DNA of 48,555 nt from the NCBI RefSeq assembly GCF_000495475.1, contig NZ_ASGZ01000018.1:1-48555 (forward strand), in the 5' to 3' direction. Position numbers and translations under genes: made by a program. Of the stretch, positions 1 to 48,555 are shown in pieces; position 1 is the stretch's first letter, and every line of letters starts with the position of its first letter. This stretch comes from Candidatus Halobonum tyrrellensis G22. Its GTDB lineage: Archaea > Halobacteriota > Halobacteria > Halobacteriales > Haloferacaceae. The notes beneath the pieces are model-generated. The model saw only the letters and a program-made list of their open reading frames with translations. It was not told the origin of the DNA and ran no database searches.

Positions 1-1071
1 GACTCCGCGGGGTCGGCGCTCGTCGCGTTCGACGCGGCGACCGGCGAGGAGCGGTGGCGGCGCGCGCTCCCGTCCGCGTCCGGACTCGCCGCCGCGGGCG
101 ACCGGGTGTACGCGGGAGGCTGGTCGTGGTTCCGCGCGTACGACGCCGCGACGGGCGAAGAGGCGTGGCGGGCGGACGGCGCGCCGTTCCCGCTGGTGGT
201 CGACGGCGGCGCGTTCTCGACGGGCGAGGCGGGGGCGACCCTCCGCGACCCGGCCGACGGGACGGTCCGCTGGCGGCGCGACCCGCCGGCCGACGGCGAC
301 CTGCCGTACCCGGTCGCTGCCCTCGCGGGGGCGGTGGTGCTCGTCGGCCAGGGGGGTTCGATCGAGGGGCTGGAACTCGACACCGGCGAGCGGCGCTTCC
401 GCGTCCACGCCGGCGGGGACGTCACGCCGTACCTCGCCGCCCGCGACGACCGCCGGCTGTACGTCGGCGCGGACGCCCGCTCGGAGACCGCGCGGCTGGT
501 CGGCGTCGACGCGGCCGCGGGCGACCGCCTGTTCGCGGTCGACCCCGGCGGCTACTGGGTCGCGCCCTACCGCGGCGGGGGGACGCTGTACGCCGCCAAC
601 CGCGGCCGGGAGTTCGAGACCCTGCGCGCCCGCGACCCCGAGACCGGGGCGGTGCGGTGGGAGCGCGAGGGGTCGGTCGACGCCGCCGGGCCGACCGGCG
701 CGTTCGACCGCACGAACGGGGAGACAGCGGGGGAGACGACGGTCCGCGCGTTCGACGAGACGGACGGGTCGCTCCGGTGGCGGACGCGTCCGGGGGCCGA
801 GACGGTCGACACCGGGGCGGCCGACGACGCCGACGACGCACCGTCGTTCGTCGGCGGGGTGACGACGGGAGTGGCACCGGTCCGCCTGCTCGCCGGCGAG
901 ACGACGGTCGTCGCGGTCGGACCGGACGGACTCGCGGTGTACGACGCCGCGACCGGCGGGGTGCGCGGGCGGGTCGCGCCAGCCGGCGCGTTCGCCCCGC
1001 GGCGCGCCGCCCACGCGGCGGGGACGCTCGTCGTTCCGACGGACGACGCGCTGTACGCGGTGTCGACGTGA
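1..1071 (+). CDS. PQQ-like beta-propeller repeat protein, 5' end outside window
   Basis: The frame is open from base 1, so the gene starts before the window; the visible part is 356 residues. It carries at least seven copies of the PQQ-type blade motif, an acidic AxDAxTGxxxWR pattern (for example AFDAATGEERWR near the visible start, AYDAATGEEAWR, ARDPETGAVRWER), spaced about 40 residues apart. This is a WD-like or PQQ-like propeller. Haloarchaeal relatives are usually exported lipoproteins of unknown ligand, but the N-terminus that would show a Tat or lipobox signal is missing. No catalytic quinoprotein residues can be assigned. It ends at a TGA 97 bp before a convergent gene. The propeller fold is clear; enzymatic activity and ligand are unknown. 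Confidence 0.85.
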   Translation, partial: DSAGSALVAFDAATGEERWRRALPSASGLAAAGDRVYAGGWSWFRAYDAATGEEAWRADGAPFPLVVDGGAFSTGEAGATLRDPADGTVRWRRDPPADGDLPYPVAALAGAVVLVGQGGSIEGLELDTGERRFRVHAGGDVTPYLAARDDRRLYVGADARSETARLVGVDAAAGDRLFAVDPGGYWVAPYRGGGTLYAANRGREFETLRARDPETGAVRWEREGSVDAAGPTGAFDRTNGETAGETTVRAFDETDGSLRWRTRPGAETVDTGAADDADDAPSFVGGVTTGVAPVRLLAGETTVVAVGPDGLAVYDAATGGVRGRVAPAGAFAPRRAAHAAGTLVVPTDDALYAVST

Positions 1072-1168
1072 GCCGGGTGGTCGGACGTCGGCCGGTCGAG
1101 AATCGGCCGACTGAGAGCCGGACGGAACCGGGGTGGGCCGTGCCGCGACGCGCGGCCGTCCTCGCCCG

Positions 1169-1609
1169 TCACTCCGTGACACGGACGGTGAGCACCGGCA
1201 CCGACGACCCGCGGACGACCTTCTCGGCGACGCTGCCGAGCAGGAGGCGGTCGATGCCGCCGCGGCCGTGCGTCCCCATAACCACCAGGTCGCAGTCCGC
1301 CTCCTCGGCGTAGCGGACGATCTCCGAACTCGGCGTGCCGTCGATGACCGCCGTCTCGACGGGCACCTCGTAGTCGTCGGCGACCGCGCGAACCAACTCC
1401 ACGGCGTCGTCGGCGTCCGCCCGGAGCATCTCGTCGATCCCCTCCCACGACGACTCCATCGGCATGCCCGCGTAGGAGGCGGAGTTGACGACGTACAGCG
1501 CGTGGACCGTCGCGCCGTGTTCGACCGCGAGGTCGACCGCGTGCCGGACCGCCCGCTCGACGCCGTCCGAGCCGTCGGTCGGCACGAGGATGCGCTCGTA
1601 TAGGCCCAT
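1169..1609 (-). CDS. Universal stress protein (UspA family)
   Basis: A 146-residue single-domain Usp. It opens with the typical first strand YERILVPTDGS, whose Asp contacts ATP in relatives. It ends with the nucleotide-binding signature G112-x2-G115-x9-G125-S126, which marks the ATP-binding subclass, and a final PVLTVR strand. The frame is open much further upstream, but the start chosen at 1609 gives the canonical N-terminus and lies downstream of a TATA-like element, AGCTTAAAAC on the plus strand at 1641-1650. Haloarchaea carry many paralogous Usp proteins, so the stress or partner cannot be named. It is convergent with the propeller gene and stands alone. Confidence 0.93.
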   Translation of the reverse strand: MGLYERILVPTDGSDGVERAVRHAVDLAVEHGATVHALYVVNSASYAGMPMESSWEGIDEMLRADADDAVELVRAVADDYEVPVETAVIDGTPSSEIVRYAEEADCDLVVMGTHGRGGIDRLLLGSVAEKVVRGSSVPVLTVRVTE

Positions 1610-1691
1610 GGTACCGTCTAGCGTTCCCTGTCGGCCCCGTAGCTTAAAACGTTCGACCGGCCCGGGCGGCGGGTGCCCCCCGACCGCTCGG

Positions 1692-1967
1692 TCACTCGCG
1701 CCGTCGACCGACGACCCGCCGGGTCTCGACGACCGTCTTCCGCCCGCCCGCGACGCCGAACAGGAACCCCGAGAGGAACAGGAGTTCGTTCCCGAAGTAG
1801 AAGCCGGCGAGCACGCCGTCGACGACGCCCGCGACGGAGGCGGGCGCGGCGAGACCCAACAGGAACAGCGCGAGCGCCGCGATAGCGGCGATAGCAGCGA
1901 GCCAACTGGTGAGCCGGCCGGCCACGTAGCCGACGACGAACACCACGACGAGCGCCACCGGGTCCAT
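1692..1967 (-). CDS. Small membrane protein, unknown function
   Basis: A 91-residue protein starting MDPVALVVV. It has three hydrophobic stretches: roughly residues 3-22, 23-42 and 50-70, the last containing the aromatic FYFGNELLFLSGF segment. The tail is basic and Arg-rich (RRVVGRRRE), suggesting a cytoplasmic C-terminus. The start at 1967 is preferred over an upstream in-frame ATG at 2018. The shorter form begins directly at the hydrophobic segment, and a TATA-like GGTTATGCC sits about 26 bp upstream on the minus strand (near 1990-1997), giving a leaderless transcript. It is divergent from rtcB with 93 bp between the starts. No family recognised. Confidence 0.7.
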   Translation of the reverse strand: MDPVALVVVFVVGYVAGRLTSWLAAIAAIAALALFLLGLAAPASVAGVVDGVLAGFYFGNELLFLSGFLFGVAGGRKTVVETRRVVGRRRE

Positions 1968-2029
1968 GCGGTCGATACTCCCCCCGAGGGCATAACCGCG
2001 CCGCCGACCGGGAGCCATCGAGTCGCCAC

Positions 2030-2038
2030 GCTATTTGT
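2030..2038 (+). promoter_or_regulatory. TATA-like promoter of rtcB
   Basis: The AT-rich element GCTATTTGT in a G+C-rich background lies 24-31 bp before the rtcB ATG at 2061. This spacing predicts transcription starting at or next to the start codon (leaderless mRNA). Inferred from position and composition only. Confidence 0.5.
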
Positions 2039-2060
2039 GCGCGGCGGCGAACCGCCGAGT

Positions 2061-4949
2061 ATGACCACACGGGAGTTCCAGGGGATAGAACTGGAGCGCG
2101 TCCGCGAACACGTCTGGGAGATCCCACGCGAGGGGGAGATGCGCGCCCCCGCGCGCGTGCTCGCGAGCGAGCGACTGCTCGAACAGATCGGCGGCGACAA
2201 GACGCTCGAACAGTTGCGGAACGCGACCCACCTCCCCGGCATCACCAACTACGCGCTGTGCATGCCCGACGGCCACCAGGGGTACGGCTTCCCCGTCGGC
2301 GGCGTCGGCGCGACCGACGCCGAGGACGGCTGTATCTCGCCGGGAGCGGTGGGCTACGACATCAACTGCCTCTCGGGGGAGTCGGAGGTGACGCTGGAGT
2401 TCGGCCGCCGCCGCCGAATCGGCGACCTCTGGCGCGACTTCGAGGACCAGCGGGCGGTCGTCGCGGCCGACGAGGAGGTGACGTCGCCGGTCGAACTGTT
2501 CACGACGAACGACGCCGAGACCGTCTTTGAGGTGACGACCGAGACCGGCGACACGGTCGAGGCGACCGCCGACCACCCGTTCGCGACGCCGTCGGGGATG
2601 TGCGACCTCGACGAGGTCGAACGCGGCGACTCGGTGTTCGTCCACCCGTTCGTCGGCGTCGCTGACGAGGAGCCACCGGAGTTCGTCGTCCTCGACGAGG
2701 ACGACTTCGCCGACGAGAACCCCCAACTCGTCCGCGGGCTGGAGGAACGCGACCTACTCCCGCTCAAGTCGACCGACGACGCATTCCACCGCCTGTTGAA
2801 ACTCGTCGGCTTTCACACCGGCGACGGCTCGTTCGGTTCGAACCAGTCGTGGTTCTACGGCGACCCCGAGGACCTCGAAACGGTCGCCGCCGACATCGAG
2901 GCGGTCGGCTACACAGCGTCTCGGATCTACGAGCGCGACCGTGAACACGAGATAGACGGTCGCTCGTTCGAGCGGACCGAGTACAGCGTCCGCGCGACCG
3001 CGAAGGGGTTCAAGCGTCTACTGACGAAACTCGGCGCGCCCGCGGGCCGCAAGACCGAGTCCGACTTCGGCGTCCCCGGCTACCTCGACCGCCTCGCCGA
3101 CTGGCAGAAGGCACTGTACCTCTCGGCGTTCTTCGGCGCGGAGATGAGCGCTCCCGACGCGATGACCGCGAAGAACCTCTACTGTCCCTCGGTGTCGCAC
3201 AACCGCGCCGTCGAGTACGCGGCCGCCGGCGAGGCGTTCGTGAGCGACCTGATGCGTCACCTGAACGACCTCGGCGTCCGGACGAACGCGCTCGAGACGG
3301 TCGAGCGGACGGAGACGACGCGCGGCGAGACCGTCCGCTACCGGTTCGGGGTCAAGAACGACTCGGAGAACCTGATCCGCTTTTTCACGCGGGTCGGCTA
3401 CCGGTACAACCGGGTGAAGCGCGAACGAGCGGTCCTCGCGGCACAGTACCTCAAGCGGAAGGAGCGCGTCGTCGACGAACGCGCGCGTCTCGCCGAAGAG
3501 GCCCGCGCGCTCGCCGACGGGGGACTGGCGCTCCGGGAGGTCAAGTCGCGGCTCGACGGCGTGAACGGCCGCTTCGTCGAGCGGAGCATCTACGGGCAGC
3601 GGGAGGGCCGACCGCGCCCCCCCGCCGACTTCCCCGACTTCGAGGCGTTCGCCGCGGAGACGCGCGTTCGACCGAACTTCACCGTCGAGACGACGGTGGA
3701 GTCGGTCACCGAGTTGGGGGAGAAACCCGTCTACGACATCGGGGTCGCTCACGACGCGCACAACTTCGTCGCCGACGGGTTCGTCGTCTCGAACTGCGGC
3801 GTCCGGATGGTGCGGACCGACCTCACCTACGACGACGTGCGCGGGAAGGAGGAGGAACTCGTCGACAGCCTGTTCGCGAACGTGCCGTCGGGGTTGGGCG
3901 GCGGCGGCGTCGTCGAGGGAAATATGGACACCGTCGAGGCGGTGTTGGACCGCGGGATGGACTGGGCGCTCGAACACGGCTACGCGGTCGACGACGACCT
4001 GGCCCACTGCGAGGACGAGGGGCGGCGGCCCGACGCCCGCCCGGAGTTCGTCTCCGAGAAGGCGAAGAACCGGGGGAAGAACCAGATCGGTAGCCTCGGG
4101 TCGGGCAACCACTTCCTCGAAGTCCAGCGGGTGACTGACGTGTTCGACGAGTCGGTCGCGGGCGCGTTCGGTCTCGAAGAGGAGCAGATCGTGGTCCTGA
4201 TCCACTGCGGGTCGCGCGGGCTGGGCCACCAGGTGTGTTCGGACTACCTCCGGAGGATCGAACGCGAGCACGGCGACCTGCTCGACCGGCTGCCGGACAA
4301 GGAACTCGCGGCCGCGCCCGCCGGCTCCGAGTTGGCCGACGAGTACTACGGCGCGATGTGCGCCGCCATCAACTTCGCGTGGGTGAACCGCCAGCTGATC
4401 ACCCACCGGACCCGCCGGGTGTTCGAGCGCGTCTTCGCGGAGGAGTGGGAGGACCTCGGGATGGACCTGCTGTACGACGTGGCCCACAACATCGCGAAGA
4501 AGGAGGTCCACACCGTCGACGGCGAGGACCGCGAACTGTACGTCCACCGGAAGGGGGCGACCCGGGCGTTCCCCGCCGGCCGACAGGAGGTGCCGCGGGC
4601 GTACCGCGACGTGGGCCAGCCCGTTATCATCCCGGGGAGCATGGGCGCGGGAAGCTACGTCCTCGTCGGCGGCGAGCGCTCGATGAGCGAGACGTTCGGG
4701 TCGACCGCCCACGGCGCGGGGCGGACGATGAGCCGGACGCAGGCCAAACAGGAGTACTGGGGCGAGACCGTCCGGGACGAACTCGAATCGCAGAACGCCA
4801 TCTACGTGAAAGCGCAGTCGGGCGCGACCGTCGCCGAGGAGGCGCCCGGCGTCTACAAGGACGTCGACGAGGTGGTGCGCGTCAGCGACGAGTTGGGCAT
4901 CGGCGACAAGGTGGTCCGGACGTACCCGGTGTGTAACATCAAGGGGTAG
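2061..4949 (+). CDS. rtcB: RNA-splicing ligase RtcB with in-frame intein
   Basis: The precursor is 962 residues: N-extein 1-102, intein 103-578, C-extein 579-962. The spliced ligase is 486 residues, normal for archaeal RtcB. RtcB joins 2',3'-cyclic-phosphate RNA ends to 5'-OH ends using GTP and Mn2+, and in archaea seals tRNA exons after intron removal. Visible hallmarks are HQGYGFPVGGV, the split YDIN/CGVR site, GSGNHFLEV (His about 208 of the mature protein), HCGSRGLGH, the AHNIAKKE histidine, GSMGAGSYV, HGAGR (the guanylylated His, about 408) and the C-terminal YPVCNIKG. The start at 2061 matches family N-termini and has a TATA-like element 24-31 bp upstream; the frame is open further upstream but that part is not RtcB-like. 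Protein splicing must occur before the enzyme can work, because the first C-extein residue is the metal-ligand cysteine. Confidence 0.97.
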   Translation: MTTREFQGIELERVREHVWEIPREGEMRAPARVLASERLLEQIGGDKTLEQLRNATHLPGITNYALCMPDGHQGYGFPVGGVGATDAEDGCISPGAVGYDINCLSGESEVTLEFGRRRRIGDLWRDFEDQRAVVAADEEVTSPVELFTTNDAETVFEVTTETGDTVEATADHPFATPSGMCDLDEVERGDSVFVHPFVGVADEEPPEFVVLDEDDFADENPQLVRGLEERDLLPLKSTDDAFHRLLKLVGFHTGDGSFGSNQSWFYGDPEDLETVAADIEAVGYTASRIYERDREHEIDGRSFERTEYSVRATAKGFKRLLTKLGAPAGRKTESDFGVPGYLDRLADWQKALYLSAFFGAEMSAPDAMTAKNLYCPSVSHNRAVEYAAAGEAFVSDLMRHLNDLGVRTNALETVERTETTRGETVRYRFGVKNDSENLIRFFTRVGYRYNRVKRERAVLAAQYLKRKERVVDERARLAEEARALADGGLALREVKSRLDGVNGRFVERSIYGQREGRPRPPADFPDFEAFAAETRVRPNFTVETTVESVTELGEKPVYDIGVAHDAHNFVADGFVVSNCGVRMVRTDLTYDDVRGKEEELVDSLFANVPSGLGGGGVVEGNMDTVEAVLDRGMDWALEHGYAVDDDLAHCEDEGRRPDARPEFVSEKAKNRGKNQIGSLGSGNHFLEVQRVTDVFDESVAGAFGLEEEQIVVLIHCGSRGLGHQVCSDYLRRIEREHGDLLDRLPDKELAAAPAGSELADEYYGAMCAAINFAWVNRQLITHRTRRVFERVFAEEWEDLGMDLLYDVAHNIAKKEVHTVDGEDRELYVHRKGATRAFPAGRQEVPRAYRDVGQPVIIPGSMGAGSYVLVGGERSMSETFGSTAHGAGRTMSRTQAKQEYWGETVRDELESQNAIYVKAQSGATVAEEAPGVYKDVDEVVRVSDELGIGDKVVRTYPVCNIKG
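2367..3794 (+). mobile_element. Intein with LAGLIDADG homing endonuclease in RtcB
   Basis: 476 residues inserted between YDIN and CGVRM of RtcB. Splicing blocks are visible. Cys1 starts CLSGESEVT (block A). Block B is ATADHPF with the TxxH His at precursor residue 172. Block F is VYDIGVAHDAHNF. The C-terminus is VVSN followed by Cys+1. The penultimate residue is Ser rather than the common His, a variation known in other inteins. Two degenerate LAGLIDADG helices lie near precursor residues 248-258 (LVGFHTGDGSF) and 352-362 (LYLSAFFGAEM), the layout of a DOD endonuclease, with basic DNA-contacting stretches between and after them. The frame is intact with no stop, so the endonuclease may still be active. 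Base composition is slightly less G+C-rich than the exteins, as expected for a mobile element. Confidence 0.93.
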
Positions 4950-5041
4950 CGGTCGTCTCGCCGGGTCGACGCCCGCCCGTCGCCTCTCGACCCGTGCGTG
5001 GCCGCGTCGGCCGCGTCGGCCGCCCGGCGACGGTCGCGGAG

Positions 5042-5278
5042 CTACTCGGGCTTCCAGTCCATCTTCACGGTGACGCTCTCGCGGCTCCCGCGGAGGATGG
5101 AGGAACTCTCGCGGACGCCCACCTCGTAGGCGATGGAGGAGGGTGGCTGGACGGTGACGGTCTTGTTGCCGACCTGCACGTTGCAGTCGCCCTCGCGGAG
5201 TTCGGTCGCGAGCGCTTCGAGTCGGTCCGCGGCTTCCTCTCGGGTCACTTCGTCCTCGGAGATGGTCTTCTCTGCCAC
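5042..5278 (-). CDS. amphi-Trp domain-containing protein
   Basis: A 78-residue protein matching from memory the small amphi-Trp family widespread in haloarchaea. It has a charged N-terminal helix (SEDEVTREEAADRLEALA), then alternating beta-strand residues (GNKTVTVQPPSSIAYEVGV) and a C-terminal VTVKMDWKPE strand with the conserved Trp. The family is named for amphipathic strands with a terminal Trp, and its function is unknown. A TATA-like stretch (GCTTTTTCG on the minus strand, near 5300-5308) sits about 26 bp before the ATG, so the mRNA is probably leaderless. It is convergent with rtcB, with 92 bp between the stops. Confidence 0.85.
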   Translation of the reverse strand: MAEKTISEDEVTREEAADRLEALATELREGDCNVQVGNKTVTVQPPSSIAYEVGVRESSSILRGSRESVTVKMDWKPE

Positions 5279-5376
5279 GGCTGTGAGAGGGCCGGCGAAC
5301 GAAAAAGCCCGATGGCCCCCGCGCTCTCCGTGGCGCCCGCGTCAGCCGTCGCTCCGGTCGCCCGCTTTGTGGACCC

Positions 5377-5748
5377 TCAGTAGAACCCGCCGCGGGAGTT
5401 CGACGGTCCCCGCGGCCCGTCGGGGGAGTCGGGCGCGTCCGGTCCCCGCCCCTCCGCGAGTTCGACGTACTCGCTCGGGCGACGCGGGTCGAGTTCCTCG
5501 CCGTCGGCGAACTTCACGAACGAGAGGTAGAACCGCTCGCCACAGCCCGCACCCGCCTCGCGGGTGACCGCCTCGTCGCCGCAGGTGAAGACGACGCCGT
5601 CGGCGGACTCCACGTCGCCGTCGGGTTCGACGTACGCCCACCCCTCGAACGGGAACGGGGTGACCGCCTTGTCCGCGAGGTAGCCGTCCCGTTCCAGTTC
5701 GACGACCGTCTCGCAGTGCGGGCAGTGGTAGCTGACCGGGTATCCCAT
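5377..5748 (-). CDS. Zinc-ribbon protein, unknown function
   Basis: A 123-residue protein. The N-terminal CPHC knuckle (residues 9-12 from the chosen start) and a distal CGDE...CGERF pair form a likely split zinc ribbon, with a sequence rich in Glu and aromatic residues between them. The C-terminal third is Pro/Gly/Asp-rich and probably disordered, ending SRGGFY. The start at 5748 (MGYPVSYHCPHC) is preferred over an ATG eight codons upstream, because the protein then begins next to the zinc motif. I do not recognise a named family. It lies just upstream of the amphi-Trp gene on the same strand, 98 bp apart. Confidence 0.75.
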   Translation of the reverse strand: MGYPVSYHCPHCETVVELERDGYLADKAVTPFPFEGWAYVEPDGDVESADGVVFTCGDEAVTREAGAGCGERFYLSFVKFADGEELDPRRPSEYVELAEGRGPDAPDSPDGPRGPSNSRGGFY

Positions 5749-5936
5749 ACCCTCGGGAGGGCGCGGCGGCACTTCGGCCTGTCGGGGGTCGAACGGGCGG
5801 CGCCGAGGCGGCCGGTGGGACCGCGAGCGGACGCCGAGCGGGCGGGCACGCCGGCGCGGTCGGCGGTGCGGTCCGACGCCGGAAACGCCGCGCGCGGAGC
5901 GCGGAGTTCAAGCCCCCCGCGGACGCACGGTGGGGC

Positions 5937-6362
5937 ATGACCCCAGAGGAGACGGTCCGGGCGTACTACGACGCGCTCCGCGCGGGCGACCCGCTGGCTC
6001 CCTTCTTCGTCGAGTCGCCGAACGTCGTGAAGTTCGGCGTGGACGAACGGCTGACCGGCTACGCCGAGGTGGCGCGGGGGCTGCGCGAACAGACCCGGAC
6101 GACCGAAGACTGGACGGTCGAGAGCCGCGACCTCCGGACGGTCCGCCGGGGCGCCGCGGACCTCGCCGACGCGACCCACGCCGCCTACTCCGACGACGTG
6201 CGGATGGCGTGGTACGACACCGAGGCGTTCCGCGACCGCGAGTACGAGACGCGGTGGAGCGGGACGCTCACCCGCACCGACGACGACCGCGAGTGGGCGT
6301 TCCTCGGTCTCCACGTCTCGGTCGCCCACGACCCCGACGGCTCGGCGGGGTCGGACGACTGA
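5937..6362 (+). CDS. SnoaL/NTF2-like fold protein
   Basis: A 141-residue protein with the N-terminal pattern of the SnoaL-like (NTF2-superfamily) fold. It opens with EETVRAYYDALRAGD, followed by a small-pocket segment (FFVESPNVVKFGVDERLTGYAEVARGL split by a turn) and strands ending WAFLGLHVSVAHD. The tail is acidic. Members range from polyketide cyclases and isomerases to non-enzymatic ligand-binding proteins; catalytic residues vary and none can be named here. The next gene begins 4 bp after the stop, so the two are likely co-transcribed. A weak TATA-like GAGTTCAAG lies about 27 bp upstream of the ATG. Confidence 0.8.
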   Translation: MTPEETVRAYYDALRAGDPLAPFFVESPNVVKFGVDERLTGYAEVARGLREQTRTTEDWTVESRDLRTVRRGAADLADATHAAYSDDVRMAWYDTEAFRDREYETRWSGTLTRTDDDREWAFLGLHVSVAHDPDGSAGSDD

Positions 6363-6366
6363 CCCG

Positions 6367-6600
6367 ATGGTCGGCCCGAGCCTCACCGACGACGAACGCG
6401 ACAGCGCCAACCGACGGCTCCAGGTCGGGTTCGTCCTGCTCGTCGGCGCCTCCGGGGGGTTGGTCGCGCTCGGGGCCGACGCGACGCCGGTACAGTTGGC
6501 CGCGGGCGTCGCCGCCGGACTCGTCCTCGGCGTCGGACTGCTGTGGTTCGTCCTGCGGACGTTCCGGGAGGTCCAGCCCGCGCGCGGCCCGCGGCGGTAG
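6367..6600 (+). CDS. Small two-helix membrane protein
   Basis: 77 residues starting MVGPSLTDDERDSANRRLQ, a polar cytoplasmic start. Two transmembrane segments follow, about residues 20-37 (VGFVLLVGASGGLVALG) and 44-66 (QLAAGVAAGLVLGVGLLWFVL), then a basic Arg-rich tail. It starts 4 bp after the SnoaL-like gene and is probably its operon partner. No family or function recognised. Confidence 0.7.
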   Translation: MVGPSLTDDERDSANRRLQVGFVLLVGASGGLVALGADATPVQLAAGVAAGLVLGVGLLWFVLRTFREVQPARGPRR

Positions 6601-6678
6601 CGCGCTCTCGGCCCACGCCGACCGGACCCTTCCCCGGGTCGGCCCGGTTGCGGCCCGACCCGGCTCCCCCGCTCTCGC

Positions 6679-6824
6679 TCACTCCTCGGCGAGCAGGTAG
6701 ACGGCGCCCAGAACCACGTACGGCGGGAGCGCCCGCGTCGGGACGTACGAGACGAGTCCGAGGACGGCCGACGGCGGCCCGCCCGGGCCGTCCGCTCTAG
6801 GACGAAATCAGCACTACGTACCAC
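6679..6824 (-). pseudogene. Possible frameshifted small membrane-protein gene
   Basis: In one minus frame a GTG at 6824 opens VVRSADFVLER and sits about 27 bp downstream of TTTATA in CGTTTATACG (minus strand of 6851-6860), the usual leaderless spacing. In the neighbouring frame, which lacks any start after its stop at 6808, the sequence continues as a coherent hydrophobic tail: SAVLGLVSYVPTRALPP and then YVVLGAVYLLAEE, ending in TGA. Joining the two needs one missing base near 6793-6805; the length 146 = 3x48+2 fits this. Either a decayed gene or a sequencing or assembly error. Coding of the tail is inferred from composition only. Confidence 0.35.
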
Positions 6825-6902
6825 GGCGTCGGCGCTTGGAGGAGGTCAGACGTATAAACGAGCCGAGACGAGTGTCACGAGCGTCGGTCGGGGTAGTCGT
6901 TC

Positions 6903-6943
6903 CACCGCACTCCCACCGCCCGCACCGCACGCACCGCCCGCAC
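6903..6943. repeat. Short C-rich repeat, unit about CACCGCMCG
   Basis: Four imperfect copies of CACCGCAC or CACCGCCCG occur in 41 bp inside the non-coding gap. Low-complexity sequence with no identified function; possibly replication slippage. Confidence 0.5.
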
Positions 6944-6996
6944 TGGCCGTGTCGGGCGCGTCGGCGTCGGCCGCGCCCGACGACTCGCGCCGGCTC

Positions 6997-7959
6997 TCAG
7001 GCCACCCGGCGGATCCACCGGCCGGGGTCGTCGAGTTCCTCGTCGGTCGGGAGGTTCGCAGCCTCCTCCCACACCAGGCTGGCGGTCGCCAGGTCGCGCC
7101 GGTCGACGACCGCCTCGAAGAAGTCGGCGCCGCGCTCGTACTGCCGGCGCTTCATGCCGAAGCCGAGCAGGCGCTTGAACAGCCGCGTCAGCGGGTCGCC
7201 GCCGCCGCGGCGCGCGTCGAGTTTCGCCCGCAGGTCGGCGTACTCGTCGTCGAACGCGCGGTCCATCAGGAGTTCGGCGTACCCCTCGACGGCGGTCATC
7301 GCGACGTTGAGTTCGGCGAACGCGTCGCGGTCGAGCCGTCCCTCCATCAGCGCGTCGATACCCCCCTCGGTCCGGGCTTCGAGGTAGCCCGGGAGCCACG
7401 GCGCGGCGCCGAACTCCGCGGCGTGGGCCACCTCGTGGAACGCGATCCACCGGCGGAACCGGGGGTAGTCGACGTTGAGTTCGACCGCGACCCGGCGGAT
7501 GTTCGGCCGGACGAAGTAGAGCCCGTGTTCGTGGCTCTCGGCGTCCGCGAGCAACAGCGGGTCGTACTGCCCGAGGACGTTCCGCGCGAGGAAGCCGAGC
7601 GTCACCGCCATCGTCCCGGTGTTGACCGAGCGGGCGAACCCGGGGAACGCGCCGGGGCCCTGCGCTTCGAGCGGGCGCATCACCCGCCGGAAGGTGTCGA
7701 CGTTCGCGTCGATCCAGTGGTGGCGGCTCTGCACCTCGACCGACCCGGGTAGGTCGAACTCGACGCCGCTCGCCTCCCGAAGCCCGTCGCGCGCCGCGCG
7801 CACGTCGTCGCGAAACCCCGCCCGTTCGGCCTCGCTCAGCCGGAGCGCACCCGGCTCGCACGTCCCCTTCGCGGCCTCCGCGACCGACGCCCAGTCGACG
7901 ATGCCCGAGGGGGCGTCGGCCGCGTCGGCGACCGCCCGGATGCTCCGCTGGATATCCAT
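6997..7959 (-). CDS. Zincin-like metalloprotein, F420-biosynthesis-associated family
   Basis: A 320-residue protein with a zinc-binding HExxH motif, HEVAH at residues 175-179, within WIAFHEVAHAAEFG. Further conserved features are RHHWIDANVDTF (80-90), ESHEHGLYFVRPNI (141-154) and a C-terminal region with YERGADFFEAV. This matches from memory the DUF2342-like zincin family of Actinobacteria and haloarchaea, annotated coenzyme-F420-biosynthesis-associated because of its phylogenetic distribution rather than experiment. It has no signal peptide or membrane segment, so it is probably cytoplasmic. A TATA-like GACATATCC on the minus strand near 7981-7990 gives leaderless spacing. cofD, a genuine F420 gene, lies about 33 kb away and not in the same operon. 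Substrate unknown. Confidence 0.85.
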   Translation of the reverse strand: MDIQRSIRAVADAADAPSGIVDWASVAEAAKGTCEPGALRLSEAERAGFRDDVRAARDGLREASGVEFDLPGSVEVQSRHHWIDANVDTFRRVMRPLEAQGPGAFPGFARSVNTGTMAVTLGFLARNVLGQYDPLLLADAESHEHGLYFVRPNIRRVAVELNVDYPRFRRWIAFHEVAHAAEFGAAPWLPGYLEARTEGGIDALMEGRLDRDAFAELNVAMTAVEGYAELLMDRAFDDEYADLRAKLDARRGGGDPLTRLFKRLLGFGMKRRQYERGADFFEAVVDRRDLATASLVWEEAANLPTDEELDDPGRWIRRVA

Positions 7960-8060
7960 GCGGCTACTCGGGTGGGGGGTCGGATATGTCTTCTGCGCCC
8001 GCCGTCACCCCCGTCCGGTTCCGCCGCGCGACCAGGTCGCCGGGGCGGTCGCTTCGGGGA

Positions 8061-8070
8061 GTTTATTAAC
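8061..8070 (+). promoter_or_regulatory. TATA box of flavoprotein gene 8092
   Basis: GTTTATTAAC, a near-ideal haloarchaeal TATA box, lies 22-31 bp before the ATG at 8092. It predicts a leaderless transcript. Confidence 0.65.
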
Positions 8071-8091
8071 GCCAGCCGGTCCCTGTTAGGC

Positions 8092-9492
8092 ATGCAACGC
8101 GTCGATGTCGCCATCGTCGGCGGCGGTCCGGCGGGGTCGTCGGCCGCACACGCGGCCGCGAGCCGCGGCGCCGACGCCCTCGTCGTGGAGAAGGGGGTGC
8201 CGCGCGCCGACCGCGACGGTCTCGGTCCCGACTCGACCGACGCCGCGGGGATCCTCGACTACTGGGTGGACATCATGGGGATCCACCCCGACGAGTTCCC
8301 CGACGGCGTCGTCCAGGGAACGCTCGACCGCGCGGAGTTCGCCGGGCCGACCGAGCGGTGTACGATGCGGTCGACGGGTATCGACTCCTCGTACGACCAC
8401 TTCGGGTACACGATGCACCGCGCGCGCTTCGACGACTTCCTCCGCGAGCGTGCGGAGTCGGCGGGCGCCGGCTACCGCGTCGGTACGGGGGTGCGGGGCG
8501 TCGACCTGAACTTCCTCGACCCCGGCCGCGTCGGCGGCGGCGACCCCCGGGTGACGCTCCGGCTCGCGGACGGCGAGGACGTCGGCGCCGAGTTCCTCGT
8601 GCTCGCGGACGGTCCCCAGCGGACCGTCACCAACCGTGTGCTCGACCGCCTCCTGCCCGCGGGCGCGAAGGCGAGCGAGCGACTCGCCTCCACCCGCGCG
8701 AACCACATCGCCTACCAGGAGTACCGCCGCTTCCCGCCCGAGGTGTACGAGGAGGTGTCGGGCGGCATCACGTTCTGGTGGGGGCTGATGCCCGGCCACA
8801 CCGCCTACCCGTGGGTGTTCCCCAACGCCGACCGAATCTGCCGCGTCGGGCTGACGATGCCCATCGGCATGGACCTCGACGAGGTGGACGACCGGGACGC
8901 GTACGCGCTGCTCCGCCCGGAGGACGAACGGATCCCGCAGGGCCGCGAGTACGTCCGCCGCCTGCTCGAACGCGAGTACGGCGACGAGTACGACGTCGAC
9001 TCCGACTTCCCGCTGGTCGAGGAGGCTGGCAAGTCGAAGGGGACGGAGACGTACCCCATCTCCTCGACCCGGCCGGTCGAGTCGCCCGCGTCGGCGGGCA
9101 TCGCGGTCACGGGCGGGGCGATGGGCGCCACCTCCTCCTTCCACGAGGGGGGCGACCACGTCGCGGTCCGGACCGGCGCCATCGCGGGCGAACTCGCCGC
9201 GCGGGGCGACATGAGCGACTACAACCGGCGCTGGCGGGACGCCATCGGGACCGAGGTGACCCGCAACGTCGCGATGGCGGAGATGTGCCGCGGCTACGGT
9301 CCCGACGACTGGGACCGCATCTTCCGGGCGGCGCGGGAGATGCTGACCGACGAGGGAGGGGTCGACATGTTCGACCGGACGTTCGCGGCGGGCTACGAGG
9401 CGTCGAAGCTCCTCACCGCCTACCGCTGGCACCGCTTGCGGCTCCGCGGCGCGCGGTACGTCCAACTGCGCGAAAGCGAGTACGTCTACTGA
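8092..9492 (+). CDS. FAD-dependent oxidoreductase, geranylgeranyl reductase-like
   Basis: A 466-residue flavoprotein. The N-terminus MQRVDVAIVGGGPAGSSAA is a Rossmann GxGxxG dinucleotide site for FAD (residues about 9-14), followed by the ribose-binding Glu of VVEKG. Later signatures are FVLADG-like (EFLVLADGPQ) and a GD-type FAD motif region around ITGGAMG-like AVTGGAMGATSSFHEGGDH. The GGTSSFHEGG region and the aromatic YPWVFPNADRICRVG strand resemble archaeal digeranylgeranylglycerophospholipid reductases and FixC-type ETF dehydrogenases. Archaea use such reductases to saturate membrane isoprenoid chains, but haloarchaea have several paralogues and the substrate cannot be assigned here. The start is set by the TATA box 22-31 bp upstream. 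Confidence 0.85.
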   Translation: MQRVDVAIVGGGPAGSSAAHAAASRGADALVVEKGVPRADRDGLGPDSTDAAGILDYWVDIMGIHPDEFPDGVVQGTLDRAEFAGPTERCTMRSTGIDSSYDHFGYTMHRARFDDFLRERAESAGAGYRVGTGVRGVDLNFLDPGRVGGGDPRVTLRLADGEDVGAEFLVLADGPQRTVTNRVLDRLLPAGAKASERLASTRANHIAYQEYRRFPPEVYEEVSGGITFWWGLMPGHTAYPWVFPNADRICRVGLTMPIGMDLDEVDDRDAYALLRPEDERIPQGREYVRRLLEREYGDEYDVDSDFPLVEEAGKSKGTETYPISSTRPVESPASAGIAVTGGAMGATSSFHEGGDHVAVRTGAIAGELAARGDMSDYNRRWRDAIGTEVTRNVAMAEMCRGYGPDDWDRIFRAAREMLTDEGGVDMFDRTFAAGYEASKLLTAYRWHRLRLRGARYVQLRESEYVY

Positions 9493-9509
9493 ACTGCGTG
9501 GTCGGCGGC

Positions 9510-10466
9510 TCAGACCACCCGGTTGCGTAGCTCCCCCGTCTCGCCGGTCCCGGCGATTCGCTCGACGTTCTCGGCCACGATGTCGACCAAGCGCCCGAAG
9601 TACGCCGGCGTGTGGCCGGCGTTGTGCGGGGTGATCCGCACGTCCTCGAACCCCCACAGCGGGTGCTCCTCGGGGAGCGGTTCGGGGTCGGTCACGTCGA
9701 GGAACGCCGCCCCGAGGTCGTTCACGTTGAACGCCGACACCAGCGCGTCGGTGTCGACGACCGCGCCGCGCGCGATGTTGACGAGCGTCGCCTCGGGCGG
9801 GAGCGTCCGGAGCGCGTCGGCGTCTATCAGCCCCTCGGTCTCGTCGGTCAGCGGACACGCGAGGACGAGGTGGTCGGTGCGCGCCAGCGCGTCGTGGAGG
9901 CCGTCGAACCCGACCACCTCCTCGGCGGGACCGCCCTTCTCGGGGGAGTGGCGGACCGCGAGTCGCTCGACGCCGAACGGCTCCAACCGCTGTAGGATCG
10001 CCTCGCCGATGGAGCCGACGCCGACGACGGTGACGGTCGACCCCTTCAGTTCGCGCGTCTGGTAGGCGCGCCACTCCCGGCGGTCCTGCTGGCGGGTCGC
10101 CCGCCGGAAGTCGCGCGCGAGCGACACCAGCGCGCCGACGACGTACTCGGCGATGTTGGGCGCGTGGACGCCCGAGGCGTTCGTCACCGCGACGCCCGCC
10201 TCGCGGAACGCGTCGAGGTCGAGGTGGCCCGTGCCGGCGTACACGCCCGCGAACAGTTTCAGGTCGGGCGCCTCCACCTCGCCGAGGAGCCGGCCCATCG
10301 AGTGGCCCTCCCCGGTCACCACGTCGGCGCCGGTGACCGCCTCGCGCTCCTCGTCGGGCGTGCGCGCGACGACGATATCGTGGTCGGGGAGCCTGTCGCG
10401 CAGCGCCGCGGCGTACTCGTCGACCGAGTGACCGTGGATCTTCTGTCGGGTGAGGACGATCCGCAT
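9510..10466 (-). CDS. D-2-hydroxyacid dehydrogenase, NAD(P)-dependent
   Basis: A 318-residue member of the D-isomer-specific 2-hydroxyacid dehydrogenases, which interconvert 2-oxoacids and D-2-hydroxyacids. The dinucleotide fold has G149-V-G151-S-I-G154. The catalytic triad is intact: Arg233 in NIARG, Glu262 in TDPEPLP, His281 in TPHNAGH. The substrate-loop segment ASGVHAPNIAEYV (98-110) is typical. Similar halophilic enzymes have been characterised in Haloferax mediterranei, but the substrate here is not determinable. The coenzyme-specificity position after the glycine motif reads RHSP, which would favour NADP(H) by analogy. The stop is 17 bp from the convergent flavoprotein. A CACTTAGCC on the plus strand at 10489-10497 is a plausible minus-strand TATA. 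Confidence 0.9.
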   Translation of the reverse strand: MRIVLTRQKIHGHSVDEYAAALRDRLPDHDIVVARTPDEEREAVTGADVVTGEGHSMGRLLGEVEAPDLKLFAGVYAGTGHLDLDAFREAGVAVTNASGVHAPNIAEYVVGALVSLARDFRRATRQQDRREWRAYQTRELKGSTVTVVGVGSIGEAILQRLEPFGVERLAVRHSPEKGGPAEEVVGFDGLHDALARTDHLVLACPLTDETEGLIDADALRTLPPEATLVNIARGAVVDTDALVSAFNVNDLGAAFLDVTDPEPLPEEHPLWGFEDVRITPHNAGHTPAYFGRLVDIVAENVERIAGTGETGELRNRVV

Positions 10467-10590
10467 GTGCGCCGCGTCGGCGGGGGGTCACTTAGCCTTG
10501 GTCGCGCCGGCGAAGCGGACGCGACCGGGGGCCGGGGAGGGGCGGTCGCCGCGGCCGTCTCGACGGCAGGTGAACAGCGCGAGGCGGGGA

Positions 10591-11310
10591 CTACTCGTCG
10601 GGCGCGACGACCCGGTTCGAGAGCGTGCCGACGCCGTCGTAGGTGATGTCGACCGTTTCGCCGGGTTCGACCGTACCGGGGTTCGCGGGGCTGCCGAACG
10701 CCACCGCGTCGCCGGGGCGGAAGGTGACCCGCTCGGAGAGGAACGACACCACCTCCGAGGGGTCGAACAGCATCAGCCCCGTGTTCGACTCCTGTCTGCG
10801 CTCGCCGGCCACCTCGGTGTGCATGTCGACGTCCGTGGGGTCGACGTCGGTCTCGATCCACGGTCCGAGCGGGCCGGAGCCGTCGAACGCCTTCCGGGCC
10901 GTCCGACCGGGCTGGTCGAGGGCGTCGAGGTCGTTCATCACGGTGTACCCGCGGACCACGCCGGGGACGTCCTCGGAGGCGACCCCGCGGCACCGCTCGC
11001 CGATCACCGCGACCAACTCGCCCGCGTACGTGAGTTCGTCCGTCCAGTCGGGGTACGAGACGCTGTCGCGGTGGCCCACCACCGACGCCGGCGGCTTGAT
11101 GAAGAAGTCCGGCTCGTCGGGTCGCTCGTACTCCATCTGTTCGATCGTCGCCGCGAAGTTCCGGCCGATACAGTAGACGGCCGACGGCTCACACGGCGCG
11201 AGCAGGTCCGACTCGTCGACGTCGTACTCGGCGTCGTCCGTCACGAGCGTGCCGTCGCGGAACTCCCCCTCACGATGCCCGTCGGGCGTTCGGGCGCGTG
11301 CCAGTCGCAT
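10591..11310 (-). CDS. Fumarylacetoacetate hydrolase (FAH) family protein
   Basis: A 239-residue FAH-fold protein. Visible family landmarks are YCIGRNFAATIEQ, DFFIKPPASVVGH, the metal-site region TYAGELVAVIG (acidic ligands Glu/Asp), YTVMNDLDALD, KAFDGSGPLGPWI and FRPGDAVAFGSPANPG near the end. The family includes acylpyruvases, oxaloacetate tautomerases and decarboxylases, and isomerases of aromatic catabolism, all using a divalent metal to act on C-C bonds next to keto groups. Substrate prediction needs structure-level comparison. It is on the same strand as the neighbouring hydroxyacid dehydrogenase and aldo/keto reductase, but gaps of 124 and 203 bp argue for separate promoters (CGCCTTTACC, minus strand, 11331-11340). 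Confidence 0.88.
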   Translation of the reverse strand: MRLARARTPDGHREGEFRDGTLVTDDAEYDVDESDLLAPCEPSAVYCIGRNFAATIEQMEYERPDEPDFFIKPPASVVGHRDSVSYPDWTDELTYAGELVAVIGERCRGVASEDVPGVVRGYTVMNDLDALDQPGRTARKAFDGSGPLGPWIETDVDPTDVDMHTEVAGERRQESNTGLMLFDPSEVVSFLSERVTFRPGDAVAFGSPANPGTVEPGETVDITYDGVGTLSNRVVAPDE

Positions 11311-11513
11311 ACGCAGGCCGCGGCGGCCGAGCGGTAAAGGCGTGCCGGGTCGCCGTCGTACGCGCCCCTACCGACCGATCTCGTCGGCCGACGAACACGT
11401 CTGTTCGGCGGCCCGGTGGGCCGGTCCCGGCGACGGGCCGCCCCGTCCGGCGGTCCCCGTCGGCCGTCGACGGTCCGCCCCGCCAGCCGGTCCCGCGTCG
11501 GCCCTCGACCGGT

Positions 11514-12398
11514 TCAGAACGGCCCCTGACCGCGTGCGATCCCCGCCGCGGTGCGGAGCTTCGACGGCTGGTGGACCGCGAGCATCTCCGCGTCGGTGAG
11601 TTCGAAGTCGAACACGTCGAGGTTGGCGGCGAGGTGGTCGCGGCTCGTCGCCTTCGGGATGGCACAGACGCCCGGCTGTTGGACGAGCCACCGGATCGCC
11701 ACCTGCGCGGGCGACTTGCCGTACCGGCGGCCGATCCGCTCCAGCCGGTCGTCGTCGAGGACGCCGCCCTGCCCGAGCGGGCTGTAGGCGGTCAGGAGTA
11801 CGTCCTCGCGGACGCAGTAGTCGAGCAGTTCCGACTGGTCCCAGTAGGGGTGGTACTGGACCTGGTCGGCGAACAGCGGCGCGTCGAGCCGCCGTCGGGC
11901 GGCCCGTAGTCGGTCGAGACCGAAGTTGCTCACGCCGACGTGGTCGACCTTCCCCTCCTCGCGGAGTTCGGCCATCGCGTCGAGCGTCTCGCCGGTCGAC
12001 ACCGACGCCGAGTCGGGTTTGAACCGGCCGGGGAGGTCCAGCCAGTCGGGGAGCGCCCCCGCCGTCATCCCCTCGTTCGGCCAGTGGACGTACAGCAGGT
12101 CCACCCGGTCCAGCCCGAGTCGGTCCAGACTCGCCTCGACGCCCGCGCGCACGTCGGCGGCCGCGCGGTGGTCGCCGTCGAGTTTGGTCGCCACGAACAG
12201 GTCGTCGCGGTCGACGTCCGACGCCTCGATGGCCGCCCCCACGTCCGACTCGTTGTCGTACGCCTGTGCGGTGTCGACGTGGCGGTAGCCGAGTTCGAGC
12301 GCGTCCCTCACGGCCTCGCGGCACTCGCGGCCCTGTAGCCGCCACGTCCCCATCCCGATGGCGGGCACGTCGACACCCTGTACGGTTACGTGTTCCAC
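11514..12398 (-). CDS. Aldo/keto reductase
   Basis: A 294-residue (beta/alpha)8 aldo/keto reductase. The catalytic tetrad is intact: Asp42 and Tyr47 in HVDTAQAYDNE, Lys72 in VATKLDG, His105 in LYVHWPNEG. The later segments VGVSNFG, DQVQYHPYWDQ, YSPLGQGG and VCAIPKATSRDHL are the usual NADPH-binding and barrel landmarks; the Lys-Ala-Thr-Ser-Arg run contacts the NADPH phosphate in relatives. It reduces aldehydes or ketones to alcohols; the physiological substrate is unknown. A TATA-like GGCTATTCC lies about 26 bp before the ATG on the minus strand (12420-12430). Confidence 0.92.
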   Translation of the reverse strand: MEHVTVQGVDVPAIGMGTWRLQGRECREAVRDALELGYRHVDTAQAYDNESDVGAAIEASDVDRDDLFVATKLDGDHRAAADVRAGVEASLDRLGLDRVDLLYVHWPNEGMTAGALPDWLDLPGRFKPDSASVSTGETLDAMAELREEGKVDHVGVSNFGLDRLRAARRRLDAPLFADQVQYHPYWDQSELLDYCVREDVLLTAYSPLGQGGVLDDDRLERIGRRYGKSPAQVAIRWLVQQPGVCAIPKATSRDHLAANLDVFDFELTDAEMLAVHQPSKLRTAAGIARGQGPF

Positions 12399-12557
12399 AG
12401 CGATCCCACGGACGTGAGCCGGAATAGCCTACCGGCCTCGGACCCCCGGAGTTCCGGCGTTTCGAGCGCGTTCGCGCCACCGTCGCGGTCCGCGCGCCGT
12501 CGCTCGCCGTTCGTCCGTGTTCGCCAGTCATCGCTCGCCCGTCTACCGCCGTACCCC

Positions 12558-12932
12558 CTATCGCTCGTCCGGCGCTCGCTCGCCCGCCTTCCGGTCGCGT
12601 TCGACGAGGTACGCCGCGAGGCCGAACACGTTCAACACGGGCATCGCCGCGGCGGGGACCCACAGCATCCCCCGCTCGCGCATCTCCGGCCGGCGGCGTA
12701 CGTCGAGGAACACCCAGACCGGGATCAGGAGTTCGGCCGCCACGAACGCCACCGCCGCCAGCCGGACCGGCCCCGACGCCGACGCCAGCAGACCCCCGTC
12801 GCCGAACACCCCGACCACCACGTACGCCGCCAGCGCGACGAGTCCCGCCACGTCCGCGGCGGCCAGCCACCCGTGTACGCCGTCGCTCCCCGCCCCGTTC
12901 GACCCGGGCGGCGCGACGGACTCGTCGTTCAT
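12558..12932 (-). CDS. Membrane protein with three predicted helices, unknown
   Basis: A 124-residue protein. After a polar start (MNDESVAPPGSNGAG) it has hydrophobic segments around residues 28-46, 53-76 and 91-110, the last being WVPAAAMPVLNVFGLAAYLV, then a charged tail. The start at 12932 is chosen because a strong TATA-like element, AAAGGTATAGG on the minus strand (12954-12966), lies about 26 bp upstream; an in-frame ATG at 12992 would lie upstream of that promoter. It may belong to the small haloarchaeal phospholipase-D-nuclease-like or sporulation-membrane families, but I cannot assign it. Confidence 0.7.
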   Translation of the reverse strand: MNDESVAPPGSNGAGSDGVHGWLAAADVAGLVALAAYVVVGVFGDGGLLASASGPVRLAAVAFVAAELLIPVWVFLDVRRRPEMRERGMLWVPAAAMPVLNVFGLAAYLVERDRKAGERAPDER

Positions 12933-12953
12933 CGCGTCGGCTACGGCGACCGG

Positions 12954-12966
12954 AAACCTATACCTT
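12954..12966 (-). promoter_or_regulatory. TATA-like promoter of membrane gene 12558-12932
   Basis: Reading the minus strand, AAGGTATAGGTTT is the only AT-rich stretch in the intergenic region and lies 22-34 bp upstream of the ATG at 12932. It decides the start codon for this gene. Confidence 0.5.
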
Positions 12967-13013
12967 TCGCGGACTGTCACCGAAGGCGACACGTCGGCGC
13001 TCCCCGTCCGGCC

Positions 13014-14054
13014 TCAGAGCCAGCCGGTGTCCGCGAGGAGTTCGCCGTTGAGAACCGACGCGCCGGCGGCGCCGCGGATCGTGTTGTGCGCGAGACAGTT
13101 GTACTTCACGCCCCGCGGGGTGGGCTGGACGCCGCCCGCGACCACCTGCATCCCGTCGCCGCGCATCCGGTCCATCCGGGGCTGGGGTCGCTCGGGGTGG
13201 TCGGCTCCGAACACGTGGATCAGCGACTCGGGCGACGAGTGCAGATCCGCGCCGGGGTACGACGCCATCGCCTCGCGCACCTCGTCGACCGAGGGGTCGT
13301 CGGCCAGTTCCGCGAACACGTTCTCCAGGTGGCCGTCGATGGTGGGGATCCGGTTGCAGGAGGCCGCCACCTCGGCGTCGTGGTGGGTGAGTTCCGCGCC
13401 GTCGAACTCGCCGAGGAGTTTGCGGCTCTCCGTCTCCATCTTCGCCTCCTCGCCGCCGATGTGGGGGACGGCGTTGTCGATGATCTCCATCGACGTGACC
13501 CCCGAGTAGCCCGCGCCCGACACCGCCTGGAGGGTGGAGACGTGGACGCGCTCGAGTCCGAACTCGGTGAGCGCCGCCAGCGTCGGCACCATCGTGATCG
13601 TCGAGCAGTTGGGGTTCTTGATCAGCGCGCCGTCCCAGCCGCGTTCGTCCCGCTGGACCTCGATCAGGTCGAGGTGGCCCGGGTTGATCTCCGGGATCGT
13701 CAGCGGCACGTCGTCGGCTAGCCGGTCGTTCGAGGAGTTCGACGAGACGACGTAGCCCGCCTCACACAGGTCGGGTTCCACCTCGGCGGCGACGCCCGAC
13801 GGGAGCGACGAGAACAGCAGGTCGAGGTCGTCCGGGAGCGCCTCGGCGCTCGTCTCGCGGACCGTCAGTTCGCCCACCTCGTCGGGGATCGGGGTGTCGA
13901 GCCGCCACTTGGCCGCCTCCGCGTAGCTGTCGCCCGCGCTCGCGTCGCTCGCCGTCACGCACGCCAACTCGAACGTCGGGTGGCCGTCGAGTAGCTGTAC
14001 GAACCGCTGGCCCACCGCGCCCGTCGCGCCGAGGACGCCGACTCGGTGACTCAT
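13014..14054 (-). CDS. asd: Aspartate-semialdehyde dehydrogenase
   Basis: A 346-residue enzyme that reduces aspartyl phosphate to aspartate semialdehyde, the branch point to lysine, threonine and methionine. The NADP motif GVLGATGAVGQRFVQ is at residues 6-20. The catalytic cysteine is Cys150 in KNPNCSTI, and the acid/base His is His242 in PTIDGHLENV. QAVSGAGYSGV (177-187) is also diagnostic. The motif set is of the archaeal/fungal subclass. The start at 14054 (MSHRVGVLG) is preferred over a longer form six codons upstream. It lies downstream of a trans-sulfuration enzyme on the same strand with a 139-bp gap, an arrangement that fits methionine/threonine metabolism. Confidence 0.95.
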   Translation of the reverse strand: MSHRVGVLGATGAVGQRFVQLLDGHPTFELACVTASDASAGDSYAEAAKWRLDTPIPDEVGELTVRETSAEALPDDLDLLFSSLPSGVAAEVEPDLCEAGYVVSSNSSNDRLADDVPLTIPEINPGHLDLIEVQRDERGWDGALIKNPNCSTITMVPTLAALTEFGLERVHVSTLQAVSGAGYSGVTSMEIIDNAVPHIGGEEAKMETESRKLLGEFDGAELTHHDAEVAASCNRIPTIDGHLENVFAELADDPSVDEVREAMASYPGADLHSSPESLIHVFGADHPERPQPRMDRMRGDGMQVVAGGVQPTPRGVKYNCLAHNTIRGAAGASVLNGELLADTGWL

Positions 14055-14193
14055 TGCGTGTGCCTCCGTCACACGCCCATAAGACGGTTCGGATCCGCGT
14101 GCGGGCGGCGAGGTTTGCCGCGGCCTGCGCCCCGCGGTGATCGCACGCCGGCGCCGGGGTCCCCCTCGGCGGTCGGCGCCCGGTGCCGTCCGA

Positions 14194-15408
14194 CTACAGC
14201 GCGTCGTCGAACGCGGCGTCCAGGTCCGCCTTCATGTCGTCGACGTGTTCGACCCCGACGGAGACGCGGACCAGGCCGTCCGACAGCCCCGCGGCCACGC
14301 GCTCCTCGCGGGGGATGGCGGCGTGGGTCATCGCCGCGGGCTGTTCGATCAGGCTCTCGACGCCGCCGAGGCTCTCGGCGAGCGTGAACACCTCGGTGTT
14401 CGAGACCACGTCGCTCGCCTGCGAGAGCGTGCCGTCCACCTCGAACGAGAGCATCCCGCCGAAGCCGTCCATCTGGTCGGCGGCGAGGTCGTGTTGGGGG
14501 TGCGACTCCAGCCCCGGGTAGTACACCCGGTCGACCGCGTCGTGTCCCTCCAGCCAGCGGGCGAGTTCGGACGCGTTCTCGCAGTGGCGGTCCATCCGGA
14601 CGGGGAGGGTCTTCGTCCCGCGGAGCACGAGGAAGCAGTCGAACGGCGACGGCGTCGCGCCCACCGAGTTCTGGTAGAACCCCAACCGCTCGTCGAGCTC
14701 CGCGTCGTCGGTGACGAGCGCACCGCCGACCACGTCCGAGTGGCCGCCGAGGTACTTGGTGAGCGAGTGGGAGACGATGTCCGCGCCGCGTTCGAGCGGG
14801 CGCTGGAGGTACGGCGTGGCGAACGTGTTGTCGACCGCACAGAGCGCGCCGTGCTCGTGGGCGATGTCCGCGAGCGCGCCGATGTCGTTTACACGCATCA
14901 GCGGGTTGGTCGGCGTCTCGACCCACACCAGCGCGGTGTCGTCGCGCACGGCGTCGCGGACCGCGCCGTGGTCGGTGGTGTCGACGAAGTCGAACGAGAG
15001 GTCGTACTCCTCGTACACCTGCGTGAAGATGCGGTGGGTGCCGCCGTACACGTCGTCGCCGGTGACGACGTGGTCGCCCGCCTCCAGCAGGTTGAGAACG
15101 GTGTTGATCGACCCCATCCCCGACGAGAACGCGCGCCCGAACGCCCCGCCTTCGAGCGCCGCGAGGTTCGCCTCCAGGTCCGTCCGCGTGGGGTTGCCCG
15201 TCCGGCTGTACTCGTAGCCGCGGTGGTCGCCGGGACCGTCCTGTTCGTACGTCGAGTTGGCGTAGATGGGCGTCATCAGCGCGCCCGTCGCCCCGTCCGG
15301 CTCCTGCCCGGCGTGTATCGCCGCCGTCTCGATGTGGACGCCGTTCGTCCCGTCGTCGCGCGCGTTCTCCGCGTCGCTCCCGTCGGTCTCGTCGCTCCTG
15401 TCGTTCAT
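14194..15408 (-). CDS. Cystathionine gamma-synthase/lyase family PLP enzyme
   Basis: A 404-residue member of the Cys/Met-metabolism PLP family. The Schiff-base lysine is Lys218 in SHSLTKYLGGHSDVVGG. The PLP phosphate-binding SSGMGSI is at 95-101, YEYSRTGNPTR at 65-75, AVDNTFATPYLQRPL at 191-205, and the conserved Arg of RVSVGVEHVDD near the end binds substrate carboxylate. Family members are cystathionine gamma-synthase, cystathionine gamma-lyase, methionine gamma-lyase or O-acetylhomoserine sulfhydrylase; sequence inspection alone does not separate them, though the length and the SLGGVESLIE motif favour the gamma-synthase/lyase group. The acidic N-terminal 25 residues are a halophilic extension. 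The frame is open for about 1.9 kb further upstream, but that is antisense shadow; MNDRS at 15408 is the start. Confidence 0.93.
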   Translation of the reverse strand: MNDRSDETDGSDAENARDDGTNGVHIETAAIHAGQEPDGATGALMTPIYANSTYEQDGPGDHRGYEYSRTGNPTRTDLEANLAALEGGAFGRAFSSGMGSINTVLNLLEAGDHVVTGDDVYGGTHRIFTQVYEEYDLSFDFVDTTDHGAVRDAVRDDTALVWVETPTNPLMRVNDIGALADIAHEHGALCAVDNTFATPYLQRPLERGADIVSHSLTKYLGGHSDVVGGALVTDDAELDERLGFYQNSVGATPSPFDCFLVLRGTKTLPVRMDRHCENASELARWLEGHDAVDRVYYPGLESHPQHDLAADQMDGFGGMLSFEVDGTLSQASDVVSNTEVFTLAESLGGVESLIEQPAAMTHAAIPREERVAAGLSDGLVRVSVGVEHVDDMKADLDAAFDDAL

Positions 15409-15503
15409 GCCCGACGGTGCGGCGCGGGCACGCCTGACTCTTGTCATCCCGGCGACCGGGGCGCCCGACCCCGACGGCCGTTCGGTGACGCCCGCGGTCG
15501 GCC

Positions 15504-16895
15504 CTACTCGACGGCGTCGACGCCCGTGAACTCGAACCGGGCGCCGCCCGACCCGCTCTCGGTCAGCGTACACGTCCACCCGTACACCCGGGCGAACTCG
15601 TCGACGTACGCCAGTCCGAGCCCGCTCCCCCGCCGCCCGGGGTCGGTGGTGTACCCCGTCTCGAACACCGCCTCGCGGTCGGCGGCCGGGATGCCCGCCC
15701 CGTCGTCGGCGACGACGAACCCGTCGGGCAGGTCGCCGACCGTGACGGTGACGTCGCTCCCGCCGTGCGTGACGGCGTTCTCGAACAGGTTCGCGAACAG
15801 GTGCCGGAGGTACGTCCCGTCGGCGCGCACCGTGCGGTCGGCGTCCACCGCGAGCGACGCCTCCGGCGCGTCGACGCCGTCCCACGCCTCGCGCGCGACC
15901 GCCGCGAGCGGAACGTCCGTCCGCTCGCCCATCACGTCGTCCCCCCGCACCAGCGCCAGCAACACGTCCACCATGTCGTCTATCCGGTCGAAGGCGCTCC
16001 GCACGGAGTCGACCACCTCCGGGGCCGCCTCCCGCGGGATCTGCTCGCTGTACCCCTGACCGATCTGCACCGGGTTGCGGAGTTCGTGTGCGAGCGTGTT
16101 CGCGAACCTGTCGACCCGCCGGCTCTGGGCTTCCAGCTCCGCGGTCCGGTCTTCGAGTCGCACGCGGGTCCGCGTCCCCTCTAGGAGGGCCCGCTTCATA
16201 CGGTCCACCTCGTAGCGCGCCGCGTCGGGACCGAAGAACTCCTCGGGGGGCGTGTAGTAGACGTTGTGCGCGACGACGTCCTCGGAGATGATGTGCGGGT
16301 GGGTGTACAACACGTCCCGGACGAGCGCCGGGGAGAACCGTTCGACGTTGTACTCGCACAGCGCGACGGCGTCCCGTTCGGCGAGGAAGTCGTTGAGCTT
16401 CGCCTCGTACTCGATCACCTCCTCCACCTCGGGGTCGTCGCCGAGCACCCACGTCATCTCGCCGACGATACGCAGCCCCTCGAACGACGAGAGCGCGTCG
16501 TCGGCCGCCTCGGCGAGAAACGAGATCATCGCGTCGGGGTCGAACGCTCCGTCCCGCAGGTAGGTGTCGTGGGTCCCGTGGACGACGAGCGCGCCCGACT
16601 CGACGGCGCCGTCCACGTCGACCCCGCCCGCCCGTAGCGCGTCGCGGACCGCCCCCTCGCTGCTCTCGTCGACGACGTACAGCACCCGTTCGCCGCGTTC
16701 GAGTCCCTGTTCGACGAACGGGACCGCGGCGGCGAACTGCTCGTCGCACCCCTCGTACAGCAGCGCGAAGTGGTCGTTGCCGTGCTCGTGGTCGTCGAGC
16801 GGTTCGACCGGTCCCTCGAACGCCGAACTCTCGCGGAGACCGCCGAGCGCGGATGCGAAGCCACTCCCCCCTGCTGGCCCCCTCCCTGTACCCAT
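15504..16895 (-). CDS. MEDS-domain sensor histidine kinase
   Basis: 463 residues with two parts. Residues about 40-220 match the MEDS/DcmR-type sensory domain (HFALLYEGCDEQF, FVEQGLERGERVLYVVDES, IVGEMTWVLG, ALCEYNVERFSP), a RecA-like, cofactor-binding-type sensor seen in methanogens, methylotrophs and haloarchaea. The kinase follows: phosphoacceptor His270 in FANTLAHELRNP, N box LFANLFENAVTHGG, G1 DDGAGIP, F-type YTTDP, G2 GRRGSGLGLAYV. A coiled linker (about 230-262) joins them. It has no membrane segment, so it probably senses a cytoplasmic signal. No response regulator is adjacent, which is common in haloarchaea. It is divergent from the aMBF1-like gene with 155 bp between starts. A TATA-like TTTTTG (minus strand, about 16920-16928) fits leaderless transcription. 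Confidence 0.93.
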   Translation of the reverse strand: MGTGRGPAGGSGFASALGGLRESSAFEGPVEPLDDHEHGNDHFALLYEGCDEQFAAAVPFVEQGLERGERVLYVVDESSEGAVRDALRAGGVDVDGAVESGALVVHGTHDTYLRDGAFDPDAMISFLAEAADDALSSFEGLRIVGEMTWVLGDDPEVEEVIEYEAKLNDFLAERDAVALCEYNVERFSPALVRDVLYTHPHIISEDVVAHNVYYTPPEEFFGPDAARYEVDRMKRALLEGTRTRVRLEDRTAELEAQSRRVDRFANTLAHELRNPVQIGQGYSEQIPREAAPEVVDSVRSAFDRIDDMVDVLLALVRGDDVMGERTDVPLAAVAREAWDGVDAPEASLAVDADRTVRADGTYLRHLFANLFENAVTHGGSDVTVTVGDLPDGFVVADDGAGIPAADREAVFETGYTTDPGRRGSGLGLAYVDEFARVYGWTCTLTESGSGGARFEFTGVDAVE

Positions 16896-17050
16896 AGGTC
16901 GACACGTTGCCCTCGACGCACAAAAACCCCGCTCCGACGCTCGGCGCCGTTCGGTCGCGCCGCGGTCTCGACCGAACTCGGTCGCGGGCTCCGACCGACG
17001 GGGCGCGACGGAGCGCGGGTTTGAAATCGTCAGGGTGGGTACAGGGGGGT

Positions 17051-17572
17051 ATGGCCAAGTACTCGACGGGCGGCGGGGGCGGCGGGGGGTCCGGCGACGC
17101 CTGTGAACTCTGCGGGCGCGAGGACGTGAAGCTCACGCGGGCCAACGTGGCCGGCGCCGACCTGCTGGTGTGCGATAGCTGCACACCGCACGGCGAGAAC
17201 CGCTCGAAGGAGCGCAAGCAGTCCGACCAGGAGGGGGGACCCCGCGACGGCGAGCGCACCAACCGGAAGAAGCGCGCGGCCCAGAACACCGCGAAGATCA
17301 TCGACTCCTCGCGGGGCGGCCGCAAGCGCTGGGAGGAGGAGGGCACCGACTACGAGGACGACCGCCTCCCGTACCTCGTCAAGGGGTACGGCGAACGGGC
17401 CGAGGCCGCCCGTCGGGAGGAGGGGCTCACGTCCGAGGAGTTGGCGGCCGAACTCGGCGTCGACGAGGACGACGTGCTCGCGGTCGAGCAGGGCCGCGCC
17501 GCCCGCGCGGGCGTCGACGGGTCGCTCGTCCGGACGCTCGAAGAGCGGCTGGACGTGCAACTGGTCGAGTAA
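17051..17572 (+). CDS. Multiprotein bridging factor-like zinc-ribbon/HTH protein (aMBF1)
   Basis: A 173-residue protein. The N-terminus has a glycine run (residues 7-13) followed by a zinc ribbon with CELCG and VCDSC. A long basic linker rich in Lys/Arg runs about 48-85 (RKKRAAQNTAKIIDSSRGG). The C-terminus is a Cro/C1-type HTH (AARREEGLTSEELAAELGV, then VLAVEQGRA) and RTLEERLDVQLVE. This is the architecture of archaeal MBF1, which associates with the basal transcription or translation machinery; its function in haloarchaea is unsettled. The start at 17051 follows a TATA-like TTTGAAATC by about 26 bp. It ends just before a GCGAGC-type repeat. Confidence 0.9.
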   Translation: MAKYSTGGGGGGGSGDACELCGREDVKLTRANVAGADLLVCDSCTPHGENRSKERKQSDQEGGPRDGERTNRKKRAAQNTAKIIDSSRGGRKRWEEEGTDYEDDRLPYLVKGYGERAEAARREEGLTSEELAAELGVDEDDVLAVEQGRAARAGVDGSLVRTLEERLDVQLVE

Positions 17573-17575
17573 CCC

Positions 17576-17600
17576 GCGAGCGAAGCGAGCCGCGGTCCGG
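17576..17600 (+). repeat. GCGAGCGAAGCGAGC-type intergenic element, copy 1
   Basis: GCGAGCGAAGCGAGC followed by CGCGGTCCGG lies right after the aMBF1-like stop. The 14-mer GCGAGCCGCGGTCC (17585-17598) recurs exactly at 34407-34420, also just past a plus-strand stop codon. GAGCGAAGCGAGC-like strings are frequent between haloarchaeal genes; their role is unknown. Confidence 0.55.
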
Positions 17601-17662
17601 CCGGCCGGGCGCCGACTGCCGCGGGCGACCCGTTTTTCCCGTCGCGGCGTCCACCCGACGCC

Positions 17663-18949
17663 ATGAGCGAGACGCTCGCACCCGCCGCGCCCGAGGTGCG
17701 CGAGTTCGAGACGACCGTCCGCGCCGCCGACGGCCGGACGGTGGAGTTGGAGGAGACGTACTTCTACGCCGAGGCGGGCGGTCAGCCCGCCGACCGCGGC
17801 ACGCTCGCCGGGGTCGCGGTGACCGACGTGCAGTCGACCGCCGACGGGCGCGTCGTCCACACGCTCGCGGAGGCGCCCGACGTCGCGCCCGGCGAGACGG
17901 TGACGGGCGTCGTCGACGACGCCTTCCGAACCTACTGCACGCGGGCGCACACGGCGAGTCACGCGCTGTACGGCGCCGGGCGCGAACTCCTCGACGACCT
18001 CGGCTACGGCGGGTTCGGCATCACCGCCGACCCGGTCGGCGGGGACGACGCGGGCGCGGGTGAGGCGGGCGACGCGAGTCGCGCGAACGACGCCGACCGC
18101 GGCGAGGCCGGCCGCGTCGACGGGAAGGTGCGCGTCGACTTCGTCACCTCGACCGACGTCGACGACGACGTGCTGGTCGAACTCGAACGACTGGTCAACC
18201 GCGCGGTGTGGGACTCCAGAGCCGTGACGTGGGAGGAGGTGCCGGTCGAGGAGGCGCGAGCCAGCGACCGGGTCGCGTTCAACACCAAGACCGAGGAGGG
18301 GGTGATGGCCGACGCCGACGCGGTCCGGGTCGTCACCATCGACGGGTTCGACTGGGCGGCCTGCGGCGGCACGCACGTCTCGAACACCCGCGAGATCGGA
18401 CCCGTCACCCTCCTCGACCGGTCGAACCCCGGCGAGGGACTCACCCGCGTCGAGTTCGCGGTCGGACCCACGGCGGTCGACCGCCGGGCGCGCGACCACC
18501 GCGCCGCCCGCGCCGCGGCGCGGGAACTCGACTCGGGTCTCGACGGCCTGGCCGACGCCGCCGCCCGCCTCCGCGCCGAACGGAGCGAGGCGGAGACCGA
18601 ACTCGCGGCCCTCCGCGCGGAGGTGCTCGACGCCCGCCTCGCGGGGTTGGAGGCGACCTCACGCTGCGGCCGGACGTGGCTGGTCGGCAGCGTCGACGGC
18701 TTCGACGCCAACGCGGTGGGCGAACGCGCACAGGAGCGCGTCACCCCCGAGACGCCCGTGGTCGCGGTCGTCGGCGAGGGGGACGCGCCGTTCGTCGTCG
18801 TGGCGAGCGACGGCGACGTGGACGCGGGCGCGGTGGTCGACGACCTGACCGACGAGTTCGGCGGCGGCGGCGGCGGTCGCCCGACGTTCGCGCAGGGGGG
18901 CGGGCTGTCGGCCGACCCCGCGGACGTGCTCGCGTGGCTCCGCGGGTGA
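17663..18949 (+). CDS. alaX: Alanyl-tRNA editing protein AlaX with DHHA1 domain
   Basis: 428 residues. The N-terminal half is an AlaRS-type editing domain: TYFYAEAGGQPADRG (32-46), zinc ligands His96 and His100 in RAHTASHALYG, and Cys234 and His238 in AACGGTHVSN. Asp/Gly-rich insertion 124-152 is unusual and probably a halophilic loop. A coiled segment (about 275-310, alternating Arg/Glu/Ala) leads to a DHHA1 domain with the glycine-rich GGGGGGRPTFAQGGG near the end. This is the AlaX-L layout, a free-standing enzyme that deacylates Ser-tRNA(Ala) or Gly-tRNA(Ala). A TATA-like GTTTTTCCC lies 23-31 bp upstream. Confidence 0.95.
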   Translation: MSETLAPAAPEVREFETTVRAADGRTVELEETYFYAEAGGQPADRGTLAGVAVTDVQSTADGRVVHTLAEAPDVAPGETVTGVVDDAFRTYCTRAHTASHALYGAGRELLDDLGYGGFGITADPVGGDDAGAGEAGDASRANDADRGEAGRVDGKVRVDFVTSTDVDDDVLVELERLVNRAVWDSRAVTWEEVPVEEARASDRVAFNTKTEEGVMADADAVRVVTIDGFDWAACGGTHVSNTREIGPVTLLDRSNPGEGLTRVEFAVGPTAVDRRARDHRAARAAARELDSGLDGLADAAARLRAERSEAETELAALRAEVLDARLAGLEATSRCGRTWLVGSVDGFDANAVGERAQERVTPETPVVAVVGEGDAPFVVVASDGDVDAGAVVDDLTDEFGGGGGGRPTFAQGGGLSADPADVLAWLRG

Positions 18950-18963
18950 GCGCGGCGTGGGCG

Positions 18964-19044
18964 GCGAGCGGACGAACGCGAGCGGTGCCGACGAGAGCGA
19001 GCGGCGAACCGCGGGGAACGAGCGCACACGGCGGACGCGAGCGG
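18964..19044 (+). repeat. Four GCGAGCGG repeats upstream of acyl-CoA dehydrogenase gene
   Basis: GCGAGCGG occurs at 18964-18971, 18978-18985, 18997-19004 and 19037-19044, with related GAGCG strings between. The block fills the 132-bp gap between alaX and the next gene's TATA box. It resembles the GCGAGC-type elements at 17576 and 34407; reverse-complement relatives (CGCTCGCC) occur at 12500-12600. No function established. Confidence 0.5.
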
Positions 19045-19050
19045 GTACAG

Positions 19051-19060
19051 GCTTTAACCC
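19051..19060 (+). promoter_or_regulatory. TATA-like promoter of acyl-CoA dehydrogenase gene
   Basis: GCTTTAACCC lies 22-31 bp before the ATG at 19082, giving leaderless spacing. It immediately follows the GCGAGCGG repeat block. Confidence 0.55.
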
Positions 19061-19081
19061 GGCCGCCGCGCACTGACGCGT

Positions 19082-20233
19082 ATGGACGCCTACTCGTACT
19101 CGCCGTCGGCGCTGTCGGCCGAAGCGCGGGCCGTCCGCGACCTCGTACGCGAGTTCGCGGTCGAGGACGTTCGCCCGGGCGCCCGGGAGGCGGACGCCGA
19201 GGGGGAGTTCCCCGAGGACGTGTGGGACGACCTGGCGGACCTGGACCTGACCGGGCTGACGGTTCCCGCGGCGTACGGCGGCTACGACGCCGACCGGTCG
19301 ACGTACGCGGTGGTGAACGAGGAACTCGCGTACGGCCACCTCGCGGTGGCGACCGCGCTGTCGGTCCACTGTCTCGTCACCTCGTGTCTCGCGGAGTTCG
19401 CCGACGAGGCGGTGCGCGACGAGTGGCTCCCCGAGATGGCCGACGGGCGCCCGGTGGGCGCGTTCTGCCTCTCGGAGCCGCAGGCGGGGTCGAACCCCGC
19501 GGAGATGTCGACCACCGCGACCCGCGAGGGGAACGGCTACGTGATAGACGGCGAGAAGCAGTGGATCACCAACGGCGCGCGGGCGGGCGTCTACGTCGTG
19601 TTCGCCAAGACCGACGCCGACGACCCCGACTCGGTGACGCAGTTCCTCGTCCCCGCCGACCGCAACGGCGTCGAAGTCGGGAAGAAGGAGGAGAAACTCG
19701 GCCTCCGCGCGTCCGACACCGTGGGGATGCGCTTCGACGGCGTGGAGGTCCCCGAGCGCTACCGGCTCACGCCCGAGGGCGAGGGACTGGCGGCGGCGTT
19801 CCGGATATTGACGGGCGGTCGGATCGCCATCGCCGCCCAGGCGGTCGGCGTCGCGCAGGCGGCGCTCGACGCCGCCGCCGAGTACGCGGGCGACCGCGAG
19901 CAGTTCGACCGCCCGATCGCCGACTTTCAGACGATACGGCACAAGATAGCGGAGATGGCGACGAGCGTGGAGGCGTCGCGGCTGCTCGTCCGCGAGGCGG
20001 CCCGCCAGTCTGACGCGGGCGAGGACCCCCGGCTGCTGGCGTCGATGGCGAAGTACTTCGCGAGCGAGTCGGCGGTCGACGTGACGAACGAGGCGGTCCA
20101 GGTCCACGGCGGGTACGGCTACACGACGGAGTTCGACGTCGAGCGGTTCTACCGCGACGCGAAGGTGACCACCATCTACGAGGGGACGACCCAGATCCAG
20201 AAGAACATCATCGCGCGGGAGGTGCTCGGGTGA
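19082..20233 (+). CDS. Acyl-CoA dehydrogenase
   Basis: A 383-residue flavoenzyme that inserts the alpha,beta double bond into acyl-CoA, passing electrons to ETF. It has the standard three-part layout: an N-terminal helical domain, a middle beta domain with the FAD-binding FCLSEPQAGSNPAEMSTTA signature and IDGEKQWITNGARA, and a C-terminal helical domain. The catalytic Glu is in the final motif YEGTTQIQKNI, with VHGGYGYTTEF and DREQFDRPIADFQ also present. Acyl-chain specificity cannot be read. The last 4 bases overlap the GTG start of the next gene, so the HAD hydrolase is translationally coupled. Confidence 0.95.
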   Translation: MDAYSYSPSALSAEARAVRDLVREFAVEDVRPGAREADAEGEFPEDVWDDLADLDLTGLTVPAAYGGYDADRSTYAVVNEELAYGHLAVATALSVHCLVTSCLAEFADEAVRDEWLPEMADGRPVGAFCLSEPQAGSNPAEMSTTATREGNGYVIDGEKQWITNGARAGVYVVFAKTDADDPDSVTQFLVPADRNGVEVGKKEEKLGLRASDTVGMRFDGVEVPERYRLTPEGEGLAAAFRILTGGRIAIAAQAVGVAQAALDAAAEYAGDREQFDRPIADFQTIRHKIAEMATSVEASRLLVREAARQSDAGEDPRLLASMAKYFASESAVDVTNEAVQVHGGYGYTTEFDVERFYRDAKVTTIYEGTTQIQKNIIAREVLG

Positions 20234-20805
20234 GCCGGGACGGCCCCGACCCCGCGGCCGGGGCGGGGACGGTCGCCGGACCCGACGAGTACGACGGCTA
20301 CGACGCGGTGGTGTTCGACCTCGACGGGACGCTGGTCGACCTGGCGGTCGACTGGGGCGCCGCCCGGGCGGACGCGGCGGCGCTGTTCGAGACGCGCGGT
20401 CACGACCCCGCGGGCGACGACCTCTGGGGACTGCTCGGCCGGTCGGACGAGTTGGGCCTGCGGACGGAACTGGAGGAGCGACTCTCCGACCGCGAGTGTG
20501 ACGGCGCACGGCAGTCGGACCGGCTGGCGCACGCCGACCACCTCCCGCTGTCGGTGCCGACGGGCGTCTGCTCGCTCAACAGCGAGGCGGCGGTCCGGAC
20601 CGCCCTCGACACCCACGACCTGGTGGACCACGTCGCGGCGGTGGTCGGGCGCGACTCGTGTCCGACGTACAAGCCCGACCCGGAGCCGCTGCTGGCGACG
20701 CTGTCGGACCTCGGCGTGCCGCCCGAGCGGGCGCTGTTCGTCGGCGACTCCGAGCGGGACGCGGTGACGGCCGACCGGGCGGACGTGGCGTTCGTCTACG
20801 TCTGA
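20230..20805 (+). CDS. HAD-superfamily hydrolase
   Basis: 191 residues beginning at a GTG that overlaps the acyl-CoA dehydrogenase stop (GTGA). HAD motif I is VVFDLDGTLVD with nucleophile Asp and the acid/base Asp two residues on. Motif II is the Ser/Thr of the SVPTGVCSLNS region, motif III is the Lys of YKPDPEPL, and motif IV is VGDSERDAVTAD. The cap is a small alpha-helical insert after motif I (about residues 40-95), as in phosphoglycolate-phosphatase-like enzymes. The substrate is unknown. The N-terminal 25 residues are Gly/Asp-rich linker. The last 10 bp overlap the convergent DUF5822-like gene. Confidence 0.88.
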   Translation: MSRDGPDPAAGAGTVAGPDEYDGYDAVVFDLDGTLVDLAVDWGAARADAAALFETRGHDPAGDDLWGLLGRSDELGLRTELEERLSDRECDGARQSDRLAHADHLPLSVPTGVCSLNSEAAVRTALDTHDLVDHVAAVVGRDSCPTYKPDPEPLLATLSDLGVPPERALFVGDSERDAVTADRADVAFVYV

Positions 20806-21056
20806 TCGGGCTCGGCGTCCGGGTCGCCTCGGTACGTCCGGGCGTACCAGAACACCGCGACCGCGGTACAGAGCCAGACGACCGCGCCCACCCGGACCGC
20901 GAACTCGGCGCGGGCGCCCCACGTCGGGAGCGTCCGCGTCGCCGACAGCGCGGCCACCAGCGGCGCGCCGAACGCGATGGTGAGGACGAACGTGGTCTGC
21001 ATCACCCAGCCGAAGTCGACCCCGTCGGGGTCGGTCCGCTCGACGCGCTCGGGCAC
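20796..21056 (-). CDS. Small two-helix membrane protein, DUF5822-like
   Basis: 86 residues beginning MPERVERTDPDGVDFGWVMQ. Two transmembrane segments follow (about 17-40 and 53-72, the latter VGAVVWLCTAVAVFWYA), then an acidic tail. The N-terminal DPDGVDxGWVMQ pattern recalls the haloarchaeal DUF5822 family, cited from memory. It is convergent with the HAD gene and overlaps its 3' end by 10 bp. Function unknown. Confidence 0.75.
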   Translation of the reverse strand: MPERVERTDPDGVDFGWVMQTTFVLTIAFGAPLVAALSATRTLPTWGARAEFAVRVGAVVWLCTAVAVFWYARTYRGDPDAEPDQT

Positions 21057-21267
21057 GGGAACCGGTTCGACCGCGCGGCAAAGGCCGTGTCGGTTCGCGC
21101 CCGCTCGGACGATTTACGCCCGCTCGGACGGCTCGCCGTCGCTCGCGTCGGTCGGTCGCCCCATCGTCCCGTCGACCCCGACGGCACCTGCTCGGCGTGC
21201 GCCCGCGGCCGCCGGCGCGGACGCGCCGACCGCACGGGTTTACTCCCTCGTCCGCGAACGCCCGGGC

Positions 21268-22077
21268 ATGACGACCACGCGGAGCCTCCGCGAGAAGGCG
21301 GGTTCGGAGCCGATAACGATGCTCACGGCGTACGACGCGCCCACGGCGTCCGTCGTCGAGGCGGCGGGCGTCGACGCGGTGCTCGTCGGCGACAGCATGG
21401 GGAACGCGGTGCTCGGCTACGACTCGACGCTCCCGGTGACGCTCGAGGAGGTGGAGAGTCGGACCGCGGCGGTCGCGCGCGCGACCGACGAGGCGCTCGT
21501 GGTCGCGGACATGCCGTTCCTCTCGTTCGGCGTCGACGACGCCGACAGCGTCGAGAACGCCGGCCGCCTGCTGAAGGAGGCCGACGCCGACGCGGTCAAA
21601 CTGGAGAGCGGTCCCCACACCGTCGAACTGACCCGGCGGCTCTCGGACCTGGGCATCCCGGTGATGGCGCACCTCGGTCTCACCCCCCAACACGTCAACA
21701 AACTCGGCTACGCGCGGCAGGGCACCGACCGCGACGCGGCCGAGCGCATCCTCGAGTTGGCCCGCGACCACGAGGCGGCGGGCGCGTTCTCGCTGGTGTT
21801 GGAGCACGTCCCGTCGAACCTCGCGGCGCAGGTGACCGACGCGCTCGACACCCCGACCATCGGCATCGGCGCGGGTCCCGACGTCGACGGGCAGGTGCTC
21901 GTGATCACCGACGTGCTCGGGCTGAGCGACCGCTCGCCGCCCTTCTCCGAGCAGTTCGGCGACGTGCGCGGCGAGATGGAGCGTGCCGTCTCGGGGTTCC
22001 GGGAGGCGGTCGAGGGCGGGGAGTTCCCCGCCGAGGAACACGGCCACGTCGAGGGCGACGTCGACGACATCTACTGA
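21268..22077 (+). CDS. panB: 3-Methyl-2-oxobutanoate hydroxymethyltransferase (ketopantoate hydroxymethyltransferase)
   Basis: A 269-residue PanB, the first committed step to pantothenate and CoA: methylene transfer from a folate (or archaeal equivalent) to alpha-ketoisovalerate. Mg2+ ligands are the Asp of VGDSMGNAVLGYDST and the Asp of VADMPFLSFG. Lys of AVKLESG binds ketopantoate and the catalytic Glu is in SLVLEHVPSNL. IGIGAGPDVDGQVLV is diagnostic. The start at 21268 follows a TTTACT element about 27 bp upstream. Haloarchaea make CoA with PanB plus archaeal pantoate kinase and phosphopantothenate synthetase, none of which is adjacent. Confidence 0.96.
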   Translation: MTTTRSLREKAGSEPITMLTAYDAPTASVVEAAGVDAVLVGDSMGNAVLGYDSTLPVTLEEVESRTAAVARATDEALVVADMPFLSFGVDDADSVENAGRLLKEADADAVKLESGPHTVELTRRLSDLGIPVMAHLGLTPQHVNKLGYARQGTDRDAAERILELARDHEAAGAFSLVLEHVPSNLAAQVTDALDTPTIGIGAGPDVDGQVLVITDVLGLSDRSPPFSEQFGDVRGEMERAVSGFREAVEGGEFPAEEHGHVEGDVDDIY

Positions 22078-22267
22078 GGCGACCCGACTCCCCGACCGAC
22101 CGCGACGGCTCCGGGCGGGGTGGCTGGCGAGCAGGTGGCCGCGCGGCCGTACGGACCCCGAAGCGCGCGACCACGCGACTGCGCGGCGCCCCGGGGCGAC
22201 GGGTCAGGTCACGGAGCGTGTGCGCCCGTCACCGCGGATGAAGCTTCGGCCGAGGGCGACGGGCCGG

Positions 22268-23038
22268 TCAGAGCCGGTCGAGTAGCGACTCGACGGCCGC
22301 GTTGAACGCGTCGGGCCGTTCGAGCATCGTCAGGTGGGCGGCGTCGTCGACCACGCGCACCTCGCAGTCGGGCATCTCGTCGGCGAAGTAGTCGTGGTAG
22401 TGTCGCGGCGTCAACTGGTCGTGCGCGCCGACGACCGCGACCGCCGGGACGTCGACCTCGCCGAGGCGGTCACGGACGTCGAACGAGTGACACGTCTGGA
22501 AGTCGCGCTCGGTGACCGCGCGCCCCGTCTCGCGCATCGCGGCGGCCGACGCGTCGGCGTACGGCCCGTCGGGGTCGTGAAACAGGCGGTCGGGGGCGTG
22601 GAGGAACTCGACGGCGCGGTCGAAGTCGTCCGCCAGCCACCCCAGCAGGTCGTCGAGCACCGCCAGCCGCGCGCCCGTTCCCGCGAGCACCAGCCCCGAG
22701 AGCGGCAGGTCCCGCTCCAGTGCGACCCACAGCGCCACGGCGCCGCCCAGCGAGTTGCCGACGAGCACGCGGGCTCCCGTCTCGCGGGCGACGGCGACGA
22801 GGTCGTCGGCGTACGCTTCGAGCGCCTCCGGTCCCGCGGCCGCCTCGACGTCGTCGCTCGCGCCGTGGCCGCTCAGGTCGAGCGCCGCGACCGGCGTCCG
22901 GTCGGCGAGCCGCGACTGGGCCTTCCAGACGCCCGCCGCCCCGCCACTGCCGTGGACGCACAACAGTCCCGGTCCGCCGCCGCCGCGGTCCGAGACGCGG
23001 TACGCCGTCTCCCGCCCGTGGTGGTCGACCCGTTGCAT
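22268..23038 (-). CDS. Alpha/beta-hydrolase
   Basis: A 256-residue alpha/beta-hydrolase with a complete catalytic machine: oxyanion-loop LCVHGSGGAAGVWK, nucleophile Ser in VGNSLGGAVALW, acid Asp in VGAHDQLTP, and His in DDAAHLTMLERP. ALDLSGHGASDD is the typical strand before the cap. The group includes esterases, C-C hydrolases and haloperoxidase-like proteins; the substrate is open. The start at 23038 (MQRVDHHGRE) is preferred over one 25 codons upstream because CCCTTTATGC (minus strand, 23061-23070) is at leaderless distance. It is divergent from the Hsp20-like/Cdc48 operon. Confidence 0.88.
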   Translation of the reverse strand: MQRVDHHGRETAYRVSDRGGGGPGLLCVHGSGGAAGVWKAQSRLADRTPVAALDLSGHGASDDVEAAAGPEALEAYADDLVAVARETGARVLVGNSLGGAVALWVALERDLPLSGLVLAGTGARLAVLDDLLGWLADDFDRAVEFLHAPDRLFHDPDGPYADASAAAMRETGRAVTERDFQTCHSFDVRDRLGEVDVPAVAVVGAHDQLTPRHYHDYFADEMPDCEVRVVDDAAHLTMLERPDAFNAAVESLLDRL

Positions 23039-23152
23039 ACTCGAACGTGCGAAGCGGCGAGCATAAAGGGCCGGGACCGCCGCCGGGGCGTGAACCGCAA
23101 CACGACCTCTCACCGGACCGAAGGGGGGACGGGGGTACCGTCTCCTGCGACA

Positions 23153-23163
23153 AGTTTAAATAC
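23153..23163 (+). promoter_or_regulatory. Strong TATA/BRE promoter of Hsp20-like/cdc48 operon
   Basis: GTTTAAATACT within an AT-rich 40-bp stretch (23150-23190), the most AT-rich promoter of the first half of the window. Distance to the ATG at 23191 is about 30-38 bp, so the transcript would have a short leader of under 12 nt. Confidence 0.65.
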
Positions 23164-23190
23164 TTACGACGATTACCTGTAGTTAGCACA

Positions 23191-23433
23191 ATGACCCAAC
23201 GACACTCACTCGGTCGACAGGAGCGGTTCGTGCGTCGGTACGACTACGACGACCGGACCGTCCTCGCGGCCGACCTGCCCGCGGGCGACGTCTCGGTCGA
23301 CGTCGTCGACGGGACCGCCATCGTCGTGACCGACCGCGACAGCGGGGTCGAGGAGTTCGAGTTCGACCTCCCCGGCCCGGCCGCAACTGTTGACACGCAC
23401 AACGGCGTACTCACCATCGGAGTCGACAAATGA
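23191..23433 (+). CDS. Minimal Hsp20/CS-domain-like protein coupled to Cdc48
   Basis: 80 residues. The core reads as a shortened alpha-crystallin or CS-type beta sandwich: [55 protein letters not shown], then [10 protein letters not shown]. The Leu-Pro-Gly and terminal NGVLTI motifs are the Hsp20 signatures, but the usual N-terminal arm and the C-terminal IxI oligomerisation tail are absent, so it is unlikely to form large cages. The stop codon overlaps the cdc48 ATG (ATGA, 23430-23433), implying coupled translation and roughly equal synthesis. I infer a Cdc48 cofactor or substrate-presenting protein; haloarchaeal relatives carry only DUF names. Confidence 0.85.
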
Positions 23434-25688
23434 AGCTCACCGTCAAACCACTCAAACAGAAGGACGCGGGGCGTCGGCTCGCGGCTATCGACCGCGTCGC
23501 GGCCGACGAGCTCGAGCTCTCGGGGGGCGACTACATCCGGATCGCGGGCGACTCGACCGCCATCGCGCGTGTCTGGCCCGGCTACCCCGAGGACGACAAC
23601 ACCGGCGTCGTCCGGATCGACGGCCAACTGCGCCAGGAGGCCGGCGTCGGCATCGACGACCGCGTCGAGATCGAGGCCGCGGACGTCGAGCCGGCCGAGC
23701 GGATCACGATCGCGCTCCCCCAGCAGTTCGGCATCCGGGGGAACGTCGGGTCGATCATCCGCGACAAGCTCTCGGGCCAGCCCGTCACCCAAGGGCAGAC
23801 CATCCGGTTCCCGCTCGGGCTGGGGCTGATGGGCGGCGGCTCGCAGGCCGTCCCGCTCAAGATCGCCTCCACCGCGCCGTCGGGGACGGTCGTGATCACC
23901 GACTCGACCGAAGTCGAGATCAGCGAGCGCCCCGCCGAGGAGATCACCGAAGGATCGGCGACGGGCGCCGAGACGCCCGACGTGACCTACGAGGACATCG
24001 GCGGACTCGACCGCGAACTGGAGCAGGTCCGCGAGATGATCGAGCTGCCGATGCGCCACCCCGAGCTGTTCAAGCGGCTCGGCATCGACCCGCCGAAGGG
24101 CGTGCTGCTCCACGGCCCGCCGGGCACCGGAAAGACGCTGATCGCCAAGGCGGTCGCCAACGAGATCGACGCCCACTTCCAGACGGTCTCGGGGCCGGAG
24201 ATCATGTCGAAGTACTACGGCGAGTCCGAAGAGCAGCTGCGTGAGGTGTTCGAGGACGCGTCGGAGAACGCGCCCGCGATCATCTTCATGGACGAGCTCG
24301 ACTCGATCGCGCCCAAACGCGAGGAGGCGGGCGGCGACGTCGAGCGGCGCGTGGTCGCACAACTGCTGTCGCTGATGGACGGGCTCGAGGAGCGCGGCGA
24401 GGTGGTCGTGATCGGCGCGACCAACCGCGTCGACGCGATCGACCCCGCCCTGCGCCGCGGCGGCCGGTTCGACCGCGAGATCGAGATCGGCGTCCCGGAC
24501 CGCGACGGCCGCAAGGAGATCCTCCAGGTCCACACGCGGAACATGCCGCTGACCGACGACGTCGACCTCGACGCGTACGCGGAGTCGACCCACGGGTTCG
24601 TCGGCGCCGACCTCGAGTCGCTGGCGAAGGAGGCGGGCATGAACGCGCTCCGCCGCATCCGCCCGCAGATCGACCTCGAGGCGGACGAGATCGACGCCGA
24701 GGTGCTGGAGTCGATCGAGGTCACCGACAACGACGTGAAAGACGCGATGAAGGGCGTCGAGCCGTCGGCGCTCCGGGAGGTGTTCGTCGAGGTGCCCGAC
24801 GTGGTCTGGGACGACGTCGGGGGGCTGGAGGGCACCAAAGAGCGGCTCCGCGAGACGATCCAGTGGCCGCTCGACTACCCCGAGGTGTTCGAGGCGATGG
24901 ACATGGAGTCCGCGAAGGGCGTGTTGATGTACGGCCCGCCCGGGACGGGGAAGACCCTGCTCGCGAAGGCCGTCGCCAACGAGTCCGAGTCCAACTTCAT
25001 CTCCGTGAAGGGGCCGGAACTGCTCAACAAGTTCGTCGGCGAGTCGGAGAAGGGGGTGCGCGAGGTGTTCAGCAAGGCGCGCGAGAACGCCCCGACCGTC
25101 ATCTTCTTCGACGAGATCGACGCGATCGCCACCGAACGCGGGCGTAACTCGGGCGACTCGGGCGTGAGCGAGCGGGTCGTCTCCCAACTGCTCACGGAAC
25201 TCGACGGGCTGGAGACGCTCGAGGACGTGGTGGTCGTCGCCACCACCAACCGGCCCGACCTGATCGACTCGGCGCTGTTGCGCCCGGGTCGACTCGACCG
25301 GCACGTCCACGTGCCCGTCCCCGACGAGGAGGCGCGCCGGAAGATCTTCGAGGTGCACACGCGGAACAAGCCGCTCGCCGACGGCGTCGACATCGACAGT
25401 CTCGCCCGGCGCTCGGAGGGGTACGTCGGCGCCGACATCGAGGCGGTCTGCCGCGAGGCGTCGATGAACGCCTCCCGGGAGTTCATCGAGTCGGTCACCC
25501 CCGAGGATATCGACGACTCGATCGGCAACGTCCGGGTCACGATGGAGCACTTCGAGCAGGCGCTCGACTCGGTCCACCCCTCGGTCACCGACGAGACCAA
25601 GGAGCGCTACGAGGAGATCGAACAGCGGTTCCAGAACCGGGAAGCGCGCGAGGAGCGCGAGGCCGACCTCGGCCGCACGTTCCAGTAG
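23430..25688 (+). CDS. Cdc48/VAT-type AAA+ ATPase
   Basis: A 752-residue archaeal Cdc48. The N domain (about 1-180) comprises a double-psi barrel ([37 protein letters not shown]) and a second subdomain. Ring D1 follows with Walker A GPPGTGKT at 229-236, Walker [16 protein letters not shown] and Arg fingers in [16 protein letters not shown]. Ring D2 has Walker A at 502-509, Walker [16 protein letters not shown] and [14 protein letters not shown]. The C-terminal tail is Glu/Arg-rich. Cdc48 unfolds substrates for the proteasome and remodels complexes; in haloarchaea it may process SAMP-conjugated proteins. It is translationally coupled to the upstream Hsp20-like gene. Haloarchaea carry several cdc48 paralogues, so a letter suffix is not assigned. 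Confidence 0.96.
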
Positions 25689-25721
25689 AGGAGCCCGGGA
25701 GCCTCCCCCCCCGCGGCGGGG

Positions 25722-26057
25722 CTACTCCTCGGTCCGCTCGCGCCGCAACCCGCCGCGTTCTTTCACGTTCACGATGTTGCGGACGTTGAGGTATATCTCC
25801 TCGGGCGAGGTGTCCTCCCCGGGGTCGTACAGGTCCGAGACCCGGTAGAGGATCGCCGCCACCTGCCGCGACTCGCTCGACTCGCCGCGGACGTCGTCGG
25901 CGACGGCGCGCAGCAGTTCCCGTCGCTCGTCGTCCGAGCGGTCAGCGTCCGAGCGGTCGGCGTCCGCGGCGGTCGTTCGCTCGCCCCCGCGGTCGTCCCG
26001 CCCGTCCCGGTGGTCGGGGTCGTGTCCGGCGTCGTCCGGCGCGTCGGAGTCGGTCAC
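25722..26057 (-). CDS. Acidic haloarchaeal protein, unknown function
   Basis: 111 residues. The first 45 are low-complexity and highly charged (DAPDDAGHDPDHRDGRDD, then a DADRSDADRSDDERR repeat). The conserved-looking part is residues about 46-105, predicted helical, with VAAILYRVSDLYDPGEDTSPEE and IYLNVRNIVNVKERGG. This part occurs from memory in short haloarchaeal hypothetical proteins. It has no membrane segment or Cys. It is convergent with cdc48 (33 bp between stops). A minus-strand AT-rich GCGATTAGCC near 26080 is a plausible TATA. Confidence 0.7.
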   Translation of the reverse strand: MTDSDAPDDAGHDPDHRDGRDDRGGERTTAADADRSDADRSDDERRELLRAVADDVRGESSESRQVAAILYRVSDLYDPGEDTSPEEIYLNVRNIVNVKERGGLRRERTEE

Positions 26058-26161
26058 GCCTCCCGCTCGCGCGCCCGCCGGCTAATCGCTTACTCTCGTC
26101 GGCCGGCCGACGCGGTTCGACCCCGCCCCCGCCCGCGCGGTCGGTCGCCGGACCAACCTGG

Positions 26162-26230
26162 ACGATCGTTTACGATTCCTCCCGAGGTGCCGGCCGTCCG
26201 CGCGCCGCGATCAAATAATCACGATCGATC
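26162..26230. promoter_or_regulatory. AT-rich regulatory region with GATC palindromes before AEC gene
   Basis: Within a 226-bp gap between divergent genes. ACGATCGT (26162-26169) and GATCGATC (26223-26230) are perfect palindromes flanking CGATCAAATAATCACG, the most AT-rich run here. GATC occurs four times in 70 bp. GACCGTAAGAC (26251-26261) lies at leaderless distance from the GTG at 26284. Operator function is a guess. Confidence 0.35.
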
Positions 26231-26283
26231 TATCTGTTCGTCAAGTTTCCGACCGTAAGACCGAATGCCCCCGCCGCTACAGG

Positions 26284-27192
26284 GTGAGTGTGAGCGTCGT
26301 CTCGAACCTCCTCTACCTCCTCGTTCTGCTGTGCGTCGGCTTCCTCGCCCGGCGGGTCGGACTGGTCGACGACCGCCGCCGCGACCTGCTCACCTCGCTC
26401 GCCTTCTACGTCGCGCTCCCGGCGCTGGTGTTCACGTCGACCGCCTCCACGTCGCTGGAGACGGTGTTCGACCCCCGGCTGTTGGTGGGCGTGTGGGCGG
26501 TGCTGCTCGCGGTCGCGGGCGTCGGCTGGGTCGTCCACGGCCGGAAGGCGTCGTCGGTCCGCGGCGTCGCGGTCGTCCAGTCGTACCACTGCAACCTGGG
26601 CTTTCTCGGCTTGCCCATCACCGCCGCGACGTTCGGCGGCGTCGTCACCGCGAAGGCGAGTCTCGTCCTCGGGGCGGGCATCCTGACGCAGGTGCCGCTG
26701 ACGCTGATGGTGCTGTCGGCGGTCAACGACGCCGACGCGGACCTGCGCGGACGCCTCCGCGAGGTGTTCACCAACCCGGTGCTCGCGGCGCTGGCGGTCG
26801 GCCTCTGCTGTGCCGCGCTCTCCGTCCACGTCCCCGACGCGGTCACCGCGGGGCTGGGCGTCGTGTCGGAACTCGCGCTCCCGGTCGCGCTGGTGGCGGT
26901 GGGCGCGTCGCTGTCGTTCGACGGCGAGACGTTGGACCTCCCGACGGTCGGGTCGGTTGTGTTCCTCAAGATGGCGCTGATGCCCGCGGTGGCGTTCGGG
27001 GTGTTCACGCTGCTGGCGGCCGACCCCTCGACCACCCGCGCGGGCGTGGTGATGCTCGCGATGCCCACCGCCGTCTCCACGTTCGTCTACGCCTCCGAAC
27101 TCGGCGGCGACGCGGACCTCGCGTCGGTCAACGTGTTCGTCACGACGCTGGCGTCCGTGGGAACGCTGCTCGCGCTGTTCCGGTTCGTCTGA
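26284..27192 (+). CDS. Auxin-efflux-carrier (AEC) family transporter
   Basis: A 302-residue integral membrane protein with about ten hydrophobic segments arranged as two inverted five-helix halves, the AEC/BART fold. Conserved landmarks are LPALVF in helix 2 (SLAFYVALPALVFTS), SYHCNLGFLGLPI at the first cross-over, NPVLAALAVGL at the start of the second half, and MLAMPTAVSTFVYASELGG at the second cross-over. Bacterial homologues export organic anions such as malate; the substrate here is unknown. The start is a GTG at 26284 or the in-frame GTG two codons on; no ATG is available in frame. A TATA-like GACCGTAAGAC lies 23-33 bp upstream. Confidence 0.9.
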   Translation: MSVSVVSNLLYLLVLLCVGFLARRVGLVDDRRRDLLTSLAFYVALPALVFTSTASTSLETVFDPRLLVGVWAVLLAVAGVGWVVHGRKASSVRGVAVVQSYHCNLGFLGLPITAATFGGVVTAKASLVLGAGILTQVPLTLMVLSAVNDADADLRGRLREVFTNPVLAALAVGLCCAALSVHVPDAVTAGLGVVSELALPVALVAVGASLSFDGETLDLPTVGSVVFLKMALMPAVAFGVFTLLAADPSTTRAGVVMLAMPTAVSTFVYASELGGDADLASVNVFVTTLASVGTLLALFRFV

Positions 27193-27357
27193 CCGCGGGC
27201 GCGGGCGGGAGGGGAAACCGGGACGGCCGCTCGACAGCTGACCCCGCGACTCGTGCGGCGGGCCCCACGTCCGCGGCCCGCCCGTGCGCCCGCTCTCCCG
27301 TCCGAGACCCGGCGTCTCGACCGGAGGGCTACCGCTCGGAGGGCCGGGACGCCGGGG

Positions 27358-27564
27358 TCACCGTCGGTCGTAGCCCTCCACGACCGCCGACCCGTAGACG
27401 ACGGCGAACCCGACTACACATCCGACGACTCCGATCAGAACGCTCACCCACACCTCGGTCGGGTTACCGAGGACTGCCAGTATGGCACCCGCAGCTATCG
27501 CCGCGAACGTTATCCCGAGGACGAGTTGGAGTAGACCGACCGCGTTCGCTGTCGGGGAAGCCAT
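27358..27564 (-). CDS. Small membrane protein with atypical codon use
   Basis: 68 residues with two transmembrane segments (about 9-32 LLQLVLGITFAAIAAGAILA and 38-58 VWVSVLIGVVGCVVGFAVVY). The tail is EGYDRR. Unlike its neighbours it uses many A- and T-ending codons (ATA, GGT, GTT, ACA, CTA), so its third-position G+C is clearly lower than the surrounding genes. That suggests recent transfer or a young gene. A minus-strand TTTGTTTTAG (27581-27590) is a good TATA at leaderless distance. No family recognised. Confidence 0.7.
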   Translation of the reverse strand: MASPTANAVGLLQLVLGITFAAIAAGAILAVLGNPTEVWVSVLIGVVGCVVGFAVVYGSAVVEGYDRR

Positions 27565-27711
27565 ACGGCCCCTACGCCCGTCTAAAACAAATCCGTGGTG
27601 ACGAAGGGATTACCAGCTGACAGGTCGGGGCGGCCGGCGCTCGTCCGACCGCCCGGGTCCGCTTTCGCGACGCCCCGACCGCCGAGCCGGCGTCGCGAAC
27701 GCTCCTGTCGA

Positions 27712-28788
27712 CTACCGACTCTGCGTCGGCGTGTCGGCCGAGGCCCGCGCGCTGACCGCCCGCCGGCGCACGACGCCGACGTTGTTCGCCACGTTCTCGG
27801 TGACGACGCGGAACGCGTCGGCGGCCTCGCCCTCGCCGAGTACGACGGGTTCGCCGCCGTCGCCGCCCGACCGCACCGCGGGGTCGAGCGGCACCCCGCC
27901 GAGGAACGGCAGGTCGTTGTCGGCGGCGAAGTCGCGGCCGCCGCCCTTGCCGAACACGTCGTGTTCGCTCCCGCAGTCGGGGCAGACGAACCCGCTCATG
28001 TTCTCGACGACGCCGAGGACGTTCGTGTCGTGTTTGCCGAACATCTGGAGTCCCTTGTTGGCGTCGTCGAGCGCCACCTCCTGGGGGGTGGTGACGATGA
28101 CCGCGCCGGTCAGCGGGAGCGTCTGGAGCACCGTCAACTGGGTGTCGCCGGTCCCCGGCGGCAGGTCGAGCACGAGGTAGTCGAGTTGGCCCCACTCGAC
28201 GTCCTCGACGAGTTGGGTCAGGAGTTTGTGCACCATCGGCCCGCGCCAGATGACGGGGTCGTCCTCGCCGACGAGGAACGCCATGCTCATCAGCTTCATC
28301 CCGTACTTGACGGGGGGAACGATGGTCTCCTCCTCGGTTGCCTGCGGCGCCTCGTCGGCGTCGACCATCCGGGGGACGTTCGGGCCGTACACGTCGGCGT
28401 CGAACAGGCCGACGCGCGCGCCGAGTTGCGACAGCCCCGCCGCGAGGTTGACCGCGACGGTGGACTTGCCGACGCCGCCCTTCCCCGACGCGACAGCGAC
28501 GACGTTCTTCACGCCCGGCAGCACCTCCTCGTCGGCGCCGTCGTCGACGTGCGCGCTCAGGTCGACCTCGTAGCCGAACTCCGAGAGCGCGTCGCGGACC
28601 GACGCCGCGACCCCCGTCTCGGCGGGGGCGTACGGCGCGCCGAGCGCGAGCGACACTCGGATGACGCCCGCCTCGTCGTCGACGTCGACGGCGTTGACCA
28701 GCCCGAGCGAGACGATATCGCCGCCGAGCGCGGGGTCGTCGACGGACGCGAGCCGTTCGCGCACCTCCGACTCCGTGGGGTCGTCCAT
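27712..28788 (-). CDS. Mrp/NBP35-type Fe-S carrier P-loop ATPase
   Basis: 358 residues. Residues 1-85 form a MIP18-like (DUF59) domain (DDPALGGDIVSLGLVNAV). The ATPase follows with deviant Walker A GKGGVGKST (102-110), switch I DADVYGPNVPRM, and VLDLPPGTGD. The C-terminal Cys269-x-x-Cys272 (VCPDCG) is the bridging [4Fe-4S] site of the dimer. The family transfers Fe-S clusters to apo-targets. The start at 28788 begins the DUF59 domain; the frame continues far upstream as antisense to moaA. It is transcribed away from moaA, with a winged-helix gene between. Confidence 0.95.
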   Translation of the reverse strand: MDDPTESEVRERLASVDDPALGGDIVSLGLVNAVDVDDEAGVIRVSLALGAPYAPAETGVAASVRDALSEFGYEVDLSAHVDDGADEEVLPGVKNVVAVASGKGGVGKSTVAVNLAAGLSQLGARVGLFDADVYGPNVPRMVDADEAPQATEEETIVPPVKYGMKLMSMAFLVGEDDPVIWRGPMVHKLLTQLVEDVEWGQLDYLVLDLPPGTGDTQLTVLQTLPLTGAVIVTTPQEVALDDANKGLQMFGKHDTNVLGVVENMSGFVCPDCGSEHDVFGKGGGRDFAADNDLPFLGGVPLDPAVRSGGDGGEPVVLGEGEAADAFRVVTENVANNVGVVRRRAVSARASADTPTQSR

Positions 28789-28870
28789 GTCCGGGTTCGG
28801 CGAGGACGGCGAATAAGGGTTTCCCACCGGGCGGCGCGTCCCGTTCCCCGACCGACGCCGGGGGGTCGCG

Positions 28871-29203
28871 TCACGGCGCGACGGCGTCCGTCCGTTCGAG
28901 GAGGGTGAGCGCGAGCGACGACGCCGGGGTGTCGAGCCACCGGACCGCGTCGCGCTCCTGGTCGTACGCGGCGACGTCGGCCGCCTCCAGCCGCGGGAGG
29001 TGGCGGTGGTACAGCGAGAGGTAGGCGTCGCGCACCGCGTCGGCGGGGACCTCGGTGAGTCGGGCGTCGCGCTCGCGCGAGACCACCTCGTCGGCCAGGT
29101 CGGCGAGCGTGATCGTGCCGTGGTCGTGGAGGAGTTCGACCACACACCGCCGCCGTCCGTCCGCGAGCGCGTGGAACACCCGGTCGGTTTCGTTCCGTTC
29201 CAC
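28871..29203 (-). CDS. Winged-helix DUF7344-type regulator
   Basis: 110 residues matching the haloarchaeal DUF7344-like winged-helix family. The N-terminal helices are DRVFHALADGRRRCVVELL, the HTH is HGTITLADLADEVVSRE, and the wing region contains YLSLYHRHLPRLEAADVAAYD. The ArsR-like phrase RRRCVVELL is typical of haloarchaeal regulators. It has no visible ligand domain or metal-binding Cys. It sits 82 bp upstream of mrp on the same strand and is divergent from moaA (179 bp between starts), so moaA or mrp are plausible targets by location only. The ligand is unknown. Confidence 0.8.
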   Translation of the reverse strand: MERNETDRVFHALADGRRRCVVELLHDHGTITLADLADEVVSRERDARLTEVPADAVRDAYLSLYHRHLPRLEAADVAAYDQERDAVRWLDTPASSLALTLLERTDAVAP

Positions 29204-29382
29204 GGCTCGCTATCTGAATCATCCCCTGTAGTTCTGTTGGGTGCGAGCGGACACGCGACGGTCCGAACGCGTCGCTCGTCGGGACCCCGTCGGTCGGCCG
29301 CGCCGACCGACGTAACCGCGAACGGTTTCGTCCGTCCGGATTCCCCCGCAGATTCAAGTACGTCCGGCGGCTGGATGGGCGT

Positions 29383-30411
29383 ATGTCGACCCCGCTTTCG
29401 GACGAGTTCGGACGCGAGGTCACCGGGGTCCGAGTTTCGCTCACCGACCGCTGCAACTTCGACTGCGTCTACTGTCACAACGAGGGGCTGGGCGACACGC
29501 GCGGGCCGATGGAGCCGGCGGACGACGAGATGGACGCCGACGACGTCGTCCGCTTTCTGGAGGTGGTCTCCGAGTTCGGCGTCGACTCGGTGAAGTTCAC
29601 CGGGGGCGAGCCGATGCTCCGGGAGGACTTGGAGGGGATACTTCGGCGGACGCCCGACTCGATGGAGACGTCGATGACCACCAACGGGACGTTCCTCCCC
29701 GGCCGCGCCGAGGCGCTCGCGGAGGCGGGGCTCGACCGGGTGAACGTCTCGCAGGACGCGCTCGACCCCGACGCGTTCGCCGAGATCACGAAGTCGGGCG
29801 CGTACGACCGGGTGATGGAGGGGGTCGAGGCGGCGCTCGACGCGGGGCTGGCGCCGGTGAAGCTCAACATGGTCGTGTTCGAACACACCGCGGGCTACGT
29901 CGAGGGGATGGTCGACCACGTCGCGGCCAACGACGGGCTCCAACTCCAACTCATCGAGTACATGCCCGAACTCACCGGCCGGCCCGAGTGGAACATCGAC
30001 ATCGGGCGGGTCCACGACTGGCTCGGCGACATCGCCGACCGGGTGGAACACCGCGAGATGCACGACCGCAAGCGCTACTGGGTGAGCGACACCGACCCGG
30101 ACGGCGCGGCGCCGGCCGACGGGTTGAGCGACGAGGGGGCGGGGATGGTCGAGATAGTCGACCCCGTCGGCAACGAGAACTTCTGTGCCAACTGCGGGCG
30201 CGTCCGCGTCACCCACGAGGGGTACCTGAAGGGCTGTCTCAACCGCAACGACGACCTCCGGTCGATGGGGGAGATGAGCCGCGCGGAGATACGGGAGGCG
30301 TTCCGCGAGGTGGTGGCCAACCGCGTGCCGTACTACGGCGAGTACCTCGTCGAGAACGACCGCGGCGAGTGGGAGTTGAACGAGAAGTACCTCACCGACG
30401 CCAGCGCGTAG
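29383..30411 (+). CDS. moaA: GTP 3',8-cyclase (molybdenum cofactor biosynthesis)
   Basis: A 342-residue radical-SAM enzyme that starts molybdopterin synthesis by converting GTP to 3',8-cyclo-GTP. The SAM cluster is Cys24-x3-Cys28-x2-Cys31 in [27 protein letters not shown] is the GGEP motif. The second [4Fe-4S] site is in [16 protein letters not shown] and GCLNRND. The C-terminus ends DASA and lacks the Gly-Gly tail of bacterial MoaA. A TATA-like GATTCAAGTA (29351-29360) gives leaderless spacing. No moaC, moaE or mobA is adjacent. Confidence 0.95.
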
Positions 30412-30585
30412 CCGCGCCGTCCGCCTCGTCCGCGTCCCCGCTTGCGAGTCCGATTCGTGCCGCCACCCGGTGAGTGCGGCGACGACGGCGACGCCCGCGA
30501 GCGCGGTCCGGCGGCTCCGGTCCGGGCGGCGGTCCGTGGTCTCGCCCGGCGCGTCACCCCGGGTCGTCGCGGTGGTCGGCTCCAT
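30392..30585 (-). pseudogene. Probable frameshifted small membrane-protein gene
   Basis: An ATG at 30585 opens MEPTTATTRGDAPGE, followed by a basic stretch (DRRPDRSRR) and a hydrophobic run TALAGVAVVAALT. It lies at leaderless distance from TTCTTATGC (minus strand, about 30608-30616). In that frame no stop occurs for kilobases. If one base is inserted after the hydrophobic run (near 30467-30470), the frame continues RVAARIGLASGDADEADG and ends TRWRR-stop at 30392, with good halophilic composition. Total length 194 = 3x64+2 fits one missing base. Either a recent frameshift or a sequence error. The last 20 bp overlap moaA. Confidence 0.42.
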
Positions 30586-30600
30586 GTGAGTGATACGTTA

Positions 30601-30642
30601 CCGAGTGGCATAAGAACGCGCCCGAGTAGCACAAGAACGCGC
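30601..30642. repeat. 21-bp tandem duplication carrying a TATA-like element
   Basis: Two adjacent 21-bp units start CCGAGTGGCATAAGAACG (30601) and CCGAGTAGCACAAGAACG (30622), differing at two positions. A partial third unit (TCGG) follows. On the minus strand each unit contains TTCTTATGC or TTCTTGTGC, the proximal copy being at TATA distance from the minus start at 30585. The pair lies between divergent starts at 30585 and 30697. Confidence 0.7.
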
Positions 30643-30696
30643 TCGGACGACCCGGGCGGGGAGCAGGGCTAAGCGGTCGGCGGCCGCAGGTCACCT

Positions 30697-30891
30697 ATGG
30701 CCTGCCCGCACCTGGCGTACCGCGAGTCGGACGGCGACCGCGCGTTCGAGACGGCGCGCGCCTACTGCACCGTCGTCGACGAGTTCGTCCGGCCGGTCCG
30801 CGCCGACACCTGCACCGAGCGGTACGGGCTGTCGCCGGAGCGCGACTGCGAGTACTTCCGCGCCGAGGCGGGACTCGACTGGGACGAGTAG
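30697..30891 (+). CDS. Small cysteine-containing protein, unknown
   Basis: 64 residues beginning MACPHLAYRESDGDRAF. Four cysteines (3, 24, 39, 51) and His5 are spaced like a small metal-binding or Fe-S protein, with CPH at the start, AYC, TCTERYGL and DCEYF. It is acidic overall with no signal. The next gene begins 7 bp after the stop, so it is very probably co-transcribed with the BKACE enzyme. Similar short proteins exist in haloarchaea from memory, without a function. A GGCTAAGCG element is about 26 bp upstream of the ATG. Confidence 0.8.
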   Translation: MACPHLAYRESDGDRAFETARAYCTVVDEFVRPVRADTCTERYGLSPERDCEYFRAEAGLDWDE

Positions 30892-30898
30892 AGCGACG

Positions 30899-31732
30899 AT
30901 GACCTACGACGACTACCTCGACGGCAAACCCGCGGTCGTGACGGCGGCGTTGACCGGCGGCATCCACGGCAAGGAGGCGTCGCCCCACCTTCCCGAGACG
31001 CCCGCGGAGATAGCCGCCGACGCGGCCGCCTGCGAGGCGGCGGGCGCGAGCGTCCTCCACCTCCACGCCCGCCGCGAGAACGGCGAGCGCGCCTTCTCGA
31101 CCGAGCGGTTTCAGGCGGTGGCCGACGCGGTCCGCGACGCCACCGACGACGCGATACTCCAGCACTCGACGGGCGGCACCGCCGCGCCCGCGGCGCTCCG
31201 CGCGGAGCCGCTGCGGACCGACCCTCCCCCGGAGATGGCGAGTCTCGACATGGGACCGCTGAACCGCGGCCGGCGGCTGACCAGCGAGAACACCCGCGAC
31301 ACCGTCGACGGACTCCACGCCGAGATGCGCGAGCGGGGGATCAAACCCGAACTGGAGGTGTTCAACGACGGCCACCTCAACGAGGCGCTCCGCATCGTCG
31401 ACGACCTGGCGGAGCCGCCGTACCTCACGCTCATCCTCGGACCGGGGACGCTCACCCCGCCGTCGCCGCGCAACCTCCAGCACCTGGTCGACCAGCTTCC
31501 GGCGGGCGCGGAGTTCAACACCCTCGGGTTCGGCAGACACCAGCTACCGCTCACCACGCACGCCCTCCTCCTCGGCGGGCACGTCCGCGTCGGACTGGAG
31601 GACAACCTCTACCTCCGGGCGGGCGAGCGGGCGACCAACGAGGCGCTCGTCGAGCGCGCGGTCCGGGTCGCCGACGAGGTGGGACGGCCGGTGGCGACGC
31701 CCGCCGAGGCGCGCGACCTGCTCGGTCTCTGA
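30899..31732 (+). CDS. BKACE-family beta-keto acid cleavage enzyme
   Basis: A 277-residue member of the 3-keto-5-aminohexanoate cleavage (Kce/BKACE) family. These Zn-dependent TIM barrels condense a beta-keto acid with acetyl-CoA to give acetoacetate and a new CoA ester. Zinc-site motif His54-x-His56 (VLHLHARRENGE) is clear, with TAALTGGIHGKEASPHLP at the start, LQHSTGGTAAP, ASLDMGPLNRG, KPELEVFNDGHL and HVRVGLEDNLYLRAGE downstream. The substrate of a BKACE depends on a few pocket residues, so lysine fermentation should not be assumed. It follows a small Cys protein by 7 bp and precedes an amidase homologue by 86 bp. Confidence 0.92.
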   Translation: MTYDDYLDGKPAVVTAALTGGIHGKEASPHLPETPAEIAADAAACEAAGASVLHLHARRENGERAFSTERFQAVADAVRDATDDAILQHSTGGTAAPAALRAEPLRTDPPPEMASLDMGPLNRGRRLTSENTRDTVDGLHAEMRERGIKPELEVFNDGHLNEALRIVDDLAEPPYLTLILGPGTLTPPSPRNLQHLVDQLPAGAEFNTLGFGRHQLPLTTHALLLGGHVRVGLEDNLYLRAGERATNEALVERAVRVADEVGRPVATPAEARDLLGL

Positions 31733-31818
31733 GCCGGCCGCCGACGCCGGACCGGCCGCGTCCGCCCGTCCGTCGCCCCTGCCAGAACGCCTTTCAGCGC
31801 CCTCCCGAAGGGACGGAC

Positions 31819-33285
31819 ATGGACGACACGCCGGACGGGACGTCGAAGAACCAGCGGTCGAACGGGGAGCGAGCGACCGACGCTCGCGAGACCGCGCGCC
31901 GGTACGCCTCGCGGGCGCACGGTCTCGACCCCGACGACACCAGCCCGGCGTTCTCGCCGGTGGTGTCGGTCGCGCGCGACGACCCCGACGACGCGTTCGC
32001 CACGGCGGTCGCCGCCCCGGAGTCGTTCGACGGCCCGCTGGGTGGGCTGGCGGTCGCCACGAAGGACAACGTCGCGGTCCGCGGCGTCACCCACCGCGCG
32101 GGCACTCGGTCGCTGTCGTGGGAGCCGTCGGCCGACGCCGCGGTGGTCGAGCGGCTGCGGGCGGCCGGCGCCGACCTCGTGGGGACGACCCGGATGGACC
32201 CCCTCGCGCTCGGCACCACGGGCGAGGGCTGTGCGGCGGGTCGGACGGCGAACCCCGCGGCCGCGGGCCGCGTCCCCGGCGGCTCCTCCAGCGGGAGCGC
32301 GGCGGCGGTCGCGGGCGGGCTGGCGGACGCCGCCGTCGGCACCGACACCGCCGGGAACCTCCGGATTCCCGCGGCGTTCTGCGGTCTCGTCGGCGTGAAA
32401 CCGACGTTCGACCGCGTCCCCCGGACGGGCGTGCTCGACCTCGCGCCGACGCTCGACCACGTGGGCGTGCTCGCGGGCGACGTCCACACGGCGGCGCGTA
32501 CGCTCGATGCGGTCTCCGGCCGCGACCCGGTCCGGCCCGCGGGCGCGGCGGCCGAACCCACGGACGCCGTCGCCGAACTCGCCACCGGACTCGGCCGCCT
32601 GCGCGTCGGCGTCCCAAACGAGTTCGTCGCCGCCGCCGCGCCGGCGGTGCGCGCGGTGGTCGAGCGGGCGCTGACCGGTCTCTCGCGGTGCGGCGGCGTG
32701 ACGGTCGAACACGTCGGGTTCCCCGAACACGGCGACGCCGGGTTCGTCAGCCGACTCCAGACGGCAGCGGAGTTCGCGACGGTCGTCGACGCGGGCGGGC
32801 AGCCGCTGGGCGACGGCCGCGACCCGGACGCCCGCGCGGCGCTCCGGGCGGCGTTCGACGGCGCGGGCGGGGTGCCGGAGCGCGTCGAGCGGACCGTCGC
32901 GGTCGGCCGCGCGCTCAACGAGGACTACCCCGACGCCTACGCGGACGCGTGGGACGCCCGTCGACGGATCGTTCGCCGGACGCAGGTGCTGTTCGAACAG
33001 GTCGACGTGCTGGCGACGCCGACCGTCCCCGTCGCGGCGCCGGCGTTCGGCGCTGTCGGCGACGGGCCGGACGCGACGCTCGCCCCGACCGACCTCCTGG
33101 TCGACACCGCGCCGTTCAACTGCACCGGTCAGCCCGCGGTGTCGGTGCCGTGCGGGAGCGCCGACGGCGCGCCGGTGGGGTTACAACTGGTCGCGCCCGC
33201 GGGCGCGGACGAGCGCGCGTTGCGTGTCGCCGCCGAGTTGGAGCGGGTCGCAGCCGAGTTGGAGTGGGTCGGCCCCGCGACTTAG
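31819..33285 (+). CDS. Amidase-signature homologue lacking the Ser nucleophile
   Basis: A 488-residue amidase-signature protein. The catalytic Lys is present (Lys82 in VATKDNVAVRG) and so is the Gly/Ser loop with the cis-Ser (PGGSSSGSAAAVAGG, Ser156-158). The signature that normally reads GxDTxGSxRxP is GTDTAGNLRIP: the nucleophile Ser is Asn180 (codon AAC, 32356-32358). One G-to-A change from AGC would explain it. The rest of the fold looks intact to the C-terminal PFNCTGQPAVSVPCG. Hydrolase activity is therefore doubtful. A TATA-like GCCTTTCAG (31788-31796) lies upstream. The last 4 bases overlap the convergent DUF456 gene. Confidence 0.9.
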   Translation: MDDTPDGTSKNQRSNGERATDARETARRYASRAHGLDPDDTSPAFSPVVSVARDDPDDAFATAVAAPESFDGPLGGLAVATKDNVAVRGVTHRAGTRSLSWEPSADAAVVERLRAAGADLVGTTRMDPLALGTTGEGCAAGRTANPAAAGRVPGGSSSGSAAAVAGGLADAAVGTDTAGNLRIPAAFCGLVGVKPTFDRVPRTGVLDLAPTLDHVGVLAGDVHTAARTLDAVSGRDPVRPAGAAAEPTDAVAELATGLGRLRVGVPNEFVAAAAPAVRAVVERALTGLSRCGGVTVEHVGFPEHGDAGFVSRLQTAAEFATVVDAGGQPLGDGRDPDARAALRAAFDGAGGVPERVERTVAVGRALNEDYPDAYADAWDARRRIVRRTQVLFEQVDVLATPTVPVAAPAFGAVGDGPDATLAPTDLLVDTAPFNCTGQPAVSVPCGSADGAPVGLQLVAPAGADERALRVAAELERVAAELEWVGPAT

Positions 33286-33773
33286 ACCAGGAAGACGAAG
33301 ACGACGAACGCGACGAGCATCGACAGCGTGAGCAGGAACTGCGCCACCGACGACGCGAGGATGCCGCCGGCGGTCCAGACGGCCGCGACGGCCGCCGTCC
33401 GGGGGGGTTTCCCGCGCGAAAGTTCGGCCGCGAGCACCACCCCGACGGTGCCGACGACGACGCCCAGCGGCCCGACCACGAAAAGGAGGAGCACCGACGC
33501 GAGCGCCGCCGCGACGGTCGTGGTCGTCTCGGCGCCGCCCGCCTTCGAGGCGACGGCGCCGCCGAACTGTTCGAGCAGCGCCGTGAGCAGCCCGACGACC
33601 GTCAGCCCGACGAGCAGCCACACCGACGCTCGCGGCGCTCCCGCCGGAGCGGCCAGAGCGTAGACGTACACCCCCGCCAGCGAGAGCAGTCCCGCCGGCA
33701 ACAGCGGCAGGAAACTGCCCGCGACGCCCGCGACGAGCAACAGCACCGCCGCCGCCGTCACCAACTCGACCAT
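33282..33773 (-). CDS. DUF456 family membrane protein
   Basis: A 163-residue, very hydrophobic protein with about five membrane segments. It opens with a helix and the family motif GSFLPLLPAGLLSLAGV, then VWLLVGLTVVGLLTALLEQ, a polar ASKAGGAETTTT loop, ASVLLLFVVGPLGVVVGTVG and a final ASSVAQFLLTLSMLVAFV. The Leu-Pro-x-x-Pro pattern and Gly-rich helices match DUF456, whose function is not established. The stop overlaps the amidase stop on the opposite strand (TTAG shared). A CGTTATCC (minus strand, 33799-33806) fits a TATA. Confidence 0.85.
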   Translation of the reverse strand: MVELVTAAAVLLLVAGVAGSFLPLLPAGLLSLAGVYVYALAAPAGAPRASVWLLVGLTVVGLLTALLEQFGGAVASKAGGAETTTTVAAALASVLLLFVVGPLGVVVGTVGVVLAAELSRGKPPRTAAVAAVWTAGGILASSVAQFLLTLSMLVAFVVFVFLV

Positions 33774-33862
33774 ACCCCCGACTGGGACCCCCGCGCGGAT
33801 AACGGTAGCTCCCCCCGCCGATACACGGACTCGTTTTCACCGCTATCGGTCGAGCAAAAACG

Positions 33863-33870
33863 CTTATTAA
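33863..33870 (+). promoter_or_regulatory. TATA box of small membrane gene 33892
   Basis: CTTATTAA at 33863-33870 lies 22-29 bp before the ATG, in an AT-rich 50-bp stretch that also holds CGATAATAACC (33875-33885). Confidence 0.6.
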
Positions 33871-33891
33871 CGAACGATAATAACCGATCCC

Positions 33892-34146
33892 ATGGCCACG
33901 GGCTACGATCCCACGGCACACGGGGTAGCGAACGGCTCCGGGGGCGGCGGCCGAGTCGCGGTGATCCTCCTCGTTTGGGGGTCGCTCGCGGCGCTCGCGT
34001 GGGTCGGCGCCGCGGCGCTCGGGCCGGGCGCCGAGGGGGGCGCGCTCGGGTTCGGCCGCAGCCTCGCCGTGCTGTTCGCGCTCTCGGCGGTGGTCAACGC
34101 GGCCATCTACGCCGGCGCGCGGCGGCTCCGGCGGTCGGATCGGTGA
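33892..34146 (+). CDS. Small two-helix membrane protein
   Basis: 84 residues. A flexible Gly-rich start (MATGYDPTAHGVANGSGGGG) leads to two hydrophobic segments, about 22-43 (VAVILLVWGSLAALAWVGAA) and 56-76 (SLAVLFALSAVVNAAIYAGA), and a basic tail RRLRRSDR. A strong TATA box fixes the start. The gene ends 65 bp before another small membrane gene on the same strand. I do not recognise the family. Confidence 0.72.
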   Translation: MATGYDPTAHGVANGSGGGGRVAVILLVWGSLAALAWVGAAALGPGAEGGALGFGRSLAVLFALSAVVNAAIYAGARRLRRSDR

Positions 34147-34211
34147 CCGACCGGTGGGTCGGGACGGTCGCGCGTGTTCAGCGTTTTACCCGTTCGGCCC
34201 GAACCGCCCGC

Positions 34212-34397
34212 ATGGAGTTCGACTTCACGCGCTCGGTGGCGCCGCTGGTCGCGATCGTCGCCGTCGCCACGGTGGCGCTCACGGCCGTGATGCAGCCGTC
34301 GACCGTGTTCATGATGGTACTCCCCTCGATGATCGTGTTCTCGGTCGTGGCGTTCTACTTCGGGATGCGACACGGCGAGTTCCGCACGGCGCGATAG
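34212..34397 (+). CDS. Small membrane protein, DUF7333-like
   Basis: 61 residues: MEFDFTRSVAPLVAIVAV, then TVFMMVLPSMIVFSVVAF and a short FGMRHGEFRTAR tail. Two membrane helices separated by a short polar turn. The MEFD start and the MMVLPSMIVF second helix match from memory a small haloarchaeal family (DUF7333). A CGTTTTACC element (34182-34190) gives leaderless spacing. Function unknown. Confidence 0.78.
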   Translation: MEFDFTRSVAPLVAIVAVATVALTAVMQPSTVFMMVLPSMIVFSVVAFYFGMRHGEFRTAR

Positions 34398-34406
34398 CCG
34401 AGTGAG

Positions 34407-34420
34407 GCGAGCCGCGGTCC
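34407..34420 (+). repeat. GCGAGC-type intergenic element, copy 2
   Basis: GCGAGCCGCGGTCC, exact 14-mer match to 17585-17598; again it follows a plus-strand stop (34395-34397) by about 10 bp. Confidence 0.5.
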
Positions 34421-34481
34421 CGGATGCGTCGCCAGGGCCGTCCGGAGTGGGCGGTCGCGCACCCGTCGGCGGACCGCCGGT

Positions 34482-36872
34482 TCAGTCGTCGAGTCGCGCG
34501 CGCTCCTCGCGGGCGACGCTCCCGCCGTAGGCGTCGACAAGCGGCCGGTAGGCCGCCCCGAGCGCGCGCATGCACTCGCCCGGCGAGTGGTAGCCCAGGT
34601 CCGCGGCGACCGCCTCCCACGGCCGGCCCTGAAGCACCTTCTCGACGAGGAGACGCTCCTCGCGGGGGTCGAGGTCGGCCGTCGGCTCCGATTCCGTTCC
34701 GAGCAGGTACGCGAGCGCCAGTCGGCGGAACGGGCGCGGCGCGGCGTCGTACAGCCCGGTGCCGTACGCCGCGCCGACGACGACGCGCCACTCGTAGTCG
34801 GAGCAGTCCACCAGGGGAGTCGGGTCCGCCTCGCACGCCCGCAGAGTCGCCCGCACCACGTCCGGGTCGGCGTCGTGGAGCGCGTCCGACAGCACCGCGC
34901 CCACCCGGTCGCGGAAGCGGGCGGCCGTCCGGTCGGCCAGCGCCCGGCCGGCGTCGCCCGTCGGCCGGAGCATCACGGCGGAGTGTTCGCCGCTCGCGCC
35001 GTTGCGCGTCGTCGAGAGGTGGACCGTTCGAAACCCGTTGTCGACCCAGAAGCCGAGCAGCTCCGGCGTCGCGCCGAACCCCGTCGAGAGGTAGTCGGCG
35101 TCGGCGCCGAACTCGTCGGCGACCGCCGAGAGCAGCCGCGACCCCAGCCCGCGCGACCGGACCGCGTGGTGGGTGGCGATGCGCATCACGCGGTAGCCGA
35201 CCGGTTCGCCCGCCTCGGGGTCGCGCAACTGGCTCGTCAGCACGTCCGGCACCATGTTCCCCCTGACCCGCTCGCCGCGGTACATCCCCGCGCGCGTGTC
35301 GGCGTCGAGTCCGCCCTCGCGGGCGAGCAGCGCGACCGAGACGACCCGCCCCCGGTGGGAGAGCGCCCGCACCGAGAGGTTGGGCGCGTCGAGCAGGCGC
35401 GCGAGGTCGTTCGGCTCGGTGCGGTAGTGGGCGAGCACGAGCAGTCCGAACGCCTCCCGGAGCAGGTGTTCGTCCGCCGCGAGGTCGTCGGCCCCGAGCG
35501 CGCGGTAGTCGACGGTCCCGGGCGTCGCCTCGTCGACGGCCGCGGCGACGGGCGGCCGAGCGTCGAGGAGGAGCGCGCGGAACGCCCACGACTCGACGGG
35601 GTCGTCGCGTGCGTACCGGATCGGGTCGTCCAGCCGAACCTCGGTGACGCCCGCGTCCGCGTCGGCGAGTCGGTCGCGGAAGCGGACGGAGAAGCCCCGG
35701 CCCGCGCCCTCGTAGCCGTGGACGGTCGTGACGAACGCCGCCGCGGGCGCGTCGAGGAACGACCCGAGCACGTGGACCGGGAGGGCGGCCGCCTCGTCGA
35801 CGACGACCGCGTCCGCGTCGGCCGCGGCCGGCGCGGCGTCGGCGGGGCGCTCGAACCGGACGCGTCCGCCGCCGGTCGCGGTCAGCGTCCGGTCGGTTCG
35901 GTCCGTCCGGTTCGGGTCGGCGTCCCGGGCGGGGTCGGCGTCGGAGTCGCTCTCGTCGTCGGGGTCCGCGCCGCCGCCGGCGAGCGCTCCGAGGTCCGCG
36001 AGCAGCGCGCGGGCGCGTTCGAACAGCGCGGCGGCGCCGTCGAACGACGGCGCGGTGACGAGCACGTCCCGGCCCGCCGCCGCGAGCGCGCCCGCCGCGA
36101 GACCCGCCGCGCTCGACTTCCCCCGCCCGCGGTCGGCCTCGACGACCACCGCCTCGCCCGGCGAGCGGAGTCGTTCGAGTTCCCGGAGCGCGCGCGACTG
36201 GTCGCGGGTGAGACACGCCTCGTACGCCGCCGCCGGGAACGCCGGGTCGTCGGGGACCCGCGGTCCGGGTTCGGGCGGCGGCGCCCCGGCGCCGGTCAGC
36301 CCGTCGCGTTCGACCGACTCCCGCGCGGCGTCGTACACCGCGACGCCCGGGTGCGACCGCAGCGTGTCGACAACCCGCGTCCGGAACCGACCGGTGACGT
36401 CGTCGACGCCGAACGGCGGCACCGCGAGCGACTCGTCGAAGTCGTCGCGGCGGTCGGGCCAGCCGTCGAGCGGCGGCGCCAAGAGGACGTAGAGACCGCC
36501 GCCGTCGACGGCGCCGACGGACTGCCCGACCGCGTTGGGCGAGAACTCCGCGAACGCGTCACAGACGACGGCGTCGCGCGTCGTCCCCAACAACTGGTCG
36601 GCGTGTTTCGGCCGCAGGCGGTCGTAGCGGAACCCCTCTCTCGTCGTGAGCAGGGTCACGCCGTCGTCGTCGACCCCGGCCGCGTCGAGCGCGGTGTACG
36701 CCGCGTCGAGACAGGCGTCCCGGTCGCCGTGAATCGTGAGAAGGCGCCGCCCGTTCGTCCGCTCGGCCTCCGTCCGGAGTGCCGCCGCCAGGTCCGCGAG
36801 GGTCGCGGGAGTCGTGGAGTTCGCGGGGTCCGTCGGGTCGGTGCCCCCCGGACCGCCGCCGTCCGCGTCCAT
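34482..36872 (-). CDS. tmcA: tRNA(Met) cytidine acetyltransferase TmcA
   Basis: 796 residues. An N-terminal DUF1726-like domain (about 25-200) is followed by an RNA-helicase-like ATPase with Walker A DRGRGKSSAAG (248-257) and Walker B-like VVVDEAAALP. The GNAT acetyltransferase domain contains VMRIATHHAVRSRGLGSRLL, the acetyl-CoA pyrophosphate loop, and a C-terminal helical tRNA-binding tail. TmcA/NAT10-type enzymes make N4-acetylcytidine using ATP and acetyl-CoA; in archaea targets can include many tRNA and rRNA sites. A low-complexity acidic insert about residues 300-330 (DPDDESDSDADPARDADP, then an NRTDRT run) splits the helicase domain. The start at 36872 is the first Met before the conserved region. 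Confidence 0.93.
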   Translation of the reverse strand: MDADGGGPGGTDPTDPANSTTPATLADLAAALRTEAERTNGRRLLTIHGDRDACLDAAYTALDAAGVDDDGVTLLTTREGFRYDRLRPKHADQLLGTTRDAVVCDAFAEFSPNAVGQSVGAVDGGGLYVLLAPPLDGWPDRRDDFDESLAVPPFGVDDVTGRFRTRVVDTLRSHPGVAVYDAARESVERDGLTGAGAPPPEPGPRVPDDPAFPAAAYEACLTRDQSRALRELERLRSPGEAVVVEADRGRGKSSAAGLAAGALAAAGRDVLVTAPSFDGAAALFERARALLADLGALAGGGADPDDESDSDADPARDADPNRTDRTDRTLTATGGGRVRFERPADAAPAAADADAVVVDEAAALPVHVLGSFLDAPAAAFVTTVHGYEGAGRGFSVRFRDRLADADAGVTEVRLDDPIRYARDDPVESWAFRALLLDARPPVAAAVDEATPGTVDYRALGADDLAADEHLLREAFGLLVLAHYRTEPNDLARLLDAPNLSVRALSHRGRVVSVALLAREGGLDADTRAGMYRGERVRGNMVPDVLTSQLRDPEAGEPVGYRVMRIATHHAVRSRGLGSRLLSAVADEFGADADYLSTGFGATPELLGFWVDNGFRTVHLSTTRNGASGEHSAVMLRPTGDAGRALADRTAARFRDRVGAVLSDALHDADPDVVRATLRACEADPTPLVDCSDYEWRVVVGAAYGTGLYDAAPRPFRRLALAYLLGTESEPTADLDPREERLLVEKVLQGRPWEAVAADLGYHSPGECMRALGAAYRPLVDAYGGSVAREERARLDD

Positions 36873-36967
36873 GCGCGCAGTTCCGCGCGGGCGGGGATGG
36901 GTCTTTCCTCTCCCCGGCCCGCCGACGCGCCCGGACTCGGTCCGGGTCGGCCCCGTGGCGGCCCCGG

Positions 36968-38671
36968 TCAGCCGCCCAGCGGCGGGTCGCCCGGCGGGAG
37001 CGCGTCGGGTTCGACCGTCGGACGGTCGTGGGGACGGCGGTACCGCGCCACCGGCCGCCGGTCCGCGTCGGCGTCGTCGACGGTCTTGTCGACGGCGTAG
37101 GCGGTGTACGTACACGACTCCCGGGAGAACTCCACGACCGCGTACCCCCAGTCGTGGGTGTCGAAGAACGCGGTCTGGGGGTTCATCGCGGGCACGCCCC
37201 GCCCGAACAGCGCCCGGGTGAGCCGCCCGGCGAGTCCCTCCGCGACGCCGAGCGACTCCGCGATGTTGACGCTCGTCATCGCGGGCCCCATGAACTCCGT
37301 GCCGACGGCGTCGCCCCGCGTCCCCTCGGTCAGTTGCGTGCCGACGACGTAGCTGTGTAAGTCGCCGCTCACCGTCACGACCGACGGATCGGCGTCCGCG
37401 AGGGCGTCGAACGCCCGGCGACGCTCGGCGGGGAAGCCGTCCCACGTCGAGTCGGCCTTCGGGTACACCGACAGCCGCCCCGCCCCCACCCGGAACGGCA
37501 CCGACGTGACGGCGCTGACCCACCCCAGCCAGCGGCCGTCCGCCTCCCGGACCCGGCGGTCGAACCAGTCGAACTGGTCGGCGCCGAGCATCGAGCGGTC
37601 GGGCGCGCCCTCCCGGCCGAGTCCGAACGTCGCGCCGAACAGCGACAGCGCGTCCGGCGGCGGGCCGTCGCGGTAGAAGCGGTGGTCGGTGACCAGCAGG
37701 TCGAGCAAGTCACCGAACCGGAGCGACCGGTAGAGCCGGAACGAGTCGTGGAGGTGCGCCTCCTCGGGGTCGTACCGGACCCGCGCGGGGACGTGTTCGT
37801 ACCACGCGCGGGTGCCGGCCGCGGTCAACCGCTCGGCGAACGCCGGGTCGTCGCCGCGCGGGTGGTCGGGGAGCGCGGGCGCGTCGGCCGCGTCGTCCCA
37901 GTAGCGGTCGTTCGACACCGCGTGGTCGTCCCACGACGCGATCAGGGTGTGCGCTTCGAGCGCGCGCTGGTACAGCGGGTCCGACCGGTAGGTGCGGTGG
38001 AGATACCGGTAGTCGGCGAGCGACGACGCGCGGTCGTGCCCGCTCGGGAGCGTCAGGTCGCGGCCGGTCGGGCGGTCGCTCCCCGCGAACAGGCCGCCGG
38101 CCGACTCGTAGATGAGGTCGCCCGTGTGGAGCAGGAAGTCGACGTCCTCGTCGGCGACGTGCGCGAACCCGCCGTAGTAGCCGTTCTCGTAGTCCTGACA
38201 GCCGACCACCCCGAACCGGACCGACTCGGGGCTGGCGTCGGGCGTGGGCAGGGTCCGGCACCGACCCGTCCGGGAGGCGACGCCGTCGTGGACGAACCGG
38301 TAGCGGTACTCGGTGTCCGACTCCAGCCGGCCGTCCACGTCGATGCGGACGGTGTGGCCGTACGCCTCGCCCACCCGGTCGTCGGGGACGCGCCCGGCGA
38401 GTACCGGGTCGGCGAACCCTCCGCCTCCGCCCGCGTCGTCGCCGTTTTCGGTGTCGGCGACGGCGACCACCACCGGTTCCGCGGGGTCGTACCGCTCGGG
38501 GTCCAGGCGGGTCCAGAGGACGACCCCCTCGGGCGTCGGCCCGCCGCTCGCGACGGACTGGGGGAACACGTCGCCGGCCGCCGCGTCGTCGGCCGCCACC
38601 GCCGCGTCGGCGGCGCCGGCGGCGTCCGCGAGCGCTTCAGGCCGGACGTCGGGCGTCGCCTCACCGCCCAT
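36968..38671 (-). CDS. PhoD-family alkaline phosphatase/phosphodiesterase without signal peptide
   Basis: A 567-residue PhoD-like metallophosphoesterase. The N-terminal Fn3-like domain includes DVFPQSVASGGPTPEGVVLWTRL and EYRYRFVHDG. The phosphatase core has VVGCQDYENGYYG, LLHTGDLIYE (Asp ligand), ASWDDHAVSND, FDWFDRRVREADG and VTVSGDLHSYVVGTQL. Family members are normally exported by Tat, with an RRxFL motif. Here the first 35 residues are Ala/Asp-rich (EALADAAGAADAAVAADDAAAG) with no Arg pair and no hydrophobic core. No in-frame start with such a motif exists upstream before a stop at about 38786. It is therefore predicted cytoplasmic, or to have lost its export signal. Confidence 0.9.
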   Translation of the reverse strand: MGGEATPDVRPEALADAAGAADAAVAADDAAAGDVFPQSVASGGPTPEGVVLWTRLDPERYDPAEPVVVAVADTENGDDAGGGGGFADPVLAGRVPDDRVGEAYGHTVRIDVDGRLESDTEYRYRFVHDGVASRTGRCRTLPTPDASPESVRFGVVGCQDYENGYYGGFAHVADEDVDFLLHTGDLIYESAGGLFAGSDRPTGRDLTLPSGHDRASSLADYRYLHRTYRSDPLYQRALEAHTLIASWDDHAVSNDRYWDDAADAPALPDHPRGDDPAFAERLTAAGTRAWYEHVPARVRYDPEEAHLHDSFRLYRSLRFGDLLDLLVTDHRFYRDGPPPDALSLFGATFGLGREGAPDRSMLGADQFDWFDRRVREADGRWLGWVSAVTSVPFRVGAGRLSVYPKADSTWDGFPAERRRAFDALADADPSVVTVSGDLHSYVVGTQLTEGTRGDAVGTEFMGPAMTSVNIAESLGVAEGLAGRLTRALFGRGVPAMNPQTAFFDTHDWGYAVVEFSRESCTYTAYAVDKTVDDADADRRPVARYRRPHDRPTVEPDALPPGDPPLGG

Positions 38672-38838
38672 CGGTCGGCCTCCGACCGGACGGGTCCGGG
38701 CGTTCGAGGGGGTCCGGGGTTTCCGGGCGTTCGTCGCGCTCTGCGGGTTTCGCGGGGTCGACGGCCGGCGCGAACGGAGGTGAGGTCACTCGTTGGCCGC
38801 TCCCGGCCGGACGTATTGAAGCCGGCGGCCGTCGGAGC

Positions 38839-38878
38839 GTCGGACCGCCGGCGTCCGACCCCCCGCCGGTTGGCGGGG
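38839..38878. other. Two adjacent perfect hairpins
   Basis: GTCGGAC (38839-38845) pairs with GTCCGAC (38853-38859) across a 7-nt loop. One base later CCCCGCC (38861-38867) pairs with GGCGGGG (38872-38878) across GGTT. Both 7-bp stems are perfect. They could be a structured RNA, a transcription barrier between divergent genes, or chance in G+C-rich DNA. Confidence 0.4.
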
Positions 38879-38948
38879 CGGGTCCGACTGGGCGAACCCG
38901 CCGCAGGAGCCGTGTCGACTGTTCGCACGCCCGAGACGCATTGAACAC

Positions 38949-38956
38949 GTTTATAC
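38949..38956 (+). promoter_or_regulatory. TATA box of the L7Ae ribosomal operon
   Basis: GTTTATAC lies about 115-122 bp before the rpl7ae ATG. By haloarchaeal spacing, transcription would start near 38978, leaving a leader of about 90 nt. Most other clear promoters in the window are at leaderless distance. Confidence 0.65.
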
Positions 38957-39028
38957 AGGCAGACGGCAAACCGATGTAGTACGACCCGTTCGGGGTCGTG
39001 ACCCTCTCCGCGCTCAGGGACTCTACGA

Positions 39029-39049
39029 GTGGCGGGGAAGTCGAGCCAC
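39029..39049 (+). promoter_or_regulatory. Predicted L7Ae-binding kink-loop in the rpl7ae leader
   Basis: The RNA reads GUGGC, GGG, GA, AGUC, GA, GCCAC in order. GUGGC (39029-39033) pairs perfectly with GCCAC (39045-39049). Between them are a 3-nt bulge GGG (39034-39036), G37-A38, the 4-nt loop AGUC, and G43-A44. That is the k-loop consensus: canonical stem, three-nucleotide bulge, tandem sheared G.A/A.G pairs, terminal loop. It ends 5 nt before the Shine-Dalgarno of the gene for L7Ae, the protein that binds such motifs. An autoregulatory site is inferred. Confidence 0.72.
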
Positions 39050-39054
39050 CGAAC

Positions 39055-39061
39055 GGAGGAG
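39055..39061 (+). promoter_or_regulatory. Shine-Dalgarno of rpl7ae
   Basis: GGAGGAG lies 9 nt before the ATG at 39071, in contrast to the mostly leaderless genes of this window. It starts 5 nt after the k-loop stem, so protein bound to the k-loop could block ribosome access. Confidence 0.6.
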
Positions 39062-39070
39062 CACCCACCA

Positions 39071-39433
39071 ATGTCAGTCTACGTCGACTACGATGTACCC
39101 GCGGACCTCGCGGAGCGAAGCCTCGACGCGCTCGAGGTCGCCCGCGACACAGGCACCGTCAAGAAAGGAACCAACGAGACGACCAAGGCCGTCGAACGCG
39201 GCAACGCCCAACTCGTCTACATCGCCGAGGACGTCGAACCCGAGGAGATCGTGATGCACCTCCCCGAACTCTGCGAGGAGAAGGGCATCCCGTACGTCTT
39301 CATCGACACCCAAGACGACGTGGGCCACGCCGCCGGCCTCGAAGTCGGCTCCGCGGCCGCCGCCGTCACCGACGCCGGCGACGCCGAGTCCGACGTCGAG
39401 GACATCGCGGACAAGGTCGAGGAACTGCGATAA
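39071..39433 (+). CDS. rpl7ae: Ribosomal protein L7Ae (eL8)
   Basis: A 120-residue L7Ae, which binds kink-turns in 23S rRNA and in box C/D and H/ACA guide RNPs and is a subunit of archaeal RNase P. Landmarks are [17 protein letters not shown] (RNA-contacting KGxNE region), [17 protein letters not shown] and [17 protein letters not shown]. The tail is acidic. It is first gene of the operon L7Ae-S28e-L24e-Ndk. The start at 39071 has a Shine-Dalgarno; an in-frame ATG at 39029 would translate the k-loop itself and lacks homology. Confidence 0.98.
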
Positions 39434-39439
39434 CCCACC

Positions 39440-39664
39440 ATGTCGGCTGAAGAACAAGAGAGCGGCTCCACGTCGGCCGAAGTGATCGAGGTCGTCGGCA
39501 AGACCGGGATGCACGGCGAGGCGATGCAGGTCAAGTGCCGCATCCAGGAGGGCGACAACCAGGGCCGCATCATCACGCGAAACGTGCTCGGGCCGATCAA
39601 GCAGGGCGACGTGCTCCAGCTTCGGGAGACCCAGCGCGACGCCGACTCCATCGGAGGTCAATAA
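39440..39664 (+). CDS. rps28e: Ribosomal protein S28e
   Basis: 74 residues: [60 protein letters not shown]. The OB-fold protein of the small subunit head is full length. It starts 6 bp after rpl7ae and its stop overlaps the rpl24e start (TAATG), so the three are co-transcribed. Confidence 0.98.
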
Positions 39665-39840
39665 TGCCACAGCACCGAGACTGCGACTACTGCGGCGCGG
39701 ACATCGAGCCCGGCACGGGCACGATGTTCGTGAGCCGCAACGGGAGCATCACGCACTTCTGTTCGGCGAAGTGCGAGAAGAACACCGACCTCGGCCGCGA
39801 GGCCCGCGACGTCGAGTGGACGGAGGCCGGCCAGGAGTGA
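39664..39840 (+). CDS. rpl24e: Ribosomal protein L24e
   Basis: 58 residues with a treble-clef zinc finger: CDYCG (residues 7-11) and CSAKC further on, typical of L24e. [17 protein letters not shown] is diagnostic. The ATG overlaps the rps28e TAA by one base. A 70-bp spacer with inverted repeats separates it from ndk. Confidence 0.97.
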
Positions 39841-39842
39841 GC

Positions 39843-39920
39843 CACGCGAGACGTTCCCGCTCGGCGGACTGCGACTCGCGAGCTCACGCTCGCCACCGGG
39901 GGTGGCTCGCGTGAGCCACC
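39843..39920 (+). promoter_or_regulatory. Alternative hairpins around the ndk GTG start
   Basis: Three mutually exclusive pairings use the same strand. (1) GGTGGCTC (39901-39908) with GAGCCACC (39913-39920), a perfect 8-bp stem whose loop GCGT starts the GTG codon at 39911. (2) GCCACC (39892-39897) with GGTGGC (39901-39906), loop GGG. (3) CACGCGAG (39843-39850) with CTCGCGTG (39906-39913), sequestering the start. GTGAGCCAC is a direct repeat at 39837-39845 and 39911-39919. Possible translational switch; not demonstrated. Confidence 0.5.
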
Positions 39921-40390
39921 ACGACGAACGCACCTTCGTGATGGTTAAGCCCGACGGCGTCCAGCGCGGTCTCATCGGCGAGATCGTCTCGCGGTTCGAG
40001 ACCCGCGGGCTGAAGCTCGTCGGCGCGAAGTTCATGCGGATCGACGAGGAACTCGCACACGAACACTACGGCGAGCACGAGGGCAAGCCGTTCTTCGAGG
40101 GGCTGGTGGAGTTCATCACCTCGGGACCCGTCTTCGCGATGGTGTGGGAGGGCGCCGACGCCACCCGCCAGGTCCGGACGATGATGGGCGAGACCGACCC
40201 CGCCGACTCCGCGCCCGGTACGATCCGGGGCGACCTCGGACTCGACTTGGGTCACAACGTGATCCACGGCTCCGACCACGAGGACGAGGGCGCGAACGAA
40301 CGCGAGATCGACCTGTTCTTCGACGACGCGGAACTCGTCGACTGGGACCTTGACGCCGCCGAGTGGGTGTACGAGGACGAGGACCACTGA
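39911..40390 (+). CDS. ndk: Nucleoside diphosphate kinase
   Basis: 159 residues from a GTG start. The phosphoacceptor is His119 in GHNVIHGSD, with [13 protein letters not shown] and [17 protein letters not shown] upstream. It transfers gamma-phosphate between NTPs and NDPs. The start at 39911 (GTG) is chosen over an in-frame GTG at 39902 because the resulting [15 protein letters not shown] matches haloarchaeal Ndk N-termini from memory. The long acidic insert after HGSD ([11 protein letters not shown]) is halophilic. It is the last gene of the ribosomal operon, an arrangement widespread in archaea. Confidence 0.96.
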
Positions 40391-40469
40391 CGCCGTAGCG
40401 GTTCCCACCTCACCCCCACTCGGCCGACTCGAACGCGCAACGAACGCGTAGCCGTCGGTGACTCCCGCC

Positions 40470-40901
40470 TCAGCGGTCGAGCACCGACGCGACCCGGGCG
40501 TTCTCCTTGAGCCTGAGCGCGTCCCCCCGGCCGACCCGGTGGGGGACCGACAGCGGAACCGGCCCGAGGTCGGAGGTTCGGAGCGTCGGCAGCGACCCGC
40601 CGCGTTCGAGGAGTTCGCGCCGCGGCTGGAGGAGGACGGGGTCGTCGCCGGTCAGCGACTCGTTGAACTCGACGACGTAGCTCTCCTCGCGGAGTTCGTA
40701 CCAGCCGTAGTCGTCGCCCGGGTTCCGCAGCGCCGTCTCCAGCGGGTCGAGTTCGGCGTCCGCGAGTTCGCCGCCGCCGAAGTCGACGCGGCCGGGTTCG
40801 CGGACCACCTTCACGTCCGCAAGCGAGAGGTCGATACGGTCGTCGTGCACCTGGGTGGGTTCGTGGAGGAGTCCCTCGATACGGTCCGAGAGTGCGGTCA
40901 C
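40470..40901 (-). CDS. dUTPase/dCTP deaminase-fold protein
   Basis: 143 residues with the dUTPase-like beta fold: [61 protein letters not shown], then [16 protein letters not shown]. The conserved Asp and Gln of the first strand and the E/N of EFNESL resemble the uracil pocket of dUTPase and DCD proteins. The group hydrolyses dUTP or deaminates dCTP, but archaeal members of this shorter, divergent type are uncharacterised as far as I know. The start is GTG at 40901, chosen because a TATA-like CTTTTTCC (minus strand, 40926-40933) is about 26 bp upstream. Confidence 0.8.
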
Positions 40902-41024
40902 GGCCGGCCGTTTCCGGCGGTCGTCGGAAAAAGTCGGCGGCGACCAGGTCCACCTGGTACTGTCGGCGGCCGTCACCGCGCTCGCGGCGGGCCGCTCCGA
41001 CGAGGGCCGACCACAACGACAGCA

Positions 41025-41033
41025 CTCAAATCA
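41025..41033 (+). promoter_or_regulatory. TATA-like promoter of cofD operon
   Basis: CTCAAATCA is 21-29 bp before the cofD ATG at 41054, giving leaderless spacing. No further promoter-like sequence can lie between the four overlapping genes, so it is the likely promoter for the whole cofD operon. Confidence 0.5.
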
Positions 41034-41053
41034 CTGGCCGAGAGACGACGGGT

Positions 41054-42046
41054 ATGGTAACGTTCCTCGCCGGCGGCACCGGCACCCCCAAACTGCTCGA
41101 CGGTGCCGCGTCGGTGTTCCCGCCCGCCGAGACGACGGTCGTCGGCAACACCGGCGACGACGTCGAACTCGGGGGGCACCTCGTCTGTCCCGACGTCGAC
41201 ACGGTGCTGTTCGCGGGCGGCGGCGTCCTCGACCGCGAGCGGTGGTGGGGTATCGACGGCGACACGACCGCCACTCACGACGAACTCGACCGTCTCGCCG
41301 ACGCCGCGGGGCTGGAGCCGGGGCCGCGCTACCTGCCCGAGGAGGCGCAGACCGCCGGCCGCGACATCGCCCGCTGGCGGCGGTTCTCGGGCGTCGCGGA
41401 GTTCATGGAGATCGGCGACCGCGACCGCGCGGTCCACGTCACCCGCACGTCGCTGCTCGACGAGGGGTACACGCTGACCGAGGTCACGCGCCTGCTCGCG
41501 GACGCGTTCGGCCTCGACGTCGACCTGGTGCCGATGAGCGACGACCCCGTCGCCTCCATCGTCCACACCCCGGACGGGCCGCTGCACTTCCAGGAGTTCT
41601 GGGTGGCCGAGCGGGCCGGTCCCGAAGTCGAGGGGGTGGAGTTCCGCGACGCCGACGACGCGGCCGCGAGCGACGCCGCGCTGACGGCGCTCGACGACGA
41701 CGTGGTGGTCGGGCCGTCGAACCCGGTCACCAGCATCGGCCCGATGCTCGCGCTCGACGGGGTGCGCGAGGCGCTCGCGGAGGCGACCGTCGTCGCCGTC
41801 TCGCCGTTCGTCGAGGACCGCGCGTTCTCCGGGCCGGCGGCGACGCTGATGGAGGGAACCGGCACCGAGGCGAGCACCGCGGGCGTCGCCGAGCGCTACC
41901 CGTTCGCCGACGCGTTCGTCCTCGACGACGACGACGGCACCGACCTCGACCGACCGGTCGTCCGCACGGACACCCGGATGGACGACGCCGACGACGCCGA
42001 ACGGGTCGCCGAGGCGTGCGCCGCGGCGCTGGAGGCGGCACGGTGA
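41054..42046 (+). CDS. cofD: 2-Phospho-L-lactate transferase CofD
   Basis: 330 residues. It makes F420-0 by moving a phospholactyl group (or the archaeal equivalent) from the guanylylated donor to Fo. The N-terminal [15 protein letters not shown] motif (residues 3-17), [20 protein letters not shown] (28-47), [16 protein letters not shown] and ASIVHTPDG, then [14 protein letters not shown] are diagnostic of CofD/LPPG transferases. F420 supports redox enzymes and, in haloarchaea, DNA photolyase. The four-base overlap GTGA with the next gene starts a tightly coupled operon. Confidence 0.96.
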
Positions 42047-42858
42047 GCGGGAGCGACGACCGGGAGGCGCCGTTCGACCCGCCGCTCGCGCTCGCGTCGC
42101 TGTCGGGCGCCTCGGACGCCGAGTGGGCGCTCGCGGGCGCCGAACACGCGGGCGCGGCGTTCCTCGGGGGGGTGGCGCTCGACGGTCCCACCCGAGCGGC
42201 GGCGCTCGCCATGACCGACCGCGAGCGCGAGGAGTTCCTCCCGCCCGACCCGCGCCGGTGGCTCGACCGACAGCTGTCGGCGCTGTCGGACGCCGACCTC
42301 CGCGCGGGCGTCAACCTCCGGAGCGCGTCGCTCGGCCCGCTCAGGGAGGCGGCGGCGGTCTGCGCCGACCGGGGCGCGATGGTCGAGGTGAACGCCCACT
42401 GCCGGCAGGCGGAGATGTGCGAGGCGGGCTGTGGCGAGGCGTTGCTGTCCGACACCGAGCGACTCGCCGACTCCGTCGCCGCCGTCGCCGGAACGGGCGC
42501 GACGACGAGCGTGAAACTGCGCGCGGAGGTCGAGGGGGTCGACCTCCCGGCGGTCGCGCGGGCGGCGGTCGACGCGGGCGCGGCTATCGTCCACGTCGAC
42601 GCGATGGACTCCGAGTCCGTCGTCGCGGACGTGCGCGAGGCCGTACCCGGGGCGTTCCTGGTCGCGAACAACGGCGTCAGGGGGCGCGAGACGGTCGCGG
42701 AGTACGCGTCGTACGGCGCGGACGCGGTGAGCGTCGGCCGGCCGAGCGACGATCCGCGGGTGCTCGGGCGGGTCGCGGCGGCCGTCGAGGCGGAACTCGC
42801 CGCCGACGGCGGGGGCGGCAGGAACGCCGAGGACGCCGAGCCGGGGGCCAGACCGTGA
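42043..42858 (+). CDS. Divergent DUS-like TIM-barrel protein
   Basis: 271 residues from a GTG overlapping the cofD stop. It looks like a nifR3/dihydrouridine-synthase-type barrel: [21 protein letters not shown] start, [20 protein letters not shown] at residues 116-135, [21 protein letters not shown] and [15 protein letters not shown]. In true DUS enzymes the first motif is NxxCP and the third is HGR(T). Here Cys120 is kept, but Pro is Arg and the HGR Arg is absent. Cys126 and Cys130 add a clustered pattern. The helical C-terminal tRNA-binding domain is missing. It is probably the archaeal nifR3-related family rather than a tRNA modifier. Cofactor FMN likely but unproven. Confidence 0.85.
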
Positions 42859-43724
42859 CCGCCGACCCCGACGCCGGCGCGGCGACCAGGGGACCGGCCG
42901 CGAACGCCGAACTCGCGCTGTTGCTCGAAGTCGCGGGGACGCCCAAACCCGGGAACGTCGACCGCCGGCGCGACTTCACCGACCTGCGGTTCGACCACTT
43001 CCTCGCGGGGGCGGTCGGCGCGCGACCCGGACTGGAGCGCGCGGCGGCGGGTGCGCCGGTGGGCGAGGCGTTCGAACTCGCGGTGGAGGGGATGAGCGAG
43101 CAGTCGGGCGGCAACACGCAGTTCGGCTGTCTCCTCCTCTTGGTGCCGCTGGTTCGGGCGGCGGCCGCCGGCGACCTCACGCGCGAGCGCGCGCGGGCGG
43201 TCTGTGCGGGGACGACCGTCGACGACGCCGCGGGCTTCTACCGCGCGTTCGAACGCGTCGACGTGTCGGTGGCGGACCCGCCCGCCGACGCCGAGGAGTT
43301 GGACGTGCGCCGCGGCGCCGACGCGGTACCCGCACTCCGCGAGCGGGGGCTGACGCTCGCGGACGTGATGGCGCGGTCGGCCGACGGCGACGCTCCGGAC
43401 GCCAACGCCCGCGAGTGGCGCGACGGCTTCCCCCGCTCCTTCCGCGCCGCCGAGGGCGTCCTCGCCGACGACGGTCCCGCGAGCGACCGGGCGGCGCGCG
43501 CGTTCCTCGACCTGTTGGGGGAGGCGGAGGACACGCTCGTCCGCGTCGAACACGGCCCGGAGGTGGCGGCGGCGGTCCGCGACCGGGCGGCCGAGGTCGA
43601 AGACCTGGAGGCGGCGGAGGCGTGGGCCGAGGAACTGGTCGACCGCGGTATCAACCCCGGCACGACCGCGGACCTGACGGCGGCGGCGCTGTTCGTCGCG
43701 CTCGAACGGGGGCTGTCCGTGTGA
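42855..43724 (+). CDS. CitG-like (triphosphoribosyl-dephospho-CoA synthase family) protein
   Basis: 289 residues from a GTG overlapping the previous stop. Conserved landmarks of the family are TPKPGNVDR (residues 29-37; SPKPGLVDR in CitG) and SGGNTQFGCLLLLVPL (in CitG, GVNTHKG). DAAGFYRAF and DRGINPGTTADLTAAALFVAL follow. CitG/MdcB make the prosthetic-group precursor of citrate or malonate decarboxylase; archaeal and methylotroph homologues sit in one-carbon or pterin gene clusters instead. No citrate lyase is present here. The substrate is unknown; a triphosphoribosyl-type transfer to a nucleotide-like acceptor is only an inference. Confidence 0.85.
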   Translation: MTADPDAGAATRGPAANAELALLLEVAGTPKPGNVDRRRDFTDLRFDHFLAGAVGARPGLERAAAGAPVGEAFELAVEGMSEQSGGNTQFGCLLLLVPLVRAAAAGDLTRERARAVCAGTTVDDAAGFYRAFERVDVSVADPPADAEELDVRRGADAVPALRERGLTLADVMARSADGDAPDANAREWRDGFPRSFRAAEGVLADDGPASDRAARAFLDLLGEAEDTLVRVEHGPEVAAAVRDRAAEVEDLEAAEAWAEELVDRGINPGTTADLTAAALFVALERGLSV

Positions 43725-44452
43725 GCGACGGCCGAACGGGCGACGGCGGAACGGGCGACGCCGGGGCGGCCGACACCCGCACGAACGCCGACGCCGCGGA
43801 CCACGACGCCGACCACCCCGACGCGAGCGCCGACTGGCCGGTGCCGCTCGCCGGCGTCACGGAGTCGGTGGTGGCGACGCTGGGACCGAACGACCGGTGG
43901 AACCTCGCGGCGCTCGGTCTCCACGAACCCGAGGGCGGCGACGGCGGCTCGACCCCCGGCGACGGCGGCGCCTCGGTGCGCGCGCGGACGTGGGGACGGA
44001 CGCGGACCCGGCGCAACTTCGCGGCGCGCGGCGGCGGCGTCGTCCAGTTCGTCGCCGACCCGCGCGACTTCGTCGACGCGGCCGTGACCGTCCGCGAGGA
44101 GTCCGACCCGGTGGTCGACTCGGCGGACGCGTGGGTCCGGGTGTCGGCCCGACGGGGAGACGCGGGCGAACGCGGCGGCACCGAGTGGGTCGACTGGCGG
44201 CTCACCCCCGCGGAGTCGGCGGTCGTCGGCGGGGGCGTCCGCACGATCAACCGCGGGTTCGGCGCCGTAATCGAGGCGACGGTCGCCGCCTCGCGGCTGG
44301 ACGTGCCGGCGTACGACACCGCCCACCTGCTCGACCGCCTGGCGTACTTCGAGCGCGTCGTCGACCGCTGCGGCGGCGCGCGCGAACGCGAGGCGTTCGC
44401 CCGCCTCTCGGCGGCGACCGGGTGGCGCGAGCGGGACGAGCGGCGCGAGTGA
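43721..44452 (+). CDS. DUF447 family protein
   Basis: 243 residues from a GTG overlapping the previous stop. After an acidic 35-residue extension (DGRTGDGGTGDAGAADTRT) the DUF447 core begins: PLAGVTESVVATLGPNDRWN, LAALGLHE, VRARTWGRTRTRRNF, GGVVQFVADPRDFVDAAVTV. It ends with a helical region carrying GGVRTINRGFGAVIEATV. The family has a flavin-reductase-like split-barrel core and occurs in methanogens, haloarchaea and methylotrophic bacteria; its function is undetermined. It is the last gene of the cofD operon, 45 bp before S17e. Confidence 0.85.
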   Translation: MSDGRTGDGGTGDAGAADTRTNADAADHDADHPDASADWPVPLAGVTESVVATLGPNDRWNLAALGLHEPEGGDGGSTPGDGGASVRARTWGRTRTRRNFAARGGGVVQFVADPRDFVDAAVTVREESDPVVDSADAWVRVSARRGDAGERGGTEWVDWRLTPAESAVVGGGVRTINRGFGAVIEATVAASRLDVPAYDTAHLLDRLAYFERVVDRCGGAREREAFARLSAATGWRERDERRE

Positions 44453-44465
44453 GCGCGGAACGAAC

Positions 44466-44473
44466 GCTTTTAG
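44466..44473 (+). promoter_or_regulatory. TATA-like promoter of rps17e
   Basis: GCTTTTAG, 25-32 bp before the ATG at 44498. This places rps17e on its own leaderless transcript despite the short gap after the DUF447 gene. Confidence 0.55.
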
Positions 44474-44497
44474 TGCCGAATGGGCCAACGTACGCGC

Positions 44498-44695
44498 ATG
44501 GCGATCAAACCGAAGTACGTCAAGCAGCTGGCGACGATCCTCCTGGAGAAGTACCCCCAGTCGTTCAACCAGGACTTCGAGACGAACAAGGAGAGCGTGA
44601 CCGCGCTCACCAACGTCGAGTCGAAGGGCGTCCGCAACCGCATCGCGGGCTACATCACGCGGAAGAAGGCGGCCGCGAGCCACCAGTCGGCGTAG
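44498..44695 (+). CDS. rps17e: Ribosomal protein S17e
   Basis: 65 residues, the usual length in archaea: AIKPKYVKQLATILLEKYPQ, SFNQDFETNKESVTALTNVE, SKGVRNRIAGYITRKKAA. A helical small-subunit protein found in archaea and eukaryotes only. An in-frame ATG six codons earlier (44480) lies between the TATA element and the chosen start and would not be on the predicted transcript. Confidence 0.97.
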   Translation: MAIKPKYVKQLATILLEKYPQSFNQDFETNKESVTALTNVESKGVRNRIAGYITRKKAAASHQSA

Positions 44696-44814
44696 TCGGA
44701 CCGGTTTCTCTCCGGCGGCGCGACGACCGTCTCACACCCCGGTAGCGCCGCCCTCCCGCGGTCCGTCCGACCCGCGATCGGTACTTTCAACGACGCGCGG
44801 CTCCCCAACCCGGT

Positions 44815-45990
44815 ATGTCTGCTGCCTCGCTCGCCGACCGGTTGGGAACCACGCCGGTCCGCGCGTACCTCCTCGCGGTCGGCGCCGCCGTGCTCGCGCT
44901 GGCGGCCGGCTGCGTGCTGTTCCCCGAGACGGTGTACGACGGGTTCGTCTGGCACTACTTCTGGGGTCCGGTGCAGGCGGACGCCAACTCCGCGCTGTGT
45001 GCGGTCCGCGAGGGCGCGGGCACGACGTACCTCTACAGCCAGTCGGAGTGTGCGGCCGCCGCCGAACCGGTCGCCGAACCGGGCTACACGCTGGTCTCGG
45101 AGGTGGGGTACGTCGTCGTGCTCCTGGTCGCGCTCTCGGGTGTCATCCTCCTGCTCCGGAAGCTGAACATCGCGCGCGACACCGACTTCTTCCTCGCGCT
45201 CGTCCCGTTCTTCTTCTTCGGCGGCGCGCTCCGGACCGTCGAGGACGCCGACGACGCGATGGCGGAGGCCGCGCTGTTCCCGTACCCGTGGAACACGCTG
45301 CTCATCTCGCCGGTCATCTACTTCACCGTCTTCGCCGTCGCGCTCGCGGCGGTCGTGGGCTGCGTCCGACTCGCCCGTAACGGTCGGTTCGACGGGTTCT
45401 ACCGCCCGCTTCTCGTCGTCGGCGTCGCGCTCAACGTCGTCACGGTCGGCTACCTGTTCGCGCTGTCGTTGACCCCCGGCACGCCCGTCGACTTCTACCC
45501 GCAGGTACTGGTCGCGACGCTCGCGCTCACCGCCGCCGCGACGGCGGCGACGTGGTACGCGACGAAGCGGTGGGCGGCGTGGGTCCACGAGGGGACGGGT
45601 ATCGCGGGGCTGGTCGTCATCTGCGCGCACGCACTCGACGGCGCGGCCAACGTCGTCGGACTCAACTGGATGGCGGCGCTCGTCGGCGACGCCGGCCTCG
45701 CGCCCGCCCCGCCGGGCGTCGGCGGCAACCTCGTCCCCAAACACCCGGTGAACGCCGCCATCGTCGACTTCTCGCAGTCGGTGTTCCCCCCGGTGTTGCT
45801 GTCGACGCTCGGCGACGCGTGGCCGTTCCTGCTCGTGAAACTGGTCGCCGCCACCGCGGTGGTCGCCATCTTCGAACGCGAGATGTTCGAGGAGTCGCCG
45901 CGGTACGCGGTGCTACTGCTGATAGCCGTCACCGCCGTCGGGATGGGTCCGGGGACGCGCGACATGCTGCGCGCGACGTTCGGCGTCTGA
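44815..45990 (+). CDS. DUF63 family membrane protein
   Basis: A 391-residue integral membrane protein with about nine hydrophobic segments. Typical DUF63 features are the early [18 protein letters not shown], the [19 protein letters not shown] helix, and [14 protein letters not shown] before a loop. The last part contains [10 protein letters not shown] and ends with [23 protein letters not shown]63 is widespread in archaea with no known function. A TACTTTCAAC element (44781-44790) is 25-34 bp upstream of the ATG. It is convergent with the acyl-CoA carboxylase gene. Confidence 0.88.
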
Positions 45991-46058
45991 GTCGGGCGAA
46001 GCGACGAAGCGGGCCGAGCGACCGACCCGCGCGTCCGTCCCGTCGCCGTACGTCCGGA

Positions 46059-47933
46059 CTACTCCAACACGAGCAACACGTCGCCCATGTCGACGGAGTC
46101 GCCCTCGGAGACGAGCACCCGACTCACGACGCCGCCGTAGTCGGCGACCACGTCGTTCTCCATCTTCATCGCCTCCAGGACGCAGACCACGTCGCCGGCG
46201 GCCACCTCGTCGCCCTCGCTTACGTCGACCGAGAGGATGGTCCCCTGCATCTCCGCTTCGACCGTCTCGCCGTCGCCCTCGACGACCACCGCGTCCTCCT
46301 CGTCGTCGGTCGCCGCGTCGGGGCGTTCGCGGCCGCCCGCGCCGGTGCCGCCCGACCCCGCCTCGGCCGACGACGGGACCTGGATAGCGGGCGCGCCGCG
46401 TTCCTCCAGGCTGACCTCGAAGCGCTTGCCGTTCACCTCGACGGTGAACTCGCGTTCGGTCGCCTCCTCGCCCTCCTCGTCGTCCGCGTCGCCCGCGGCG
46501 TCGGTCCCGGTCCCCCACTCGGCTTGCGCCTCGGCGATCCGCTCGCGGTCGAGTTCCTCGTCGAGGTACTTCGTGGTGTGCGTCCCCGCGAGGAAGCGCT
46601 CGTCGGTCAACATCAGTCGGTGGAACGGGACGATGGTGACGACGCCCTCGATGTCGTACTCCGCGAGCGCGCGCCGCGACCGGGCGACGCACTCCTCGCG
46701 GTCCTCGCCCCACACGATCAGTTTGGCGACCATCGAGTCGTAGTCGGTGACGAGTTCGTCGCCCTGTCTGAGCGCGTCGTCCATCCGGACGCCGATGCCG
46801 CCCGGCGGGTCGTAGGTGTCGAGCGTCCCGCCGGTCGCGGGCGCGAACTCCTCGGCGGCGTTCTCGGCGTTGATCCGGAACTCGATGGCGTGCCCCTCCA
46901 ACTCGACTTCGGACTGGTCGAAGCTCACCGGCTCCCCCGTCGCCACCCGGAGCTGTTCTTTCACGATGTCGATCCCGGTCAACTCCTCGGTGACGGTGTG
47001 TTCGACCTGGATCCGCGTGTTGACTTCGAGGAAGTAGAAGTCGGCGTCGGCGCCGAGGAGTTCGCAGTCCCCCCGGTCGGGGTCGTCCTCGACGAGGAAC
47101 TCGACGGTGCCGGCGTTGGTGTAGTCGGCCGCGCGCACCCCGCGGCGGGCCGCCTCGCCGATCCGCTCGCGCAACTCGTCGGTCAAGGCGGGGCTGGGTC
47201 CCTCCTCGATCACCTTCTGGTGGCGGCGCTGGAGCGAGCAGTCGCGTTCGCCGAGGTGGCGCACCTCGCCGTGGTGGTCGGCGAGCACCTGCACCTCGAC
47301 GTGCCGGGGGTTCTCCAGGTAGCGTTCGAGGTAGACCGAGTCGTTCGAGAAGTACGCCTCGCCCTCCCGTTTCGCGGACTGCAGTTTCTCGGCGGCCTCG
47401 TCGGCCGACTCGACCACCTTCATCCCGCGGCCGCCGCCGCCGCCCTCCGCCTTGATCGCGACGGGGTAGCCGTGTTCGTCGCCGAACGCCTCCACCTCGT
47501 CGGCGTCCTCGACGGGTTCGGTCGTCCCGGGGACGATCGGCACGTCCGCGTTGGCCATCACTTTTCGCGCCCCGGTCTTCTCGCCGAGCGTCTCCATCGC
47601 GTCGCTCGACGGGCCGACCCACGTGACCCCGTCGGCGTCCTCGACGCGGGCGGCGAAGTCGGCGTTCTCGGCGAGGAAGCCGTACCCGGGGTGGATCGCG
47701 TCCGCGCCCGCCTGCCGGGCGGCGTCGACGACCGCCTCGCCGTCGAGGTAGGAGTCGGCGGCGCGCGCGGGACCGACGTTGTACGCCTCGTCGGCGTACC
47801 GGACGTGCCCGGACTGTTTGTCCGCCTCCGAGTAGACGGCGACCGTGTCGATTTCGAGCTCCTCGCACGCCCGCATCACGCGGACCGCGATCTCCCCGCG
47901 GTTCGCCACGAGCACCTTCTCGAATTCGGTCAT
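46059..47933 (-). CDS. Acyl-CoA (acetyl/propionyl-CoA) carboxylase, biotin carboxylase + BCCP subunit
   Basis: 624 residues combining biotin carboxylase and carrier. Residues about 1-450 hold [28 protein letters not shown], the ATP-grasp Gly loop [29 protein letters not shown] and [14 protein letters not shown]. Acidic linkers and a small beta domain ([13 protein letters not shown]) lead to a biotinyl domain with biotin Lys in LEAMKMEND near the end. ATP-driven carboxylation of acetyl- or propionyl-CoA needs a carboxyltransferase (PccB-type) subunit, not adjacent here. Haloarchaea use the enzyme mainly for propionyl-CoA metabolism and, in some, polyhydroxyalkanoate or 3-hydroxypropionate steps. 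The start at 47933 follows a TTTGAGTAG minus-strand element. Confidence 0.95.
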
Positions 47934-48082
47934 TCCTGCACACCCGTACCCCCGCACGTCTACTCAAACCCCCGGTTCCACACCGGCGGTCGTACCCGGT
48001 CGGCTCCCGACTCGCCCACCGACGGCTCTCGGCGGTGAGAGCGGTACGAAGAAGGGAGAGCCGAGCGGGCGGGGCGGGCGCG

Positions 48083-48307
48083 TTACGCCGTCGGGTCGTC
48101 CCCGTAGTACAACAGCACCGCGCCGATCCCCGCGACCAACGCGATCACGAGCGTCCAGATCGGCGAGAGGACGGACGTGGAGATCTCGGTCACGTCCAGG
48201 AGATACAGCAGCCCCATGATCACGAACCCCGCGGCCGAGAACCACCCGGCGGCACCCATCCCGTTTCTGTCCACCGTCTCGGTCGTGGTCGTCTCCGTCT
48301 GGGCCAT
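48083..48307 (-). CDS. Small two-helix membrane protein
   Basis: 74 residues: a Thr-rich start (MAQTETTTTETVDRNGMG), helices about 20-38 (AGWFSAAGFVIMGLLYLLD) and 48-68 (SPIWTLVIALVAGIGAVLLYY), and an acidic end GDDPTA. The start at 48307 is preferred over longer frames that carry low-quality Arg-rich sequence. It lies 149 bp upstream of the carboxylase gene on the same strand. No family recognised. Confidence 0.75.
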   Translation of the reverse strand: MAQTETTTTETVDRNGMGAAGWFSAAGFVIMGLLYLLDVTEISTSVLSPIWTLVIALVAGIGAVLLYYGDDPTA

Positions 48308-48381
48308 ACCGGACGGTAGGGCGTGAAGGACCATCAAGGCACGGCTTGCCATGGCAACGTCCGTGGGGCGTCGGCGCGGTC

Positions 48382-48555
48382 TCAGAACCGGTCGGTGCGC
48401 CCCGACGCGGTCCACGCGTCGGTCGGCGCCCCCCGCGGGACGCGCACTGCCCGCCCCTGGAGCGCGTCGGTCCGGCCGGCGAACGCCCACCGCTTTCCGT
48501 CCCAGTCGGGGGTCCCCCGTTCGGCGGCCGCCGCGGCCGCGGCGGCCGCCCGGTC
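48382..48555 (-). CDS. C-terminal part of an unknown protein, cut by window end
   Basis: 57 residues of the C-terminus; the gene runs off the window. After a run of nine alanines the sequence is [19 protein letters not shown], then [18 protein letters not shown] and the end TASGRTDRF. Third codon positions are mostly G or C and the stop is clean, so it is coding. I do not recognise the family. The polyalanine run is encoded by a perfect 28-bp palindrome. Confidence 0.6.
48523..48550. repeat. Perfect 28-bp palindrome within a polyalanine-coding tract
   Basis: The sequence from 48523 (GGCGGCCGCC...) to 48550 equals its own reverse complement over all 28 bases. It codes for nine alanines on the minus strand. 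Made only of G and C, it is prone to slippage and hairpin formation. Confidence 0.7.

Follow-up and report, generated by a model that had tools for sequence, protein, structure and literature searches.

A conserved k-turn within a long hairpin in the rpl7ae leader of haloarchaea, a probable site of L7Ae autoregulation

By its sequence, the leader of the haloarchaeal gene for ribosomal protein L7Ae (rpl7ae) is a canonical-type L7Ae k-turn set within a long hairpin. The fold, its conservation and its gene specificity are demonstrated here for a window of 48,555 nt from Candidatus Halobonum tyrrellensis G22 (NZ_ASGZ01000018.1), the whole stretch of DNA that was analysed, and for its relatives. 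It is highly probable that, in the leader of the L7Ae-S28e-L24e-Ndk transcript, haloarchaea have their own version of the known autoregulatory k-turn of L7Ae, closing a hairpin and blocking the 30S subunit. Autoregulation of l7ae by a leader k-turn has already been published (PMC5539422, PMC6298567); what is new here is which strand pairs. The initial annotation of this DNA had proposed an L7Ae-type kink motif beside the Shine-Dalgarno (SD) sequence in the form of a k-loop; the motif and its place were borne out, and its form was not, being a k-turn within a long hairpin. The features of the region are as follows.

38950-38955, forward strand: TATA box TTTATA, from the sequence and from the fixed spacing of the TATA element to the k-turn in related leaders
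38986-38996, forward strand: C-helix 5' strand (CCGUUCGGGGU), pairing with 39045-39056, A39048 being bulged
38997-39001, forward strand: Kt-b strand, with the 3-nt bulge CGU at 38997-38999 and GA at 39000-39001; UGA invariant
39004-39015, forward strand: NC arm 5' strand, pairing with 39027-39040, from covariation and pair probability
39016-39026, forward strand: apical loop with AGGGAC, from a motif regex in relatives
39027-39040, forward strand: NC arm 3' strand, including the 5' arm of the initially annotated k-loop and the GA at 39037-39038
39029-39049, forward strand: the initially annotated k-loop, its letters correct, its pairing unconserved and incompatible with the conserved fold
39042-39044, forward strand: Kt-n strand, with the 3n C and GA at 39043-39044, from conservation in aligned leaders
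39045-39056, forward strand: C-helix 3' strand, ending in the first two SD bases (39055-39056)
39055-39061, forward strand: Shine-Dalgarno GGAGGAG, from the sequence and its position relative to the C-helix across leaders
39071-39433, forward strand: rpl7ae (L7Ae / eL8), ATG at 39071, containing GTNETTK (Pfam PF01248)
39440-39664, forward strand: ribosomal protein S28e (Pfam PF01200)
39664-39840, forward strand: ribosomal protein L24e (Pfam PF01246)
39929-40390, forward strand: nucleoside diphosphate kinase, Ndk (Pfam PF00334), in an ORF from GTG 39902, the start being approximate

The gene order L7Ae, S28e, L24e and Ndk given initially agrees with the Pfam assignments, and the L7Ae protein of the window matches haloarchaeal ribosomal L7Ae structures over its full length (e.g. 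1s72_F). The region 37500-42000 holds many long overlapping ORFs in all frames; these are expected at such GC content and hence are no evidence of genes. With TTTATA at 38950-38955, transcription would be expected to start near 38978-38980, so that the C-helix would open the mRNA. The leader length of about 90 nt in the initial annotation is supported by this element and by the fixed TATA position in related leaders: a TATA-like element was found in 113 of 138 leaders scored, mostly at -43 from the upstream Kt-b motif, and the distance is exactly 43 nt in 83 of them. The region could also be read as coding, with L7Ae starting at the in-frame GTG at 39029. That frame is open in the window, but an in-frame stop lies within the 14 codons before the ATG in 83 of 197 relatives, and the SD and ATG are conserved, which leaves this reading with a negligible chance.

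Searches for L7Ae covered the family (148 genomes), the order (146) and the phylum (120), plus named genome contigs, and leaders were read from the order (197) and from other orders of the phylum (20); L149 (from the reduced genome family f2), L146 and L157 were left unplaced. The close relatives of the window are Halobaculum and neighbouring genera. In an alignment of 46 leaders, U38999, G39000 and A39001 of the Kt-b strand are invariant (46/46), as is the 1n A of Kt-n (A39044), and the 2n G (G39043) is present in 40. The Kt-n dinucleotide reads AA in 11 of 150 leaders. The Kt-b strand of the window corresponds to UUGAUGA or UCAUGA in relatives, many of which, read in the aligned register, have UGAU as a 4-nt bulge. 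Placing the k-turn on the first GA of UUGAUGA, as in box C/D RNAs, was considered and rejected, as this register breaks that of the covarying C-helix and leaves a G-G at -1.

Covariation supports both helices. An unfitted MAFFT alignment of the 46 leaders is quoted first because a fitted alignment leans towards its structure. In this alignment, 8 of the 11 base pairs of the C-helix show double compensatory changes, the covariation score of the whole fold was reached by none of 500 shuffles, and all slid registers scored lower. RNAalifold, given the alignment alone, proposes the same two helices, including most of the C-helix, and the signal persists when only 18, or only 8, divergent rows are retained. 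In the fitted alignment of 100 loci (90 distinct), 184 cells are doubly changed, against 60 in shuffles. The NC arm likewise covaries in the alignments and most of its pairs have a probability above 0.9; those of the C-helix are at about 0.99 except for the closing U-G (0.19), and the minimum free energy structure agrees with the fold. The covarying C-helix includes part of the SD, which across leaders mostly starts between one base inside the end of the helix and six bases beyond it; in the window just 39055-39056 of the SD are paired.

A covariance model of the fold matches 190 of the 197 haloarchaeal l7ae loci, 46 of these being its training set. Searched against 79 whole genomes, it found a match in 67 (62 of 64 of good quality), a few deep-branching families being without a match; wherever gene coordinates were compared, the best match lies directly upstream of l7ae, and other matches are weak. 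The genome of the window has one match with an E-value of 2e-17, the next being at 0.11, so this search gave no convincing further copy of the motif there. Rfam gave no match at E ≤ 1 within 38000-41000 of the window and none at E ≤ 0.1 in 20 related loci. Since no Rfam family now covers the fold, the covariance model could seed one.

L7Ae-bound k-loops occur in C'/D' and H/ACA RNAs, and the letters at 39029-39049 fit such an element. The initial annotation reported them exactly (GTGGC 39029-39033, GGG 39034-39036, GA 39037-39038, AGTC 39039-39042, GA 39043-39044 and GCCAC 39045-39049), along with the SD at 39055-39061 and the ATG at 39071, and a closed stem, a 3-nt bulge, tandem GA and a short terminal loop are all present. 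The k-loop is, however, neither conserved nor predicted to form in the leader. The pattern itself (a stem of at least 5, a 3-nt bulge, GA, a loop of 3-8 and GA) occurs 11 times on the two strands of the window, which is rich in GC, against about 3.3 in base shuffles, and is thus commoner than in shuffled sequence and not rare. Conservation was scored, allowing the register to vary and the bulge to be 3 or 4 nt, in 150 distinct leaders with a recognisable upstream Kt-b motif out of the 197 haloarchaeal rpl7ae leaders. A stem of at least 3 bp can form in 14 of them and one of at least 4 bp in 4, all from the window's own clade (L001, L002, L003 and L005). The GA at 39037-39038 reads GG in Halobaculum, GC in Halobellus and GU in Halonotius. 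In the 46-leader MAFFT alignment the stem shows no convincing covariation, with 2 doubly changed pairs against a shuffled mean of 2.1, and sliding the partner by +3 columns gives a higher score than the proposed register. The pair probability of the k-loop in the predicted ensemble of the leader is 0.000. A k-loop with a 4-nt bulge and GGC/GCC, present in 77 of the 150 leaders, was also considered and rejected; its bases, nearly invariant, already belong to two other helices, and it therefore has no evidential weight.

That the k-loop is the L7Ae site beside the SD is therefore very unlikely. All of its letters fit in the window and in three close relatives (L002, L003 and L005), and for H. 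volcanii Daume et al. pointed out a nearby Kt-b candidate less than 50 nt away, with some repression observed for 50 bp (PMC5539422); against this stand its poor retention among leaders, the higher score of the +3 slide, and a 5' arm that covaries with 39004-39015 instead. The comparison suggested in the initial annotation, GA/GA conservation together with stem covariation, thus goes against the k-loop and in favour of the k-turn. The 3' GA at 39043-39044 was rightly picked out as one of the two strands of the k-turn. Its supposed partner at 39037-39038 is not conserved and is otherwise paired, the true partner being 38997-39001, about 36 nt upstream, and what was annotated as the 5' arm belongs to the 3' strand of the NC arm, beyond the kink. 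Another reading would let the k-turn hairpin and the local k-loop alternate in the window's clade, with L7Ae perhaps using either strand. Each fold includes the Kt-n GA and excludes the other, and L001, L002, L003 and L005 retain a k-loop stem of 4-5 bp. This stem is, however, explained by the overlap of two other helices and is not kept outside the clade, and the best fold with the k-loop enforced is at -35.1 kcal/mol against -44.5 kcal/mol, making such alternation highly doubtful.

The conserved k-turn suggests the following mechanism. The mRNA would begin almost directly with the 5' strand of the 11-bp C-helix; the chain would then pass through the bulge and GA at 38997-39001, up and down the long NC arm, and through the GA at 39043-39044 to close the C-helix, whose last base pairs would take in the start of the SD. 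Free L7Ae in excess over its rRNA and guide-RNA sites would bind the tandem G-A pairs, fix the kink and keep the hairpin closed, with the protein about 14 nt from the AUG. Subunits of 30S would then be unable to load, and L7Ae synthesis would stop. L7Ae binding and repression in the window's leader are inferred from other archaea; as the leader has the same parts as published l7ae leaders, autoregulation is the best reading. With pairing in the window limited to the first two bases of the SD, masking of the SD alone may not suffice, and the SD has been reported as not strictly required in haloarchaea (PMC8241225).

The same report (PMC8241225), and a helix that is stable without protein, would suit a structured leader that acts constitutively, setting translation or mRNA stability independently of L7Ae. 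We regard this as improbable, given that conservation is highest at the unpaired GA/GA and bulge, which a k-turn binder alone explains, and that the downstream gene encodes that very binder. Processing of the leader into a box C/D guide RNA, with UGAUGA towards the 5' end, CUGA towards the 3' end and a terminal stem, is suggested by strands that read UUGAUGA and CUGA in some genera. The intervening region is, however, a covarying hairpin in place of a guide with C'/D' boxes, and the window has CGUGA and UCGA, which match neither box C (RUGAUGA) nor box D (CUGA); such processing is extremely unlikely. An H/ACA or C/D guide RNA was also rejected on the ground that the leader has no pocket or guide.

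For the L7Ae-bound k-turn, precedents come from several archaea. L7Ae of S. acidocaldarius both binds and represses the leader of its own mRNA (Daume et al. 2017, PMC5539422), and several other archaeal l7ae leaders, that of H. volcanii among them, respond to L7Ae in an E. coli reporter (PMC5539422). The initial annotation was aware of no haloarchaeal case; this has been overtaken, since that reporter had already been used with 50 bp of the H. volcanii l7ae leader (PMC5539422). The haloarchaeal leaders described here resemble those of Daume et al. in gene, place, an SD beside the k-turn, the 3-nt bulge and the tandem G-A, and differ in having a long NC arm with a conserved loop and a very stable covarying C-helix; high leader sequence conservation had been reported for Sulfolobales only (PMC5539422). 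For H. volcanii, about 50 bp of leader was tested and two candidate Kt-b strands were given, one nearby and one further upstream (PMC5539422). Covariation in related leaders favours the upstream candidate. None of the 184 leaders scored has its Kt-b motif within 50 nt of the start codon; the motif is always further upstream, beyond the reach of a 50-bp construct, and the tested 50 bp of H. volcanii would have been without Kt-b if its architecture is that of its relatives. In a table of H. mediterranei sRNAs (PMC5852579), HM9_V (27 nt) and HM10_V (42 nt) lie between rpl7AE and HFX_2747; these could be fragments of the l7ae leader. The yeast L30e system, as cited in PMC6298567, is alike in that an L7Ae-family protein controls its own mRNA via a k-turn, and differs in acting on splicing as well as translation and in being a different RNA.

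Before L7Ae binds, the A. fulgidus l7ae leader is open; the protein folds it into a k-turn in which the SD is hidden (Huang, Ashraf and Lilley 2019, PMC6298567). The leader of the window shares with it a bulge and GA/GA k-turn and an SD in or beside the C-helix, its bulge being CGU in contrast to GAU in the published set. In the published elements the C-helices are weak and the RNA lacks structure in the absence of protein (PMC6298567), whereas haloarchaeal C-helices are stable by predicted energy. The duplex energy of the C-helix has a median of -15.4 kcal/mol in 183 haloarchaeal leaders, and is about -15 kcal/mol without protein in the window; in seven non-halophilic relatives it ranges from -1.4 to -5.2 kcal/mol. 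These energies, computed for 1 M salt and 37°C with no k-turn term, serve as a guide only, and predict a haloarchaeal C-helix about 10 kcal/mol more stable than that of non-halophilic relatives, a difference that is new here. The predicted stability argues against the published switch, unstructured until bound, in haloarchaea. In silico the leader of the window is structured without L7Ae, in departure from the switch model of Huang et al.; being unstructured until bound is a property of the proposed mechanism and not of the k-turn motif. Going by the predicted energies, the haloarchaeal hairpin would already be formed without protein, and L7Ae would act by locking it and by steric block.

Compact leaders were seen in three deep families of the order (L142, L144 and L154, including families f9 and f11), with a short hairpin and an AAU or GAU bulge followed by GA; read by eye, the SD (ACGAGGUG) lies within the C-helix in L142 and L154, and this is weaker in L144. 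Related orders keep leaders of the form GAUGA...UGA...SD. In the leaders from other orders of the phylum (L202-L221), a repeated GAUGARUGAUGA strand is followed by a small hairpin and then by UGAAWGAGGUGA, and the possible C-helix pairs are mostly G-U and G-A. From these sequences, the haloarchaeal form looks like an elaboration of the leader of deep relatives, in which the C-helix and the NC arm are both longer and the loop carries YAGGGAY or ACAGGAY.

This apical-loop motif (YAGGGAY or ACAGGAY) was found by regex in 170 of 184 leaders. It is near-invariant and not explained by the k-turn, and is reported here as new. In some leaders (e.g. L141 and L176) the motif, at 39015-39021 in the window, is kept even with extra hairpins inserted after it. 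We tentatively raise the possibility, which we hold to be less probable than its converse, of a preformed salt-stable hairpin in which L7Ae sets only the kink and the apical loop is a second functional element. Under such an arrangement the loop may make a tertiary contact in the kinked state only, act as an alternative partner of the 5' CC of the C-helix and so free the SD, or be bound by a second protein encoded in the operon.

The strands of the regulatory k-turn are hereby fixed for a whole archaeal class, where published work had left two Kt-b candidates in H. volcanii. The one reporter test of a haloarchaeal leader to date was probably made with a construct short of half the k-turn, and the published switch model, built on the weak hairpins of thermophiles, may not carry over to halophiles.
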